From Komagataeibacter sp. FNDCR2 (lineage in GTDB: Bacteria; Pseudomonadota; Alphaproteobacteria; Acetobacterales; Acetobacteraceae), in contig NZ_JAIWOU010000001.1 of assembly GCF_021295395.1 (NCBI RefSeq), positions 561,001 through 625,000 of the forward strand: a stretch of DNA of 64,000 nt, given 5' to 3'. Below are positions 1 to 64,000 of the stretch, one piece after another; the stretch's first letter is position 1; the number at the start of each line of letters is the position of its first letter. The position numbers and the translations under genes are program-made. The notes below the pieces were generated by a model. That model worked only from the letters and a program-made list of their open reading frames with translations, was not told where the DNA came from and did no database searches.

Positions 1-111
1 GGCGACCCGCGGCAGGCCGAAGCGGCATTGGGCGAAGTGGGCGCGGACATGCAGGTCAACGCCGCAGTTGCGGCCATGCAACACGACCCAACAGGACAGA
101 ATCCAGACTGA
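1..111 (+). CDS. C-terminal end of an upstream gene (partial)
   Basis: Frame 1 is open from the first base to a TGA at 109-111 and encodes 36 residues rich in Ala, Asp and Gln, with no stop before that. It ends 52 bases before the start of the next gene. The piece is too short to assign to a family and it has no diagnostic motif. An open frame of this length could arise by chance in GC-rich DNA, so this is a tentative gene end. Confidence 0.4.
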   Translation, partial: GDPRQAEAALGEVGADMQVNAAVAAMQHDPTGQNPD

Positions 112-163
112 TTGCACCGCCCGTACAGCGTGCTATAGGGGCCGCGAGGAACAGGATCACATT

Positions 164-1318
164 ATGACACAAAAGAAAAAACTGCCGGTTCTGGGACTGG
201 GCGCACTGCTGCTGTCAGGCGGGAGCGCCCTTGCGCAGGGCGTGGACACCATCCCTGGAATGCCGCCCGTCGTGGACCCGCACAACATCTATACCGAGAC
301 GGTTGCAGGCCACCTGAATCCGGAGGTGGCGAAGGATCCCGCACGCATCTACGTGCCCAATCTGCGCTCGAATAACGTATATGTGATTGACCCGCAGACC
401 TATAAGGTCGTCTCGCGCTTCAAGGTGGGGGAAAGCCCGCAGCATGTCGTACCGTCATGGGATCTGCGCACGCTATGGGTCACCAACAATGCCGAGGGGA
501 CGACGCAGGGCAGCCTGACCCCCATCGACCCACGTACGACCCAGCCGCTGCCCGAGATAGCGGTGGACGACCCGTACAACATGTATTTCACCCCCGATGG
601 CAAATCGGCCATCACCGTGGCCGAAGCGCGGGAACGGCTGGATTTCCGTGATCCGCACACCATGGCGCTTCAGGGCTCGGTTTCGGTGCCGCAATGCCGT
701 GGCGTGAACCATGCCGATTTCTCCATCGACGGGCGCTATGCCATCTTCACCTGCGAATTCGGCGGTTATCTGGCCAAGGTCGATACCGTCAACCGCAAGG
801 TGCTGGGCTATCTCAAGCTATCGGGCGGCGGCATGCCGCAAGATGTGCTGACCGCACCGGATGGGCACAAATTCTACGTGGCCGACATGCATGCCGATGG
901 CGTGTTCATCATTGATGGCGACACGTTCCGCGAGACGGGATTTATCCATACCGGCAGCGGCGCGCACGGCCTGTACCCCAGCCGTGACGGCACGAAGCTG
1001 TATGTGGCCAACCGTGGTTCGCACAAGATCCATGGCACCCCCCACAGCAAGGCGGGCGGGGTGAGCGTGATCGATTTCGCGACGGACAAGGTGGTGAACC
1101 AGTGGCTCATTCCCGGCGGCGGCAGCCCCGATATGGGCAATGTCAGCGATGACGGAAAAACCCTGTGGCTTTCCGGCCGTTTTGATGATGTGGTCTATGC
1201 CATCGACACGACAACCGGCGCCACCCGCAAGATTGCCGTTGGGCAGGAACCGCATGGCCTGACCGTATGGCCCCAGCCGGGGCGCTATTCCATCGGGCAT
1301 ACCGGCATCCTGCGGTAA
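164..1318 (+). CDS. Secreted YVTN-type beta-propeller (YncE-like) protein
   Basis: This 384-residue protein begins with a signal peptide (MTQKKK, a Leu/Gly core, cut after ALAQG). The rest is a run of 40-45-residue blade repeats of the YVTN/YncE type, such as RIYVPNLRSNNVYVIDP near residue 60 and TKLYVANRGSHKI near residue 285. Such proteins form six- or seven-bladed propellers in the periplasm or outside the cell; the ligand is unknown. The frame is open upstream to 68, but the start at 164 is preferred because the signal peptide begins there and AGGA lies about 12 bases upstream. No pathway can be inferred from the neighbours. Fold confidence is high, function is unknown. Confidence 0.85.
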   Translation: MTQKKKLPVLGLGALLLSGGSALAQGVDTIPGMPPVVDPHNIYTETVAGHLNPEVAKDPARIYVPNLRSNNVYVIDPQTYKVVSRFKVGESPQHVVPSWDLRTLWVTNNAEGTTQGSLTPIDPRTTQPLPEIAVDDPYNMYFTPDGKSAITVAEARERLDFRDPHTMALQGSVSVPQCRGVNHADFSIDGRYAIFTCEFGGYLAKVDTVNRKVLGYLKLSGGGMPQDVLTAPDGHKFYVADMHADGVFIIDGDTFRETGFIHTGSGAHGLYPSRDGTKLYVANRGSHKIHGTPHSKAGGVSVIDFATDKVVNQWLIPGGGSPDMGNVSDDGKTLWLSGRFDDVVYAIDTTTGATRKIAVGQEPHGLTVWPQPGRYSIGHTGILR

Positions 1319-1367
1319 GCGGCGGACAACTCGCGGGCGGGCATGGCGCATGGAGGGGAGCCTGGGC

Positions 1368-1976
1368 ATGACACCATCGCCACACCGCCCGGACAGCCCG
1401 GATCCCGCCACGATCCGCTTTGCCATCGGCGCATCCAGCCTGGGCTGCGTGTTGGTGGCCCTGGGCGATGACGGACCCGTCGCCATCACCCTTGGCGATG
1501 ATCCCGCCACATTACGGCATGCGTTGCAGGCGCGCTTTCCCACGGCGCGCCCCGCGCAGGATGAGCATGACATGGCGGCCTGCCTGGCCATGGTCACGGC
1601 CTGCATCGACCGCCCATGGGCATTGCTGGATGATGCGATGGCCGTGCCCCCCGACAGGCCGGAATCAGGGTTCCTGAACCACTTCCCTGCGGGCACGGCG
1701 TTCCAGCGCCAGGTATGGCGGGCCCTGCGCGCCATTCCCTGCGGCACCACCATAACCTATGCCGAACTGGCCGCGCGGGTGGGCAGGCCCGGCGCGGCCC
1801 GTGCCGTGGCCGGTGCCTGTGCCGCCAACATGCTGGCGGTCATCATACCGTGCCACAGGGTTATCCGGGGGGATGGTAGCCTGTCGGGTTATCGGTGGGG
1901 GGCGGCGCGCAAGCGGCTGTTGCTGGAGCGTGAACGCGCATGGGCGGCCAGCCGCACCAGTGCGGCATCAGGATAG
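1368..1976 (+). CDS. ogt: Methylated-DNA--protein-cysteine methyltransferase (Ogt/Ada C-terminal type)
   Basis: This 202-residue suicide DNA-repair protein moves the alkyl group from O6-alkylguanine to its own cysteine. The acceptor motif IIPCHRVI lies at about residues 160-167. It is preceded by the family signatures GTAFQRQVWRAL and TITYAELA, and followed by GYRWGAARKRLLL. The N-terminal ~80 residues are the usual poorly conserved ribonuclease-like domain. Start 1368 is chosen over 1350 because GGAGGGGAG at 1352-1360 is well spaced for it. There is no Ada-type zinc-binding regulator domain. The 3' end overlaps the convergent acetate transporter by 9 bases. Confidence 0.9.
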   Translation: MTPSPHRPDSPDPATIRFAIGASSLGCVLVALGDDGPVAITLGDDPATLRHALQARFPTARPAQDEHDMAACLAMVTACIDRPWALLDDAMAVPPDRPESGFLNHFPAGTAFQRQVWRALRAIPCGTTITYAELAARVGRPGAARAVAGACAANMLAVIIPCHRVIRGDGSLSGYRWGAARKRLLLERERAWAASRTSAASG

Positions 1977-2585
1977 CTGGACCAGCAGGTCATCATGGTG
2001 GCGCGACGACGCGGGGCCAGAAGGCAGGCCGATGGGCAGGATCGGGCGGTCGAACTGGGCCTCCAGAATCTCGGCGGCGGCCAGATAGATCGCACTGAAG
2101 CCGCACAGCAGCCCTTCATACCCCGCCACTAGTGTCAGGACCGGGCGTGCGAACACCTCGGCGCTGCCCAGCAGGAAAAACAGCACCAGCAGGCTGAAGA
2201 ACACGACCTGATGCATGCGTGAAGCCGCCAGCGACCCCACCGCCATGATGGCCGTGAACAGCCCCCATACCCACATGTAACTGCCCAGCAGGGCAGGGGC
2301 GGATGCAGGCGCCAGCCCCCATTGCGGCAGGCACAGCAACACCACCAGCGACAGCCAGAACGCCCCATACCCCATGAAGGCGGTCATGCCGAACGTATTG
2401 TTCCTGCCGTATTCCAAAAGCCCCGCGAAAAACTGCGTCACCCCGCCAAAGACCAGCCCCATGGCCATGATGGCCGCCCCCATGGGCACGATCTGGGCAT
2501 TGTGCAGGTTAAGCAGCACCGTGGTCATGCCAAACCCCATAAGGCCAAGCGGGGCGGGATTGGCGTTATCCTGATCATGGGCCAT
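1968..2585 (-). CDS. Acetate uptake transporter, AceTr (GPR1/FUN34/SatP) family
   Basis: This 205-residue inner-membrane protein carries the family hallmark NPAPLGL at residues 9-15, followed by six predicted hydrophobic spans. The motif GLLEYGRNNTFGMTAF is also typical of the family. Members move acetate or succinate with protons. In an acetic acid bacterium it may import or release acetate; the direction is inferred. The frame is open upstream to 2720, but the start at 2585 puts NPAPLGL at its usual distance from the N-terminus and has a GGAACGGAA ribosome site. The end overlaps convergent ogt. Confidence 0.9.
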   Translation of the reverse strand: MAHDQDNANPAPLGLMGFGMTTVLLNLHNAQIVPMGAAIMAMGLVFGGVTQFFAGLLEYGRNNTFGMTAFMGYGAFWLSLVVLLCLPQWGLAPASAPALLGSYMWVWGLFTAIMAVGSLAASRMHQVVFFSLLVLFFLLGSAEVFARPVLTLVAGYEGLLCGFSAIYLAAAEILEAQFDRPILPIGLPSGPASSRHHDDLLVQLS

Positions 2586-2839
2586 GCGTGAATTCCGTTC
2601 CATAATGGTAATTATGACAAAACATGTCAGCTTCGCGGGGCGGAACATATTAAAATATGGATTACTCTTGCGGTGCGCTCTGTACTTGGCGGTTACCTGA
2701 ACCTGCCGAATCCAATACACGCCGGACAGGCACGGATGAACACAGACCGTAAAACGCAGCCCTGCCCACGCGGATGACCCGGCGCGCGTTTATGTGAACG
2801 CGCACGGACGGGAGCCAGCACCCGGAACACGTTTTTTTT

Positions 2840-3298
2840 TCAGGGAAGGGGAGATGATGCCTCAAGCGCCCTGCGCCTGTCGGTTACGGCGGGCGGTGAG
2901 AGTTTTTCCATGCGCCCCGCCGCAATGTCATCCGCGGAATAGAACGGTGTCCGCACACCATCGGGCAGGCTGGCAACATGGTTCAGGATAGCCGCGATCT
3001 GTCCATCAGGCAGCATGCGGAAGGACGGCATGAACCCTGCATAGGTCTCGCCTGCCTCCGTCATCCGGCCCATCATGCCATTGAGCGCCACGGCCACCAC
3101 ATACTGCCTGCCTTCCGGCGTGGTGGAAATGCGCCCGATCCGCCCGGAAAGTGGTGGAACCCGCCCGGGCCGTCCCTGCGCCCGGTCCTGATGGCACACG
3201 CCGCAATTGGACTGGTACAGCATCGCCCCCTCATCCGCCACGGCTGGCGCCACGGGAAAGGACAGGCAGAACATGACGGCGGGCAATGTTTTCTTCAC
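2840..3298 (-). CDS. Periplasmic class I cytochrome c
   Basis: This 152-residue secreted monoheme cytochrome has the heme site CGVCH at about residue 40 and a probable Met ligand in GFMPSFRMLPDGQIAAIL near residue 100. A signal peptide (VKKTLPAVMFCLSF... cut after VADE) fits a GTG start at 3298, which has AGGAAAC just upstream. An ATG eight codons later is the alternative. The family (cytochrome CBB3/c-type, PF13442-like) passes electrons between periplasmic dehydrogenases and oxidases. No dehydrogenase subunit lies beside it, so its partner is unknown. Confidence 0.85.
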   Translation of the reverse strand: MKKTLPAVMFCLSFPVAPAVADEGAMLYQSNCGVCHQDRAQGRPGRVPPLSGRIGRISTTPEGRQYVVAVALNGMMGRMTEAGETYAGFMPSFRMLPDGQIAAILNHVASLPDGVRTPFYSADDIAAGRMEKLSPPAVTDRRRALEASSPLP

Positions 3299-3436
3299 GT
3301 ATGTTTCCTGTCCGGCTCCATTGCCCCCAAGCCGGGAACCAGGCGGAACCACAGGTGCGATAATATGACCGCGTTCGTAACATAACATAAAAAAACCAGC
3401 CTGAAACGTAACCGCCGCCTATTCCATCACAAGTAT

Positions 3437-3468
3437 AAAAAAAAGGCGCCCCGCCAGAGCGGAGCGCC
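3437..3468 (-). terminator. Strong rho-independent terminator
   Basis: On the minus strand a 10-bp stem (3459-3468 with 3445-3454, one G-U pair) and a 4-base loop are followed directly by eight T (complement of the A run at 3437-3444). It stops transcription of the small gene at 3627-3983 and/or of the candidate RNA. Confidence 0.85.
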
Positions 3469-3522
3469 GAGTTAAGGGATTGGGAGACGGTGTGGTGTCA
3501 CGAGATCCACAGCCCCTTAACC
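3437..3522 (-). ncRNA. Candidate structured small RNA or 3'UTR RNA ending in an intrinsic terminator
   Basis: Read on the minus strand, the segment has an outer 8-bp stem (3514-3521 with 3471-3478, GTTAAGGG/CCCTTAAC). Nested inside is a 5-bp hairpin (3507-3511 with 3491-3495, TGTGG/CCACA). A strong terminator hairpin with eight U follows at 3437-3468. It starts about 100 bases after the stop of the small gene at 3627, so it may be an independent sRNA or that gene's 3'UTR. No Rfam family was recognised. The pairing is seen directly; transcription as a separate RNA is inferred. Confidence 0.4.
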
Positions 3523-3626
3523 ACACTGGCGGATAATAGTTCTGTTAAAACCGAAGTAATGACAAAAAATAAATGTTCGATGTAGCCGTGACCCCGGCGG
3601 CCCACGCCACCCGCCGGGACGCGGCC

Positions 3627-3983
3627 TTACATCTTCTGCTCACCATCGGGCTGCGGGGCAGGCGGGGCGTCGGGCGTCATCTTGCCCGGCGTGGTGGAAT
3701 GCTCCACATCATACGCCGTCGCCTTTTCCTGATAGGTTCCCTTCGCGCCGGGATGTTCCTTGTCATATTCGGCCGCCTTGGCCCGGGCTTCCTTGCGGTA
3801 TTCATGGCGCTTGTACATACCCGTCACGCAACCGGCCGCCGCGCCCATCACGCCATGGTGGCCCGCCACATGACCACCAACCGCGCCCACCGCGCCATAT
3901 TTCAGGCAGCCACCGGGTTCGGCATGGGCCGCCGTCGCACCCGCCAGGGCGGCAACAGCAGCCAGAGTGGCTATTTTATGCAT
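3627..3983 (-). CDS. Small secreted glycine-zipper-like protein, function unknown
   Basis: This 118-residue protein has a clear signal peptide (MHKIATLAAVAALAGATAAHA). A short Gly/Ala-rich segment follows (GAVGAVGGHVAGHHGVMGA), resembling the glycine-zipper stretch of small envelope proteins. The charged tail (EYRKEARAKAAEYDKEH...) ends in Pro/Asp. Two Cys flank the Gly-rich part. Similar short proteins are common in acetic acid bacteria without known function. It is probably periplasmic or outer-membrane associated. It is followed by a structured RNA/terminator region. Confidence 0.7.
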   Translation of the reverse strand: MHKIATLAAVAALAGATAAHAEPGGCLKYGAVGAVGGHVAGHHGVMGAAAGCVTGMYKRHEYRKEARAKAAEYDKEHPGAKGTYQEKATAYDVEHSTTPGKMTPDAPPAPQPDGEQKM

Positions 3984-4089
3984 GGATGCATCCTTTTCGC
4001 GTGTGTCAGTCTCACCGCTTCAGGCATATCCCATGCGACACATCCTGTCACCTTCCGCGCCGGGCGGAAAAACCGCCCGCATCAACGAA

Positions 4090-4608
4090 TCAGCGCAGGA
4101 AAACCTTGGGCACGCCCTCGCTGTTAAGGCACGACATTACCATCACCCCCGTCCATAGTGAAAGAGAAAGCCATGCCCCCAGGCGCGCGCGCCAGGTCAC
4201 GGCCGCATGCGCGCGCATGATCGGCATATAGACCCGGCGGTGGCACCATTTGGCGTTGATCAGGGCCAGCGTGATGAGCAGCAGCTTGGGCGAAAGGTAA
4301 GCCCGGCTGCCAACCCGCACCGGGTCGTAAAAAAACAGGATGACACCCGAGACCATGGCGATGACGAAGGTGATGTGCAGGGGGCGCACCATCAACTGTG
4401 CCGCGGGCGCCAGGCGCGGCGTCATGCGCGGGTTGAGGATGCCGATGTCAAGCAGCATGACCATCCCGAAAAACATCGCCATGCTCAGGAAATGCGCGAT
4501 ACGGATCAGGTAGTGTTCCGGCTGGAGCCAGAAATGCAGCATCCGGCTGTCGAGCGCGGTGAGAAGCCAGTACGGCAACCTCATGAAGGCGAAGGGGTGG
4601 GTGATCAT
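4090..4608 (-). CDS. Four-TM membrane protein divergent from the iron operon, unknown function
   Basis: This 172-residue protein has about four hydrophobic spans: IAHFLSMAMFFGMVMLLDIG, HITFVIAMVSGVILFFY, SPKLLLITLALINAKW, and LGAWLSLSLWTGVMVMSC. Several His lie at membrane edges. It resembles small DUF2214/DUF6644-like or CopD-like membrane proteins, but no family could be fixed. The start at 4608 is preferred to 4668 because the 4668 reading begins with a poor Arg-rich stretch. The Fur-like box at 4661-4679 lies 53 bases upstream, between this gene and the P19-ABC genes, so iron control of both is likely. A role in iron handling is inferred from position only. Confidence 0.7.
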   Translation of the reverse strand: MITHPFAFMRLPYWLLTALDSRMLHFWLQPEHYLIRIAHFLSMAMFFGMVMLLDIGILNPRMTPRLAPAAQLMVRPLHITFVIAMVSGVILFFYDPVRVGSRAYLSPKLLLITLALINAKWCHRRVYMPIMRAHAAVTWRARLGAWLSLSLWTGVMVMSCLNSEGVPKVFLR

Positions 4609-4660
4609 GACAGGCGGTCTCCGTTTGTGTCGGAAATGGGGCATACCACCAGTTGACAGT

Positions 4661-4679
4661 GATAACAATTATCATTACC
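4661..4679. promoter_or_regulatory. Fur box in a divergent promoter region
   Basis: The minus strand reads GGTAATGATAATTGTTATC, matching the classical 19-base Fur consensus GATAATGATAATCATTATC at 16 of 19 positions. It lies between the four-TM gene (start 4608) and the P19-like gene (start 4793), placed to repress both under iron sufficiency. The match is seen directly; binding is inferred. Confidence 0.75.
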
Positions 4680-4792
4680 AAAATTAGGGAACCAGCCGGA
4701 AGGGAAGCCGTGACCCGCTTACGGTATTATATAAAATAACAATAAAAATCAGTTACTTCGCTTGTCCTACAGCATTTATGGAAACAGTCATC

Positions 4793-5320
4793 ATGAATAC
4801 GAAACAGACAATTCTGGCTTTTCTTGTCGCATCGCTGCCCATTGGCGTCACGGCGGCGCATGCGCGTGAATACCCGATCGGCGGACCCGTCCATGCCCAT
4901 GACATGGAAATCGCATCCAGCTACCTGACCGGCATCATGGTCGAGCCCATGCCCGCGGGCATGACCGACAACACGAAGCCCGACACCATCCACCTTGAAA
5001 CCGACGTGCATGCCACGGCGGACAACGTATGGGGCTACCCCGAGGGCGCATGGGTGCCGTACCTGAACATCGGCTACGTGCTGACCAAGGACCACACGAC
5101 GTGGAAGGCCGAAGGCAGCATGCATTTCATGACCGCCAAGGACGGCCCGCATTACGCCGATAACGTGCAGATGAACGGCCCCGGCCGCTATACGGTGGTG
5201 CTGACCTATTCCTCGCCCGAGCAGAACGGTTTCCTGCACCATGTGGACAAGGAAACCGGCACGCCGGGCTTCTGGCAGCCGTTCAGCGAGACATTCAACT
5301 TCGCCTACCCCCAGAAATAA
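4793..5320 (+). CDS. P19/Tpd-type periplasmic high-affinity iron-transport protein
   Basis: This 175-residue secreted protein (signal peptide cut after AAHA) belongs to the Iron_transport family (PF10634: P19, FetP, Tpd). Family landmarks include EYPIGGPVHAHDMEIASSY, GIMVEPMPAGM, TIHLETDVHA, GSMHFMTAKDGPHYADNV and LHHVDKETGTPG, supplying the His, Met and Glu ligands of the copper/iron sites. P19 proteins oxidise or bind Fe for uptake, usually beside an FTR1 permease. Here the partners downstream are FecB/FecCD/FecE-like ABC genes. The start at 4793 is chosen over 4778 because the signal peptide begins there. The Fur box lies about 115 bases upstream. Confidence 0.88.
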   Translation: MNTKQTILAFLVASLPIGVTAAHAREYPIGGPVHAHDMEIASSYLTGIMVEPMPAGMTDNTKPDTIHLETDVHATADNVWGYPEGAWVPYLNIGYVLTKDHTTWKAEGSMHFMTAKDGPHYADNVQMNGPGRYTVVLTYSSPEQNGFLHHVDKETGTPGFWQPFSETFNFAYPQK

Positions 5321-5330
5321 GGGGCGCATC

Positions 5331-6467
5331 ATGGCACGGATACTGGACAGGATGCGCACGCTGGCGTGCCGCGCGGGCGTGATCACGACACTTCTGGCCG
5401 CCGCCACGGGCGCGCGGGCCGAAAGCGTGACCGACCTTGCGGGCAGGCAGGTTGACATCCCGGCCAGTGTCCATCGCATCATACTGGGCGAGGGGCGGCT
5501 GATCTACGCGCTCGCCCCGCTGGAAAGACAGCACCTGTTCGACCGGATCGTCGGCTGGCAGGGCGAATTCCGCGGGGCGGATACCCAGAGCTACGACCAG
5601 TATGTCGCGGCCTTTCCACAGGCCGCCGACATTGCCGTGATCGGCAAGACCACGGCGGATACGGTCAGCCCCGAACGCGTGCTCGACCTGCATCCCGACC
5701 TTGCCATCCTGACGGTATCGGGCCATGGGCCGGGCAAGTCCAGCGAACTGGTGGCCCAGCTTGAAAGCGCGCATATCCCGGTCATCTTCGTTGATTTCCG
5801 CGCCGACCCGCTGCGCGACACCATCACATCCATGCAGGTTCTCGGTCGCGTGCTGCACCGTGAGCACGAAGCCGCCGATTACGTGACCTTCTACCAGTCG
5901 CATCTCAAACGCATTACCGACCGCATCGCCACCGTGCCGCAGGCGCAGCGCCCCAGGGTCTTTATCGAGATGCTGGCCGCCATGCGCGAAAGCTGCTGCC
6001 ACACGGCGGGCCGGGGCAACATGGGCGCCTTCATAGACGCCGCCGGTGGCCAGAACATCGCGGCCCCGCTGCTGCCGGGCTATATTGGCGACATCGACCT
6101 TGAAAAGGTCATCTCCTCCGACCCTGACATCTACATAGCCGATGGCACCAAGGGCCCGAAGGCCAGCGGGCCGGGGCTGCGCATGGGGGCCGAGGTCACG
6201 CCCGCCCTCGCACGCTCGTCGCTGCTGGGGGTGATGGAACGGCCCGGCATTTCCAGCCTGCGCGCGGTAAGCGATGGCCATGCCTATGGTATCTGGCATT
6301 CCTTCTACGATTCGCCATACAACATCCTCGCGGTCGAGGTCATGGCGAAATGGTTCCACCCCGCGCTGTTCGCCGATGTGGACCCCGATGCGACGCAGCA
6401 GGAGCTTTACACCCGGTTCCTCCCCGTAGCTCAGGAAGGGACGTTCTGGATCAATGCGCGTCCCTGA
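5331..6467 (+). CDS. FecB-like ABC transporter periplasmic substrate-binding protein (iron)
   Basis: This 378-residue protein has a signal peptide (MARILDRMRT... cut near ARAES) followed by a TroA/BtuF-type fold. It opens with VTDLAGRQVDIPASVHRIIL, includes the PERVLDLHPDLAIL segment near residue 115, and ends with the YNILAVEVMAKWFHP segment. A Cys-Cys-His cluster (MRESCCHTAGRGN) near residue 220 may touch metal or ligand. Family members bind ferric siderophores, heme or free iron complexes. The start at 5331 is 10 bases after the P19 stop, with AAGGGG in the gap. The 3' end overlaps the permease by 14 bases. The exact ligand is not determinable. Confidence 0.85.
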   Translation: MARILDRMRTLACRAGVITTLLAAATGARAESVTDLAGRQVDIPASVHRIILGEGRLIYALAPLERQHLFDRIVGWQGEFRGADTQSYDQYVAAFPQAADIAVIGKTTADTVSPERVLDLHPDLAILTVSGHGPGKSSELVAQLESAHIPVIFVDFRADPLRDTITSMQVLGRVLHREHEAADYVTFYQSHLKRITDRIATVPQAQRPRVFIEMLAAMRESCCHTAGRGNMGAFIDAAGGQNIAAPLLPGYIGDIDLEKVISSDPDIYIADGTKGPKASGPGLRMGAEVTPALARSSLLGVMERPGISSLRAVSDGHAYGIWHSFYDSPYNILAVEVMAKWFHPALFADVDPDATQQELYTRFLPVAQEGTFWINARP

Positions 6468-7554
6468 TGACTCGCCCTGCGCCGTAACCACGACCGGAAC
6501 CGCGCTGTCTGAGTACGCCCGGCAGGTGCGCGCGGGCTACCGGGCGCTGCTGCGGCGGCGACTGGGCATTCTGGCGGTCATGGCCGGGCTGATCGCGGGA
6601 TCGGTCGTGCTTGATTTCTGTCTCGGGCCATCGGGCCTTTCACCGGCGGCGCTGGTGCGGACCCTGCTGCATCCGCATGGCGTGCCGGCGGGGCAGGGGG
6701 TCATTGTCTGGCAGATCAGGCTGCCCTACGCGCTCATGGCGGTCTGCGTGGGGGCGGCGCTGGGGCTGGCGGGGGCGGAAATGCAGACCGTGCTGGCCAA
6801 TCCGCTGGCCAGTCCCTTTACGCTCGGGGTCTCGGCGGCGGCGGCGTTCGGCGCGTCGCTCGCCATCATCCTGCAATGGCGGCTGCCCGGCGTGCCCGAT
6901 GCCTGGGTCGTCTCGGCCGATGCGTTCGTCTTCGCCATCGGCTCGGTGCTGCTGCTGGACATGGTCTCACGCAGGCGGGGGGCGGGAACCGGCACCGTGG
7001 TGCTGTTTGGCATCGCGCTGGTCTTTGCATTCCATGCGCTGGTCTCCCTGCTGCAATTCGTGGCGAACGAGGACGCGCTGCAGGATCTCGTGTTCTGGAC
7101 CATGGGCAGCCTGACGCGGGCGACGTGGCCCAAGCTGGGCCTGCTGGCCACGGCGTGCGTGCTGATCGCGCCGCTTTCGTTCCATGCATCATGGAAGCTG
7201 ACCGTCCTGCGCATGGGCGAGGAACGGGCGGCCAGCCTTGGCGTGGACGTACCCCGCGTGCGGCGGGGCGCGCTGCTGCGGGTTAGCGTCCTTTCGGCGC
7301 TGGCCGTCTCCTTCGTGGGCACGATCGGCTTTGTCGGGCTGGTGGCCCCGCATATCGCCCGGCGGCTGCTGGGGGAGGACCACCGCTTCTACCTGCCGGG
7401 CAGCATGCTGGTGGGCGCGCTGGTCATGTCGCTTTCCTCGGTGGCGGCGCGCAATCTCCTGCCGGGCGTCGTGATTCCCACGGGAATCGTGACGGCGCTG
7501 GTGGGCATTCCCTTCTTTCTGGCCATTGTGCTGCGCAGGCGGGGACTGTCGTGA
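6454..7554 (+). CDS. FecCD-family ABC transporter permease (iron)
   Basis: This 366-residue polytopic permease of the FecCD/BtuC family has the landmarks WQIRLPYALMAVCVGAALGL, AGAEMQTVLANPLASPFTLG, and near the end GTIGFVGLVAPHIARRLLG with LLPGVVIPTGIVTALVGIPFF. About ten membrane spans are expected. It would form the inner-membrane channel with the ATPase that follows. The N-terminus carries a ~25-residue polar extension. Overlaps on both sides point to one operon with tight coupling. Confidence 0.92.
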   Translation: MRVPDDSPCAVTTTGTALSEYARQVRAGYRALLRRRLGILAVMAGLIAGSVVLDFCLGPSGLSPAALVRTLLHPHGVPAGQGVIVWQIRLPYALMAVCVGAALGLAGAEMQTVLANPLASPFTLGVSAAAAFGASLAIILQWRLPGVPDAWVVSADAFVFAIGSVLLLDMVSRRRGAGTGTVVLFGIALVFAFHALVSLLQFVANEDALQDLVFWTMGSLTRATWPKLGLLATACVLIAPLSFHASWKLTVLRMGEERAASLGVDVPRVRRGALLRVSVLSALAVSFVGTIGFVGLVAPHIARRLLGEDHRFYLPGSMLVGALVMSLSSVAARNLLPGVVIPTGIVTALVGIPFFLAIVLRRRGLS

Positions 7555-8342
7555 TGGACGGGCTGCGCGCTGAACATATAAATGTGCGCTACGGCAGCCG
7601 CACCGTGCTGGATGACCTGAGCGTGGGGCCATTCCCGCGCGGGCGGGTGTCGGCCCTGCTGGGGCCGAATGGCAGCGGCAAGTCCACCCTGCTGCGCGCC
7701 ATCGCGGGGCTGGGCACGGACGCCGCCACCGGCACGGTCATGCTGGGTGGGGATGACCTGTCGCGCCTGCCCCACGCGCGGCGCACGCGCCGATGCCTCT
7801 ATCTGCCACAGGCGCTGCCCGCCACGGTCCACCTGCAGGTGCTGGAATCCCTTCTGGCGGCACAGCACGCCACCACTACCGCGCCACCCGTGCGGGGCGG
7901 GGACGACGCGGTGGATGCGGCGCTGCATATGCTGGACATATTCGGCATGGCCGGGCTGGCCATGCAGTATATGGATGAACTTTCCGGCGGGCAGCGCCAG
8001 CTTGTCGGGCTGGCGCAGGCTCTGGGCCGCAACCCGGATGCGCTGCTGCTCGATGAGCCGCTCAGCGCGCTGGACCTGCACCACCAGTTCGCGGTGATGG
8101 ACATCCTGCGCCGTGAAACCGCGCGGCGGAACATCGTGACCGTCATGGTGCTGCACGACCTGAACATTGCCATACGCATGACGGATTATGACGTGATCCT
8201 GCGCGATGGCCGGATCATCGCGGCAGGGCCACCGGACGCGGTCATTACCCCCGCCACATTGCGTGCGACCTATGACATTACGGCCCGGGTGGAAACATGC
8301 AGCCGGGGCCTGCCGCATATCATGGTGGACGGCCTGGGCTGA
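7554..8342 (+). CDS. FecE/FhuC-type ABC transporter ATP-binding protein (iron)
   Basis: This 262-residue ATPase shows Walker A GPNGSGKST, signature LSGGQRQLVGLAQAL, Walker B ALLLDEPLSALD and the switch His in MVLHDLNIA. It powers uptake by the P19-FecB-FecCD system. ATG at 7554 shares a base with the permease stop TGA (TGATG), a typical coupling junction. A GTG one codon earlier (7551) is the alternative start. It is the last gene of the iron operon. Confidence 0.92.
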   Translation: MDGLRAEHINVRYGSRTVLDDLSVGPFPRGRVSALLGPNGSGKSTLLRAIAGLGTDAATGTVMLGGDDLSRLPHARRTRRCLYLPQALPATVHLQVLESLLAAQHATTTAPPVRGGDDAVDAALHMLDIFGMAGLAMQYMDELSGGQRQLVGLAQALGRNPDALLLDEPLSALDLHHQFAVMDILRRETARRNIVTVMVLHDLNIAIRMTDYDVILRDGRIIAAGPPDAVITPATLRATYDITARVETCSRGLPHIMVDGLG

Positions 8343-9052
8343 TCGCGGCCTGCCGATAAAGTAAAGAAAAGCTAAAGCCGAACTATATTATCGAACGGTG
8401 GCGCGAGGCGCGCCCCGCGCGCGGCGCGGGTGTGTGGGGCGTATTATTTGGGTCGCGCGCACCTGTTACGCGCCCCGGCATGCGCGTTACTGAACTGACG
8501 GGCATTGCGCCAGTCATGCCTCACATTATTTTTATGCGGTAGGGGTCATGTAACCACCTCATTCATTGCAGGGGAACGAAAACCCGGTCCGCCCGTTATT
8601 TCGCGCACGCAACCGGAGGGTGTCATTTCGGATACGATTCCGAAATGACAAATAAACCAGAAGTTCTATATTTATGAAGCCCCTGCGCCCGCCCACGGGC
8701 ACGACACGCGCATGCGGGACTGATTTCATGTTTCCGCGAATGGAGTATTTATTTTATGCGCCATACTGATAGAATAATGACAATCCCTTAACAATATCGC
8801 GTAAAATCCGGAAACAGCTTCCGACCCATCAGACATTTATAAACAAATAATTGCATATACGTGAAACATACGATATTAGCGGGTGAAGATTGGCATACAG
8901 TCATGCCTGCCGGAATGTCACGATAAGCAGGACGCCCCTTTATCGGCGCAGGAAAGATGCAGCCCGGCAACTGAAAATGGCATGAAATACCGATCGGGTT
9001 GATTTATTGTGGTTGCATAATAGGCTGATGATTATTACTGATAGGGCAAGAT
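8343..9052. other. Long intergenic region upstream of mucR
   Basis: These 710 bases hold no convincing gene; a 60-codon minus-strand frame at 8788-8970 lacks a ribosome site and recognisable features. The first part is very GC-rich (8398-8440); the part from about 8730 on is AT-rich. The region contains a perfect 12-bp inverted repeat at 8621-8650. A long AT-rich leader suits an autoregulated mucR promoter, but this is inference. Confidence 0.6.
8621..8650. repeat. Perfect 12-bp inverted repeat (hairpin or operator)
   Basis: TGTCATTTCGGA (8621-8632) and TCCGAAATGACA (8639-8650) pair perfectly around a 6-base TACGAT loop. No T-run follows in either direction, so it is not an obvious terminator. 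It lies 400 bases before mucR and 280 bases after the iron ATPase gene. An operator or an RNA hairpin are both possible. Confidence 0.75.
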
Positions 9053-9595
9053 ATGTCTCCTGATGACAATCTACCAAGGAAAGAAGCGAAATTGGATAAT
9101 AAAGACATTCCGCATACCGAACTGGTATCGATGACGACAGAAATCGTGGCCGCGCACACGAACCACAATACGGTTGCGGTCGATCAGATTCCGGCCCTGA
9201 TCGAGACTGTCTATACTGCCCTCAAGACACTCGGTGCTGAAAAGGCGGTCGAGCCCACGCCGCTCCAGCCCGCCGTGCCGATCAAGAAGTCAGTATTCCC
9301 CGACTATGTTATTTGCCTGGAAGATGGCAAGAAACTGAAGATGCTCAAGCGCCATCTCCAGACCGCGTACGGCATGACACCGGAGCAGTATCGTGAAAAG
9401 TGGGGCCTGCCCCCCAACTACCCGATGACCGCGCCCAACTACGCCGCCCATCGGTCCTCCCTTGCGCAGAAGATCGGCCTGGGCCGCAAGGTGGTTGCCG
9501 AGCCCGCGCCCGAAGCCCCCGCCGAACCCACGGAAAAGGCTGTCCGCAAGAGCCGCCCGCGCCGCAAGAAGGCCACCCCGGACACCGCGGCGTAA
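9053..9595 (+). CDS. mucR: MucR/Ros family transcriptional regulator
   Basis: This 180-residue regulator has an N-terminal helical oligomerisation part (ELVSMTTEIVAAHTNHN near residue 24). A central Ros/MucR zinc-finger domain follows: SVFPDYVICLEDGKKLKMLK, RHLQTAYGMTPEQYREKWGL, then the conserved NYPMTAPNYAAHRS and KIGLGRK. MucR proteins bind AT-rich DNA and act as global silencers of surface polysaccharide, motility and virulence genes. The last ~30 residues are a basic Lys/Arg/Pro tail that could add DNA affinity. Alternative in-frame starts exist downstream, so the N-terminal ~20 residues are uncertain. A terminator follows. Confidence 0.92.
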   Translation: MSPDDNLPRKEAKLDNKDIPHTELVSMTTEIVAAHTNHNTVAVDQIPALIETVYTALKTLGAEKAVEPTPLQPAVPIKKSVFPDYVICLEDGKKLKMLKRHLQTAYGMTPEQYREKWGLPPNYPMTAPNYAAHRSSLAQKIGLGRKVVAEPAPEAPAEPTEKAVRKSRPRRKKATPDTAA

Positions 9596-9616
9596 TAATC
9601 CGCCACATGCATGCGC

Positions 9617-9646
9617 AATACCCAGTCCGGCAACGGGCTGGGTATT
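9617..9646 (+). terminator. Terminator after mucR
   Basis: A 13-bp stem with one G-T pair (9617-9629 with 9634-9646, AATACCCAG/CTGGGTATT at its base) and a 4-base loop is followed by the T-rich TGTGTTT. It lies 21 bases after the mucR stop codon. Confidence 0.7.
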
Positions 9647-10216
9647 TGTGTTTCGGGACTCCCTTTACACCGCAGGATCCCCTTGCGTGCATGGCAGGTA
9701 TTTGCGTTACATGACGATCGGCGCGCTTTCCCCATCCCGCACCCGACATTGCTCATGTCATTTCGAGCCTGGGCAGCCGTTGTGTGGCCGGGATTATAAT
9801 AACATCAGTTTCCCGTCATATAGCCCGTCCTGACGCCCGCATGCTGTTGGCCGGAAACTGCCCCTCAGGCGCATCATGCCATCCGTCTGCTTCATTACTT
9901 GCGCATAGCTTTCGTGGCCGAACCGGCGTCATCACTTTGCACTGGCGGGGCAGAAGGCTTTCTGAAAAAAGCTTTACCAAAAACTTCCTGATATTTTGCG
10001 GAATGTCTCAAAGGCAGGCCTTGAATGAGGGTATGAGCCCGGTTACCTGACCTGCCCGAAAGTCGCGGTCTTTCAGGCATGACATGGCACGTATGTTCCA
10101 TAGTATTGTGCTGTCCCCATCCGCCGGGTCATGCCATGGGGCGTATCCCCTGCAAACGGGCCGCGTGATGCGGCGATACGGGGGGAACTATTACTGGAAG
10201 AATATAGTTACAACCT
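9647..10216. other. Intergenic region without a supported gene
   Basis: These 570 bases separate the mucR terminator from the convergent M1 peptidase gene. Short open frames here have no ribosome site or family features. The only structure seen is a hairpin-plus-conserved-tail element at 9951-9994, described separately. Confidence 0.5.
9951..9994. repeat. Intergenic hairpin element, copy 1
   Basis: A weak stem around 9955-9974 (AAGGCTTT...AAAAGCTTT) is followed by CCAAAAACTTC and ...TGAT. The layout resembles 18071-18116, where a stem is followed by CCAGAAACTTC and ...ATGAT. I believe related sequences are widespread between genes of Komagataeibacter-type genomes, but that is from memory and was not checked. 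Confidence 0.35.
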
Positions 10217-12211
10217 TTACTTCATGGTGTTGCCATTATCTGATCGGTCTGTTTCCGGAATGGCATGGTCGGGGTCCAGAACTGCCGTGCTGACGGTGCG
10301 CCCATCGTGGAAAATGACAGTAACATGGTCCGTCAGGTGCCAGCTTTCGGGACAAATAACCTGATCGGCATGGCTGCCGTCAGTATAATTCAACCGCAAT
10401 GTGACCGGCAGCATGAGCCTGCCCTTGCTCCGCACATCAACACGCGTGCCCTGCCGGGGGTCGTTATTGACATAGGACAGGCCCGACAGAGCGTAATCGG
10501 GCCACCAGTTCATGAAATACCAGCCGCGCCAGAACCAGCCCAGATCCTCGCCCGCCTCGCTTTCCATCAACCGGAAGAAGTCCGATGGCGTGGGGTGCCG
10601 ATAGGCCCATGCCCGTATGTAGCGCCTGAAGGCGGCGTCAAAACGCTCCGGCCCCAGTATCTGCTCACGCAGCAGCACCAGTCCGTAAGCACTTTTGAAA
10701 TACGTGACGGAGTGGCGGTAGGGCTCCGCCACCAGATCCGACAGCGTCATGAGCGGCGGGGCCTGCGGGTCGGTCAGTACGGGCACGATGTCCTCGGCGG
10801 GCCTGCCGGTGCGCGGGGCGAATTCGGGATCCTGCTTGGGTGCGAATTCGCCATCATGGAAATGCTGCGACGCCAGCACGTCGATAAAGGTGTCGAACCC
10901 TTCATCCATAAAGGCATGACGCCGTTCGTCCGTACCAACAATCATGGGGAACCATCCATGCCCCAGCTCATGCGTGGTGATCCAGAACAGCTTCGCATCC
11001 CGGTCCTGCCAGCCGTCAAATACAATGCCCGGATATTCCATGCCCGCGCCATGGCCCCCCACATTGATGGCGTTGGGCCATGGATAGGGAAACCACTGGC
11101 GGGAGAAATATTCGATCGCATGGCGGACATATTCGCTCGAACGCTCCCATCCCCCCGGTCCGCTTCCCTCACGCGGGTAGACGGACATGGCCAGCCGCGC
11201 CGCCGGCCGCATGCCCGGCGCGGGGCGCACGGGCGGCAGGTCGATCCGCGCCGCATCCCACATGAAGGCGGGTGAGGCGGCAAAGGAGACGTCGCGCGTA
11301 TTCTCCATATGGAAGTGCCAGCTTTTTTCGCCGCTGCGGGCGGGGTGGCTGGCGGGATCGCTTACGTCCCCGGCGGTGCGGATCATGACGGTGGCGTGGC
11401 TGCGTGCCGCGCGGGCCAGCCGGGCGCGTTCGGTCGGGGTCAGGACCTCGGCTGGATTGAGCAGTGCGCCGGATCCCACCACCGTAAAGTTCCACGGCAC
11501 CGTGACCGTGTAATCAAAATCCCCATACTCCAGATAGAACTCCTGCCCCAGATAGGGCAGGGTGTTCCACCCCCGCCGCGCGTCGTACACGCTCATGCGC
11601 GGATACCACTGTGCGACTTCGTAAATATCCCCCTCCCGCGTGGGGGTGACGGTCGTGCGGCCGCCCCACGGGCCGGGAATGGTATGGTGCCAGCGGATAC
11701 GCAGCCGTATTTTCCGCCCATGGCGCAGCCACGCCCCATCGGGCAGGGCGAGCTGCATGCGGGTATCGGAAATGCGGGGCGACAGCGCGGTTTCATGGCC
11801 GTTGTGAACCAGGGCGACGGAGTCAATCACCGCGCCCTGTGTCACATCGGCATGCTGCGCCGTGCCGACCATGCGGGCACGGGCATCCGCGCGGTAAATG
11901 TTCTGGTCAAGCTGTAGCCACAGCACATCCAGCGTATCGGGGCTGTTATTGGTGTAGGTCAGGATTTCCTCGCCGCCCAGCACATGGGTGGCGGTGTCGA
12001 TCCGGGCATGAATGGTGTAATCCGCGCGGTTCTGCCAGTAATCCGGACCGGGCAGGCCAGCACCCGTGGCGTAACGGCCCACGGCGTCGGGCAGGGTCAG
12101 CGTGTCGAAGACCGCACGCATGTCCACACGCCCCGCCGGGTCGGGCGCGGCGTGTGCACTCGCGCAGCCAGCAAGGCAGAAGAGGGCGACGGCAAGTTTT
12201 CGAAGGGGCAT
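10217..12211 (-). CDS. M1-family metallopeptidase, probable lipoprotein
   Basis: This 664-residue secreted peptidase has the zinc-binding motif THELGHGWFPM at about residue 415, with the downstream Glu in FMDEGFDTFID. An N-terminal beta-rich domain and a C-terminal helical part match M1 aminopeptidase-like proteins. The signal peptide ends with LAGC, so lipid anchoring to the envelope is likely. The GMEYP segment corresponds to the GAMEN exopeptidase motif in altered form, so aminopeptidase action is not certain. The start at 12211 (AGGAAG upstream) is preferred over the open frame to 12367 because it begins the signal peptide. Confidence 0.85.
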   Translation of the reverse strand: MPLRKLAVALFCLAGCASAHAAPDPAGRVDMRAVFDTLTLPDAVGRYATGAGLPGPDYWQNRADYTIHARIDTATHVLGGEEILTYTNNSPDTLDVLWLQLDQNIYRADARARMVGTAQHADVTQGAVIDSVALVHNGHETALSPRISDTRMQLALPDGAWLRHGRKIRLRIRWHHTIPGPWGGRTTVTPTREGDIYEVAQWYPRMSVYDARRGWNTLPYLGQEFYLEYGDFDYTVTVPWNFTVVGSGALLNPAEVLTPTERARLARAARSHATVMIRTAGDVSDPASHPARSGEKSWHFHMENTRDVSFAASPAFMWDAARIDLPPVRPAPGMRPAARLAMSVYPREGSGPGGWERSSEYVRHAIEYFSRQWFPYPWPNAINVGGHGAGMEYPGIVFDGWQDRDAKLFWITTHELGHGWFPMIVGTDERRHAFMDEGFDTFIDVLASQHFHDGEFAPKQDPEFAPRTGRPAEDIVPVLTDPQAPPLMTLSDLVAEPYRHSVTYFKSAYGLVLLREQILGPERFDAAFRRYIRAWAYRHPTPSDFFRLMESEAGEDLGWFWRGWYFMNWWPDYALSGLSYVNNDPRQGTRVDVRSKGRLMLPVTLRLNYTDGSHADQVICPESWHLTDHVTVIFHDGRTVSTAVLDPDHAIPETDRSDNGNTMK

Positions 12212-12285
12212 CCAGCGCGCTTCCTGCCTGTTACATATCCGTTGGCCGAACTGTAGCAAGGCGGCGGAGGGCGCGCAAAACCGGG

Positions 12286-13071
12286 TCAGATCACCTTCAG
12301 CCCGACCGTGATCAGGATGGAGGCCAGTATGATCCGCTGCGCCCTGTCGGGTATGAGGCCGACACACAGGCTGCCCAGTATGATGCCGGGCACCGAACCG
12401 CAGAGCAGCGAGAACAGGAGTTCTCCGTCAATATCACCAATCCACCAGTGCCCCATGCCCGCAATGGCGGTAAGCGGCACCGCGTGGGCGATGTCGGAGC
12501 CGACCAGGCGGCGGACCTCAAGGCCGGGATAGAGAAAGACCAGCGCCGCCATCCCGATCGCGCCCGCCCCCACGGAGGAAAGCGTCACCATCACCCCCAG
12601 CACCACGCCCAGCGCCGTGGTCAGGCCCGCGGTCATGGCGGGCGAGACCTGCCCCGCCTTGCGCCGCGACAGGGCCTGCAACCGATGGCGGAACAGCACG
12701 CTGGGCGCGGTGATGAGCAGCGCCACCCCCAGCGCCACCGAGATGACATGCGTCACCTGCGCCGAAGGGCTGCCCGCCCAGTGCAGCACCCCGATCGTGG
12801 CCAGCGTGGCCGGTACGCTGCCCATGGCCAGACGCCCCACCACCGGCCACGCCACGGACTGGCTGCGGCCATGCACCAGCGTGCCCACCACCTTGGTTAT
12901 GGCGGCATAGAGCAGGTCGGTGCCCACGGCGGCCTGCGGGTGGACCCGGAACAGCAGGATGAGCAGCGGCGTCATGAGCGAGCCGCCGCCCACGCCGGTC
13001 ATGCCCACCAGAAAACCGACACCAAGGCCGGACAGGGCATAGAGCAGGTTGAACGATTCAGGCAGGTGCAT
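12286..13071 (-). CDS. TauE/SafE family sulfite/organosulfonate exporter-like membrane protein
   Basis: This 261-residue polytopic protein has the TauE/SafE repeats GFLVGMTGVGGGSLMTPLLI near residue 18 and a second copy, VMVTLSSVGAGAIGMAALVF, near residue 150. Seven or eight spans are expected. Family members export sulfite, sulfoacetate or other small anions; the substrate is not visible here. It is on the same strand as the M1 peptidase, 75 bases upstream of it, and divergent from the CDP-diacylglycerol pyrophosphatase gene. Confidence 0.88.
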   Translation of the reverse strand: MHLPESFNLLYALSGLGVGFLVGMTGVGGGSLMTPLLILLFRVHPQAAVGTDLLYAAITKVVGTLVHGRSQSVAWPVVGRLAMGSVPATLATIGVLHWAGSPSAQVTHVISVALGVALLITAPSVLFRHRLQALSRRKAGQVSPAMTAGLTTALGVVLGVMVTLSSVGAGAIGMAALVFLYPGLEVRRLVGSDIAHAVPLTAIAGMGHWWIGDIDGELLFSLLCGSVPGIILGSLCVGLIPDRAQRIILASILITVGLKVI

Positions 13072-13365
13072 GGTGTATGGGTTTCATGGCTTGACGGGTT
13101 GGCGCGTGGCTGCCGCCTGATTTGTCCGTTACGGGATGTGAAATGTCGATATAATGCAATATGCGCGTGGTGTTATGGGAACGTGTGCACTTCCTTATGT
13201 GGAATTGGAAGCCAGCACAAGCCCGGTCGTTAATAGGAAAGGAAACCCCGTGCCGTATCGGGGCATGGATCTCATGGTGCAACAATCACCCGGCAGGCGG
13301 GAAGGCGGGCCGCCACTCCCCCCGGCTTTCCGCGACGCGACGCGCCTGCTAACACCATAGAACCC

Positions 13366-14196
13366 ATGAGCGAGAGCGAAAGCAGCATGCCCGACGGCGC
13401 GGACCGGACCCGGATGAACAACCACCGTCATGCCGGGCGATGGAGCCTGAAGCGCCTCGTCCTCGCATTGGGGACCGTAGCGGGGCTGTGCGCGGCGTAC
13501 ACGGTCTATGCCGCCGTCAACCCCAATGCGCTGTGGCATATCGTGCATGAACGCTGCATTCTGGCACCCGCTGGCCAGCCGCCCGCGCCCTGCGCCGAAG
13601 TCGATGCCCGCGCGGGCTATGCCGTGCTGAAGGACCGGGTCGGGGTCGGGCAGTACCTGCTCATTCCCACGCGGCGCATAACCGGCATGGAAGACCCGGC
13701 CATTACCCGCGCCGACGCGCCCGATTATTTTGCCTATGCCTGGCAGCAGACGGCGCGCCTCAACCACCATCTGGCCCACGCCCTGCCTGGTGAGGACATG
13801 GCCCTGGCCATCAATTCGGCCCATGGCCGCAGCCAGAACCAGTTGCACATCCATATCGACTGCCTCCGCCCCGATGTAAAACAGGCCCTGCAACATGCGG
13901 TGCCCACGCTGGGGGCGGCATGGACCCCGCTGCCGCTGTACGGCCATGCCTACCGCGCGTGGCTGGTCAGGAGTGAAAGCCTGTCCGGCATCCGCCCCTT
14001 TTATATGCTGGCGCGCGATATGGCCGATCCCGCGCATGAAATGGGCGAGCACACGCTGGTCGTGGCGGGCGTGGTGCGGCCCGATGGCCGACATGGCTTC
14101 GTGGTGCTTGATGACCGGGTCGATCCACGCCACAACGACCGTGCATCGGGCGAGGAACTGCAGGACCACACCTGCCAGCTCCAGAACGCCCCCTGA
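13366..14196 (+). CDS. cdh: CDP-diacylglycerol pyrophosphatase
   Basis: This protein of up to 276 residues carries the Cdh motif SAHGRSQNQLHIHIDCL at about residue 155, a HIT-like His cluster used to hydrolyse CDP-diacylglycerol to phosphatidate and CMP. A single N-terminal membrane anchor (LVLALGTVAGLCAAYTVYAA, residues 30-50) places the catalytic part in the periplasm, as in E. coli Cdh. The start is uncertain: ATGs at 13366, 13387 and 13414 all precede the anchor. It is divergent from the TauE/SafE gene and followed by the xylitol dehydrogenase gene. Confidence 0.87.
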   Translation: MSESESSMPDGADRTRMNNHRHAGRWSLKRLVLALGTVAGLCAAYTVYAAVNPNALWHIVHERCILAPAGQPPAPCAEVDARAGYAVLKDRVGVGQYLLIPTRRITGMEDPAITRADAPDYFAYAWQQTARLNHHLAHALPGEDMALAINSAHGRSQNQLHIHIDCLRPDVKQALQHAVPTLGAAWTPLPLYGHAYRAWLVRSESLSGIRPFYMLARDMADPAHEMGEHTLVVAGVVRPDGRHGFVVLDDRVDPRHNDRASGEELQDHTCQLQNAP

Positions 14197-14320
14197 TGAA
14201 TGCGCGCCGCCGCGGGTCAGCGACGCGGCAGGGCAGGGGCATAGAACCCGGCCGGGGACAGGATCGTTTCATGCCTGTCCGGACAGGGTCGGACATGAAT
14301 TTTCCAACAGGGAGACAGAA

Positions 14321-15121
14321 ATGTCAGGTTTTCCGCTACCGTTTTCAGGCAAAGTGGCACTTGTGACAGGTGCGGCGGGCAATATAGGCCTGGCCACCGC
14401 GAACCGGCTGGCCACCATGGGGGCCGATCTGGCGCTGCTTGACCTTGACCCCGAAAAGCTGGAACAGGCCCATGCGGCGTTAAGCGAGCATGATGTCCGC
14501 ATTCGTGTCCATACCTGCGACGTGTCGGATGGCGCGCAGGTGCGCGAAGCGGTCGATGCGGCGGCGGCGGAACTGGGGCAGATCGATTTCCTGTTCAACA
14601 ACGCGGGCTATCAGGGCGCGTTCGCCCCGGTGCAGGACTATCCGGAGGCCGATTTCACCCGGGTCATGCACATCAATGTGTGCGGCGCGTTCCATGTACT
14701 CAAGCATGTGGCGCGACATATGGTGGCGCGCGGCTATGGCCGGATCGTCAATACCGCCAGCATGGCGGGCGTGCAGGGACCACCCAACATGGCGGCTTAC
14801 GGGGCCTCCAAATTCGCCGTGATCGGGCTGACGGAGGTCGCGGCCAAGGATCTGGCGCCCTACAACATCCGCGTCAACGCCATAAGCCCCGCCTTCATGG
14901 GGCCGGGCATGATGTGGGACCGGCAGGTCGCCCTTCAGGCCAAGGCGGGAAGCCAGTATTTCTCCACGAAGCCCGAAGAGGTCGCCCGCCAGATGATCGA
15001 CAGCATCCCCATGCGCCGTTATGGCGATATCGAGGAAATACCCGGCGTGGTCGCCTTCCTGTTCGGTGATGAATCCAGTTACATGACCGGCGTGAACCTG
15101 CCCATTTCAGGCGGCATCTAG
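14321..15121 (+). CDS. xdh: NAD-dependent xylitol dehydrogenase-type SDR
   Basis: This 266-residue short-chain dehydrogenase oxidises xylitol to D-xylulose if it has the same specificity as its nearest remembered relative, Gluconobacter oxydans xylitol dehydrogenase. The match is strong across the protein: VTGAAGNIGLATANRLA, DFLFNNAGYQGAFAPVQDYP, GRIVNTASMAGVQGPPNMAA, then the Tyr-Lys pair in AAYGASKFA, and a near-identical LAPYNIRVNAISP and GSQYFST region. Start 14321 has GGGAG upstream; the frame is open further 5' but overlaps cdh. Asp at the end of the second strand (LLDLD) favours NAD over NADP. Confidence 0.88.
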   Translation: MSGFPLPFSGKVALVTGAAGNIGLATANRLATMGADLALLDLDPEKLEQAHAALSEHDVRIRVHTCDVSDGAQVREAVDAAAAELGQIDFLFNNAGYQGAFAPVQDYPEADFTRVMHINVCGAFHVLKHVARHMVARGYGRIVNTASMAGVQGPPNMAAYGASKFAVIGLTEVAAKDLAPYNIRVNAISPAFMGPGMMWDRQVALQAKAGSQYFSTKPEEVARQMIDSIPMRRYGDIEEIPGVVAFLFGDESSYMTGVNLPISGGI

Positions 15122-15131
15122 CCCCGCGCCC

Positions 15132-15575
15132 TCAGAACGCATCACACCCCGCCGTAACCGCCAGCCCCACGGATTGCTGCGCGAAGCGTTGGCGATAGGT
15201 ACGGCGGATGGTGTCGATGCGCGCGACCACGGTCGCATCGGGCGCGGTGGCGATCCACAGCACGCGCAGCGGTTCGTGCCCGATATGGCCACTCTCACGG
15301 TCCTGCCACTGCCCGTCACCGCGCAGGACCGAAAACCCCGTGGGAAACTGGGGGGTCACGACATCACGCACGAAGTCACGCCATTCCCGGTTGGTAATTT
15401 TACGGCCATCGGGGCGGCGCAGGCCGAAAAACAGCCTGATCTGCATATCCGGCCGCGCCTGCCATGCCGCGCAGGCAGCCGCCACTGCGCCCATGGGTAT
15501 GGCGGGGGCCATGCGCCCCGCCGCATGGGCGGGCGGGCAAGCCATGGCCAGCATTGCCACAAGCCCGGCCACCAC
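15132..15575 (-). CDS. DUF3574 family secreted protein
   Basis: This ~147-residue protein has the DUF3574-type core: QIRLFFGLRRPDGRKITN, EWRDFVRDVVTPQFPTGFSV and GQWQDRESGHIGHEPLRVL, ending near a C-terminal Cys. A hydrophobic leader (VAGLVAMLAMACPPAHA) suggests export, possibly as a lipoprotein (Cys after AMA). The family's function is unknown. GTG at 15575 is taken as the start; ATG at 15554 is the alternative. Reading further upstream would overlap the VOC gene. Confidence 0.7.
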   Translation of the reverse strand: MVAGLVAMLAMACPPAHAAGRMAPAIPMGAVAAACAAWQARPDMQIRLFFGLRRPDGRKITNREWRDFVRDVVTPQFPTGFSVLRGDGQWQDRESGHIGHEPLRVLWIATAPDATVVARIDTIRRTYRQRFAQQSVGLAVTAGCDAF

Positions 15576-15607
15576 CCCCGGCCCGCAACGGGCTGGGGCC
15601 GTGCGTC

Positions 15608-15991
15608 CTACACCGGAACGTGATAGACCGCGCACAGCTTGTTTCCAGCCGGGTCGCGCAGATAGGCGAGATAGAGCGCGCCGACGGTGGTCTGGCGGAT
15701 GCCCGGCGGGTTCTCGCACGTCACGCCGCCATTGGCCACGCCCGCCGCATGCCATGCATTCACCGCCGCCGCTGAACTGGCGCCAAAGCCGATCGTGCCC
15801 CCGTTCGCGCCCGTGGCGGGCTGGCCATTGATGGGCTTCGTCACCATAAGTCGCCCGGTATCGGTGGCGTAGAGAAGCCGCCCCTTCGCATCGGTCTGGG
15901 CGGGCTTGATGCCAAGCGCGCCCAGCGTGCTGTCATAAAACTTCCTGGATGCCTCGATATCATTCGCGCCGATTGTGATGTGACTGAACAT
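15608..15991 (-). CDS. VOC (glyoxalase/dioxygenase-fold) family protein
   Basis: This 127-residue protein begins FSHITIGANDIEASRKFYDS, the standard opening of a glyoxalase/bleomycin-resistance fold. It ends YLAYLRDPAGNKLCAVYHV, the strand that supplies the metal-binding acidic/His residues in the family. It is a single-domain member that would dimerise; the substrate is unknown. The start at 15991 has GGGAG about ten bases upstream and is preferred to 16015. The 32-base gap to the downstream DUF3574 gene suggests co-transcription. Confidence 0.85.
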   Translation of the reverse strand: MFSHITIGANDIEASRKFYDSTLGALGIKPAQTDAKGRLLYATDTGRLMVTKPINGQPATGANGGTIGFGASSAAAVNAWHAAGVANGGVTCENPPGIRQTTVGALYLAYLRDPAGNKLCAVYHVPV

Positions 15992-16171
15992 GCAATTTCC
16001 ACTCCCTGTGGTCATGGGGCGCGATCATGCATGACACCGCCGGACGCGGCAACCACGTCAGGCCCGTCATGCACCCGGTGGCATGGACTGTTGAGCAATT
16101 TTTTGTAACACTTTGCGCCGGGTCAGCGATCCGGCTGATCGCCCGCTTTATGTTGCACCAGAAGGAAAACC

Positions 16172-16861
16172 ATGCGCTTCATCGCTTCACTGGCAGTCAT
16201 GACCGGACTGCTTGCCGCGCCGCTGGGCGCACAGGCGGCATCGCTGCATACGGATTGGGAAAAGTTCAAGGCCGTCCGTGCGTTCAATCACCTTTCATCC
16301 GACGGTCAGCGCACGATGGCCGATATCCTGAACGCCAAACAGGTGCTGGACGCGGGCCAGACCGACGCCGCCATTCCCGCGCTGTACGACGCGGGCAAGC
16401 GCCTGAGTGCCGCGGGCAAGGCGAACGGGCAGTTCATCGCGGCGGAAAGCAGCCTGCAACCCGCCCCGCAGCACCCGGTGGCCCCCACGCATGTCGCATC
16501 CTCCACGCCGGTCACATGGATCCCGGTGGGTGGTGAGGTGATCGGCAGCGAAACACTGGCGCCGGAAAAGAAGGCCGCCATCGCCACCGCCAATACGCAG
16601 CTCAAATCCGGCAACATCCCGCAGGCGGCCCAGACCATGCAGGTCGTGGGCGCGGATGCGGTGTTCATTCTGGCCCTCGCCCCGCTGGAACAGACGCAGG
16701 GCGCGATCAACCGCGCCACGGTCTTTACCGAGGCACGCAACCCCAAAGAAGCCTCGGCGGCACTGCAACAGGCCCTTGATGGCATCGTGTTCGTATCGGA
16801 CGATTTTGTCGCGACCATGCCTCCCGCGCCGGGCGCGAAACAGCCCGCTGCCAAAAAATAG
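16172..16861 (+). CDS. YfdX family protein, secreted
   Basis: This 229-residue protein has a signal peptide (MRFIASLAVMTGLLAAPLGA, cut near AQAAS). It then follows the YfdX pattern: a helical SSDGQRTMADILNAKQVLDA segment near residue 42, TPVTWIPVGGEVIGSETL near residue 112, and a second helical half with QLKSGNIPQAAQTMQV. YfdX proteins are linked to acid and antibiotic tolerance in enterobacteria (EvgA regulon). Acid tolerance would suit an acetic acid bacterium, but that is inference. Confidence 0.75.
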   Translation: MRFIASLAVMTGLLAAPLGAQAASLHTDWEKFKAVRAFNHLSSDGQRTMADILNAKQVLDAGQTDAAIPALYDAGKRLSAAGKANGQFIAAESSLQPAPQHPVAPTHVASSTPVTWIPVGGEVIGSETLAPEKKAAIATANTQLKSGNIPQAAQTMQVVGADAVFILALAPLEQTQGAINRATVFTEARNPKEASAALQQALDGIVFVSDDFVATMPPAPGAKQPAAKK

Positions 16862-17019
16862 ACCTGATCCGGACGGCGGCGGCGCGCGGGGCGATGACGG
16901 CGGCACCCCCCGCGCGCCGTGCCGGGACATGAAGGGGCCGTAATTCCGGTATCGTTTCATTCCCGGTACGATGGTGTATAATGCAGCCTTAACTTCGTGA
17001 ACAGAAAGGCTTTCGCATC

Positions 17020-18057
17020 ATGACGTCCGCCTCCGATACGTTTCTGGAAGCACTGCCCAAAGCCGAACTTCACGTCCATCTGGAAGGCACGCTCGAACCC
17101 GCGCTGAAAATCATTCTGGCGCGCCGCAACGGCCACCCGCTCCAGAACATGACGGAAGACGAAATCCGCGCGGGCTACCAGTTCCACGACCTGCCATCAT
17201 TTCTGGCGCTGTATTATGAGGGCGTGGACCTGCTCCAGACAGAGCAGGACTTCCATGACCTGTGTTACGCCTACCTGAAGAAAGTGGCCGCGCAGAACGT
17301 TCTCTATACCGAGATGTTCTTTGATCCCCAGCTTCACACCCGCCGGGGCATCGCGTTTGAAACGGTCATAAACGGCATCACCCGCGCGCGAAAGGCGGCG
17401 GAGGGGGAATTCGGCATCCGGTCGCAGCTTGTCATGTGCTTCATCCGTGAAATGAGTGCTGAATCGGCCGAGGAAACCTTTACGCAGGCGCTGCCCCATC
17501 TGTCGGAAATTGTCGGCGTCGGCCTTGATTCGGATGAGAAGGGCAACCCGCCCGCCAAGTTCGCCAACGTATTCCGCCGCGCGCGCGAAGCCGGGCTGCA
17601 CGTGACCATGCATTGCGACATCGACCAGGAAAACACGCATGAGCATATCCGGCAGGCGCTTGAGGATCTGGGCAGCGAGCGGCTTGACCATGGGCTGAAC
17701 ATCCTTGAAAAACCCGAACTCATGGCGCAGGCGCGCGCGCGGCACATTCCGTTTACGGTCTGCCCGTTCCCGAACATGGTGATCCGCCCCGGCAGTAATG
17801 AAAAGGACATCCGTGCCCTGCTCGATGCCGGGATGACCATCACCATCAATTCCGACGATCCGGGCTACATGCACAGCGTCTATATGACCGAGGCGCTGAA
17901 ACTGGCGCGCGATGGCGCGGACCTGACGGCGCAGGAAGTTGTCACCCTCAGCCGCAATGCCTTCAATGCCGCATGGATCGGGGAGGAAGAACGCAGGACC
18001 TACCTCTCACGCCTTGACGATTTCGTCCGGCAGGAAGGTCTGGAGACCGTTTCATAA
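17020..18057 (+). CDS. Adenine deaminase (adenosine-deaminase family)
   Basis: This 345-residue amidohydrolase converts adenine to hypoxanthine in purine salvage. The zinc ligands are in LHVHLEGTLEP (residues 18-28), HVTMHCDIDQE (near 205) and the Asp pair in TINSDDPGYM (near 282). The catalytic Glu is in the HCDIDQENTHEHI region. The GLDSDEKGNPPAKF and NSDDPGYM segments resemble the Aah1/adenine-specific branch rather than adenosine deaminase proper, so adenine is the more likely substrate. AAAGG lies upstream of ATG 17020. A hairpin terminator follows. Confidence 0.85.
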   Translation: MTSASDTFLEALPKAELHVHLEGTLEPALKIILARRNGHPLQNMTEDEIRAGYQFHDLPSFLALYYEGVDLLQTEQDFHDLCYAYLKKVAAQNVLYTEMFFDPQLHTRRGIAFETVINGITRARKAAEGEFGIRSQLVMCFIREMSAESAEETFTQALPHLSEIVGVGLDSDEKGNPPAKFANVFRRAREAGLHVTMHCDIDQENTHEHIRQALEDLGSERLDHGLNILEKPELMAQARARHIPFTVCPFPNMVIRPGSNEKDIRALLDAGMTITINSDDPGYMHSVYMTEALKLARDGADLTAQEVVTLSRNAFNAAWIGEEERRTYLSRLDDFVRQEGLETVS

Positions 18058-18070
18058 TAAAAGTCTGGGG

Positions 18071-18094
18071 GCCGCCTTTGTTTCAAAAGGCGGC
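18071..18094 (+). terminator. Hairpin after the adenine deaminase gene
   Basis: GCCGCCTTT (18071-18079) pairs perfectly with AAAGGCGGC (18086-18094) around a 6-base loop, 14 bases after the stop codon. It is followed by GTTTCC rather than a long T run, so termination may be partial. It is part of the repeated element at 18071-18116. Confidence 0.55.
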
Positions 18095-18116
18095 GTTTCC
18101 AGAAACTTCGTTATGA
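18071..18116. repeat. Intergenic hairpin element, copy 2
   Basis: A 9-bp hairpin is followed by GTTTCCAGAAACTTCGTTATGAT. Copy 1 at 9951-9994 has a weaker hairpin followed by TTTACCAAAAACTTCCTGAT. The shared order (stem, CCA-AAACTTC, then TGAT/ATGAT) suggests one dispersed family, but two copies are thin evidence. Confidence 0.35.
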
Positions 18117-18306
18117 TCTGCATGATGTCGAAAGCAGGCCGGTTCCGCATTGCGGAAATCTTTTCGCTCCGGCGCAACCGTGCCGCGTCACGCGCGTAGT
18201 GCCAGTATGGGCGTATGCCGTCCCCAGGCGCGGTTAACCCGTCATACTGAAGTAAAAAACAGCCTGCCACGCGCCATAAGGTCAAATAACGAAAAGAATA
18301 TAGCCC

Positions 18307-20820
18307 ATGGCCATTCCGGCAGGTCCAGACCCCACGGCGGATGAACAGGCCCTGATGGATCTGGCGCTTGACCTGCACTGGACATGGAACCACGCCACGG
18401 ACCGGCTCTGGCGCCAGCTTGCCCCCGATACTTGGGACCACACCCGCAATGCCTGGAGCGTATTGCAGAACACACCGCGCAGCCACATGCGCAGGCTGCT
18501 GGAAACCCCGGCCTTTCACGACCTGCTTGCGGATCTGACGCGCGCGCACGCCGCCAGCCGGAAACGACCGGTATGGTTTGACCAGGCCAATACGCTCACG
18601 CCGCCGCCCTGCATTGCCTATTTCAGCATGGAATACATGCTGGACGAGGCCCTGCCCATCTATTCCGGCGGTCTGGGCAATGTCGCGGGCGACCAGTTGA
18701 AGGCGGCAAGCGATCTGGGCGTGCCGGTGGTGGCGGTCGGGCTGCTTTACGCGCAGGGTTATTTTCGCCAGACACTCTCCCCCACGGGGCAGCAGGTGGC
18801 GCTATATCCCATCAACGACCCCGCCCAGCTTCCCCTGCGCCCGGTGCATGACAGCAATGGCGACCGCCTGCGCCTGCCGTTCCAGATCTCGACGGGGCGG
18901 ATCTGGCTGCGCGCGTGGCAGGCCACGGTGGGGCGCACGACGCTCTACCTGCTGGACACGAACGACCCCGACAACCCTGCCGACATACGCTGCATCACAA
19001 CCCAGCTTTACGGGGGCGACGCCGAACTGCGGCTGCGCCAAGAGCTGGTTCTGGGCATTGGCGGGTGGCGGCTGCTGCGCGTGCTGAACCTCAGGCCCGA
19101 TGTCTGCCACCTTAACGAAGGGCACGCCGCCTTCGCCGCGCTGGAACGCGCGCGCGGGTTGATGGAGGATCTGGGCATCCCCTTCATGCAGGCGCTGGCC
19201 ATCGCGCGCGCGGGCACGGTCTTCACCACCCATACCGCCGTGCCCGCCGGGTTCGACCGCTTCACGCCGCTGATGGTCACCAGCCATCTGTCCTTCTACG
19301 CCGCCAATGACCTGGGGGTGGATATTGCCGACGTGCTTGCGCTGGGTCGTGGCAATGCGGCGCGGCAGGACACGGAGACCCCGTTCAACATGGCCTTCCT
19401 GGCCATGCGGGTCAGCAGCGCGGTCAATGGCGTGAGCCGCCTGCACGGGCAGGTCAGCCGCGAACTGTTCAACCCGCTGTTTCCCCGCTGGCCACGGGTG
19501 CAGGTGCCTGTCGGCCATGTCACCAATGGCGTGCATATGCCCACATGGGATTCCGCGGCCGCCGATGCGATGTGGACCACCGCCACGGGCAAGGACCGCT
19601 GGCGCGGGGCGGTCGATACGGTGGAGCGTGACCTCCATGCCCTTTCCAGCCACGACCTGTGGCGCTGCCGCTGCCTGTCGCGCGCGGCGCTGGTCGGTTT
19701 CATCACCACCAGCCACAAGGCGCATGCGTGCTTTCATGGGGAACGGCGCGCGCAGTGCCTGCCGCCACCGGGTTTTGACCCCGGTGTGCTGACCATCGGC
19801 TTCGCACGGCGGTTCGCCACCTACAAGCGGCCCGACCTGCTCCTGCACGATCCCGACCGGCTGGCCCGCCTGCTATGTTGCAGGGAACGTCCGGTGCAAC
19901 TGGTGATCGCGGGCAAGGCCCACCCGCAGGACATGGCGGGGCAGGCGCTGATCATGCGGTGGATCACCTTCCTCCAGCGCCCGGACGTGCGCGGGCGGGT
20001 CACCTTCATGATGGATTATGACATGTCCATCGCCCGCCAGATGGTCGAAGGCGTGGATCTGTGGATCAACACCCCCCTGCGCCCATGGGAAGCCTGCGGC
20101 ACCAGCGGCATGAAGGTGCTGGTGAACGGGGGGCTCAACGTATCGGAACGCGATGGCTGGTGGGCGGAAGCCTGCGCGCCCGATGTAGGCTGGGCCATTG
20201 GCGATGAGACCGCCACCACAACCGGCCCCCAGCGCGACGCACAGGATGCCGAAAGCCTGTACGCCACGCTGGAACATGAGATCATACCCCTGTTCTACCA
20301 GCGCGACAGTGACGGCATACCCCAGAAATGGGTGGGCATGATGCGCGAAAGCATGGCCCGCCTGACCCCGCGTTTTTCCGCCAGCCGGACGGTGCGCGAC
20401 TATACGCAGGGCTACTACCTGCCCCTGGCGCGGGCCTATCGCGCGCGGCTGGCCGATAACGGGGCGAAGGCGGCGGCGATCGTCCAGTGGCAGCAGGCGC
20501 TGGCCACCGGCTGGCAGGCCCTGCGCTTTGGCCAGATGCAGGTCGCACAGGTAGGTGAGCGGTGGCGGATCACGATTGGCCTGCATCTCGGCCCGCTTGC
20601 GCCCGACATGGTGCAGGTACAGCTTTACGCCGACCAGCCCGACGGGCCACCCGCCGTCATACCCATGGTCGCCGGCGCCACGGCGGAACCGGGGGAGCAG
20701 ACCTACAGCGTGGAAATCCAGACCACCCGCCCGCTTTCCGATTACACGCCGCGTGTCATCCCCTTCCACCCCGACGCCGCCATCCCGCTGGAGGCCGCCC
20801 ATATATTGTGGCTGAAATAG
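18307..20820 (+). CDS. glgP: Alpha-glucan phosphorylase (GT35)
   Basis: This 837-residue phosphorylase releases glucose-1-phosphate from glycogen or maltodextrin. It is the type with an N-terminal DUF3417-like segment (LALDLHWTWNHATDRLW, residues 17-33), then YFSMEYMLDEALPIYSGGLG (~103) and GFARRFATYKRPDLLL (~498). The PLP-binding segment is EACGTSGMKVLVNGGLN (~595-612), whose Lys carries the cofactor. The C-terminal ~90 residues form the usual beta-rich tail. It is first in the storage-glucan cluster. A 225-base gap to glgA suggests a separate promoter there. Confidence 0.93.
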   Translation: MAIPAGPDPTADEQALMDLALDLHWTWNHATDRLWRQLAPDTWDHTRNAWSVLQNTPRSHMRRLLETPAFHDLLADLTRAHAASRKRPVWFDQANTLTPPPCIAYFSMEYMLDEALPIYSGGLGNVAGDQLKAASDLGVPVVAVGLLYAQGYFRQTLSPTGQQVALYPINDPAQLPLRPVHDSNGDRLRLPFQISTGRIWLRAWQATVGRTTLYLLDTNDPDNPADIRCITTQLYGGDAELRLRQELVLGIGGWRLLRVLNLRPDVCHLNEGHAAFAALERARGLMEDLGIPFMQALAIARAGTVFTTHTAVPAGFDRFTPLMVTSHLSFYAANDLGVDIADVLALGRGNAARQDTETPFNMAFLAMRVSSAVNGVSRLHGQVSRELFNPLFPRWPRVQVPVGHVTNGVHMPTWDSAAADAMWTTATGKDRWRGAVDTVERDLHALSSHDLWRCRCLSRAALVGFITTSHKAHACFHGERRAQCLPPPGFDPGVLTIGFARRFATYKRPDLLLHDPDRLARLLCCRERPVQLVIAGKAHPQDMAGQALIMRWITFLQRPDVRGRVTFMMDYDMSIARQMVEGVDLWINTPLRPWEACGTSGMKVLVNGGLNVSERDGWWAEACAPDVGWAIGDETATTTGPQRDAQDAESLYATLEHEIIPLFYQRDSDGIPQKWVGMMRESMARLTPRFSASRTVRDYTQGYYLPLARAYRARLADNGAKAAAIVQWQQALATGWQALRFGQMQVAQVGERWRITIGLHLGPLAPDMVQVQLYADQPDGPPAVIPMVAGATAEPGEQTYSVEIQTTRPLSDYTPRVIPFHPDAAIPLEAAHILWLK

Positions 20821-20972
20821 TTCGCCGCTTCCGGGAAATAATAATTTTCTGTAATTATTTGTTTACGCCCCTACACGCCGGACGCTTTTATTTCAATATC
20901 ACTTCCAGTGGCAACATTATGAAGTAATGGCGATACGCAGCCAGATCACATAACCGTGTTTGTGAGACCATG

Positions 20973-20993
20973 CGGTTAATGGCCCGTTAACCG
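20973..20993. promoter_or_regulatory. Small inverted repeat upstream of glgA
   Basis: CGGTTAA (20973-20979) and TTAACCG (20987-20993) flank a 7-base spacer in the glgP-glgA gap, 53 bases before the glgA start. It could be an operator or a hairpin. No regulator is identified. Confidence 0.35.
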
Positions 20994-21045
20994 TATCAGA
21001 ACCAGAAAATATGACCGGGTTTTCCCAAACCAAGGAAACAGGCCG

Positions 21046-22674
21046 ATGGCCAGTGCGGTGACCCCATTTCTTACACCAGTCCGGCTGCTTTCCGTCACGT
21101 CGGAGATGTTTCCCTTCGTCAAGACGGGGGGGCTGGGCGATGTCGCCGGTTCCCTGCCACTGGCGCTGGCCCATTATGGGGTGGACGTCACGACCCTGCT
21201 GCCCGGCTACCCCGCCGTGATGGCGGCGGCGCGGGAGCGGCGCGTGGTGGCGACGCTGCCCGACCTGCTGGGCTATCCCGCGCTGCTGTGGTCCAGCCAT
21301 GTGGCGGGGCTGGACCTGCTGATTCTGGATGTGCCGGACCTGTACGACCGCCCCGGCAACCCCTATCTGTGCCCCGAGGGACGGGACTGGCCCGATAACG
21401 GCGTGCGCTTTGCCGCCCTGTCGCGCATGGCGGCCGACATCGCGCAGGGGCGGCTGGCGTGCTACCGGCCCGACCTGGTGCAGGCGCATGACTGGCAGGC
21501 GGGGCTTACGGCGGCCTACCTCTATCACGACCGCAGGGCGGGTAGGCAGGATGCGCCCCACACGCCGGTTATCCAGACCATCCACAACCTGGCCTTCCAG
21601 GGGCGGTTTCCCGCCACCTGCCTTGCGGAATTCGGCCTACCGCCCGAATCCTTTTCGGTGGAGGGATGCGAATGCTATGGCGCGATCAGCTTCCTCAAGG
21701 CAGGACTGTACCATGCCGACCGCATCACCACCGTCTCGGCCACCTACGCGCAGGAAATCCAGACCCCCGAAGGCGGCATGGGGCTGGACGGCCTGCTGCG
21801 CCAGCGCAGTGACCGGCTGGAAGGCATCCTGAACGGCATCAGCACCGATATATGGAACCCCGCCAGCGACCCGGCCGTGCATTTTCCCTACATGGTGGGT
21901 GACACCATAGGCCGCGCACCCAACAAGCGCGCGCTCCAGGCGGAATTCGCCATGGCGCCGGACCCGGATGCCTTCGTGATCGGTATCGTCGCCCGCCTGA
22001 CGGAACAAAAGGGCATGGACCTGCTGCCCGCCATCATGGACCGCCTGCTGGCGGGCAACACGCAGGTCATCGTGGTGGGGGAGGGCGACCGGGGGATTGA
22101 ACGCAGCCTCGCGGCCCTGCACCGGCGCTATCCCGGTCGCTTCGCGTGCCATATCGGCTATAGCGAGGCGCTGGGCCACCGCGTGCCCTCGGCGGTGGAT
22201 GCGCTGCTCATCCCCTCACGCTTCGAGCCATGCGGGCTGACCCAGCTTGGCGCGCTCCACTACGGCGCGGTGCCGGTGGCGTCGCGCGTGGGCGGGCTGG
22301 CCGACACCATCGTGGACGCCAACCCCGCCGCCATCGCCAACCGGGTGGCCACGGGGTTCCTGTTCTCCCCGGTGGGGGAGGAAACGCTACTGACCGCCGT
22401 GAACCGCGCGCGCACGCTCTACCGGCGCAACCGCCCGGCATGGCGGCAGCTTCAGGGCAACGGCGCCGCGTGCGACGTATCGTGGAACGAGAACGCCGCC
22501 CAGTACGTCACCCTGTTCGCGGACATGCTGGGTCTGGATCCGTACGCCCCGGCATCGAACGTGATCAGCCTGCCATCCGAGCGGCAGGGCCGCCGCAGCC
22601 TGCGTGAGGGACGCAGGCGCCGGATCGCACGCAGGCCGCCGCGCCTGTCATGGCCACGGGCCGCACCGCATTAG
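21046..22674 (+). CDS. glgA: Glycogen synthase (GT5)
   Basis: This 542-residue synthase extends alpha-1,4-glucan from ADP-glucose. The substrate-binding KTGGLGDVAGSLP motif is at residues 26-38. The C-terminal Rossmann half has GIVARLTEQKGMDLL (~310) and the acceptor Glu region SRFEPCGLTQLGALHYGAVP (~390). The last ~40 residues are an Arg-rich tail beyond the normal end of the enzyme (LREGRRRRIARRPPRL), unlike typical GlgA. It lies 63 bases before glgB on the same strand. No ADP-glucose pyrophosphorylase gene is nearby. Confidence 0.93.
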   Translation: MASAVTPFLTPVRLLSVTSEMFPFVKTGGLGDVAGSLPLALAHYGVDVTTLLPGYPAVMAAARERRVVATLPDLLGYPALLWSSHVAGLDLLILDVPDLYDRPGNPYLCPEGRDWPDNGVRFAALSRMAADIAQGRLACYRPDLVQAHDWQAGLTAAYLYHDRRAGRQDAPHTPVIQTIHNLAFQGRFPATCLAEFGLPPESFSVEGCECYGAISFLKAGLYHADRITTVSATYAQEIQTPEGGMGLDGLLRQRSDRLEGILNGISTDIWNPASDPAVHFPYMVGDTIGRAPNKRALQAEFAMAPDPDAFVIGIVARLTEQKGMDLLPAIMDRLLAGNTQVIVVGEGDRGIERSLAALHRRYPGRFACHIGYSEALGHRVPSAVDALLIPSRFEPCGLTQLGALHYGAVPVASRVGGLADTIVDANPAAIANRVATGFLFSPVGEETLLTAVNRARTLYRRNRPAWRQLQGNGAACDVSWNENAAQYVTLFADMLGLDPYAPASNVISLPSERQGRRSLREGRRRRIARRPPRLSWPRAAPH

Positions 22675-22737
22675 GCGCGCCGCATCCGGGCGTCATTCAT
22701 CCCGTCAGCACATAAACCGAGCAATAAAGGCCCAGGC

Positions 22738-24956
22738 ATGAGGATCAGGCAGGATGAAGCCCATTACTTTCTTCCCGAAGGTGTCGACGACCTCGTGCAC
22801 GGGCGCTGCGCGGATCCGTTTTCCATCCTTGGCCGGCATAACATGGGCAAGGTCGATGTCATCCGCGTCCTGTATCATGACGCGGCGGGCGTGCGTCTGG
22901 TGGTCGAGCGCCCGCGCGGCAAGCCGGTGGAACGCCCCATGCGCCGCATGGGCGAGACCGGGCTGCATATCGGCACCATCCCCGCGGGCGCGCGCTACCA
23001 CCTGAAGATCGCATGGGCCGACGCGGTGGAGGAAACGGCGGATCCCTATTCCTTCGGCCTGCTGCTGGGCGATATGGATCTGTACCTGTTTTCGGAGGGG
23101 CGGCACCACCAGCTTGACCGCGTGATGGGGGCCCAGCCCGTGGTGATCGAGGGGACGCCGGGCGTGCGTTTTGCCGTATGGGCGCCCAATGCGCGGCGGG
23201 TCTCGGTAATCGGTGATTTCAATTTCTGGGATGGCAGGCGCCACCCGATGCGCCTGCGCCACGCGGCGGGGATATGGGAACTGTTCATTCCGGGGCTGGG
23301 GCCGGGGGAACGCTACAAATTCGAGATCATGGCGCGCGACGGCCATATCCTGCCGCAACGCGCCGATCCCTTCGCCCGGTCTGCCGAACGCCCACCGGCC
23401 ACCGCCTCGGTCATCGCATCGGCGGAGCCGTTCAACTGGCACGATGGCGCATGGATGGACACGCGCGCGGGGCGGCAGGCCCCCGAGGCCCCGATTTCCA
23501 TATACGAAATTCACGTTCCCTCATGGCGTCGGCCCGGCGGGGATCCCAATCGTGTCGTATCGTGGCATGAACTGGCGCGCGACCTGATCCCGTATGTGCG
23601 TGACGCGGGTTTTACGCATGTCGAACTCATGCCGGTCATGGAATATCCGTTTGGCGGCTCATGGGGCTACCAGCCGCTGGGCCTGTTCGCGCCTTCGGCG
23701 CGGCATGGGGCGCCGGCGGATTTCGCGGCCTTTGTCGATGCCTGCCACCAGGCCGGGATCGGGGTGATACTGGACTGGGTGCCCGCGCATTTTCCCAACG
23801 ACGCGCATGGGCTGATCTGTTTCGACGGCTGCGCGCTGTATGAACACCAAGACCCGCGTGAGGGCGTGCACAGGGACTGGAACACCCATATCTACAATTT
23901 CGGCCGCCATGAGGTGCGTGGCTTCCTGATCGCCAGCGCGCTCATGTGGCTTGAGCGTTTCCATATCGACGGCCTGCGGGTCGATGCCGTGGCCTCCATG
24001 CTGTACCGCGATTACAGCCGCAGGGAAGGGGAATGGATACCCAACATCCACGGTGGCCGCGAAAACCTTGAGGCCGTGGACTTCCTGCGCCAGCTTAACG
24101 AGACCATCCATACCCTCGTGCCCGGCGCCATGACGGTGGCGGAGGAATCAACCGCCTGGCCCGGCGTGACACAGGGTGTGGCGCAGGGCGGGCTTGGTTT
24201 TTCCTATAAATGGAACATGGGGTGGATGCATGACAGCCTGCACTTCATCGCGCGCGACCCGCTGTGGCGCAGCTTCCACCTGTCTGAAATCCTGTTCGGG
24301 CTGTATTACGGCTTCAGCGAGAAATTCATTCTGTGCCTGTCGCATGACGAGGTGACGCATGGCAAGGGGTCGCTGCTGGCGCGCATGCCGGGCGATGACT
24401 GGCAGCGCCACGCCAACATGCGGGTGTTCTTCGCCCTCATGTGGGCGCATCCGGGCAAGAAGCTGATCTTCATGGGCAATGAACTGGCGCAGGAGCATGA
24501 GTGGTCCCACTCGGGCGAAATCGCGTGGCATACCCTGTCCGACCCGTTCAAGGCGGGCATGCACCAGCTTGTATCCGACCTCAACCGCCTCTATCGCGCG
24601 GTGCCCGCGCTCCATGCGCGCGACTGCGACCCCGAAGGGTTTGCATGGATCATCGGCGATGACACCGTCAACACCGTCCTGTCCTGGCTGCGCCTTGCGC
24701 CGGGCCATGCGCCGGTTCTTGTCGTACTCAACCTGACCCCCGTCATCCGCCGTGACTACCGCGTGGGGGTGCCCGTGGGCGGCCAGTGGCGCGAATGCCT
24801 CAATTCCGACGCCACGGCCTATGGCGGCAGCGGGGTGGGCAATGGCGGCCATGTCATGGCCACGAACGAGGCCGCCCACGGCCACCCGTGCTCATGCGCG
24901 CTGACCCTGCCGCCCCTTGCCGCCCTGTACCTCCAGCCCGTGCGGGAGGGGAGCTA

Positions 24957-24957
<1 letters not shown>
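22738..24957 (+). CDS. glgB: 1,4-alpha-glucan branching enzyme (GH13)
   Basis: This 739-residue enzyme makes alpha-1,6 branches in glycogen. It has two N-terminal beta-sandwich (CBM48-like) parts, the second around VRFAVWAPNARRVSVIGDFN (~140). The GH13 barrel follows, with DWVPAHFPNDAHGL (~343), nucleophile Asp in DGLRVDAVASMLYRDY (~410), acid/base Glu in VAEESTAWPGV (~468) and SHDEVTHGKGSLL (~535). Length is that of standard two-N-domain GlgB. Its stop TAA shares a base with the ATG of glgX. Confidence 0.95.
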
Positions 24958-27079
<2,122 letters not shown>

Positions 27080-27083
<4 letters not shown>

Positions 27084-28876
27084 GCCACCATGCCTACCGC
27101 GCACGGCACGCGGGTGCCATGCTGCTGGACAGCGCGCATACGCGCTTCCGGCTATGGGCCCCGTCCTGCGCCACCGTGATGGTGGAGGCCGAAGGCCACG
27201 CCCCGGCCCCCATGGCCCGGCAGGAGGCGGGATGGTTCGAATGCGTGCTGCCCTGCGGGGCGGGCACGCGCTACCGCTACCGCGTCGCCCCCGACCTCGC
27301 GGTGCCGGACCCCGCATCATGCCATCAGCCCGATGACGTGCATGGCCCCAGCGAAGTCGTCGATCCCGCCAGCTATGAATGGAAACATGACGCATGGCGG
27401 GGCCGCCCGTGGCATGAAAGCGTCATATACGAAGTGCATGTGGGCCTTATGGGCGGGTACAAAGGGGTGGCGCGGGATCTGCCCCGCATCGCGGCCAGCG
27501 GCGTCACGGCCATTGAACTCATGCCGCTTTCGGAAATACCGGGCGGGCGCAACTGGGGCTATGACGGGGTGCTGCCCTATGCCCCGGAATCAGCCCATGG
27601 GTCGCCCGATGCGCTCAAGGCGCTGATCGACCAGGCGCACGGCCTTGGGCTCATGGTGTTTCTGGACGTGGTGTACAACCATTTCGGCCCGGACGGGAAT
27701 TACCTGTCGGCCTATGCCGCCCCTTTCTTCCGCGCCGACCGGCACACCCCATGGGGGGCGGCGATTGATTTCCGGCAGGCGGCGGTCGAGACCTTTTTCG
27801 TGGACAATGCGCTGTACTGGCTCATGGAGTTCCGCTTCGACGGATTGCGGCTCGATGCCGTGCAGGCGATTACCGAACGCGCATGGCTCCAGCGCCTGCC
27901 CGCGCGCATCCATGCGCATATCGAAAGCGGGCGACATGTCCACCTGATCCTGGAAAACGAGAATAACGACGCCGGCCTGCTGCGCGCGGGCTACAGCGCC
28001 CAGTGGAATGACGATGCCCATAACGCCCTGCACGTACTGCTGACCGGGGAGGGGGAAGGCTATTACGCCAACTTCACCCCCGATCCCACCGGCGCGCTGG
28101 CCCGCGTGCTGGCGGAAGGTTTCGCCTTTCAGGGCGAGGTCTCGCCCGTCACGCACACACCGCGCGGCAGCCCCAGTGCCGACCTGCCCCCCGAGCGGTT
28201 CATCATCTTCCTGCAAAACCATGACCAGATCGGCAACCGCGCGCTGGGGGAGCGCCTGACCACGCTTGCCCCGCCACAGGCATTGCGCGCGGCGTACGGG
28301 CTTGTGCTGCTGTGCCCACAGATTCCGCTCCTGTTCATGGGGGAGGACTGGGGATCACGCCAGCCCTTCCTGTTCTTCACCAGCCATACGCCGGAGCTGG
28401 GCCGTATCGTGCGGGAGGGGCGGCGCAGGGAATTCGCCGCCTTTTCCCATTTCGCATCCGAGACGGCGCGCCACGCCATTCCCGACCCCAACGCGCCTGA
28501 AACCTTCGCCGCCTCCCGCCCCGGCGCGGGGGAGGCCGATGAGCCGGAACACCGGGCATGGCAGGCGATGATCCGTGACCTGCTGGCGATCCGCCACACC
28601 GAAATCACGCCCCGCATCCCCGGTGCGCGGGCAATGGGCGCGCGGGTTATCGGTGACGGGGCCGTGGTGGCGCAATGGCGCATGGGAGATGGCGCGGTGC
28701 TGCGCATCGCGCTCAATCTGGGCGACCAGCACGCCAGCCTGCCCGATGCGACGGACGAACGCTGGGCGAAGGGGCGCTGCCTGTACGCAATGCCGCCCCA
28801 CGGCGCGGACCCGGTCCATACCGTCATGCCCCCCCGCTCGGTCATGGCCTGCCTGCTTGAGGCGCGATATGAATAA
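27080..28876 (+). CDS. treZ: Malto-oligosyltrehalose trehalohydrolase
   Basis: This 598-residue GH13 enzyme releases trehalose from the end of a maltooligosyl-trehalose made by TreY. Features are an N-terminal CBM48 (FRLWAPSCATVMVEAEG), YEVHVGLMGGYKGVARDLPR (~117), nucleophile Asp in DGLRLDAVQAI (~256), acid/base Glu in LILENENNDAGLL (~292), and FLQNHDQIGNRALGERL (~378). It starts inside the glgX stop (ATGA). Its 3' end overlaps malQ by eight bases. With treY three kilobases downstream it forms the TreYZ route from glucan to trehalose. Confidence 0.94.
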
Positions 28877-30926
28877 CCCCAACGAAACCGAACGCGCGCG
28901 CAATGCGGGGCTGTGCCTGCGCTGGCGCGACGCCAGTGGCCGGATGCGCGCCGTCTCGCCCGAAAGCCTGCGCCGCCTTCTGGCCGTGGTGGAAAGTCCC
29001 GGCAGCCCCGGCGGGCCGGGCCTGCCCGCCATGGTCGTGACCATGGCGGGGCGACCCACCCCGCTATCCCTGCCGCAGGGCGAACAGGCCACGACATTTC
29101 GCCTCACGCTGGAAAATGGCGACACGCAGGAAGGCACGCTCCGCCGGTTCCGGGGCCAGACCGCGCTGCCCGCTCTGGGGGTGCATGGCTATCATCGGCT
29201 GGAAATCGGCGGTCATGCCACCACGCTTGCCGTAGCTCCCGCCGCATGCCCCCCCATCAGCAGCCTTGTGGACGGGGAGGGCGGGCGCCCCTGGGCGCTG
29301 GGGGTACAGACATACGGGCTGCGCATGCCCGGCGATGGCGGGATCGGCCATTTCGGGTCGGTAGCCGCGCTGTCGCGCCTGGCGGCGCGGCGGGGGGCGG
29401 ACGCGCTGGCCATAAGCCCCGCCCATGCCATGTTCGCCGCGCGCGCGGGGCAGTACAGCCCGTATTCGCCCTCCAGTCGGCTTTTTCTCAATGTCCTGCT
29501 GGCCGACCCGCAGGCCGTGTTCGATACCGCGACGGTCCATGCCGCCATGCAGAAAAACGGCAGGGCCTATGTCGATACCCTTAAAAAACTTGAAGATGCC
29601 CCCCTGATCGACTGGCCTGAGGCCACCAGCCATCGCTACCAGTTGCTGCGCAGGCTGTATGAGGAACGCATCACCCCCAATCCCCCGGCGGAACTGGCCG
29701 CCTTCCGCGCGGCGGGCGGCACGGCGCTGGAGCAGCATGCCATATTCGAAACGCTGCATGGCTATTTCACCACCAACGGCGCACGCGGCGGGGACTGGCG
29801 GCACTGGCCCGCCGCCATGCGCCAGCCCGCCAGCCCGGAGGTGGCCCGTTTCGCCGCCGAGTTCGCGCGGGAAGTGAATTTTCATGTGTTCGTGCAGTGG
29901 CTGGCGGCAAAAAGCCTTGCGCTGGCCTGTCACACGGCGCGCGCGTCGGGCATGCGGATCGGCGTCATTTCGGACATGGCGGTCGGCATCGACCCCACCG
30001 GCAGCGAATGCTGGGCGCGGCAGCAGGAATTCCTCGTTGGCGCGTCCATCGGCGCGCCGCCCGACGCGCTCAGCCCGCTGGGGCAGGACTGGGGGCTGAC
30101 CACCTTTTCCCCCGCCGGGCTGCGGGCCACGGGCTACCGCGCCTTTATCGAGACACTGCGCGCGGGCTTCGCCCATGGGGGCGGGCTGCGCATCGACCAT
30201 GTCATGGCGCTGGAGCGGCTATGGGTGATACCGCAGGGCGGTACCTCGGCCGAGGGTGCGTACCTGTCCTTTCCCGTGCGCGATCTCATGCCGCTTGTGG
30301 CGCTGGAGGCCGAACGCGCCCATGGCGTCGTGATCGGGGAGGATCTGGGCACCGTGACACCCTCCTTTCGCCGCGCGGCGCAGCGCCACGGCATCATGGG
30401 CATGAACGTGCTGTTTTTCGAGCGCACGCCACCGGGCGCCTTCCGCCCCCCCGCCACATGGTCGCAGAACGCGGCCGCGTTCACCACCACGCACGACCTG
30501 CCCACAGTGGCGGGGTGGTGGCAGGGGGTGGATATAGACTGGCGCGAAAAGCTGGGACAGCTCGCCCCCGGCACGGACGCCGCCAGCCTGCGCGACGGGC
30601 GTGAGACGGATCGCACCGCGCTGTGGTCCGCGCTCAACACCGCGTCCGGCGCCAGGACCCCTTCTGAAAAACCGCCCCCGACCCCCGCTGGCGCGCGGCC
30701 GGTGGTGGATGGCGCGATCGGCTTCGTGGCCAGCACGGCCTGCCCGCTTGCCGTCGTGCCGATGGAAGACATGCTCGGCCTGCCCGAACAGCCCAACCTG
30801 CCGGGCACCACGGGCGGGCACCCCAACTGGCAGCGACGCTACCCCGGCATGACGGCCACCCTGTTATCCGGCGCGGATGCGCGCCGGCGCATCAACCGCC
30901 TGCGCACGGGGCGTGGCCATGCATGA
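28869..30926 (+). CDS. malQ: 4-alpha-glucanotransferase (amylomaltase, GH77)
   Basis: This 685-residue enzyme moves maltooligosaccharide units between chains. Motifs of GH77 are SPAHAMFAARAGQYSPYSPS (~185), nucleophile Asp in GGGLRIDHVMALERLW (~440), acid/base Glu in VIGEDLGTVTPSF (~488), and TTHDLPTVAGWW (~540). The ~150-residue N-terminal extension is typical of E. coli-type MalQ. It sits between treZ and treY, so it may rebuild long glucans from the short stubs left by trehalose release. ATG 28869 overlaps treZ; its stop TGA lies inside the treY start region. Confidence 0.93.
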   Translation: MNNPNETERARNAGLCLRWRDASGRMRAVSPESLRRLLAVVESPGSPGGPGLPAMVVTMAGRPTPLSLPQGEQATTFRLTLENGDTQEGTLRRFRGQTALPALGVHGYHRLEIGGHATTLAVAPAACPPISSLVDGEGGRPWALGVQTYGLRMPGDGGIGHFGSVAALSRLAARRGADALAISPAHAMFAARAGQYSPYSPSSRLFLNVLLADPQAVFDTATVHAAMQKNGRAYVDTLKKLEDAPLIDWPEATSHRYQLLRRLYEERITPNPPAELAAFRAAGGTALEQHAIFETLHGYFTTNGARGGDWRHWPAAMRQPASPEVARFAAEFAREVNFHVFVQWLAAKSLALACHTARASGMRIGVISDMAVGIDPTGSECWARQQEFLVGASIGAPPDALSPLGQDWGLTTFSPAGLRATGYRAFIETLRAGFAHGGGLRIDHVMALERLWVIPQGGTSAEGAYLSFPVRDLMPLVALEAERAHGVVIGEDLGTVTPSFRRAAQRHGIMGMNVLFFERTPPGAFRPPATWSQNAAAFTTTHDLPTVAGWWQGVDIDWREKLGQLAPGTDAASLRDGRETDRTALWSALNTASGARTPSEKPPPTPAGARPVVDGAIGFVASTACPLAVVPMEDMLGLPEQPNLPGTTGGHPNWQRRYPGMTATLLSGADARRRINRLRTGRGHA

Positions 30927-33672
30927 TATGCCCACCCCCCCCATGTTACGGGCGCTGGCGCGCGTGCAGTTCCGTAACGGCATGACGCTGGATGACGCGC
31001 GCGACCTCGTGCCACAGTTCGCCCGTCTGGGCATAAGCCATCTTTACGCCTCGCCGCTGCTGGCCGCGCGTCCCGGCTCCACGCATGGCTACGACACGGT
31101 GGGCTATGACCGCATCGACCCCGCGCTGGGCGGGGAGGCGGCCCTTGCCCGGCTCAGCGCGCGGCTGCACGCGCATGGCATGGGGCTTGTGCTGGATATC
31201 GTGCCCAACCATATGGCCGCCGATTTCCATAACCCGTGGTGGATGGAGGTGCTGGCATGGGGACAGGCTTCCCCCTACGCCACATGGTTCGATATCGACT
31301 GGACCACGCCCGAACCGGAACTGCACGGGCGCGTCGTGCTGCCGTTTCTCGACCGTCCGCTGGCGGGGGCACTGGCGGCGGGCCTGCTGCGCCTGCACCA
31401 TGACGGGTCGAGCGGCCTGTTTTACATCCACCATCATGACCATCGCTTCCCGCTCTGCCCGGCGGGCTACGCGGGCATGCTGGCGGCGGTCGGCGCGCCG
31501 GGGCCATTGCTGGCCAGCCTGACCACCATAGCCATGCGCGCCCGCCCCGGGGCGGAGGTGAACAGGGCGCTGGCGGCGCTGCGGCAATGGGGCGCCACGG
31601 ATGAAGGCCACGCCGCCATGGCCCGCATCGCCACCCTGCATGACGGCACCAGCCTGGCGGGGCGCACCCGTCTGGGCGCGCTGCTGGAGCACCAGCCGTG
31701 GCGGCTGGCATGGTGGCGCGATGCCGCGACGCGGATCAACTGGCGGCGGTTTTTCGACATTACCGGCCTTGTCAGCCTGTGTGTCGAACGCGAGAACGTG
31801 TTCGACGCCGTGCATGGCTATGTCCTCTCGCTGTATCAGCGCGGGCTGGTCGATGGCCTGCGGGTCGATCACATCGACGGGCTGAGCGCGCCCGCCGCCT
31901 ATTGCCAGCGCCTGCGCGACCGCCTTGCGCGGCTGGCGCCGCGGCGTCCGGCCAACGCCCTGCCGGGTGCGAGCATCCATGTCGAAAAAATCCTGCTCAC
32001 GACCGAAAGCCTGCCTGCCGCATGGCCGGTGGATGGCACGACGGGCTACGAATTCATGGACCAGGTCTCCGCCGTCCTGCATGACCCCGATGGCGGCGCG
32101 GCGCTGGACCGCCTGTGGGCCACATGCGGGCGGGATGCGCGCACGCTTGACGTCATTGTCCTCAACGCCCGCGCGCAACTGCTTGAACAGACATTTCCCG
32201 CCGAATACAGGCGCCTGATCACATTGCTGGACACAGCGCTGCACCGGCGCGGCGTAAACTGCGCGGCGGCGGATATGGCGGCGGCGGTGGGTGGGCTGCT
32301 CACGCATTTCCGGCCCTACCGCACCTATTTTGGTGATGAGGTGGTGCAGGACCATACCGCCGACCAGACCGCCCTCGACACCGCGAAAACGGCGGCGTCA
32401 CGCCCGCTGACACCCCAGCAGGGCAGGGCGCTGGAACAGGTCGCGCGCGTGCTGGTGGCGCGACCGGAACACGCGCCCCGGGTCATCGCGCGCCGGGCGC
32501 AGCAGGCATTCGAACACCTGACCGCGCCGCTGGCCGCCAAATCGCTGGAAGATACGGGATTTTACCGCTATGCCCGCCTGCTGTCGCGTAACGAGGTCGG
32601 TTCCGACCCGGCTGTCCTGAGCCTGTCGGTGCCCGCGTTTCATATCCGCTGCGCGGACCGCCTGAGCCACCACCCCGATACGCTGCTGGCCACCGCGACG
32701 CATGACCACAAACGCGGCGAGGACAGCCGCGCGCGCCTTGCGGTGCTGAGCGAGATGGCCGTGCAATGGGAAACGCTGGTGCAGGGCTGGTTCGCCCATA
32801 ATAACGCGACTGATGCCGCCGGGCCTGACCGCATTGATGAACTGATGCTGTACCAGACGCTGCTGGGCGCATGGCCGCTGGAACCCTTTGCCGACCGGGC
32901 GGCGCGCGCGCGTTTTCACCGCCGTATCGCCACATGGCAGACCAAGGCCCTGCGTGAAGCCAAGCGCCATACGGACTGGATCACGCCCAACGCGGAATAT
33001 GAAAACGCCTGCGCCGCCTTTACCGAACGCCTGCTCGACCCCGATACGCCGGGGGGCTTCCTGCCGCAGCTTGAAGACCTTGTGGCCCGTATCGCGCCCG
33101 CCGGGGCGCTGAACGGCCTGGCACAGACCCTGCTGCGCCTGACCACGCCGGGGGTGCCGGATTTGTACCAGGGGTGCGACCTGTGGGATTTCAGCCTGGT
33201 TGACCCTGATAACCGTACCCCGGTGGATTTCGCCCGCCGCGCCGCATTGCTGGAACAGTGCTCCAGTTTCGACACGGCGGCGGCCACATGGCGCACGGGG
33301 CGGATCAAGCAGGACATGATCCGCCGTATCCTGTCATTCCGGCAGCAATATCCCGACCTGTTCGCCCGGGGCACGTACGAACCCGTGGGCATTACCGGCC
33401 CGGACCAGGGCCATGCCATCGCCTTTCTGCGCCGGTATGCGGGTATGAGCCTGCTTGTCGCGGCCCCCCGCCTGCCACTGGCCATGCAGCCCTGCGCCCG
33501 GACACTGGCGGCGGGCCGGGAACTGGATTTTGCCCTGGACCTGCCCCAGCATACAGGCCAGTGGCACAGCCTGCTGGGTGAAATACCCCGGCAGGCGACC
33601 ATGCCCTTTGAACACGGGCACATCCCCATTGCCTGCCTTGTGCGCGATGCGGATGCGGGAGCCGGGGCCTGA
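30919..33672 (+). CDS. treY: Maltooligosyl trehalose synthase
   Basis: This 917-residue GH13 enzyme isomerises the reducing-end bond of maltodextrins to alpha,alpha-1,1, the first TreYZ step. Family motifs are ISHLYASPLLAARPGSTHGY (~36), VLDIVPNHMAADFHNPWW (~92), nucleophile Asp in GLRVDHIDGL (~313), acid/base Glu in LLTTESLPAAWPVDGTTGYE (~358) and TATHDHKRGEDSRARL (~593). The large insert between is normal for TreY. ATG at 30919 overlaps the malQ stop by eight bases. It is the last gene of the glucan/trehalose operon. Confidence 0.94.
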   Translation: MHDMPTPPMLRALARVQFRNGMTLDDARDLVPQFARLGISHLYASPLLAARPGSTHGYDTVGYDRIDPALGGEAALARLSARLHAHGMGLVLDIVPNHMAADFHNPWWMEVLAWGQASPYATWFDIDWTTPEPELHGRVVLPFLDRPLAGALAAGLLRLHHDGSSGLFYIHHHDHRFPLCPAGYAGMLAAVGAPGPLLASLTTIAMRARPGAEVNRALAALRQWGATDEGHAAMARIATLHDGTSLAGRTRLGALLEHQPWRLAWWRDAATRINWRRFFDITGLVSLCVERENVFDAVHGYVLSLYQRGLVDGLRVDHIDGLSAPAAYCQRLRDRLARLAPRRPANALPGASIHVEKILLTTESLPAAWPVDGTTGYEFMDQVSAVLHDPDGGAALDRLWATCGRDARTLDVIVLNARAQLLEQTFPAEYRRLITLLDTALHRRGVNCAAADMAAAVGGLLTHFRPYRTYFGDEVVQDHTADQTALDTAKTAASRPLTPQQGRALEQVARVLVARPEHAPRVIARRAQQAFEHLTAPLAAKSLEDTGFYRYARLLSRNEVGSDPAVLSLSVPAFHIRCADRLSHHPDTLLATATHDHKRGEDSRARLAVLSEMAVQWETLVQGWFAHNNATDAAGPDRIDELMLYQTLLGAWPLEPFADRAARARFHRRIATWQTKALREAKRHTDWITPNAEYENACAAFTERLLDPDTPGGFLPQLEDLVARIAPAGALNGLAQTLLRLTTPGVPDLYQGCDLWDFSLVDPDNRTPVDFARRAALLEQCSSFDTAAATWRTGRIKQDMIRRILSFRQQYPDLFARGTYEPVGITGPDQGHAIAFLRRYAGMSLLVAAPRLPLAMQPCARTLAAGRELDFALDLPQHTGQWHSLLGEIPRQATMPFEHGHIPIACLVRDADAGAGA

Positions 33673-33732
33673 CATCCGTCAGCTTCGGGCCAGCAACCGG
33701 ATTACCCCATGATGCGCGGCGTTATGGCCTGC

Positions 33733-34065
33733 TTATTCCCATGCCCCGTTCTGGATCATGCAGTCACGGAAAACATTGCGGTGCGAAGCCCGGCTGATCC
33801 CGATGCTCATGCTCGTGGCATAGGCCCGCCCGCCCGAAAGGCCCTCGCACTTCGCTTCGACCCCGGCATAGGCCGTGCCCTTTTCCGGCATGGTGGCATG
33901 ATGGCCCTTTATGACCCCATAGGGTGAACTGACACGCTGCCGGTAGTCGAGATGGTGCGCTACGACCATAAGGTTGATGCGGTGCGTCCGCGCCTGCGCG
34001 GCCGGGGCAATGGTACACAGGCCAGCCAGCATGATCGCCCCCAGAAAGAAAATCTTTTCAGGCAT
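33733..34065 (-). CDS. Small secreted protein of unknown function
   Basis: This 110-residue protein has an N-terminal signal peptide (MPEKIFFLGAIMLAGLCTIA, cut after AQA). A basic/His-rich part follows, and two Cys lie near the C-terminus (EAKCEGL and RDCMIQN) that could form a disulfide. No family was recognised. It is convergent with treY (60-base gap). Confidence 0.55.
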   Translation of the reverse strand: MPEKIFFLGAIMLAGLCTIAPAAQARTHRINLMVVAHHLDYRQRVSSPYGVIKGHHATMPEKGTAYAGVEAKCEGLSGGRAYATSMSIGISRASHRNVFRDCMIQNGAWE

Positions 34066-34236
34066 AGGGTCTTCTCTTGTTCATCATGCGGTTATTCATA
34101 TTATAAATATATGGCCTAACTATGTCAGCCCGCTCATGGTCTGGGGACAGTTTGGTCTTAATAACAAAATTCGTTTTAAAGACTGCCCGGCAAACTTTTA
34201 CTGTTTTTTACAAACCTGTTATTCCAAAACCGGATT

Positions 34237-34464
34237 TTAGCGATGGATCATGCCCATTCCGGCCCGCATGGCGGTGCGCAGCATATCGGACCAGATCTGG
34301 TTGTTGCCGCCATGGTTACGCGCGCCCTCGTCCTGCGGGGCGAAACTATGTGCTTCATCCGCCGGGTCAAGGTCATACTCCATCCTGCGCGGATGGGACG
34401 CGCAGGCCGACAGGATGACGACACATCCCACCACACCCGACACCCTGCGCAGGACGCACCACAT
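34237..34464 (-). CDS. Small putative lipoprotein
   Basis: This 75-residue protein has a hydrophobic leader ending in the lipobox VILSACAS, with Cys at residue 21. The mature part is short and charged (DLDPADEAHSFAPQDEG). The start is uncertain: ATG 34464 has no clear ribosome site and downstream GTGs are possible. A 129-codon frame on the other strand overlaps it; the lipobox makes this strand more convincing. Confidence 0.5.
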   Translation of the reverse strand: MWCVLRRVSGVVGCVVILSACASHPRRMEYDLDPADEAHSFAPQDEGARNHGGNNQIWSDMLRTAMRAGMGMIHR

Positions 34465-34978
34465 CTATTGCGGATGACCGATACGAATTGCCGAAACCGC
34501 AATGGGCTCCCGCCCCGCATCCTGACCACCATGTATAACGGACAATGGGGCGCCACGTTGAATGCCTGCTATCGTATGGCGGGTTATGTCGATCCTGAAA
34601 AACATCTGGCGCTGGTACCGTATGGACAATAAATGTGCATCATAGAGGCAATAATGAAATTGATTGTTGCGCAATGTATTGAAATGTAATCATGATCCTT
34701 TCGATGCTTCCTGTTTCCGATTGCTCCTGAAGCCTTGTTTTGGGCTGTAATTTCCCCGCGCGCCGGTTTCCTTCCCTACCTGCCGGGACCGTACGGGTTC
34801 ACGCAATGCCTGACGCCATGATTTTATCTGTCATGTAATGCATTGATACATCCATTCCGGCGCAACCTGTACTATCATGAAGCGTTGCTGCCTGTGCCAT
34901 GGCGCAGAAGCAGAAGATACCTGCCCGGATACAGACCTCGTGACCGTTCCAACGCCCACAACACGGATGTAAGGGGAG
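34465..34978. other. Intergenic region without a supported gene
   Basis: About 510 bases between the small lipoprotein and the 78-codon gene. Open frames here are short and lack ribosome sites. The stretch near 34640-34700 is AT-rich and could hold promoters. No repeat or hairpin stood out. Confidence 0.45.
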
Positions 34979-35215
34979 ATGGACATGACACAGTCAGATC
35001 ATGAAGCGAATGATCAGGAAATTGAACTGCGGGCCATCAGCCTGTGGAACAAGCAGCATCCGGACCGTCCATGGCGGCGGGCGGGCAGTCTGCACCGCTA
35101 CCATAAATCATCACATGCGCTGCACGGCATTCCCGCTTTCCCGGAAGAGCAGGCACAGTTCCGCTTTCTGGCCGCGCATGCCATGACCGTCGCACAGGAC
35201 AGAACCTGTTTCTGA
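34979..35215 (+). CDS. Small hypothetical cytoplasmic protein
   Basis: This 78-residue protein has a strong ribosome site (AGGGGAGA just before ATG 34979; ATG 34985 is also possible). The N-terminal half is acidic (SDHEANDQEIELRAISLW), with a Trp-containing segment faintly like DUF2934; the middle is basic and His-rich. No family was assigned. It has no signal peptide or membrane span. Confidence 0.55.
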   Translation: MDMTQSDHEANDQEIELRAISLWNKQHPDRPWRRAGSLHRYHKSSHALHGIPAFPEEQAQFRFLAAHAMTVAQDRTCF

Positions 35216-35372
35216 CAGGCCCATGCCTTCAACGGCCATATTCAGGACAGGTTGCGGGCATGGAGCACGCAGGCGGCAGGCATCGCGGGATATCTCTTTA
35301 CCGCAGCCCGTCCGGATGCTTTCATAAAGCCTCTTCTTTCCTTTTCCTGAATCGCTGACCATATAAATCCGG

Positions 35373-36851
35373 ATGATTGAAAACTTCAGTTTTGGTTGCC
35401 TGTGCGTCATTGGGGATGTCCTGCTCGACCAGTATGTGTTCGGGTCGGCCAACCGGATTTCGCCCGAGGCGCCGGTTCCGGTTCTCCTCCACTCCCACCG
35501 CCGGGCCGTGCCCGGTGGGGCCGCGAATGTGGCCGCCAATGCGGCCGCGCTGGGGTGCAGGGTCAATCTGGTTGGCGTGGTGGGGACCGATCATGCGGCC
35601 GATACGCTGCGTGAAGCCATGGCCCCATGGAAAAGCGTCAGCCTGCGGGGGCTGGTGGAAGACCCCGTATGGACGACAATCACCAAGACGCGCATCCTCA
35701 GCGGCCAGCAGCAGATCATGCGCCTTGATGAAGAGCGCGTGGACGTCCTCTCGCCCGAGACACCCGACCGCCTGATCGCGGCCGGTCTGGCGGCGCTTGC
35801 GGATGCCGATGTGCTGGTCTGCTCGGATTATGCAAAAGGCGCCCTGTCGGACAGGGTGCTGGCCGCCATGATCGGAGCCGCGCGGGAAAAGGGCATTCCC
35901 GTTATCGTGGATCCGAAACGCAAAACATTCGAGGCCTATCGCGGCGCGAACCTCATTACCCCCAACCGTTCCGAAATGGCGCGGGCGACGGGCCTGCCGC
36001 TCAATACGGACACGGAAATCGAAACCGCGGCGCGGGCGGCTTCGGAACAGTTCGGCGGTGATGTGCTGCTGACACGATCCGAGGCCGGCATGACGCTCTG
36101 GCGGCGCAATGGGGAAAGCCTGCATGCCGTCGCGCGCCGCTCCGAAGTCTGTGATGTGTCCGGCGCGGGCGATACGGTGGTGGCGACCGTGGCCAGCGTG
36201 CTCTCGGCGGGAGAAATGCTGGAAACGGCAGTGGTGCTTGCCGCCACGGCGGCCGCCGTCTCGGTCAGCAAGCTTGGTACCGCCGTCGTCACGCGTGAGG
36301 AGCTGAGCCGGGAACTGCACAGCACGATGAGTGACGCGGGCCAGCTCGCCACGATTGACGAGGCGAAGGAGATTGTCCGTAACTGGCGGCAGCATGGCGC
36401 GCAGATCGTCTTTACCAATGGCTGTTTCGACCTGATCCACCCCGGCCATATCGGCCTGATCCGGGCCGCGGCCAGGGAAGGGGACAAGCTGATCGTCGCC
36501 CTGAACACGGACAGCTCCGTCAGGCGACTGAAGGGGGAAAGCCGCCCGATACAGGACGAAATCGCACGCGCGACCGTTATGGGGGCGTTGCGTGATGTTG
36601 ACCTCGTGGTGCTGTTTGACGAGGACACGCCACTTGAAACCATCATGGCGCTGCGCCCCAACGTGGTGGTCAAGGGAGCGGACTATACGGAAGATCAGGT
36701 GGTTGGCGGCGACTTTGTAAAGCAGTATGGCGGGCGCGTGGCGCTGGTCGATATTCTGGAAGGGCGTTCGACGTCGTCTCTTGTCAAAAAAGCGCGGGAG
36801 CATGACGCCCATAATGCACCGAATGAAAATACCGCTGTATTTTCAGGGTGA
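35373..36851 (+). CDS. hldE: Bifunctional heptose 7-phosphate kinase / heptose 1-phosphate adenylyltransferase
   Basis: This 492-residue cytoplasmic enzyme makes ADP-glycero-manno-heptose for the LPS inner core. The N-terminal PfkB-type kinase has VIGDVLLDQYVFGSANRISP (~12), VPGGAANVAANAAALG (~47) and the catalytic DVSGAGDTVVAT (~263). The C-terminal nucleotidyltransferase has FTNGCFDLIHPGHIGLI (~348) with the HxGH site, and a KGADYTEDQVVGG segment (~430). Length is normal for the fused enzyme. The epimerase hldD and phosphatase gmhB are not nearby. It marks the GC-rich edge of the AT-richer glycan block that follows. Confidence 0.95.
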   Translation: MIENFSFGCLCVIGDVLLDQYVFGSANRISPEAPVPVLLHSHRRAVPGGAANVAANAAALGCRVNLVGVVGTDHAADTLREAMAPWKSVSLRGLVEDPVWTTITKTRILSGQQQIMRLDEERVDVLSPETPDRLIAAGLAALADADVLVCSDYAKGALSDRVLAAMIGAAREKGIPVIVDPKRKTFEAYRGANLITPNRSEMARATGLPLNTDTEIETAARAASEQFGGDVLLTRSEAGMTLWRRNGESLHAVARRSEVCDVSGAGDTVVATVASVLSAGEMLETAVVLAATAAAVSVSKLGTAVVTREELSRELHSTMSDAGQLATIDEAKEIVRNWRQHGAQIVFTNGCFDLIHPGHIGLIRAAAREGDKLIVALNTDSSVRRLKGESRPIQDEIARATVMGALRDVDLVVLFDEDTPLETIMALRPNVVVKGADYTEDQVVGGDFVKQYGGRVALVDILEGRSTSSLVKKAREHDAHNAPNENTAVFSG

Positions 36852-36939
36852 TCGTCCGGATGGGCTGAATTCCATTTTCATTTACCTGAAAACGGATATA
36901 TATATCGCACATATGGAATGCAGCCGAACGGATTTATAG

Positions 36940-37680
36940 ATGGTATTTATATATATTAACCGGGATAAAGACCAGAAAAGAAGAGAGATTTTTCTTAAAA
37001 ATAATTCCCATTTAAGTAATATAAAACGGTTCAGTGCCATAGATGGTAATACCATCAATAGAGAAGAGCTGATAAGCCGGGGAATCATTACAGAAGATTG
37101 TATTTATATAAATTCCGCAATAGGTAACGCACTGTCACATATTTCATTGTGGAATGGTGTGGTGGAAAGCGGGAAAAGTGCCTGTATATTTGAAGATGAC
37201 GCAGTATTATGCCATAATTTTGAAGAACAGTATGAAAATATACTGAAAAACATCGGTAGCGATTGGGAGATAATACTTTTTGGCTACAATACGGATGCCA
37301 TGCTATATCTGGATGTAGTACCTTCCATTCTGGAAGGAATTTTCACGTTTGATGATGTGAAATTTAAAAAAAATATCGGTCAGTTTTCCAGCCAGAACAT
37401 TACGACCCAACCCATCAAATTGCGGGAAGCATTTGGCCTGTGTGGCTATGCCATATCCCCCAAGGGTGCGGCCAGACTGACCAATGCCATAATACCGCTG
37501 CGGGCTATGGAACTGCATATAAAGATTGTGAACGGACTTTATAAAAATGGAAGTCTGGATAACTTTTTATGTGCGGCTTATCGGGAAATGGACGCTTACT
37601 GCTGTGTCCCTCCCTTATGCGTTTCTGAAAATGACAAGTCCCTGTCCACAATGTGGAACGCCGAGAACTTCTATTACTGA
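36940..37680 (+). CDS. Glycosyltransferase family 25 (LPS-type)
   Basis: This 246-residue protein has the GT25 pattern. The N-terminus is FIYINRDKDQKRREIF, then IKRFSAIDG (~28), GNALSHISLWNGVVESGKS (~63), the metal-binding IFEDDAVL (~86) and a C-terminal GYAISPKGAARL (~167). GT25 members add galactose or glucose to LPS core or to proteins. The gene is clearly AT-rich (Lys/Asn/Ile codons ending in A/T) beside GC-rich hldE, which suggests horizontal gain. No clear Shine-Dalgarno precedes ATG 36940. Confidence 0.82.
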   Translation: MVFIYINRDKDQKRREIFLKNNSHLSNIKRFSAIDGNTINREELISRGIITEDCIYINSAIGNALSHISLWNGVVESGKSACIFEDDAVLCHNFEEQYENILKNIGSDWEIILFGYNTDAMLYLDVVPSILEGIFTFDDVKFKKNIGQFSSQNITTQPIKLREAFGLCGYAISPKGAARLTNAIIPLRAMELHIKIVNGLYKNGSLDNFLCAAYREMDAYCCVPPLCVSENDKSLSTMWNAENFYY

Positions 37681-37735
37681 AGGGTAAAAGAGCCATCCCT
37701 GTTCCCTTCTTTTCCCAACCAGACTGCATTCCATA

Positions 37736-38905
37736 ATGGACACGTTGCCAATAGTAGAAAAAGGCGTCGAGACGCTTCAGGATACATGGCGCGTGTGGCT
37801 GTCGGAACGTGCGCTTCCGCTGTGGTCGGGTATCGGTTTCGATGCCGGGCGTCGCCTGTTCCACGAACGCCTGACATTCGACCACAAACCCATTCATCTG
37901 CCCGCGCTAAGGCTGATGGTGCAGGCGCGCCAGGTTTCAACCTATTGCCGCGCGCAGCTTGACGGTTTCGGTGCCACGGCGGATCAGGCGCTGGCCTGCC
38001 TGCATGAAGTCCAGAACCGTTACTGGCATGCCGATGATGCGGCCGGGTGGATTTTTTCCCTTGGTCCGGATGGACGCCCCGCGAACCGGCAGCGCGACCT
38101 GTATGCCCATGCCTTCATCCTGTTCGCCTACGGCTGGGCCTATCGCGTATCCGGTGATCTGGCCTATCTGAAGGTCGCACGTGAAACGGCGCTTGAAATC
38201 GACCAGATTTTCCTGACCGACCGGGAGGGCTACCTGGACACCGTGCCGCCAGCCGACACCATCCACCGTCAGAACCCCCATATGCATCTGCTTGAAGCAT
38301 ATCTTGTGCTTTTCGATGTATCGGGGGATTCCGTCTATCTGGATTATGCCCGGCGTCTGGTCACACTGGCGCTTGAGCATTTCATCCTTCCCGGCACGGG
38401 AATGCTGCTTGAGTTCCTCGACAATGCATGGAAACCGCTTCAGGCGGCAGGACATAATCGTGTCGAACCCGGCCACCTGCTGGAATGGTCATGGCTTTTT
38501 TGCGAATTTGCCCGGCTTGCCCCCAATGCCCCAAATATAGGGGCCATACGCCTTGCCTGCACCAGGATGGCGGAAACTGCCCTGACTTATGGCGTGATCC
38601 CTGAAACACTCATGGTCTGTGACGCCATAACCGAACATGGCAAACGGCTGGAGGACTCAACACGGATCTGGCCACAGACCGAATGCATACGTACTCTGGC
38701 GCTACGTGCGCGACAGGGGGATCCTCAGGCAGACAGTCTTATCGCACGACAGAGCCGGCATTTTTTCCACAAATACGCCCCCGCACGCCTGTCTGGCGGA
38801 TGGATTGACCGACTGGATGTGCATGGCGTGCCACTTTCGGACCATATGCCGGCGAGTTCCCTCTATCATATTTATGGCGGCGCCACGGCGATACTGTCAC
38901 TCTGA
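37736..38905 (+). CDS. AGE-family sugar epimerase/isomerase
   Basis: This 389-residue (alpha/alpha)6-barrel enzyme belongs to the N-acylglucosamine 2-epimerase / mannose-6-phosphate isomerase-like family. The catalytic His motifs are NPHMHLLEAYLVLFD (~183) and VEPGHLLEWSWL (~243), with a third His in the C-terminal segment SDHMPASSLYHIYGG (~370). Substrates vary (mannose, glucose, cellobiose, ManNAc), so specificity cannot be read. Placement next to LPS and glycosyltransferase genes suggests sugar supply for surface glycan. It is 55 bases after the GT25 gene on the same strand. Confidence 0.85.
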   Translation: MDTLPIVEKGVETLQDTWRVWLSERALPLWSGIGFDAGRRLFHERLTFDHKPIHLPALRLMVQARQVSTYCRAQLDGFGATADQALACLHEVQNRYWHADDAAGWIFSLGPDGRPANRQRDLYAHAFILFAYGWAYRVSGDLAYLKVARETALEIDQIFLTDREGYLDTVPPADTIHRQNPHMHLLEAYLVLFDVSGDSVYLDYARRLVTLALEHFILPGTGMLLEFLDNAWKPLQAAGHNRVEPGHLLEWSWLFCEFARLAPNAPNIGAIRLACTRMAETALTYGVIPETLMVCDAITEHGKRLEDSTRIWPQTECIRTLALRARQGDPQADSLIARQSRHFFHKYAPARLSGGWIDRLDVHGVPLSDHMPASSLYHIYGGATAILSL

Positions 38906-39232
38906 TGCAGCAGAACGTGGTCAGGTGGTGTTTGGCATCCATTTGGGAATGGATTGAACCTGCGTGGTAATGCTGGCTTTCCATCGGGTTCCATATCATT
39001 TCATCCCCCTCGACTGAAGCTCGATAGGGGCAAAAAAGTGCCACCGGAAAACCTTGCCATTTGATATATGGGAAATATCCCGCTCACAGATCTGCGTCTT
39101 TCAGGCGTTTATAAAATATTATTTCATTCCATTATGAAGCCTGATCCTAAATATCTATGCATGCTCCGAAATAACGTGTATTCGCAATTATAAGTAAATT
39201 CATATTCGAGATTAGATGAGGTTAATAGCGAC
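38906..39232. other. Intergenic region with a possible mobile-element scrap
   Basis: These 327 bases hold no convincing gene. Near 39001-39050 there is an imperfect hairpin (CCCCCTCGA...TCGATAGGGG) followed by GGCAAAAAAGTGCC, a sequence type I associate loosely with insertion-sequence ends. No transposase remains. The 3' half is AT-rich and probably carries the promoter of the next gene. Confidence 0.35.
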
Positions 39233-40672
39233 ATGTCTGTTGATCTGACACCCATTTGCGTAAACTCAAGTTTCAGAACATCAAGCACATGGCTTTGGAC
39301 AAAATTTCGGGAAATAGAAAATTTCATAAGCTATGCCGAACCATTTAATGAGGCGCTTAGTGCACCACATCAGAATGTAAGCCGTGGCGACTTTTCGGGC
39401 TGGCGTTCCAACCACCCGCCATCTGCATCGTATTATCTGGAATTTATGCCTTTGATGCAGAAAACGCCCGGCCCGATAATGTCTGGCCAAGGTATAAGCT
39501 ATGACCATTTCATTCCCGCCGGTGGTTTTGATGGAACATTGAGCGAGGAGGAAGTTACCTATCTTTCTACTCTGGTTGACTATGCCCATTCACTGGGCCG
39601 ACGCCCGGCCCTTATGTTCACGCGTTCCCTCGGTCGGGCACGTGCGCTGAAAAAGGCGTTCCCGGGGAAGTCCATATTTCTTCATCGAAACCTTTTCCAT
39701 CAATGGGCCTCCTATTCAGGGCAGGCCGCGGATGGAAATAATTATTTCTTTAATATTCTTGAAATCTGTATCAAATCCAATCGGCATGATCCCGTTGTGG
39801 AAATGTTGGATTTGTGGTTCACACCGCGCGAGCCCGGCCCGTACGATCGAAACAATTTCCTTATTTTCCTTCTTTTTCACTTATACATATATACATCTGC
39901 CTTTACAGCTTCGGATCTGATTATCGATTCCACACGTATTGCAAGTGATAGCACCGCGCGTGAGGAAACCGAGGAAAAACTCAATGCCCTGCTTGGTCAC
40001 CATATATCATTAAAAGACGCCCGCCCGTCATTTGAGGTGTCACAACTGAATATCAAATGTGGCAAACCTGAAATGGATACGGTGGAGCAGTGCCTGAAGC
40101 TAATGCTGCCTGAAAACATGGATCCGCTATGTCGTGATTTTGTGCATCAGGCAAAAAATGATGCCTTTGAAGAGTGGAAGAAGAATGATTTCTATTCCAC
40201 CGGAATGCGCAGTATTCTCACCTCAAAGCGTGCGGAACTTGATTATGTCGTTCATGAACGCAATGGTATGGTCAATCAATGTAAAAATATTTCTCATGAA
40301 CGCGACGAACTCTTCAACAGATACGAAAATATTGCGCGTGAGAAGGACGAATTTTCCAGAAAATATGAAACTGCCTCTCGTGAGCGGGATGAACTGCTGA
40401 CACGATGTGAATACGTTTCTCGAGAATTCAGTGAACTGACCACCCGATACAATAATATCATACATGAACGTAATGAAGCCCTTGATGCCGTTCGTCGCGA
40501 AAGAACCGCAAGAGAACGGTTAGAACAGAAAATTATTAATATCACTGCCGATCATGAACGTATGGCAGGATTGTTGCGCGCTCTGGAAAATGAAAAAGCC
40601 GTTCATTCAAGTGAATCCGCCGCTCTTTCCATGGAATGCCAGGACATGGCCGTAAATTTGAAAAAAAAATGA
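39233..40672 (+). CDS. Sulfotransferase-like protein with a C-terminal 14-residue-repeat coiled coil
   Basis: This 479-residue protein looks like a fusion. Residues 5-240 resemble a PAPS sulfotransferase fold. A P-loop-like NSSFRTSSTWLWTKF is at 11-25, and an RSLGRARALKKAFPGKSIFL to HRNLFHQWASY segment at 131-161 sits where the 3'-phosphate-binding Arg region lies in that fold. Residues 341-424 are six tandem 14-residue units of the form HERDELxxRYENIA, a charged parallel coiled coil. It ends in a Lys-rich tail with no signal peptide or membrane span. Codon use is AT-richer than the genome average. The domain assignment is by motif only; a polysaccharide- or protein-modifying role is inferred from neighbours. 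Confidence 0.6.
   Translation: MSVDLTPICVNSSFRTSSTWLWTKFREIENFISYAEPFNEALSAPHQNVSRGDFSGWRSNHPPSASYYLEFMPLMQKTPGPIMSGQGISYDHFIPAGGFDGTLSEEEVTYLSTLVDYAHSLGRRPALMFTRSLGRARALKKAFPGKSIFLHRNLFHQWASYSGQAADGNNYFFNILEICIKSNRHDPVVEMLDLWFTPREPGPYDRNNFLIFLLFHLYIYTSAFTASDLIIDSTRIASDSTAREETEEKLNALLGHHISLKDARPSFEVSQLNIKCGKPEMDTVEQCLKLMLPENMDPLCRDFVHQAKNDAFEEWKKNDFYSTGMRSILTSKRAELDYVVHERNGMVNQCKNISHERDELFNRYENIAREKDEFSRKYETASRERDELLTRCEYVSREFSELTTRYNNIIHERNEALDAVRRERTARERLEQKIINITADHERMAGLLRALENEKAVHSSESAALSMECQDMAVNLKKK
40253..40504 (+). repeat. Six in-frame 42-bp tandem repeats encoding coiled coil
   Basis: Six consecutive 42-base units begin at 40253, 40295, 40337, 40379, 40421 and 40463. Each encodes 14 residues starting [HR]E[RK][DN]E-like. 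Protein similarity is high but DNA has diverged, especially in units 5 and 6, so the array is not freshly amplified. Repeat length equals two heptads. Confidence 0.8.
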
Positions 40673-40995
40673 GCTTCACCACAGTCAATATTCAGGACTG
40701 CTACAGCAATACGATAGGCGTGCGTGGTCACATCTGGCATGGATGCGGGAAATGCGCGTAAGATGAACATCAGGATAGAACTGAAATCTGGCAATCATAA
40801 ACAGATCCACCCATGACCGAACCGGCACCGTTCAGAAGCATCTTCAACAACGCGGCAAACTGAACACCATCATGATCCCGCATCCAGGGGATTGTGAATA
40901 ATCATGCATGACCATGTTTACCATCGTGCTTATTGCCTGTCCCCCGTTACCGGATCACCATACCTGCCGGACAAGCACGCAAACGGGAACCTGAC
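40673..40995. other. Intergenic region without a supported gene
   Basis: These 323 bases lie between the coiled-coil protein and the next hypothetical gene. No hairpin terminator, repeat or ribosome-site-led frame was found. Confidence 0.4.
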
Positions 40996-41460
40996 ATGAT
41001 TGATCGTGCCCTACAGGCGGCGATGCTCCGCTGCATGGCGGAAAATGGCGGCGCGGCCAATCTGCGTCCCCCACGGGAGGAAGACGAGGCCCGATGCGCC
41101 AGGAACCTCATGGATCTGGAATTGCAGGGATTGTGCAAGGGGGGTGTTACCATTTCCGGCAATGACCTCAGGATCACGGGCGCGAGTACCATCACCAGCG
41201 CGGGCCGCGCCTATCTGGACCGGCCGGACGATATGCATGTGACGCTGAATGGCCCGCAGGCGATCAGGATGCTCCACCAGCGCATTATGGAGGACCCGGA
41301 CCTGACCGATGCGGAGCGGCAGAAGCTCGGCGCATCGCTCGATACGATGCACCCGCTCGCGCTCAAGGCGCTGGGGGAGGAGGTACTGGAACGCGCACTG
41401 GAACGGAGCCCGGACGCCATACCGCTCCTGAAAAAACATACAACCGCGACCGGTACGTAA
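40996..41460 (+). CDS. Hypothetical cytoplasmic protein
   Basis: This 154-residue soluble protein begins MIDRALQAAMLRCMAENGGA. Its middle suggests a small winged-helix-like fold (LMDLELQGLCKGGVTISG, then TITSAGRAYL), as in short DNA-binding or phage-associated proteins. The C-terminal half is helical (LTDAERQKLGASLDTMHP). No family is certain. The start at 40996 is chosen because GGGAACC precedes it; the frame is open upstream to 40933. The composition is back to the GC-rich norm. Confidence 0.6.
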   Translation: MIDRALQAAMLRCMAENGGAANLRPPREEDEARCARNLMDLELQGLCKGGVTISGNDLRITGASTITSAGRAYLDRPDDMHVTLNGPQAIRMLHQRIMEDPDLTDAERQKLGASLDTMHPLALKALGEEVLERALERSPDAIPLLKKHTTATGT

Positions 41461-41896
41461 AACAGGCCCGGTCACGGCGCGCCTGTAATACCGGCCGCCA
41501 CGGAGGTCCGTGTTCGTCTGGTTGCGTAATGTCCGGTGTCAGTTCATCCTCGACGATGCAGCGGTCTGGGGACCCACATATTCATTTGAATGAATAATTA
41601 TGAAATATATCCGTTTAACAGATATATCTCATTCCGATAAAAATTAAGTATTATAAAGAATACACAGCAGGGCAAGACCAGTTCCAAAAGAGTAGGGTAA
41701 TTTATCGCATATCTGCCCGGCTTCCGGTGATCTGCGCTTTTACTGTCATGTCTGCAATAAACCTTATCGTCTGCCAGAAATGGCATGGCCCATACAATAT
41801 TTACATGACAGATATTCAGCGTTCAGCAGTCGGGACGAAATGCACACGATGCGCCACTTCACGGATACTTGCCTGTGCAACAGGGAACAGGCCGCC
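41461..41896. other. Intergenic region, AT-rich, upstream of the MscS gene
   Basis: About 430 bases. Around 41581-41700 it is AT-rich and contains a small ATATATC/GATATAT inverted pair (41605-41612 and 41621-41627) of doubtful meaning. It probably holds the channel gene's promoter. The first ~115 bases upstream of 41897 are also an open continuation of the channel frame. Confidence 0.4.
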
Positions 41897-44359
41897 ATGC
41901 CCGGAACCGGAAGGGGCACATCCTCATCCCGCCTGCTGACCGTGTGGCGCGTTGCCGTATTCGGGCTGCTGCTCTGGTGCCTGGGGGCAGGGGCCGGGCA
42001 TGCCCAGCCCGCAGCGTCGGACGGCGCGCCACCGGGCATGAGCCGCGAGCAGGCGCAGCAGGTTCTTGCCGTCATCAACGACCCGGCAAAACGCGCGGAA
42101 TTTGAAAACACGCTCTCGGCCATAGCCGCGCAGTTGCCACCACCCCCGGTTACCCCGGCGCCAGCACCCGTGCCGGTGTCCACCACGGCGGGCAAGGTGG
42201 TGACAGTGCAGGCGGACAGTCTGGGCAGCGATTTCGTGCAGGACATGGACGCCCTGCGCGCCAGCCTGTTCGTGCAGGCCAAGCATTTTGTGGCGCTGTT
42301 TGGCGATCTTGTGTTCGTCGCCCACTGGACGCGCACCATTTTTGCCGATCCGCAGTCACGCGGCATCCTGCTCGATGCTGTCGGCAGGGCCACCCTTATC
42401 CTGCTGCTTGCCCTGGCTGCCGAGCGCGGTTTCTCGCTGCTGCTGCGCAAACCGCTGCTCCGGGTCACGGAACGCGCGGTGGCGACCGAACGGCGGCTCA
42501 ACCTGCCCGATGTCAATGCGCCCCCGCCAGCCCCCGCACCGGGCGACAATGCGACACAGGCCGCCGATGAAGTGGCGGCCCAGCAGGCGCAGCAGAACGA
42601 CATGCAGGCCCAGCACGCCACGCTGCGCCTTCTGGCCCGCCTGCCTTATTCAATCGTACATCTGCTGATCAAGATGCTGCCGGTGGGGCTGTTTTTTGGT
42701 CTGGGCACGTCATTCGCCTATCTGCTGACAACGACCCATCAGGCCGAACTGGTCACGCTTACACTTACAAATGCCTATGTTGTCGCGCGCGTGGTCTATC
42801 TGTTGATGGAAACGCTGTTTGTCCCGCATTCTCCGGCCATCCGCCTGTGCAGCGCCAGCAACCAGACCGCGTTCATGGTGACGCGCTGGCTCAATTTCCT
42901 GGTGGCGGCCCCTTCGGTCGTGGTGTGCCTGTCCACGCTGGGCGGTGTGTTCGACATGCCCGCGCGCGGGACCGAGGCGATCATCCGCACGGTGGTACTG
43001 GTCGAGCATGTGCTTGTGGCCATATTCACATGGCGGGTGCGTGCCCATGTGGCCAGCGCCCTGCAACCACCCGCCCGGCTGAGCAAACAGCCGTTCTGGA
43101 TGTTTCTGGGCAGGCTGGTCCACCTGTGGTGGATACCGGCCATGTTCTTCAATTTCGCGCTGTGGCTGATCTGGGCCACCCATATCCGTGGCGGCTATGT
43201 CTGGATTTTCCGCACGGTCATCCTGACTTCGGCGGTCGTGATCCTGTCGCGGGTGGTGTCGGTACTGATCTTTAACCTGCAGAACCGGCTGTTCCACATC
43301 TCCCCGGCGCTGGAAGCCCGCTATCCCGGCCTGCAGGGGCGGGTGGACTATTACTATCCCGCCGCACGCAAAATGCTGTCGTTCCTGCTGTTTTTCATAT
43401 CGGTGATCCTGTTCTTCCAGGCCCTTGGGCTCCCCGCCATTCATTTCCTTTTCTACGGCAGGCTGGGACCGAAGATCGTGGGCGCGATCAGTTCCATGAT
43501 GGTTGCCTATACCGTGGCCGTCCTGGCGTGGGAGGCGGCGAACGCGGCGCTGGAGCGCCAGATCGCACGGTTTGAAAATTCCGCCCAGACAGGGCGCGCC
43601 AGCCGCCTGCGTACGGTCCTGCCCATTATCAAGACCGTGCTCCTGGCCATCATCATCATTATCGTGGCGGTCACCACCCTGTCACAGATCGGTATCAATG
43701 TCGCGCCGCTGCTGACCGGCGCGGGGATCATGGGCGCGGCCATCGCCTTTGGCGCGCAAAGTCTGGTCAAGGACTTCATCACCGGCTTCTTCATGCTGGT
43801 GGAAAACGCCATTCAGGTGGGGGACTGGGTTACTGCGGGGGGCATATCGGGTACGGTGGAACACCTGTCCATCCGCACCCTGCGGCTGCGCTCGATCAAT
43901 GGGGATCTGCACATCATCCCGTTTTCCGAGGTGTCCTCCATCGCCAACACATCGCGCGACTACAACCTTGTCGTGGTCGATTTCATGATCGACCTGTCCC
44001 AGGACACGGGGCAACTGACAGCCATACTGCATGAAGAACTGGAAAAAATGCGCCAGACGCCACGCTTCGGGCGGCTGATCATGTCCGGTTTCTCGTTTCT
44101 GGGTATCGAGCAGGCGGATGGAAACGGCGCACGCTACCTTGGCTCGGTCCGGACCGCGCCGGGGGCGAAATGGGCCGTCTATCGGGAATTCTACAGTCGA
44201 CTGGCCGTGCGCATGAGCCAGGAAGGCATAAAATTCCCCGTGCCCAGCTATCTCTACCTGCTGGACAACGCTCCCGGCAGCGACGGGTTACAGGTCAGCA
44301 TGGCCAGCAAACCGGCAGGTGGACCGACGGGAGCGGCAGGACCGACGTCGCAGGGCTAG
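41897..44359 (+). CDS. Large MscS-family mechanosensitive channel
   Basis: This protein of about 820 residues has a signal peptide (SRLLTVWRVAVFGLLL... cut after GHAQ). It then has a periplasmic Pro/Ala-rich region and about ten membrane spans. The MscS core includes a Gly/Ala-rich pore helix GAGIMGAAIAFGAQSLVKDF followed by MLVENAIQVGDWV and the beta domain IRTLRLRSINGDLHIIPFSE. It resembles the YbiO/MscM class, which releases solutes on osmotic downshock. The start is uncertain: ATG 41897 fits the signal peptide, but ATGs at 41840 and 41849 are possible. The stop is 5 bases from the convergent mntH stop. Confidence 0.88.
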   Translation: MPGTGRGTSSSRLLTVWRVAVFGLLLWCLGAGAGHAQPAASDGAPPGMSREQAQQVLAVINDPAKRAEFENTLSAIAAQLPPPPVTPAPAPVPVSTTAGKVVTVQADSLGSDFVQDMDALRASLFVQAKHFVALFGDLVFVAHWTRTIFADPQSRGILLDAVGRATLILLLALAAERGFSLLLRKPLLRVTERAVATERRLNLPDVNAPPPAPAPGDNATQAADEVAAQQAQQNDMQAQHATLRLLARLPYSIVHLLIKMLPVGLFFGLGTSFAYLLTTTHQAELVTLTLTNAYVVARVVYLLMETLFVPHSPAIRLCSASNQTAFMVTRWLNFLVAAPSVVVCLSTLGGVFDMPARGTEAIIRTVVLVEHVLVAIFTWRVRAHVASALQPPARLSKQPFWMFLGRLVHLWWIPAMFFNFALWLIWATHIRGGYVWIFRTVILTSAVVILSRVVSVLIFNLQNRLFHISPALEARYPGLQGRVDYYYPAARKMLSFLLFFISVILFFQALGLPAIHFLFYGRLGPKIVGAISSMMVAYTVAVLAWEAANAALERQIARFENSAQTGRASRLRTVLPIIKTVLLAIIIIIVAVTTLSQIGINVAPLLTGAGIMGAAIAFGAQSLVKDFITGFFMLVENAIQVGDWVTAGGISGTVEHLSIRTLRLRSINGDLHIIPFSEVSSIANTSRDYNLVVVDFMIDLSQDTGQLTAILHEELEKMRQTPRFGRLIMSGFSFLGIEQADGNGARYLGSVRTAPGAKWAVYREFYSRLAVRMSQEGIKFPVPSYLYLLDNAPGSDGLQVSMASKPAGGPTGAAGPTSQG

Positions 44360-44364
44360 GTGTA

Positions 44365-45738
44365 TCAGAAGATCGTGTCAAACAGCAGCTTGCCATTGAG
44401 CAGCAGGATCACGGCGGAAACCAGCCATGCCAGCACCGCCATGGGGGTGGAAATGACGAACTCCCCCATCTTGCGCCGGTCGGATACGAACATGACAAGC
44501 GGGATCACCGCGAAGGGCAGTTGCATGGACAAGATAACCTGACTGAACATGAGCAACCGCCCCACGCCCCGGTTGCCATACAGCGCGGTCACGATCACAA
44601 CCGGGGCAATGGCCAGGCCCCGCGTAAGCAGGCGTCGCGCCCATGACGGGATATGCAACTGCAGGAATCCCTCCATGATGATCTGACCCGCCAGCGTGCC
44701 CGTAACGGTGGAGTTGGTGCCCGCCGCCAGCAACGCGACCGCGAACAGCGTGGAGGCGATGCCAAGCCCCAGCACGGGGGAGAGCAGGCGGTACGCGTCC
44801 TCGATCTCGGCAAGATCTTGATGCCCGGTGGTATGGAACGCCGCCGCCGCCACGATCAGGATCGCGGCGTTGATGAACAGCGCCAGCATCAGGGCCAGGC
44901 AACTGTCCCATGTGGCCCAGCGTATGGCCTCACGCCGGCCCGATGGCGTGCGCGCGAAGGCCCGCGTCTGCACAATGGAAGAATGAAGATAAAGGTTATG
45001 GGGCATGACGGTCGCCCCGATAATGCCGATGGCGATATAGAGCATCCGGCTGTCCGTCACGATGGCGGATGAAGGCAGGAACCCCTTGAGCACACTGGCC
45101 AGCGGGGGGCTGGCCACCGCCACCTGCACCATGAAGCAGATGGCGATGATGCTGAGCAACCCGATCACGAAGGCTTCCAGATAACGGAATCCCCGGTTCA
45201 TCAGGAACAGGACGATAAACGCATCCATGACCGAGATAAGGGCGCCCGCCAGAAGCGGAATGCCGAACAGAAGCTGAAGGGCGATCGCGGTGCCGATAAC
45301 CTCGGCCAGGTCGCAGGCGATAATGGCCAGTTCGCAGGCCAGCCACAGGACGATATTGAGGGCAGGGGGAAAATGGTCCCGGCACGCCTGCGCCAGGTCA
45401 TGGCCCGTGGCGATGCCCAGCCGCGCGGAAAGCGATTGCAGCACGATCGCCATGAAATTCGACAGCATGATGACAACCAGCAGCGTGTAACCGAACTGCG
45501 CGCCACCCTGCAGGTCCGTGGCCCAGTTGCCGGGGTCCATATACCCGACCGAGACCATGTAGCCCGGCCCCACAAACGCCAGAAACCGCCGCAACCATGG
45601 CGCACCGGCATCAGGCACATGCACGGAGGCGAAGACCTCCGGCAGGCTGTAGCTGTCTGTCTGTGTACCTTTGGCAAAGCGCCATATGGCGGGTTTTGGC
45701 ATGCGTGGCGCAAGGGGAGCGGGGGGCTTATGGCTCAT
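44365..45738 (-). CDS. mntH: Nramp-family Mn2+/Fe2+ transporter
   Basis: This 457-residue proton-coupled divalent metal importer has the TM1 metal site [10 protein letters not shown] (~67) and the TM6 motif [20 protein letters not shown] (~240), with Asp, Asn and Met metal ligands. About eleven spans are expected. Start 45738 (MSHKPP) is preferred; ATG 45750 is four codons earlier. A long imperfect inverted repeat lies 38-90 bases upstream and may be a metal-responsive operator. In acetic acid bacteria it would supply Mn for oxidative and acid stress. Confidence 0.93.
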
Positions 45739-45775
45739 GCCATTACTCAATCGTATCCATCCAGAATATTCAATA

Positions 45776-45828
45776 GGCTATATTACATTGCACAAGGAAA
45801 TTTTATCAGTCCGTGCAATATATTAGCC
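45776..45828. promoter_or_regulatory. Long imperfect inverted repeat upstream of mntH
   Basis: GGCTATATTACATTGCAC (45776-45793) and GTGCAATATATTAGCC (45813-45828) are near-perfect reverse complements around a 19-base spacer. The element lies between the mntH start and the end of the RcnB-like gene. It could be a MntR/Mur operator pair or a hairpin. No T run follows it on the minus strand. Confidence 0.55.
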
Positions 45829-45917
45829 GCAACGCCCCGCCCCCGGGTTTTCCACCGGACAGGGCGGCGCCGTTAAGCAGGCCCCCCTGATAAAATCTGG
45901 CAAAATGCTGAAATGTA

Positions 45918-46424
45918 TTACCGCATCTGGGATGCCACGGTTGCGCTGACAACGCCCGCGATCACACCCGTGGTCAGGGCGGTCAGCAGGTACTGGTTGC
46001 CGTAGCGCATCCATTGATATCCGGGTGGCGGGGCGGAAAGGCCACGGTAACGCTGCCAGTCATTGACCACCCACCGGCTGTTACGCGGGCCATCATAGCG
46101 GTCCCCACGCCGCCAGACGCGGTTCATGTCAACGTGGTCATAGCCGTTGCCGCCACCACCGCGCCGGGGTGGCGGGCTGTTCATGCGATGGCCCATTCCG
46201 CCACCCGGCCCCAGCAACCTGCCCGGCCCGCCCGGCCCACCCCGACCGGGACCGGAATTCGGACCCGCACCATAGCCCTCTCCGGGGCCATCTCCGGGGC
46301 CGCCCCCGGGTCCGCCCCCGGGTCCGCCCTGCGGCCCCTGCTGGCCAAAAGGCTGTGCGTAAACCGGGGAAGCAATGCACAGCACGCTGGCCATGATGAT
46401 TGCCATGGTGGATCTGGTTTTCAT
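45918..46424 (-). CDS. RcnB-family periplasmic protein with a Gly/Pro-rich linker
   Basis: This 168-residue protein has a signal peptide (MKTRSTMAIIMASVLCIASP, cut after VYAQ). Residues ~26-75 are low complexity (repeated GGPGGGPGD units). The RcnB core follows: SRWVVNDWQRYRGLSAPPPG, YQWMRYGNQYLLTAL, and a final hydrophobic TTGVIAGVVSATVASQ. RcnB in E. coli tunes nickel/cobalt efflux; most homologues are uncharacterised. Start 46424 has AGGA six bases upstream and begins the signal peptide. It lies upstream of mntH on the same strand, hinting at a metal link. Confidence 0.82.
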   Translation of the reverse strand: MKTRSTMAIIMASVLCIASPVYAQPFGQQGPQGGPGGGPGGGPGDGPGEGYGAGPNSGPGRGGPGGPGRLLGPGGGMGHRMNSPPPRRGGGGNGYDHVDMNRVWRRGDRYDGPRNSRWVVNDWQRYRGLSAPPPGYQWMRYGNQYLLTALTTGVIAGVVSATVASQMR

Positions 46425-46747
46425 GGGCGGTCCTGATTCAGATTGGCCTACAGACCTGACGGGAAAAGAGGCCGGCAATGGTAAAAAATCCTGCCCGCGG
46501 CACAGTCCGGCCTGATGCGGGAGCGGTCTCCATGGCGTAACGCCTGAATGGCAGGCAGGGTTGCAGCCCGCATTCCCCACAACCTGGGTGCGAGACCCCA
46601 TGCCCCACGCGGAACCCGACCGCCCGGCTGGACACCATTCGTCACATTTCACAATGCAACTTCTGGCGCGAAGCGTGGAAACGCGTATTGCGCTCCACCG
46701 TGATCTGACTCCATAAAGGCTAGGCGTAACGGGCGGGAGACTGGGCT
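46425..46747. other. Divergent intergenic region
   Basis: These 323 bases separate the divergent RcnB-like and glucoamylase-family genes and should hold both promoters. Frames running through it on the minus strand are extensions of the RcnB frame without start signals. No operator was recognised. Confidence 0.45.
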
Positions 46748-48298
46748 TTGCACCCTCGAAAAACGGGGCGACACGCGGCTGTATTCGTATCGGCACTGCT
46801 ATATGGCGTATCCCTGCTTCCCATTCCCACCCATGCGGCGGACACGAACACCCGCACGGCCAGTTCCGCCACCAGCATCAACCCGGCGGATTCCATCCTG
46901 ATCGATGACCTTGAACGCCGGACCTTCCAGTGGTTCTGGGATTCAAGCGACCCGAAAACAGGCCTCGTTCCCGACCGCTACCCCTCGGGGCAGACATTGA
47001 GCAGCGTCGCCTCCATCGGCTTCGGCCTGACCGCCTACGGCATCGGCGCGACACGCGGCTACATCACCCGCGAACAGGCCGCCCGGCGCACACTGGTCAC
47101 ACTGCGCCATCTCATGCGTAGCCCGCAAAATGACAGTGCGCAGGGGGCTGCGGGCTATCAGGGCCTCTATTACCACTTTCTCGACAAAAGCACGGGCCTG
47201 CGCTTCAGCCGGGACATAGAACTGTCCAGCATCGACACCGCGTTGCTGATGCAGGGTATCCTGTTCTCCCAGTCCTTTTATGACCACGATACGCCGCAGG
47301 AACGCGAAATACGCGATCTGGCCGACCAACTGTACAGGCGCGTCAACTGGCAGTGGATTACCCGCGCCGACAACCGGATGAGCATGGGCTGGACCCCCGA
47401 ACACCAGTTCATTCCCAGCTACTGGGAAGGCTACAGCGAAGGGATGATGGCCTATATCCTGGGGCTCGGCTCACCGTCCCATCCACTGGCGCCAACATCG
47501 TGGCAGGCATGGCTTGCCACCAACAACCAGCGGTGGGGGGATTATTATGGCCAGACATTCCTCAATTTCGCGCCCCTGTTCGGCCACCAGTACAGCCATG
47601 CCTGGATCGACTTCCGTGGCGTGCAGGATGCGTGGGCGCATGCCAGGCAGATAGATTATTTTGAAAACAGCCGTCGCGCCGTTTATGCCCAGCAGGCCTA
47701 CGCCATAGCCAATCCGGGCAAATGGCACGATTACAGCGCCACCATGTGGGGGCTGACCGCCTGCGACGGCCCCGGCGATGTGACCCGGCAGATGGATGGG
47801 CAGTCCCGGCACTTCCTGTCCTATTCCGCCCGAGGCGCGGGGCGGGACTACACGCAGGATGACGGCACCATCGCGCCCACCGCCGCCGCCGGTTCCATCG
47901 CCTTCGCCCCCGAAATCGTGCTGCCGACGCTACGGAACATGAAGGCCCGGTACGGCACGCGGATTTATGGCCAGTACGGCTTTGTCGATGCCTTCAACCC
48001 CAGTTTCCGCGATGGTCAGTCCTTCTGGACCGATCATGAATATCTGGGCATAGATCAGGGACCGATCCTGCTCATGATCGAAAACTGGCGTAGCGGGCTG
48101 GTCTGGAATGTGATGAAGCACAACCCCTATATCAGGACCGGGCTGGAGCGCGCGGGGTTCGAGGGCGGCTGGCTGCCAGCCGCCACGGCCATGGCGGCGC
48201 CTGCACCCTCCACCGCCCCGTCGCGGCCATCGTCATCGCCGCGACAGGATCACGCCAGCGCCCAGCCTACGGACGTGACGACACCCCGGCACTCCTGA
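46748..48298 (+). CDS. Secreted glucoamylase-family (PF10091/GH144-like) hydrolase
   Basis: This 516-residue protein has a signal peptide (RKTGRHAAVFVSALLYGVSL, cut after THAAD). The (alpha/alpha)6 domain opens LIDDLERRTFQWFWDSSDPKTG (shown here only in part as RRTFQWFWDSS) and includes PSYWEGYSEGMMAYILGLGS (~225), FGHQYSHAWIDFRG (~278), YSATMWGLTACDGP (~330) and FWTDHEYLGIDQGPILLMIE (~425). This is the PF10091 family, which includes GH144 endo-beta-1,2-glucanases. The start is TTG at 46748 with GGGAGA upstream; no ATG precedes the signal peptide. The C-terminal Pro/Ser/Ala-rich tail is disordered. Substrate is probably an extracellular or periplasmic glucan. Confidence 0.83.
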   Translation: MHPRKTGRHAAVFVSALLYGVSLLPIPTHAADTNTRTASSATSINPADSILIDDLERRTFQWFWDSSDPKTGLVPDRYPSGQTLSSVASIGFGLTAYGIGATRGYITREQAARRTLVTLRHLMRSPQNDSAQGAAGYQGLYYHFLDKSTGLRFSRDIELSSIDTALLMQGILFSQSFYDHDTPQEREIRDLADQLYRRVNWQWITRADNRMSMGWTPEHQFIPSYWEGYSEGMMAYILGLGSPSHPLAPTSWQAWLATNNQRWGDYYGQTFLNFAPLFGHQYSHAWIDFRGVQDAWAHARQIDYFENSRRAVYAQQAYAIANPGKWHDYSATMWGLTACDGPGDVTRQMDGQSRHFLSYSARGAGRDYTQDDGTIAPTAAAGSIAFAPEIVLPTLRNMKARYGTRIYGQYGFVDAFNPSFRDGQSFWTDHEYLGIDQGPILLMIENWRSGLVWNVMKHNPYIRTGLERAGFEGGWLPAATAMAAPAPSTAPSRPSSSPRQDHASAQPTDVTTPRHS

Positions 48299-48368
48299 AG
48301 GAAGATGGCCGCGCGCCGTTCCTGGCGAAGCGGGCAGGGCGGCAGACACGCCCCACCCGGCAGGTGCC

Positions 48369-49949
48369 TCATGCCGCGACGAGCTTGTCCTCGGTCGCGG
48401 GCACGCGGATGAGGTAATCGAACGCCGCCAGCGCCGCCGTGGCCCCACCGCCAATCGCGATCACGATCTGCTTGTAGGGGGTCGTGGTGGCATCGCCTGC
48501 GGCGAACACGCCGGGAACCGATGTCGCGCCGTGGCTGTCCACAACGATCTCGCCAAAGTCATTGAGCTTCAGCGTTCCCTTCAGCCAGCCCGTGTTCGGC
48601 AGCAGGCCGATCTGCACGAACACCCCTTCTAGGTCCACATGATGGTCCGCGCCATCGCCGCCGCGATAGGTCAGGCCGGTCACGTTCTTGCCGTTACCTT
48701 CGATGCGTGAGGTCAGGGCCTCGGTCAGTACCGTCACGTTGGGCAGGCTGTACAGCTTGTCCTGCAGCACCTTGTCCGCCTTCAGGTGCGAACCGCGCTG
48801 GAGCAGCGTGACATGCGCGACAATACCCGCAAGGTCGATCGCGGCTTCCACGCCACTATTGCCGCCACCGGCCACGGCCACCCGCTTGCCCTTGTAGAAG
48901 GGGCCATCGCAATGCGGGCAATAGGCCACGCCCTTGTTGCGGTATTCTTCCTCACCCGGCACGCCCAGATGCCGCCAGTGCGCGCCCGTGGCCAGTATGA
49001 CCGTGCGGGCATGCAGGATGGGCCCGCTTTCCAGCGCCACCCCGTGCAGGCCGCCGGGCCGTGCGGCGGGGAACAGTTCCTTCGCGCGCTGGGACGAGAT
49101 GATGTCCACATCATACTGGCGTACGTGGGCTTCAAGTGCCGCGCCCAGCTTCGGCCCGTCGGTTTCCTTGACCGAGATGAAATTCTCGATGCCTTCCGTA
49201 TCCATCACCTGCCCGCCAAAGCGTTCGGCCACCAGACCCGTGCGCAGCCCCTTGCGGGCGGCATAGATCGCGGCGGACGCGCCGGCGGGACCGCTGCCGA
49301 TGATCAGCACGTCAAACGGGGCGATGTCCTTCAGCTTCTCGGCGGCGCGTTTTGGCGCATCCGCGTCCAGCCGGGCCAGAATCTGGGCGATATCCGTGCG
49401 CCCGGTCTCGAACAGTTCCCCGTTCAGATAGACCTGCGGCACGGACATGATGTTTTTCTGCGCCACCTCGTCCTGGAACAGCGCGCCATCGATCGTGACG
49501 TTGTGGATGTTGGGGTTCAGCACGCTCATGGCGTTGAGCGCCTGCACCACATCGGGGCAGTTCTGGCATGAAAGCGAGACATAGGTCTCGAAATTGTACT
49601 GCCCCGGCAGCGCCTTGATCTGGGCCACCGTCTCATCGGACAGCTTGGGCGCGTGGCCGCCCGCCTGCAGCAGCGCCAGGACAAAGGACGTGAATTCATG
49701 CCCCATCGGGATCGCGGCGAAGGTGACGCCCGTCCTGGCGTTTTCGCGGCGGATGACGAAGGAAGGCCGCCGGGTGGCCGTACCCTGTTCGGAAACCTGC
49801 ACCTTGTCGGAAAGGGCGGCGACCTCGTGCAGCAGTTCATGCATCTCGCGCGATTTCGGGCTGTTATCGAGCGATGCCTCAAGCACGATGGGGTGCGCCA
49901 GGCCAGCCAGATAAGCCTTGAGCTGCGTTTTGATGGTGTCTTGCAACAT
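48369..49949 (-). CDS. ahpF: Alkyl hydroperoxide reductase subunit F
   Basis: This 526-residue flavoprotein reduces AhpC with NAD(P)H. The N-terminal tandem thioredoxin-fold domain has the CQNC disulfide (~128). The FAD-binding [20 protein letters not shown] is near residue 217, the second redox pair is in [13 protein letters not shown] (~345), the NAD site in [17 protein letters not shown], and the C-terminal FAD segment [15 protein letters not shown] (~480). Length is standard for AhpF. It is 81 bases downstream of ahpC on the same strand, with GGAG before its ATG, so the two form an operon. Confidence 0.96.
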
Positions 49950-50030
49950 GGGAGTTAACTCCGCTTTTTCTGAAAAGGTGGGGCAGGATGATCCGGCCCC
50001 CGCAAAGGGGCCGGACCGCGACCGCCCGGA

Positions 50031-50594
50031 TCAGATCTTGCCGACGAGATCCAGCGACGGGGTCAGCGTTTCGCCGCCTTCCTTCCACTTCGCGGGGCAG
50101 ACTTCACCCGGATGGGTGGCGACGTACTGCGCGGCCTGGATTTTATCGAGCAGCTCGGCGGCGCTGCGGCCGACGCCACCGGCGGTGATCTCGATGTACT
50201 GGATCTTGCCGTCCGGATCGATCAGGAAGGTGCCGCGATCGGCCAGCCCGGCTTCCTCGATCAGCACATCAAAATTGCGTGCGATCTGGCCGGTCGGGTC
50301 GCCCAGCATGACATACTTGATCTTGCTGATGGCCGGGGACGTGTCATGCCATGCCTTGTGGGTGAAATGCTTGTCGGTCGAGACCGAGTAGATTTCCACG
50401 CCCAGCTTCTGGAATGTCGCATAATTGTCGGCAAGGTCTTCAAGTTCCGTCGGGCAGACGAACGTGAAGTCCGCCGGATAGAAGAAGAAGACGGCCCATT
50501 TGCCCTTTACATCGACATCGGTCACCTTGATGAACTTGCCGTTATGGAAGGCATCCGTCTCAAAAGGCTTCAATGACGAATTGATGCGTGCCAT
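50031..50594 (-). CDS. ahpC: Alkyl hydroperoxide reductase subunit C (peroxiredoxin)
   Basis: This 187-residue typical 2-Cys peroxiredoxin detoxifies H2O2, organic peroxides and peroxynitrite. The peroxidatic Cys is in [13 protein letters not shown] (~47) and the resolving Cys in [11 protein letters not shown] (~166). AAGGAG lies before the ATG at 50594. It is divergent from oxyR and precedes ahpF, the usual peroxide-inducible arrangement. Confidence 0.97.
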
Positions 50595-50738
50595 GTGGTA
50601 TGCTCCTTGCTTTCGCTAATCAGGTGTTAACGGGCATCTTGTCCCACGAACACGAAATGCGGGGAAACAGTTTCTGTCAATGGCTGTTATCGGGAAAACC
50701 GTTTTACAAATCGTTCAAAATCGGTCCTATCTATACCC
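50595..50738. promoter_or_regulatory. Divergent ahpC/oxyR control region
   Basis: The 144 bases between the two divergent starts must hold both promoters and the OxyR-binding site. The A/T-rich part at 50690-50735 includes TATAGATAGG on the minus strand, which loosely resembles the ATAG elements of OxyR sites, but no full operator could be fixed by eye. Confidence 0.4.
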
Positions 50739-51701
50739 ATGACCTATATTCCCCTTTCCGGCCTGTCGCTGCGCGATATCGAATATGTGGTGGCGGTGGA
50801 TGACCTGCGCAATTTTTCCCGCGCGGCGGAACGGTGCGGCGTAAGCCAGGGCGGCCTGTCGGAACAGGTGCGCAAGCTGGAGGCGTTGCTGGGTGTCGTC
50901 CTGTTTGAACGCTCGCGCCGCCGCGTCACCCTGACACCGGAGGGCGCGCGCCTGATCGCCATGGGCCGCGACGTGCTGACCGCCGCCCGCGCCATGATCG
51001 AGGCCGCCCGCGTGCAGACCGGACCGCTGGAGGGGCTGCTGCGCATCGGGCTGATCGCGACCCTTGGCCCCTATTACGTACCCAGCCTGCTGCCGTTGCT
51101 ACGGCGCGCGCACCCGCAACTGCGGCTGCAACTGACCGACAGCCTGACCAACATCATGCTGCGCGCCCTCCGCCATGACGAGCTTGATCTGGTATTCGCG
51201 GTACTTCCCGTAAAGGGGGAGAACTTCCACTGCGCGCCCCTGTTCGAGGAACCGTTCCTGGCCGCTTTCCCGGCCGACCATCCGCTGGCCGAACGCCCGG
51301 CACTGCTGATGGGCGACCTGCAGGGGCCGGACCTGCTGTTGCTGGAGGATGGCCACTGCCTGCGCGACCAGGCGCTGGCGCTGTGCGGCATGCCCATACA
51401 GCGCGACCAGCAGCGCCTTGCCGCCAGCCTGGAAATGCTGTGGCACATGATCGGCGCGGGGGAGGGCTATTCGCTTATTCCCCGGCTCGCGCTGCGCAAC
51501 CGCAGCGAATGGGCGGACCTGATTTCCCTGACCCCCATCGCGGGGGCCAACCGGACGATCGGCCTTGTATGGCGCGCGACGGACCCGCGGGGACCGGCTT
51601 TTGCCGAATTCGCGAATTTCCTGCGTGAAAACGCGCCTGAAGGATGTCGGGCCGTCAGCACCTTCGCCACCCAGCGCGAGGAAGACCCCACCGATTCCTG
51701 A
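50739..51701 (+). CDS. oxyR: OxyR, LysR-family peroxide sensor/activator
   Basis: This 320-residue regulator has an N-terminal winged helix (FSRAAERCGVSQGGLSEQVR, ~24-43). The effector domain carries the two redox cysteines at OxyR spacing: LLLEDGHCLRDQALALCG, nine residues apart (as C199/C208 in E. coli), which form a disulfide on peroxide exposure. It is divergent from ahpCF, its likely target. The N-terminus has about nine extra residues before the usual start; a later start is possible but no better ATG is near. Confidence 0.93.
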   Translation: MTYIPLSGLSLRDIEYVVAVDDLRNFSRAAERCGVSQGGLSEQVRKLEALLGVVLFERSRRRVTLTPEGARLIAMGRDVLTAARAMIEAARVQTGPLEGLLRIGLIATLGPYYVPSLLPLLRRAHPQLRLQLTDSLTNIMLRALRHDELDLVFAVLPVKGENFHCAPLFEEPFLAAFPADHPLAERPALLMGDLQGPDLLLLEDGHCLRDQALALCGMPIQRDQQRLAASLEMLWHMIGAGEGYSLIPRLALRNRSEWADLISLTPIAGANRTIGLVWRATDPRGPAFAEFANFLRENAPEGCRAVSTFATQREEDPTDS

Positions 51702-51789
51702 TGCGCGACGGAAAAGGACAGGCATGACGCCGCGCCATCAAACCTTCCAGCCCCCGCCACGTTCGTATCCATGGATACAGGAGGCCTGA

Positions 51790-51975
51790 ATGAACCGTAC
51801 CTTCCGCAGCTTATGCGCCATGGCCTTGGCGCTCTCGCTTGCCGCCTGTTATGGCGGCCGGCACCATCACCACCACGGCGGCCCCGCCGATGGGTATCAG
51901 CGTGGCGGCTATGGCCAGAACTATGGCGGCCCGGACCGTCACGCCGGACCTTATACAGGGGAGGGGATGCGATAG
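51790..51975 (+). CDS. Small His-rich lipoprotein
   Basis: This 61-residue protein has a signal peptide with lipobox LAAC (Cys at residue 20) and a strong AGGAGG ribosome site at 51779-51784. The mature part holds a run of five His directly after YGGR, then Gly/Tyr repeats (GYQRGGYGQNYGG). His runs in short envelope proteins can bind Ni, Zn or Cu; that role is inferred. It starts 88 bases after the oxyR stop, on the same strand. Confidence 0.72.
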   Translation: MNRTFRSLCAMALALSLAACYGGRHHHHHGGPADGYQRGGYGQNYGGPDRHAGPYTGEGMR

Positions 51976-51992
51976 GCGCGATGGGGCGGGCG

Positions 51993-53246
51993 TCAGAACT
52001 TGACCTGGAACAGCGACATGACCCCATGAAAATGCTCGGGTTCGCTGCCGCCATGGACCTGTCCATATTCATATTGCACGGACATGCGGACAATGGCGGT
52101 CGGCCACCAGTTGACCGCCAGCGCACCGATCTGCTGGTCGCCGCCCTGAACCGGCGCTGATTGCAGATCGGCCTGCGAATAGCGCGCCGCGACTTCCAGC
52201 ACGCCATATCCGTTACACAGGACCGTCTCCTTACGGTCGCATGTTGGCGAGGAAAACGCGGCCGTGCGCCCCTTCCATTCCCTTTGCCTGCCATTGATCG
52301 TGTAGCCAAGCTGGCCGTACCAGCCATGAAAATGCAGGGCCTGGTTATCTGCGCGGCCTGTGCGGCTGTTGACCACAATGTCATATGCCTCGCCCTGAAA
52401 AAACAGCTTGCGCCATGACACGGCGGCTTCCAGCCCGAGCGCGCCCGCGCTGCTGGCCGCTATTTTCCCGGTATTGAGGTATTTCGCATCCGTGCCGGTA
52501 TTCATTTCCGGCACATCGGAAAGGGAAAGGGCGGGGCTGGAATTGCGGGCCGAAGCCGGGCGGAACACCCATTCGCCCGAAAGACCCAGATGAACCAGCA
52601 GCGCGCCGCTCCTTACCGGCAGGCCCACAAGGCGGAAGGCCATGCCCCTCTGGTTTCCGTTCTCACCGGGGCCGGCGGTACCCGCCGTGGCCGACAGGGC
52701 GAAGTGGTAGCGCCTGCCATACGTTTCCGCCTGCACGGCCTGGCGTTCGATGCCCGTGGCCAGGTTGCGGGTGATGGTGGAAATGCTGGAACGTTCAATA
52801 AAAACGGTATCGCCCTGCGCCTGCATGGATTCAAGGCCGAAGCTGGGTTTGAAAATACCGGCGGTGAACACGAAATGCTTCAGCCCGACATAGGAAACCT
52901 GCCCTTCGAACAGGCGCATCTGGCCATCCGGCGCGGGCCCGAAATCCCATATGGCGCCGATTTCCACCTGCTTGTGTATGTTCAGGCGCACACCATTGCG
53001 CATCCGCGCCCCGCGCGCGCCCGTGCCGGGGCGGGCGGGAGACGCATTGGCAAAACCGCCCACATCAAGCTGGTCCGTGGCATAGGGCTTTATGGTGATG
53101 CCGGGCAGGGTGACGGTCGGTACGGTTTGCGCATGCAGCGCACTGAATGGGTACAGAAAGGACAGGGACGCCACGAACCCGGCTTGTAACCGACACGACA
53201 AAAGATACCACACTCCCCACAACCGCCCCATGAAGCCGGAATTCAT
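51993..53246 (-). CDS. Phosphate-selective porin O/P-type outer-membrane protein
   Basis: This 417-residue beta-barrel protein has a signal peptide ending ALHAQ. It shows OprO/OprP features: an early strand with RNGVRLNIHKQVEIGAIWDF, then FVFTAGIFKPSFGLESMQ (~130), and a C-terminal MSLFQVKF ending in Phe, the outer-membrane assembly signal. Alternating hydrophobic residues continue throughout. Two Cys in a loop (PTCDRKETVLCNG) may pair. Substrate could be phosphate, polyphosphate or other anions. The start may be 53246 or the ATG five codons later. Confidence 0.85.
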   Translation of the reverse strand: MNSGFMGRLWGVWYLLSCRLQAGFVASLSFLYPFSALHAQTVPTVTLPGITIKPYATDQLDVGGFANASPARPGTGARGARMRNGVRLNIHKQVEIGAIWDFGPAPDGQMRLFEGQVSYVGLKHFVFTAGIFKPSFGLESMQAQGDTVFIERSSISTITRNLATGIERQAVQAETYGRRYHFALSATAGTAGPGENGNQRGMAFRLVGLPVRSGALLVHLGLSGEWVFRPASARNSSPALSLSDVPEMNTGTDAKYLNTGKIAASSAGALGLEAAVSWRKLFFQGEAYDIVVNSRTGRADNQALHFHGWYGQLGYTINGRQREWKGRTAAFSSPTCDRKETVLCNGYGVLEVAARYSQADLQSAPVQGGDQQIGALAVNWWPTAIVRMSVQYEYGQVHGGSEPEHFHGVMSLFQVKF

Positions 53247-53315
53247 ACCATGGCGCGTGGACCGTGGGGGCCATCAAATATGCGCAGGTTCATGTTGCCT
53301 TAATGTGAACGGTTT

Positions 53316-55226
53316 TCAGCAGGCCGCGGCGTGCGCGCCGGGATGGGCATGTTCATCAGGATGGTCCTTCGCCCTGAGCACCCGGCCAAAGGGGATTTGT
53401 CCGTAACTGGCGACATAGGTGTCGTCCTTCCATGCCGTCCTGCCCGCGATCATCACCTCGCGCACCACGCCCACGGGGCGATTGACGACCTGACGGCACC
53501 CGAACTGGGTGCGATATATGAATTCATATGTGGCTTCCGGCTCCCATCGGCGCAGCGCATCGGGGTCGATCACGCACAGATCCGCCCGCGCGCCCGTATG
53601 CAGCACGCCCGCATTGATATTGAAGAACGCCGCCGGCAGGCCCGTGAGCCGATGAACCCCGACGGCCACTTTCCCCAGCCCGTCCTGCTGGGCTATTTTT
53701 AGCAGGCGCAGGTTGCCATCGTAAAAACCCATATTGGCCAGATGCGCGCCACTGTCGTTGAAACCCGGCAGCGTCTGAGGGTGGAACAGCAGTTCTTTCA
53801 CCCTGGCCGGGTTGCGGTTGGCGATGGTCGTTTCCCACCGCAGGTCCGTATCCCATTGCCGCAGCAGGTGAATGATGAATGTCGCGTCATCCCCCACCGG
53901 GTTGGGGAAAGTGCGGAAAAACGCGTCTTCATCCGCACTGGCAGCACCCCTGCGCCCCCTGTGCGCCTGCCAGCGCAACAGGCGGCGATAGGGGGCACGC
54001 AATGTCTCCCCATACCAGTTGTCCAGCGGGGCGGCGGCCACGATCATATCCGACAGGCGGCGGGTCAGGACGGTTTCCTCCTGCCTGAGCAGCCGCCGCA
54101 GCCGCGCGATGGAGCAGCCGGTCCGGCCCTTGAGCCACATATGCCGGAAGGATGCGATCCATTCGGGGTCATTGAGGATATGCGCGCGCCCGGCGCGATC
54201 TTCGGGTTCGAGTTCGTTCAGGGCGCGCAGTTCGGGAATCTCGTCGGCCAGGGGATTGATCGCCCCGTCGCTCCATAGCCGGAACGTGCCGGACAGCGCC
54301 TGGAAGCGGAAATACCCATCCAGAAAACGCGAATTGAGAATGGCCGAGAGCATGAGACACAGCGCCACGGCGGAGCGGTTGGTCTGGAGGTCGAGCACCG
54401 CCAGCACCGTCGTCCTGAGCGGCCGCCCGAACAGTCGCCCGCTTGTCAGCAGGAAACTGCGGACCGCATCGATAAAATTGTCCTTCGGTGGTGTCGCCTG
54501 CCATACCCGCCCGTAGCGGCGCACCACGCCGGTCAGTTGCCGCAGTTCACGAAAACCCGCGTACTGCGTGGGGATCCTCCGGTTCTTGTGCGGATCATTC
54601 GCCAGAAAGTGGAAGGGCAGCGCATCGGTCGAAAACCCGGGATAACCCTGTGCCATGGCCGCATCGACCAGCCCTTCCATCCGCGCGCGTTCGCGCCGCG
54701 TGGGGCGGCGGCTGATGGAACCATGCAGGCCCATCACCTCGATCCGCAACATGGAATGCGGCATGAGCGGCACGACATTGGGGCCAAGCGGCAGCGCCCC
54801 CAGATGGTCGAGATAGCCCTGTGAATCCGTCCATGAACAGGTATCGGCCACCTTGCGCAGCACGGATTTGGGCATGTTCTCCACCCGGGCGAAACAGTCC
54901 ACGATGGGGTCTTCCCCATCGCGGCGCTGGTTGCCAAAGGTCACGCCAAGGGAACAGTTGCCGATAACCACCGAAGTCGTGCCATGCCGGACGACCTCGG
55001 GCAGTTCGGGGGCCACTTCCAGTTCAAGGTCAAGATGCGTATGGATATCCAGCAGGCCGGGCATGAGCCACAGCCCGGTGCAGTCCACCACGCGCGTCTC
55101 GGCGCCCGCGGGCAGGTCCGCGCCGATTGCTGAAATGATGCCGTGTGACACGGCGATATCGGAAATGATGGGATCGCATCCCGTACCGTCAAAGAACAAT
55201 GCGTTACGATAAAGGGTATCGGGCAC
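53316..55226 (-). CDS. N-acyl-D-amino-acid deacylase-type amidohydrolase
   Basis: This 636-residue enzyme is of the amidohydrolase-3/D-aminoacylase family. It has the metal motif LLDIHTHLDLE (~58), the bridging-ligand segment TTSVVIGNCSLGV (~84), the C-terminal active-site Asp in FNDSGAHLANMGFYDGN (~498), and the closing ARADLCVIDPDAL. It probably releases D-amino acids from N-acyl forms, or acts on related cyclic amides. The start is GTG at 55226 with GGAGG five bases upstream. A ~150-residue insert between 220 and 400 is typical of the longer subgroup. Confidence 0.85.
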   Translation of the reverse strand: MPDTLYRNALFFDGTGCDPIISDIAVSHGIISAIGADLPAGAETRVVDCTGLWLMPGLLDIHTHLDLELEVAPELPEVVRHGTTSVVIGNCSLGVTFGNQRRDGEDPIVDCFARVENMPKSVLRKVADTCSWTDSQGYLDHLGALPLGPNVVPLMPHSMLRIEVMGLHGSISRRPTRRERARMEGLVDAAMAQGYPGFSTDALPFHFLANDPHKNRRIPTQYAGFRELRQLTGVVRRYGRVWQATPPKDNFIDAVRSFLLTSGRLFGRPLRTTVLAVLDLQTNRSAVALCLMLSAILNSRFLDGYFRFQALSGTFRLWSDGAINPLADEIPELRALNELEPEDRAGRAHILNDPEWIASFRHMWLKGRTGCSIARLRRLLRQEETVLTRRLSDMIVAAAPLDNWYGETLRAPYRRLLRWQAHRGRRGAASADEDAFFRTFPNPVGDDATFIIHLLRQWDTDLRWETTIANRNPARVKELLFHPQTLPGFNDSGAHLANMGFYDGNLRLLKIAQQDGLGKVAVGVHRLTGLPAAFFNINAGVLHTGARADLCVIDPDALRRWEPEATYEFIYRTQFGCRQVVNRPVGVVREVMIAGRTAWKDDTYVASYGQIPFGRVLRAKDHPDEHAHPGAHAAAC

Positions 55227-55376
55227 CTATGCCTCCATGAAGAGGCCATGACGCGAACATGGCGCGATAGCGTGGCATGGCGTCCAGCCCCGCTATCGCA
55301 CTGACCTGAACGCCCGGCAATCATAACCCTATGGAAACGGATTGGTTGCACGAAAAACCATGCCCGCCCCGAAGGT

Positions 55377-55571
55377 TCAGGGCGGGGGAATGTTGTGGGT
55401 GCCGCTTACGCGGAACAGCAGGAACAGGGCGATGAGGATCAGGATGATCGGCAACAGGCCCAGTCCGTTGAAACCCGGGCTACCCGCACCGCCGTACCAG
55501 CCGGAACGGTAACCGTACCCACCCCCGCCAATGGCGAAGATGAGCAGCACAATAACCAGCAGAGTCAACAT
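55377..55571 (-). CDS. DUF3309-like tiny membrane protein
   Basis: This 64-residue protein has two membrane spans ([17 protein letters not shown] and [15 protein letters not shown]) around a Gly/Tyr/Trp-rich turn ([12 protein letters not shown]), the layout of DUF3309 proteins. GGAG precedes the ATG at 55571. Function is unknown; small proteins of this kind are often stress-linked. Confidence 0.7.
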
Positions 55572-55706
55572 GGGAGGTACTCCACCATAAGCCTGCTGTC
55601 CCAACGTCGCATGGTGTATAAGGTTGCGCGTGCCTCCCGGCGCGAAATCCCGATGGTCCATGGGCGCGCGGGGATGGTGGTGCTGGATGATCCGGAGGTG
55701 CGTTGC

Positions 55707-56717
55707 GTGATTCCCTTTTCCGTCCTTGACCTCTCCCTCATTACCCGTGGCGCCAGCATAGCCGACGCGCTGCGCAATACGTGCGATCTGGCCCGGTTGG
55801 CGGACGGGCTTGGATTCCACCGCTACTGGCTGGCGGAACACCACGCGATGCCGGGCATCGCCTCGGCCGCGACCGCCGTCCTGATCGGGCAGGTCGCCGC
55901 CGCGACACGGCGTATCCGTGTGGGGGCGGGCGGCATCATGCTTCCCAATCATTCACCACTGGTGGTGGCGGAGCAGTTCGGCACGCTGGAGACGCTGTTT
56001 CCCGGCCGGATCGACCTCGGCCTTGGCCGCGCGCCGGGGGCGGACCAGCGCACGGCCCGCGCCCTGCGCCGCGACCCGCATGCACCGGACCGTTTCGCGG
56101 AAGATGTGGTGGAACTGCTCCATTATTTCGAACCACTGGCCGAGACCGAGACCCACCATATCCGCGCCATACCCGGCGCCGGGCTGCGCGTGCCGGTATG
56201 GTTGCTGGGATCATCGCTGTTTTCCGCCGTTCTGGCCGCGCGCCTGGGCCTGCCCTACGCCTTCGCATCGCATTTCGCGCCCGCGCAGATGGAAGATGCG
56301 ATCACGCTGTACCGCGCGCGCTTCGAGCCATCCGAACGCTGCCCGGAACCCCATGTCATGCTGAGCGTCAACATCATCGCGGCGGACGACGCCGAGGAGG
56401 GGCGGCATCTGGCGACATCCCTCCAGCAATATTTCATTGCCCTGCGTCGTGGCCGGCCCATCGCCTTCCCACCGCCACTGGAAAAGGGAGCCGCACCCTG
56501 GCCCGTCGCCGAGCAGGCCATGCTGGAGCAGACGCTGGCCTTTACCTTCGCCGGGTCAACCCGAACGATCGCCCCGCGCCTGAAAGACTTCATCAACCGC
56601 TACCGGCCCGATGAACTGCTGGCCGCGGTGCCGGTTTATGATCACGCACAGCGGCGCCACGCGCTTGAACTCACGGCGGAACTGGCCGCACTGCCCGACA
56701 GGGGCGAAGGCGGATAG
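55707..56717 (+). CDS. LLM-class flavin-dependent oxidoreductase
   Basis: This 336-residue luciferase-like monooxygenase begins [17 protein letters not shown], the usual opening of MsnO8-type members. It continues with [20 protein letters not shown] (~40), [20 protein letters not shown] (~74) and [17 protein letters not shown] (~102). It would use FMN or F420-like flavin; the substrate is unknown. The GTG at 55707 is chosen because GGAGG lies eight bases upstream and it places the first strand at the N-terminus; ATGs at 55653 and 55674 give longer forms with weak signals. Confidence 0.88.
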
Positions 56718-56799
56718 AGATTTTGTGGAGACATCGACCTGTTGCTGATAATTGCCAGATACAATGTCCTGTCCGATTACAAAGGCCTTTATCAGGCTG

Positions 56800-57735
56800 C
56801 TAGGGCAGGCGGCCCAGGTACTCCAGCATTAGATTCCACAGCCCCTCATCATCCACTTCCCGCAGGAACAGGGCATTGGGCGGGCGGTCCGTAACCCGCC
56901 ACCAGTCAACCGCCGTCGCCCCCTGCATGAGCGCGCTGCCCACCTCGACCGAAACATTGACCTCGCGCCCGGCGAACAGGTCGGGCGCGAGCAGCCAGCC
57001 GATCGTGCAGGGATCGTGCAAAGGCGCGCCGTCCCAGCCATATTTGGCCAGATCGAACCGCTCCGAAAAACCGAGCATGGCGGCGGCGGCCTGCGCGCAT
57101 TGTCCCGGCATGGCCCGCAGCCGCGCCAGACGCCGTGCCGAGATGAGAAAACGGTGCGTCACATCCAGCGGCACAAGTGTAAGCGCCACCCCGCTGCGTA
57201 ATACGATATCCGCCGCGTCGGGATCGGCGAACATATTGAATTCGGCGCTGGGGGTAATATTGCCCCCTTCCGAATACGCCCCACCCATGGAGACGACCCG
57301 CCCCAGCCGCCGGGCGATGTCAGGGGCCTTCACCACCGCCATGGCCAGGTTTGTCATCGGCCCCAACGTAACCAGCGTGATGCTGCCTGGCGGGTGCGCC
57401 CTGACGGTCTCGATCAGGAAGTCCACGCCATGGCGTGCCTGCGCGCGCAAGGTGGGGGCGGGCAGGGCGGGACCATCCATGCCCGTGCGCCCATGCACAT
57501 GCGCCGCCGTAATGGGCACACGCCGCAGCGGACGCGCGCAGCCTGCGTAAACCCCTATGTCCCGCCGCTGCGCCAGTTCCAGTATCCGGCATGCATTGGC
57601 GGTGGTCTGCTCCACCGGCACATTGCCCGCCACGGTCACCAGCCCCAGGACATGCAGACCGGGCGCGGCAAGTGCCAGCATGATGGCAATGGCGTCATCC
57701 TGTCCGGGGTCGGTGTCGATAATGATCCTGCGCAC
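56800..57735 (-). CDS. Inosine/uridine-preferring nucleoside hydrolase
   Basis: This 311-residue enzyme splits nucleosides to base and ribose. It has the family signature RRIIIDTDPGQDDAIAIM at its N-terminus, supplying the Ca2+-binding Asp cluster, and SITLVTLGPMTNLAMAV (~117). The GTG at 57735 with AGGATAGAAG upstream gives a length matching RihA/RihC. The conserved catalytic His region near the C-terminus is less clear by eye. It begins 34 bases after nupC, so uptake and cleavage are co-expressed. Confidence 0.92.
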   Translation of the reverse strand: MRRIIIDTDPGQDDAIAIMLALAAPGLHVLGLVTVAGNVPVEQTTANACRILELAQRRDIGVYAGCARPLRRVPITAAHVHGRTGMDGPALPAPTLRAQARHGVDFLIETVRAHPPGSITLVTLGPMTNLAMAVVKAPDIARRLGRVVSMGGAYSEGGNITPSAEFNMFADPDAADIVLRSGVALTLVPLDVTHRFLISARRLARLRAMPGQCAQAAAAMLGFSERFDLAKYGWDGAPLHDPCTIGWLLAPDLFAGREVNVSVEVGSALMQGATAVDWWRVTDRPPNALFLREVDDEGLWNLMLEYLGRLP

Positions 57736-57769
57736 GGTGGCTTCTATCCTGAACTGGTGGAAAAAACGC

Positions 57770-59005
57770 TTACGGAATGATGATACCGGCAATGGCCGCG
57801 CTCGTCAGGTTCGACAGCACGCCTGCCAGCACCGCGCGTGCGCTTTTACGCGCCACTTCCTCGCGCCGGTCAGGACACTGGCTGCCGAACGCGGCCACAA
57901 GTATCCCGATCGAACTCAGATTGGCAAAACCACACAGCGCGAAGGAAGCGATCGCCACCGCCCGATGCGACAGCCGCCCCGCCTGTATCGCGGCCCCTAG
58001 ATGCACGTAGGCCACGAATTCGTTCACCACCACCTTCAGCCCCAGCGCGGCCCCCACCGCGCCGCATTCCGCCGCCGGGACACCCAGCAGCCACGCCAGC
58101 GGCGCAAAAACCAGCCCCATGCCATATTCAAGCGACAGGGCGGGCAAGCCGATACTCCCCCCGATCCAGCCCAGCAGGCCATTGGCCAGCGCGATCAGCC
58201 CGATACACGCAACCAGCATGGCCGCCACCGCCAGTGCCGTATGCGCGCCCCTGAGCGCGCCCTCCATCACGGCCTCGAAAAACGCGCGATGATACGCGGT
58301 GCGGCCGGCCTCAAGCGGGCTGAGGCCACTTTCGGGGCCGCGCGGTTCCAGAATCTTGCCAAACATCAGGCCGCCGGGAATCGCCATGAACGAGGCCGCG
58401 ACAAGATAATCCGCCGGAATTCCCAACCCGACATACCCCACAAGCGTCGCCCCGGAGACCGAAGCCGTGCCGCTGCACAGGACGCTGAACAGTTCCGTGC
58501 GCGCCATACCGGCCAGATAGGGCCCAAGGGCCACGGGCAGTTCACTCTGCCCCACGAAAATGGTGATGATGGCGCCGAACGATTCCACCGGCGATGTGCC
58601 CAGCAGCGCCTGTACCCCCCGCCCGAACAGCCGCGCGAAAGCCTGCATGATGCCGTAATGGTAGAGAATGGCGATCAGGGCGCTGACATAGACCAGCGAG
58701 GGCAGGACCTGAAAGGCGAAGATATATCCCCCATCGGGAAAGAGCGTGCGCATATGCGGCCCCACCAGCGGGCCGAACAGGAAACGCGCGCCTTCATCGC
58801 CATAGGACAGCAGGCCCGTCACCAGACCCGATACCCCGCGCAATATATCCTGCCCCAGCGGCACACGCAGCACGCCGGCCCCGATGGCCACCTGCAGCAA
58901 CAGGCATGCGCCGATCACACGCGGGCGGATATGCCTGCGATCCGTGGAAAAGACGATACCGATACATACCAGAAGTATTATGCCGATACATCCACGGATA
59001 TGCAT
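57770..59005 (-). CDS. nupC: Concentrative nucleoside transporter (NupC/CNT family)
   Basis: This 411-residue polytopic permease imports nucleosides with H+ or Na+. Family motifs are an IFVGQSELPVALGPYLAG segment (~160; the GQSE-P hairpin), FSVLCSGTASVSGATLVGYV (~187) and FALCGFANLSSIGILVA near the C-terminus. AGGGG lies upstream of ATG 59005. With the nucleoside hydrolase downstream it makes a nucleoside salvage operon. Confidence 0.93.
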   Translation of the reverse strand: MHIRGCIGIILLVCIGIVFSTDRRHIRPRVIGACLLLQVAIGAGVLRVPLGQDILRGVSGLVTGLLSYGDEGARFLFGPLVGPHMRTLFPDGGYIFAFQVLPSLVYVSALIAILYHYGIMQAFARLFGRGVQALLGTSPVESFGAIITIFVGQSELPVALGPYLAGMARTELFSVLCSGTASVSGATLVGYVGLGIPADYLVAASFMAIPGGLMFGKILEPRGPESGLSPLEAGRTAYHRAFFEAVMEGALRGAHTALAVAAMLVACIGLIALANGLLGWIGGSIGLPALSLEYGMGLVFAPLAWLLGVPAAECGAVGAALGLKVVVNEFVAYVHLGAAIQAGRLSHRAVAIASFALCGFANLSSIGILVAAFGSQCPDRREEVARKSARAVLAGVLSNLTSAAIAGIIIP

Positions 59006-59147
59006 GCAACACCCCTGAGAAAACGGAACCCGGCAACCGTTTTCCCTACGGTACCCGTTAAACCGGCGCAACATTACCCGACAGATGGCAATTCCGTCCC
59101 GCCATGGCCGCAGGGGCGCGACACCCGGCCCGCGCCCCCGGCGTACT

Positions 59148-60203
59148 TCAGGCCGCGGCGGGCATTGTCGCCATGTCGATCACGAAACGGTATTTCACAT
59201 CGGAGCGCAGCATGCGGGCGTAGGCGGTCTCGATCTCGTCCATGCGGATCATTTCGATATCGGCGGTGATGCCATGCTCGCCACAGAAATCGAGCATCTC
59301 CTGCGTTTCAGGGATGCCGCCGATCAGGGAGCCGCTGAAGTTGCGCCGCTTCATGAGCAGGCTGAAAACCGAGACCGGCAACGGATTTTCCGGCGCGCCC
59401 ACCTGCACCAGCGTCCCGTCGCGCCGAAGCAGGTCGAGATAGGCGTTGATGTCGTGATCGGCCGCCACGGCATCGAGGATAAAGTCAAAACGGCCGCGTT
59501 CCTTGGCCATCGCCGCCGGATCCTTTGACAGCACAACCTCATGCGCGCCCAGGCGCAGCCCGTCGGCCACCTTGCTGGCCGATGTCGTGAACAGCACCAC
59601 CTGCGCGCCAAACGCACGGGCGAATTTCACACCCATATGCCCAAGCCCGCCCAGCCCCACGATCCCGACACGCTGCCCCGGCCCGACCTTCCAGTTCCGT
59701 AACGGGGAATAGGTGGTGATCCCCGCGCAGAGCAGGGGGGCGACAGCCGCGGGATCCAGCGTTTCGGGCACCTTCAGCACGAAGGCCTGATCCACCACGA
59801 CCGCGCGCGAATAGCCGCCATAGGTAATCCCGCGCCCCTGCCGGTCCTCACCATTATAGGTGGCGACAAAGCCCTGTTCGCAATACTGTTCCAGCCCCGT
59901 GCGGCAACTGGCGCATTCGCGGCAGGAATCAACCATGCAGCCAACACCCACCAGGTCGCCCGCCCGGAACCGGGTCACGGTGGTTCCGACCTCTTTCACA
60001 CGACCCACGATTTCATGCCCCGGCACGCACGGGAAAATCGTATTGTGCCATTCATTGCGGGCCTGATGCAGGTCGGAATGGCAGACACCGCAATACAGGA
60101 TTTCGATACATACATCCTCCGGCCCGGTGTCACGGCGCTCCAGCGTCATGGGAGCCAGGCGGGCATCGGCAGCCGTCGCCGCATAACCTACACATGAAAA
60201 CAT
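59148..60203 (-). CDS. Zinc-dependent NAD(P)-alcohol dehydrogenase (YahK/CAD-like)
   Basis: This ~351-residue medium-chain dehydrogenase has the catalytic zinc site ILYCGVCHSDLHQARNEW (~37) and GHEIVGRV. The structural zinc Cys cluster is in DSCRECASCRTGLEQYC (~93), and the Rossmann GLGGLGHMGVKFARAFGA is near residue 180. FTTSASK follows the second strand, with Ser/Ser/Lys favouring NADP over NAD. It resembles aldehyde-reducing YahK/AdhA proteins. GGAGA is followed by three ATGs in a row (60209, 60206, 60203); the third is best spaced. Confidence 0.92.
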   Translation of the reverse strand: MFSCVGYAATAADARLAPMTLERRDTGPEDVCIEILYCGVCHSDLHQARNEWHNTIFPCVPGHEIVGRVKEVGTTVTRFRAGDLVGVGCMVDSCRECASCRTGLEQYCEQGFVATYNGEDRQGRGITYGGYSRAVVVDQAFVLKVPETLDPAAVAPLLCAGITTYSPLRNWKVGPGQRVGIVGLGGLGHMGVKFARAFGAQVVLFTTSASKVADGLRLGAHEVVLSKDPAAMAKERGRFDFILDAVAADHDINAYLDLLRRDGTLVQVGAPENPLPVSVFSLLMKRRNFSGSLIGGIPETQEMLDFCGEHGITADIEMIRMDEIETAYARMLRSDVKYRFVIDMATMPAAA

Positions 60204-60378
60204 CATCATTCTCCATTTCTCTGGTACGCCGCGACCGCGCGCCGCCACACAACGCCGGTATTCTGAACAGGCACGGGACGGGGATGTCGAGGGGGCGGCC
60301 GCGCTGCTCCAGCAACCGTGATGCCCGCCAGGACGATCAGGCGCCCACCCCATTGCACCCCCGCACCGGGACGGATGG

Positions 60379-60723
60379 CTAGAGCGGCAGGTGCACGCTG
60401 CCATCCGCATTGCGGCTGATGGGACCACTGGCCACCACGGCCCCGATTGGCAGGACGGCGTAAAGATGCGGGAAAAGCTGGCCACCGCGCGAGGGCTCCC
60501 ACCGCACGGCCGAGGGATCGAGCAGCCCCAGATCGACCGCCACCAGCATCAGGCCGTCCTGCCCACCGAAATGCCTGTCCAGCGTGGCTGTAACCTGCGC
60601 GGCGGCGGACAGGTGAATGAACCCGTCCGCCACGTCCACGGGTGATCCGGCGAATGATCCCATCCGGACGAAATGTTCATGTTCGGCCGCAGTGAGAATT
60701 TTGTAAACGATACGCTCTGTCAT
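60379..60723 (-). CDS. DUF952 family protein
   Basis: This 114-residue protein has the DUF952 pattern: IVYKILTAAEHEHFVRMGSF, FIHLSAAAQVTATLDRHFGG, and WEPSRGGQLFPHLYAVLPIG. This fold is related to ADP-ribosyltransferase-like proteins but no function is known. AGGGG precedes the ATG at 60723. Confidence 0.88.
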   Translation of the reverse strand: MTERIVYKILTAAEHEHFVRMGSFAGSPVDVADGFIHLSAAAQVTATLDRHFGGQDGLMLVAVDLGLLDPSAVRWEPSRGGQLFPHLYAVLPIGAVVASGPISRNADGSVHLPL

Positions 60724-60932
60724 GGCCCCTGGTCCTGGTTCAAGGGGCAAGCGTAGGACAATCTGGCCGCGCATCCAACCACACAGACCGCGCGGAATGC
60801 CCATGGAACGGAGGGGTTCGAACCGTTCGGATTATAACCGGATATGTATATATTGCGCCCGCTCAGGTTCCCTGATACGCAAACGCCGATCCATGTCTCG
60901 GGCTTCGTCATGACATATTATGCCAGAAGCGT

Positions 60933-62387
60933 ATGAAAGATGCCTTTTTTATGAGTATAATGAAATCTAGGATTCCATATTATACCTGCCTTGTCCTTTG
61001 TGTAATATGGTATTGTGGAAATACTTTATTCTGGCATCACTCCCCTGTTACCATAAGAGACGACGGGCTATCCTTAACATTCAATAGCATGATGGATAAC
61101 CTTCTGCACGGCAGGTTCGATGTTGATCCTGATACCGTGGGGAAAGAGGGATTCCTGCGGGATGGCCGGGTCTATGCTTACTGGGGAATTTTCCCTGCCT
61201 TACTGCGCCTGCCATTAATCCTTTTGCCCAATGGGCTCCATATCGACATTACACGATTGTCGTGCGCCATTGCCGCGGTAATCATGTTTTTCATTAATTA
61301 CCAGAGCGTTCGATATATTGGGAAATACGCACTGCAGAATTCACCATGGATGAAGAAACTGCTTCTGGTGGCGGTTTCATTCACGGGTGTACAAATATGC
61401 TTCCTGCGACCGTCCATCTATCAGGAAGTGTGCCTGTGGTCTCTTGTTTTTGGTATGTTTTTTGTCCAATGGGCTGTACGCGCATCCCTTCAGCCTGAGG
61501 AGACGCCAAAGGCCCTCATCTGGATGGCTGTCGCCTCGGCGCTTGCCCTGCTCACGCGTGTCTCCATGGGGATTGGGCTCTATGCGTCCGAAAGTCTGTT
61601 TGGCCTTCTGGTCTTGTGGCGCTGCTGGCGCAATACATCTGGCGCCGATGCACCCCTGTTGCGGTCATGGTTGCGTCACTGCGCCATGGCTATCCTTATT
61701 CTGGTGGTCGGGGTCGTCCTTACGGGCATCATCAATTTCGAACGTTGGGGAAACCCACTGACATTCGCCAATTATAACCTGTACCTGTTCAATACCGAAT
61801 TTCCGGACCGTCTTGTGCGCACCACGCGGTATGGCCTGTTTAATGTACAACGCATCCCGCTTGGAATTTTATATTTCTTTTTTCCTGTATGGGCATTCCA
61901 GAATGCGGATGGACACCTGTTCCTTCAGGATTCATTTTCACGCCTCATAGATGCGGCCGAACTTCCACCCAGCAGCTTCTTTCTGACAGACGGATTTTTT
62001 CTTCTGCTGGGTAGCATGTTCATAATATCGCTTATGCGGCAGAGGCGGCAGGAACCAAACGTCAGGGGTTCATCCATCGCGATCATGGCGGGTCTTACCA
62101 TCCCCGCGATACTCATGCTTATGGCGATCAGCATGAATTTCCGTTACCGGGCGGAATTCTATCCGATTATGCTTTACTGCGGATTTATGGGAGCGGTTGC
62201 TGTCGCAAAAAATTTCCATGACAGTAAACTTCTGAAATCGGTTTCCATATCCCTGGTTGTCATCGGGGTTATTTCATCTCATTTCGTTTTATTACTTTAC
62301 GATTTGAGCAAATTTGGTCCGGGCAGTCTCCTGATCAAACATGGTGTCGTCAATTATTATCTTTCTCATATCGGGCTGAACTCATGA
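60933..62387 (+). CDS. Polytopic membrane protein, GT-C-like, surface-glycan related
   Basis: This 484-residue protein has about ten hydrophobic spans. Between spans 1 and 2 lies a large polar segment (IRDDGLSLTFNSMMDNLL to GKEGFLRDGRVYAYW). An acidic loop after the first span and a polyprenyl-phosphate GT partner downstream are the pattern of GT-C glycosyltransferases (GtrC/ArnT-like), but no family signature is certain. It overlaps the next gene by four bases (ATGA), so the two work together. The start could also be ATG 60951 or 60960. Codon use is AT-richer than the window average. Confidence 0.65.
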   Translation: MKDAFFMSIMKSRIPYYTCLVLCVIWYCGNTLFWHHSPVTIRDDGLSLTFNSMMDNLLHGRFDVDPDTVGKEGFLRDGRVYAYWGIFPALLRLPLILLPNGLHIDITRLSCAIAAVIMFFINYQSVRYIGKYALQNSPWMKKLLLVAVSFTGVQICFLRPSIYQEVCLWSLVFGMFFVQWAVRASLQPEETPKALIWMAVASALALLTRVSMGIGLYASESLFGLLVLWRCWRNTSGADAPLLRSWLRHCAMAILILVVGVVLTGIINFERWGNPLTFANYNLYLFNTEFPDRLVRTTRYGLFNVQRIPLGILYFFFPVWAFQNADGHLFLQDSFSRLIDAAELPPSSFFLTDGFFLLLGSMFIISLMRQRRQEPNVRGSSIAIMAGLTIPAILMLMAISMNFRYRAEFYPIMLYCGFMGAVAVAKNFHDSKLLKSVSISLVVIGVISSHFVLLLYDLSKFGPGSLLIKHGVVNYYLSHIGLNS

Positions 62388-63364
62388 TCAAAACGTATCA
62401 GTACGAAAGTGATGCGCGCGTGGCGATCCTCATTCCTTGCTATAATGAAGAGGTGACAATAGGCGATGTGGTAAGTGAATTCCGGAACATCCTGCCGTCC
62501 GCCGATATTTACGTCTATGATAACAATTCCAGCGACAATACATCCGCAATCGCGAAGGACGCGGGGGCGATAGTACGGACCGAACTAAGGCAGGGGAAGG
62601 GACACGTAATCCGCCGCATGTTCGCGGACATAGATGCCGACTTCTATGTTCTGGTCGATGGAGACGCCACTTATGAAGCCGCGGCCGTGCGTCGCATGCT
62701 GACATTGGCCTCGGAACAGAATCTGGACATGGTGACAGGGCAGCGCGTGACTGACAGGCAGGCGGCCTATCGTAGCGGGCATGTCCTGGGGAATAAACTT
62801 TTTACTGGTCTTGTCCGGTGTCTTTTTGGTCCCGGCTCCAAGGATATTTTTTCCGGATACCGTATATTTTCAAAACGTTTCGTTAAATCCTTCCCCGCAC
62901 TGTCAACGGGGTTTGAAATCGAGACCGAATTTACCGTACACGCCCTTACGCTGGCCATGCCGATAAGCGAAGTCGAAACCATATATGTCGAAAGACCCGA
63001 GGGCTCCGCCTCCAAGCTGAATACCTATCAGGATGGCTTGCGGATATTGATAGCAATTTTCAATCTCCTGCGGCGAGAGCGCCCTCTCATGTTTTTCAGT
63101 ACGCTAGGTATAATTTTCATGATCGCGGGCATCGCGCTGGGAACACCTATTGTAATGGAGTTCATCCGCACGGGATTTGTTCCGCGCATGCCTACCGCCA
63201 TATTAGCAACCGGGCTGGAAACCCTGGCGGCGTTGGCATTCTGCTGTGGCCAGATTGTCGAGAATGTTGCATTGGCACGGTTGGAAGCCAAACGGCTTAA
63301 TTATCTTTCCTACCCTGCGCCTCAATATAACGAGAAGCGGCTCCCGTGTAAGCGGGAAGCCTGA
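62384..63364 (+). CDS. GT2 polyprenyl-phosphate glycosyltransferase (GtrB/DPM-like)
   Basis: This 326-residue protein has a GT2 domain (VAILIPCYNEEVTIGDVV at ~13; DxD in YVLVDGDATYEAAAV, ~86; FSGYRIFSKRF, ~160) and two C-terminal membrane spans (FFSTLGIIFMIAGIAL, ATGLETLAALAFCC). This layout is that of dolichol/undecaprenyl-phosphate sugar synthases such as GtrB. It would charge undecaprenyl phosphate with a sugar for the upstream membrane protein to use. A GtrA-type flippase is not seen between them. Confidence 0.85.
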   Translation: MIKTYQYESDARVAILIPCYNEEVTIGDVVSEFRNILPSADIYVYDNNSSDNTSAIAKDAGAIVRTELRQGKGHVIRRMFADIDADFYVLVDGDATYEAAAVRRMLTLASEQNLDMVTGQRVTDRQAAYRSGHVLGNKLFTGLVRCLFGPGSKDIFSGYRIFSKRFVKSFPALSTGFEIETEFTVHALTLAMPISEVETIYVERPEGSASKLNTYQDGLRILIAIFNLLRRERPLMFFSTLGIIFMIAGIALGTPIVMEFIRTGFVPRMPTAILATGLETLAALAFCCGQIVENVALARLEAKRLNYLSYPAPQYNEKRLPCKREA

Positions 63365-63554
63365 TTTTTTGGTGTACAGGGAAAATAGTAAAGCCGCATT
63401 CGATCAGAAATCACACTCTATAGTGGGGACAGCCGCACCTGAAGCACCCGCCGTTTCCGTTGCCAGATCATACACACAACGAGCCCCGGCACGCAGATGA
63501 TGATACGACCAGCAAACCCGGCCATTTTATATCAGGGACTATTTAGGCACTACT

Positions 63555-64000
63555 ATGAATATTTTTAATATTTATAAACCCACCCAGATAATCAAAGACG
63601 AAACAAGCCCGGATTTTGAAAGAGCCAAGGAGCAGGAAAAAAATCTGTGGGAAACAAAATCCATTTGCATTCCGCCAAAAGATATTAATCAGAATAAAGT
63701 TTATATTTCTTCGAAATCATTGCAGGTCGTTATTATAAAAGATGGTGACGAGATCATACACAGTGATACGTATTGCATGGATAAAAAGGGGTCAAAACTT
63801 GGCAAACTCATGCATGGGTGTCCCAAGATAGCAAAGACCATAATGGATCCAACCAGAAAATATACAGTTGAGTTTAGAAAGCCTGAAACAAAAGACATTA
63901 CTACATGGCTTGAAAGCAACTTTTCTCCAGAGCGAAAAGCGTTAGGGGCAGTCTTTCGTGATGTTTATGACTATCTGGAAGCCAGCAAAGCTGAAATTAT
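63555..64000 (+). CDS. AT-rich hypothetical gene, truncated at the window end
   Basis: From ATG 63555 the frame is open for 148 codons to the last base. The protein is Lys/Ile/Glu-rich with no signal peptide, starting MNIFNIYKPTQIIKDE. A CMDKKGSKLGKLMHGCPK segment lies near residue 74. No family was recognised. Composition is markedly AT-rich, unlike most of the window, which suggests recent acquisition. The upstream ~190 bases hold no gene. Ribosome site is weak, so the exact start is uncertain. Confidence 0.55.
   Translation, partial: MNIFNIYKPTQIIKDETSPDFERAKEQEKNLWETKSICIPPKDINQNKVYISSKSLQVVIIKDGDEIIHSDTYCMDKKGSKLGKLMHGCPKIAKTIMDPTRKYTVEFRKPETKDITTWLESNFSPERKALGAVFRDVYDYLEASKAEI

Follow-up and report, generated by a model that had tools for sequence, protein, structure and literature searches.

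A sulfotransferase-like head on a predicted coiled-coil stalk in Komagataeibacter sp. FNDCR2 and its mainly alphaproteobacterial relatives

Results

The ORF and its repeat array

The window, i.e. the whole stretch of 64,000 nucleotides analyzed here, carries an ORF of 479 codons (39233..40672, + strand) whose product is made of a sulfotransferase-like domain followed by a long C-terminal helix. Within this helix, residues 341-424 (40253..40504, +) form six units of 14 residues which are, in order, HERNGMVNQCKNIS, HERDELFNRYENIA, REKDEFSRKYETAS, RERDELLTRCEYVS, REFSELTTRYNNII and HERNEALDAVRRER, units 1-5 being clear and unit 6 clearly weaker. Their hydrophobic residues are mainly found at positions 6, 10 and 13, i.e. 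with a heptad-like 4-3-7 spacing, and position 3 is Arg or Lys in five of the six units. Across the array, 25 of the 70 positions compared are identical at a lag of 14, a value reached by none of 20,000 full shuffles and by none of 20,000 shuffles preserving the composition of each heptad phase (mean 11.4, maximum 24). Since the latter never reach 25/70, the 14-residue period goes beyond ordinary coiled-coil composition. Both the ORF and the six units had been proposed in the initial annotation of this DNA and are borne out here. At the DNA level, the units are degenerate (10-27 of 42 bases shared by pairs of units) and Tandem Repeats Finder did not report any array over them, which argues that the repeat array is old. 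The sole tandem array called in the window lies at 46282-46329 and consists of four copies of the 12-base CCGGGGCCGCCC inside a Gly/Pro-rich ORF.

The last helix of the head is predicted to continue without a break as a single helix of 181 residues (298-478; 40124..40666, +), which projects from the domain like a stalk. Fully helical and unbent, this stalk would measure about 27 nm (by arithmetic, 0.15 nm per residue). An extended coiled coil is thus predicted after the modifying head, an assignment based on sequence periodicity and on a monomer model, and the continuous helix is consistent with the earlier suggestion that the coiled coil is an oligomeriser or a scaffold. The protein ends in this coil, with no membrane helix and no glycosyltransferase (GT) module beyond it. 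A run of nine A is located just before the stop codon (40661..40669, +) and the frame that would be reached by a slip at this run is open for about 32 more residues; this run could be a slippage site or the trace of a lost C-terminal part.

Motifs of the head domain

Residues 1-315 (39233..40177, +) constitute the sulfotransferase-like domain, as delimited from the AlphaFold2 model and from its matches with structures of PAPS sulfotransferases. This domain harbors: (i) a 5′-PSB-like loop, NSSFRTSSTW (residues 11-20; 39263..39292, +), whose R15 and T19 are invariant, (ii) an invariant Glu36 (39338..39340, +), located 21 residues past R15 and directly after the strand 31-35, which is a candidate catalytic base, and (iii) a 3′-PB-like segment, HRNLFHQWAS (residues 151-160; 39683..39712, +), including R152 and S160. 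R15, S18, T19, E36, R152, Q157 and S160 are invariant in the 22 aligned rows (window protein included). In a second and wider alignment of 15 rows, R15 is found in 15/15, E36 is invariant and S160 is nearly invariant (90% or more). The positions initially assigned to NSSFRTSSTW (11-20) and HRN (151-153) are therefore confirmed. The Gly of the RxG/KSG PSB motif is replaced by Ser (RTS) in the window protein, and a Walker A motif (GxxxxGK[ST]), looked for by reading the sequence, is absent at this loop.

According to a review, sulfotransferases are recognized by a basic residue of the PSB loop (Lys or Arg), a PB-helix Ser and a base that is either His or Glu (PMC11625862). R15 and S160 correspond to the PSB Lys/Arg and to the PB-helix Ser of the PAPS sulfotransferase superfamily. 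Furthermore, R15 and E36 have the same 21-residue spacing as Arg78 and Glu99 of TPST1; no paper stating this spacing was found when the literature was searched for numbered catalytic residues of TPST.

Sequence searches

Searches done with the window protein did not recover any sulfotransferase: Pfam and NCBIfam gave nothing but coiled-coil families whose low scores stay below the respective cut-offs, the PDB gave eight matches with E values of 0.41 or worse, and the phage collection gave no match at all. The PDB also gave no match when it was searched with the profile of 15 rows. Matches with PF13469 (Sulfotransfer_3) were obtained for the aligned domains of eight of 15 relatives at E values up to 1 (best 1.8e-4), for only two of the 22 members of a second, mostly different set at E values up to 0.1 (best 4.4e-4) and for five of ten members scanned singly (best 22.3 bits, all under the curated cut-off of 27), one of these ten matching PF17784 below its cut-off. 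The gathering cut-off of PF13469 was not reached by any member of the two sets nor by the window protein.

A family profile of 42 rows (mixing two alignments that share some proteins, rows identical over the first 120 residues being dropped) scored 34.7 (E 4.5e-4) against 19 PF13469 proteins, compared to a maximum of 19.6 for 20 column shuffles and to 15.6 for the reversed profile. The two profiles align in register, the arginine of PRSGST facing R15 and the RDP...S pair facing R152 and S160; since the 19 proteins were retained from 24 by leaving out five without a plain PSB pattern, this comparison favors a match at the PSB loop. The hhalign probabilities are low: 33% with the 42-row profile, and 17% and 1.3% with the 22-row profile under two settings.

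The genome encodes an APS kinase and a CysQ, both above curated cut-offs, so that the host, like many bacteria, should have both PAPS and the means of clearing it. Outside of the window, it also carries a separate PF13469 sulfotransferase gene above the cut-off (a frame of 653 codons), and PF13469 matches were found in 21 of 40 genomes searched.

Predicted structure

AlphaFold2 (22 rows) gave a pLDDT of 84.7 for the whole protein and of 88.6 (pTM 0.89) for residues 1-330 alone, residues 41-70 being poorly predicted in both models. The predicted domain has a P-loop-type alpha/beta fold with a PSB strand-loop-helix and a PB strand-turn-helix. When the isolated domain was compared with known structures by VIA, ranks 1-10 were all PAPS sulfotransferases (Z 10.1-11.6, coverage to about residue 320), TPST1 being the top match (5wrj_A, Z 11.6, rmsd 3.6 Å, 208 aligned residues); as a yardstick, models without a clear match usually peak at Z 7 to 8, a few helical ones at 14. 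The first P-loop kinase was an APS kinase (Z 9.8, spanning 3-255), and others, including shikimate and adenylate kinases, came after it with a Z of at most 9.8; the matches of P-loop kinases stop near residue 257 and the sulfotransferases lead them by about 2 Z units. With Foldseek, ranks 1-23 of the isolated domain were sulfotransferases (E 0.01 and up). For the whole protein, the best values were a Foldseek E of 2e-3 and a VIA Z of 11.8.

PAPS sulfotransferases are thus the best matches of the predicted model in the structure search that had been proposed as a check of the initial annotation. The PAPS sulfotransferase that it claimed holds for fold and motifs, given the structure, the weak PF13469 matches of relatives and the profile alignment in register, whereas its assignment as an enzyme is a prediction. 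Overall, the model and motifs support a head with a PAPS sulfotransferase fold and the motifs of the superfamily, its enzyme activity being predicted.

Genomic context

The G+C content is about 45% for the gene and 62% for the window, with 39.5% for the neighboring GT25 gene (36940-37680), 58% for the AGE epimerase gene and 63% for hldE. The nearest congener (G001, whose hldE is 88% identical) keeps the order hldE-GT25-AGE-ORF 40933-41780 ORF-44365 ORF without the window gene: the segment located between the two aligned flanks (38931..40893), an accessory slot holding the gene, is replaced by 329 unrelated bases. In five further congeners, AGE adjoins hldE, lying downstream of it in four and being divergent in the fifth; the stretches examined did not show any GT25 match. 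The window gene did not have any match at the hldE/AGE locus in the six congeners inspected. A 70%-identical counterpart of the GT25 gene is found beside hldE in one of these six. Since the nearest congener keeps the neighbors without the gene, the window gene is best regarded as accessory and its slot as variable, and its function cannot be read from its neighbors. A role tied to an operon with GT25 and AGE is unsupported, hldE-GT25-AGE occurring without the gene in this nearest congener. The argument previously drawn from these two neighbors for a role in surface modification is weak, the closest of the six congeners inspected having both neighbors and the other five AGE, in each case with no match to the gene at this place.

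Relatives and their tails

A relative is carried by 20 of 299 genomes of the taxonomic family (source genome included), and the gene was found in none of the 18 other genomes of the genus. A scan of contigs revealed 22 loci, mostly from alphaproteobacteria, with single matches outside in Nitrosovibrio, Paenibacillus, one acidobacterial bin and one actinobacterial bin. Three of the 22 loci were left out of the tail count, one at a contig end (L040) and two with interrupted frames (L041 and L048). In 13 of the 19 assessable relatives, the head is followed by a tail of 80 residues or more, the longest counting 696; in the other six, the tail is shorter than 41 residues. The coil is therefore not needed for the enzyme, since these six relatives are almost tail-less. 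The initial annotation saw no standard family with this pair of domains, which is correct as far as Pfam and NCBIfam are concerned. An unnamed family nevertheless shows the combination repeatedly (13 of the 19 assessable relatives). In a thin literature search, none of the papers listed was, by its title, on the fusion of a sulfotransferase head with a coiled coil.

We tested 16 tails, i.e. these 13 and those of the window, Methylocystis and Ensifer proteins, three of them after trimming of TPR or GT parts or of unread bases. A hydrophobic period of 3.5 residues was detected at 5% or better in 12 of them and was not seen in the other four (L036, L046, L049 and L050). Internal repeats beyond a heptad-preserving null were found at 1% or better in 11 of the 16 tails; their period is divisible by seven in seven tails (14, 28 or 35) and is 38, 45, 18 or 24 in the other four. 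Repeats are not conserved: the period is 14 in the window protein versus 38 in a 65%-identical relative from Gluconacetobacter johannae. The latter protein is extended by about 125 residues that match TPR weakly, below the cut-off, and this TPR part did not show any significant match with the sequence downstream of the window gene. Directly downstream of the G. johannae gene, a second sulfotransferase-like gene is present (L035:11977-12585; PF03567, E 6e-4, below the cut-off).

Several relatives deserve mention. WP_330085188.1, a “hypothetical protein” from a Methylocystis iwaonis plasmid, has a head 43% identical to that of the window protein and a tail made of a 28-residue repeat whose unit is unlike that of the window protein; GT and FkbM genes are found within the same 25 kb of the plasmid. 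The Ensifer protein (L025, 1248 aa) has the order head-coil-GT, with the GT at the C-terminal end. The longest repeat coil seen belongs to Sphingomonas glacialis (L043:9755-13060), with a tail of nearly 700 residues and a 28-residue repeat. Another relative of 992 aa (L113:88-3066) has, besides its head and an additional C-terminal part, stretches judged coil-like and TPR-like by eye; it did not match Pfam at an E value of 0.01. Seven tails (L010, L012, L013, L019, L038, L045 and L049) carry an SxSWRxTxPxR-like motif 11-30 residues before the C-terminus, and a similar motif is found on a separate ORF of the other strand near the Caulobacter relative (L050). This end is possibly a docking or membrane motif; a literature search with five variants of the motif did not find any paper.

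The surroundings of the relatives were sampled by taking up to four of the nearest called genes per side (133 proteins of 18 loci, gene calls being mechanical). At 1e-5, eight of the 133 proteins match Glyco_trans_1_4 and nine match Epimerase. Against a background made of all host genomes but that of L055 (17 of 18; 398 matches over 92 Mb), about 0.6 Glyco_trans_1_4 matches were expected. The corresponding Poisson P of about 3e-7 assumes a gene density and is a guide only, since neighbors are clustered and E-value scales differ.

Discussion

We propose, with a probability of roughly 60%, that the window protein is a PAPS-dependent glycan sulfotransferase whose head is borne by a coiled-coil tether or spacer, and that it belongs to an unnamed, mainly alphaproteobacterial family. 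The head would transfer sulfate from PAPS to a glycan of the cell envelope or of the extracellular space, probably on the cytoplasmic side of the membrane. The coiled coil, which continues the last helix of the domain, would dimerise the enzyme, and the stalk would hold the catalytic head away from a partner or from the membrane at the site of glycan assembly. This proposal is in keeping with the predicted fold, the invariant motifs, the recurrence of head and tail, the presence of APS kinase and CysQ, the GT-rich neighborhoods of relatives and the GT fusion of the Ensifer protein. However, the window protein does not match any sulfotransferase model, the hhalign and Foldseek scores are weak, six of 19 relatives are tail-less, four of 16 tails are devoid of heptad signal and the neighbors in the window are not specific to the gene.

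The main alternatives concern the meaning of the coil. It might be an oligomeriser or a passive spacer devoid of positional meaning, the substrate being a glycolipid, the LPS core or a protein. The lack of conservation of repeats and tail lengths (14 versus 38 in the G. johannae relative) and the tail-less relatives fit such a passive coil, which we nevertheless consider somewhat unlikely because the GT-rich neighborhoods, one GT fusion and the SxSWRxTxPxR-like end of seven tails hint at docking. A particular form of our proposal would be a sulfate-capping chain terminator, in which the head would act on growing polysaccharides at their non-reducing end, the coiled coil would be a ruler and the stalk length would set the minimum chain length. 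For O-polysaccharides whose assembly depends on an ABC transporter, chain terminators are located at the far end of an extended coiled-coil ruler, polymerising GT modules being carried by the other end of the coil, sometimes C-terminally, or by a partner (PMC11231755). The Ensifer protein has the same order, tail lengths vary widely among relatives, 11 of 16 tails have internal repeats, and the window genome encodes an ABC-2 permease (PF01061) beside KpsE- and KpsD/Wza-like proteins (named by eye). On the other hand, this permease locus is 1.2 Mb away from the window gene, the window protein has neither GT nor membrane helix, some relatives are tail-less, and the cap-reading domain Wzt_C (PF14524) has no match in the window genome and was found in only two of 20 genomes searched, one of these two matches being interrupted by a stop. 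We therefore regard a capping ruler as unlikely. The broader idea of a new class of sulfate-capping terminators, in which gain and loss of repeats specific to each lineage (periods of 14, 28, 35, 38 and others) would set glycan length, is equally speculative.

Two other explanations question the protein itself. The APS, shikimate and adenylate kinases found at Z 9.8 and lower and the lack of Pfam match would be expected from a P-loop kinase-like or inactive protein that is not a sulfotransferase. Such a protein is very improbable considering that Walker A is missing, that the PF13469 motifs are in register and that sulfotransferases come first in the ranking and extend over a larger part of the domain. 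It seems just as doubtful that the gene is a decaying import that lost a C-terminal TPR part by a frame slip at the run of nine A: although the G. johannae relative is longer by about 125 residues with weak TPR matches and the other frame is open for about 32 residues, the 479 codons are open, the motifs are intact, many relatives end after the coil and no significant match to the TPR part was seen downstream.

These data point to an unnamed sulfotransferase-like protein family that is missed by current profiles. According to one review, sulfated polysaccharides have been reported from only six bacterial genera (PMC11625862). The members of this family would combine sulfotransferase-like heads with a coiled-coil design that serves in other systems to control glycan length. 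Should the stalk be a ruler, its fast-changing repeats would provide natural length variants for testing.

Comparison with known systems

The sulfotransferase domains of TPST1/2, CurM and olefin synthase are the best structural matches over the whole domain, with 9-13% identity. Like the window protein with its E36, they have a Glu located soon after the second strand, which plays a catalytic role in TPST. The solved sulfotransferase domains of TPST1/2, CurM and olefin synthase are not known to carry a coiled coil. The window protein shares with Sulfotransfer_3 (PF13469) a PAPS-type fold, the Arg of the PSB loop and the Arg...Ser 3′-PB pair in register, but it differs by the lack of a match, by RTS instead of RXG, by an extra stretch at about residues 45-100 and by the C-terminal coil. 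It is on its RXG motif that NodH is placed in Sulfotransfer_3, according to the review cited above (PMC11625862).

The terminators WbdD, WbbB and ORF7-O4 (PMC11231755) resemble the proteins of this family by a modifying or transferring enzyme located at one end of a long coiled coil, sometimes with a GT at the other end. Their heads are a methyltransferase-kinase or a Kdo transferase, whereas that of the window protein is sulfotransferase-like. Since the Wzt cap-reader domain is absent from the window genome, an exact copy of the WbdD system is disfavored. The Ensifer protein displays the terminator-type order, head-coil-GT, with a sulfotransferase-like head.
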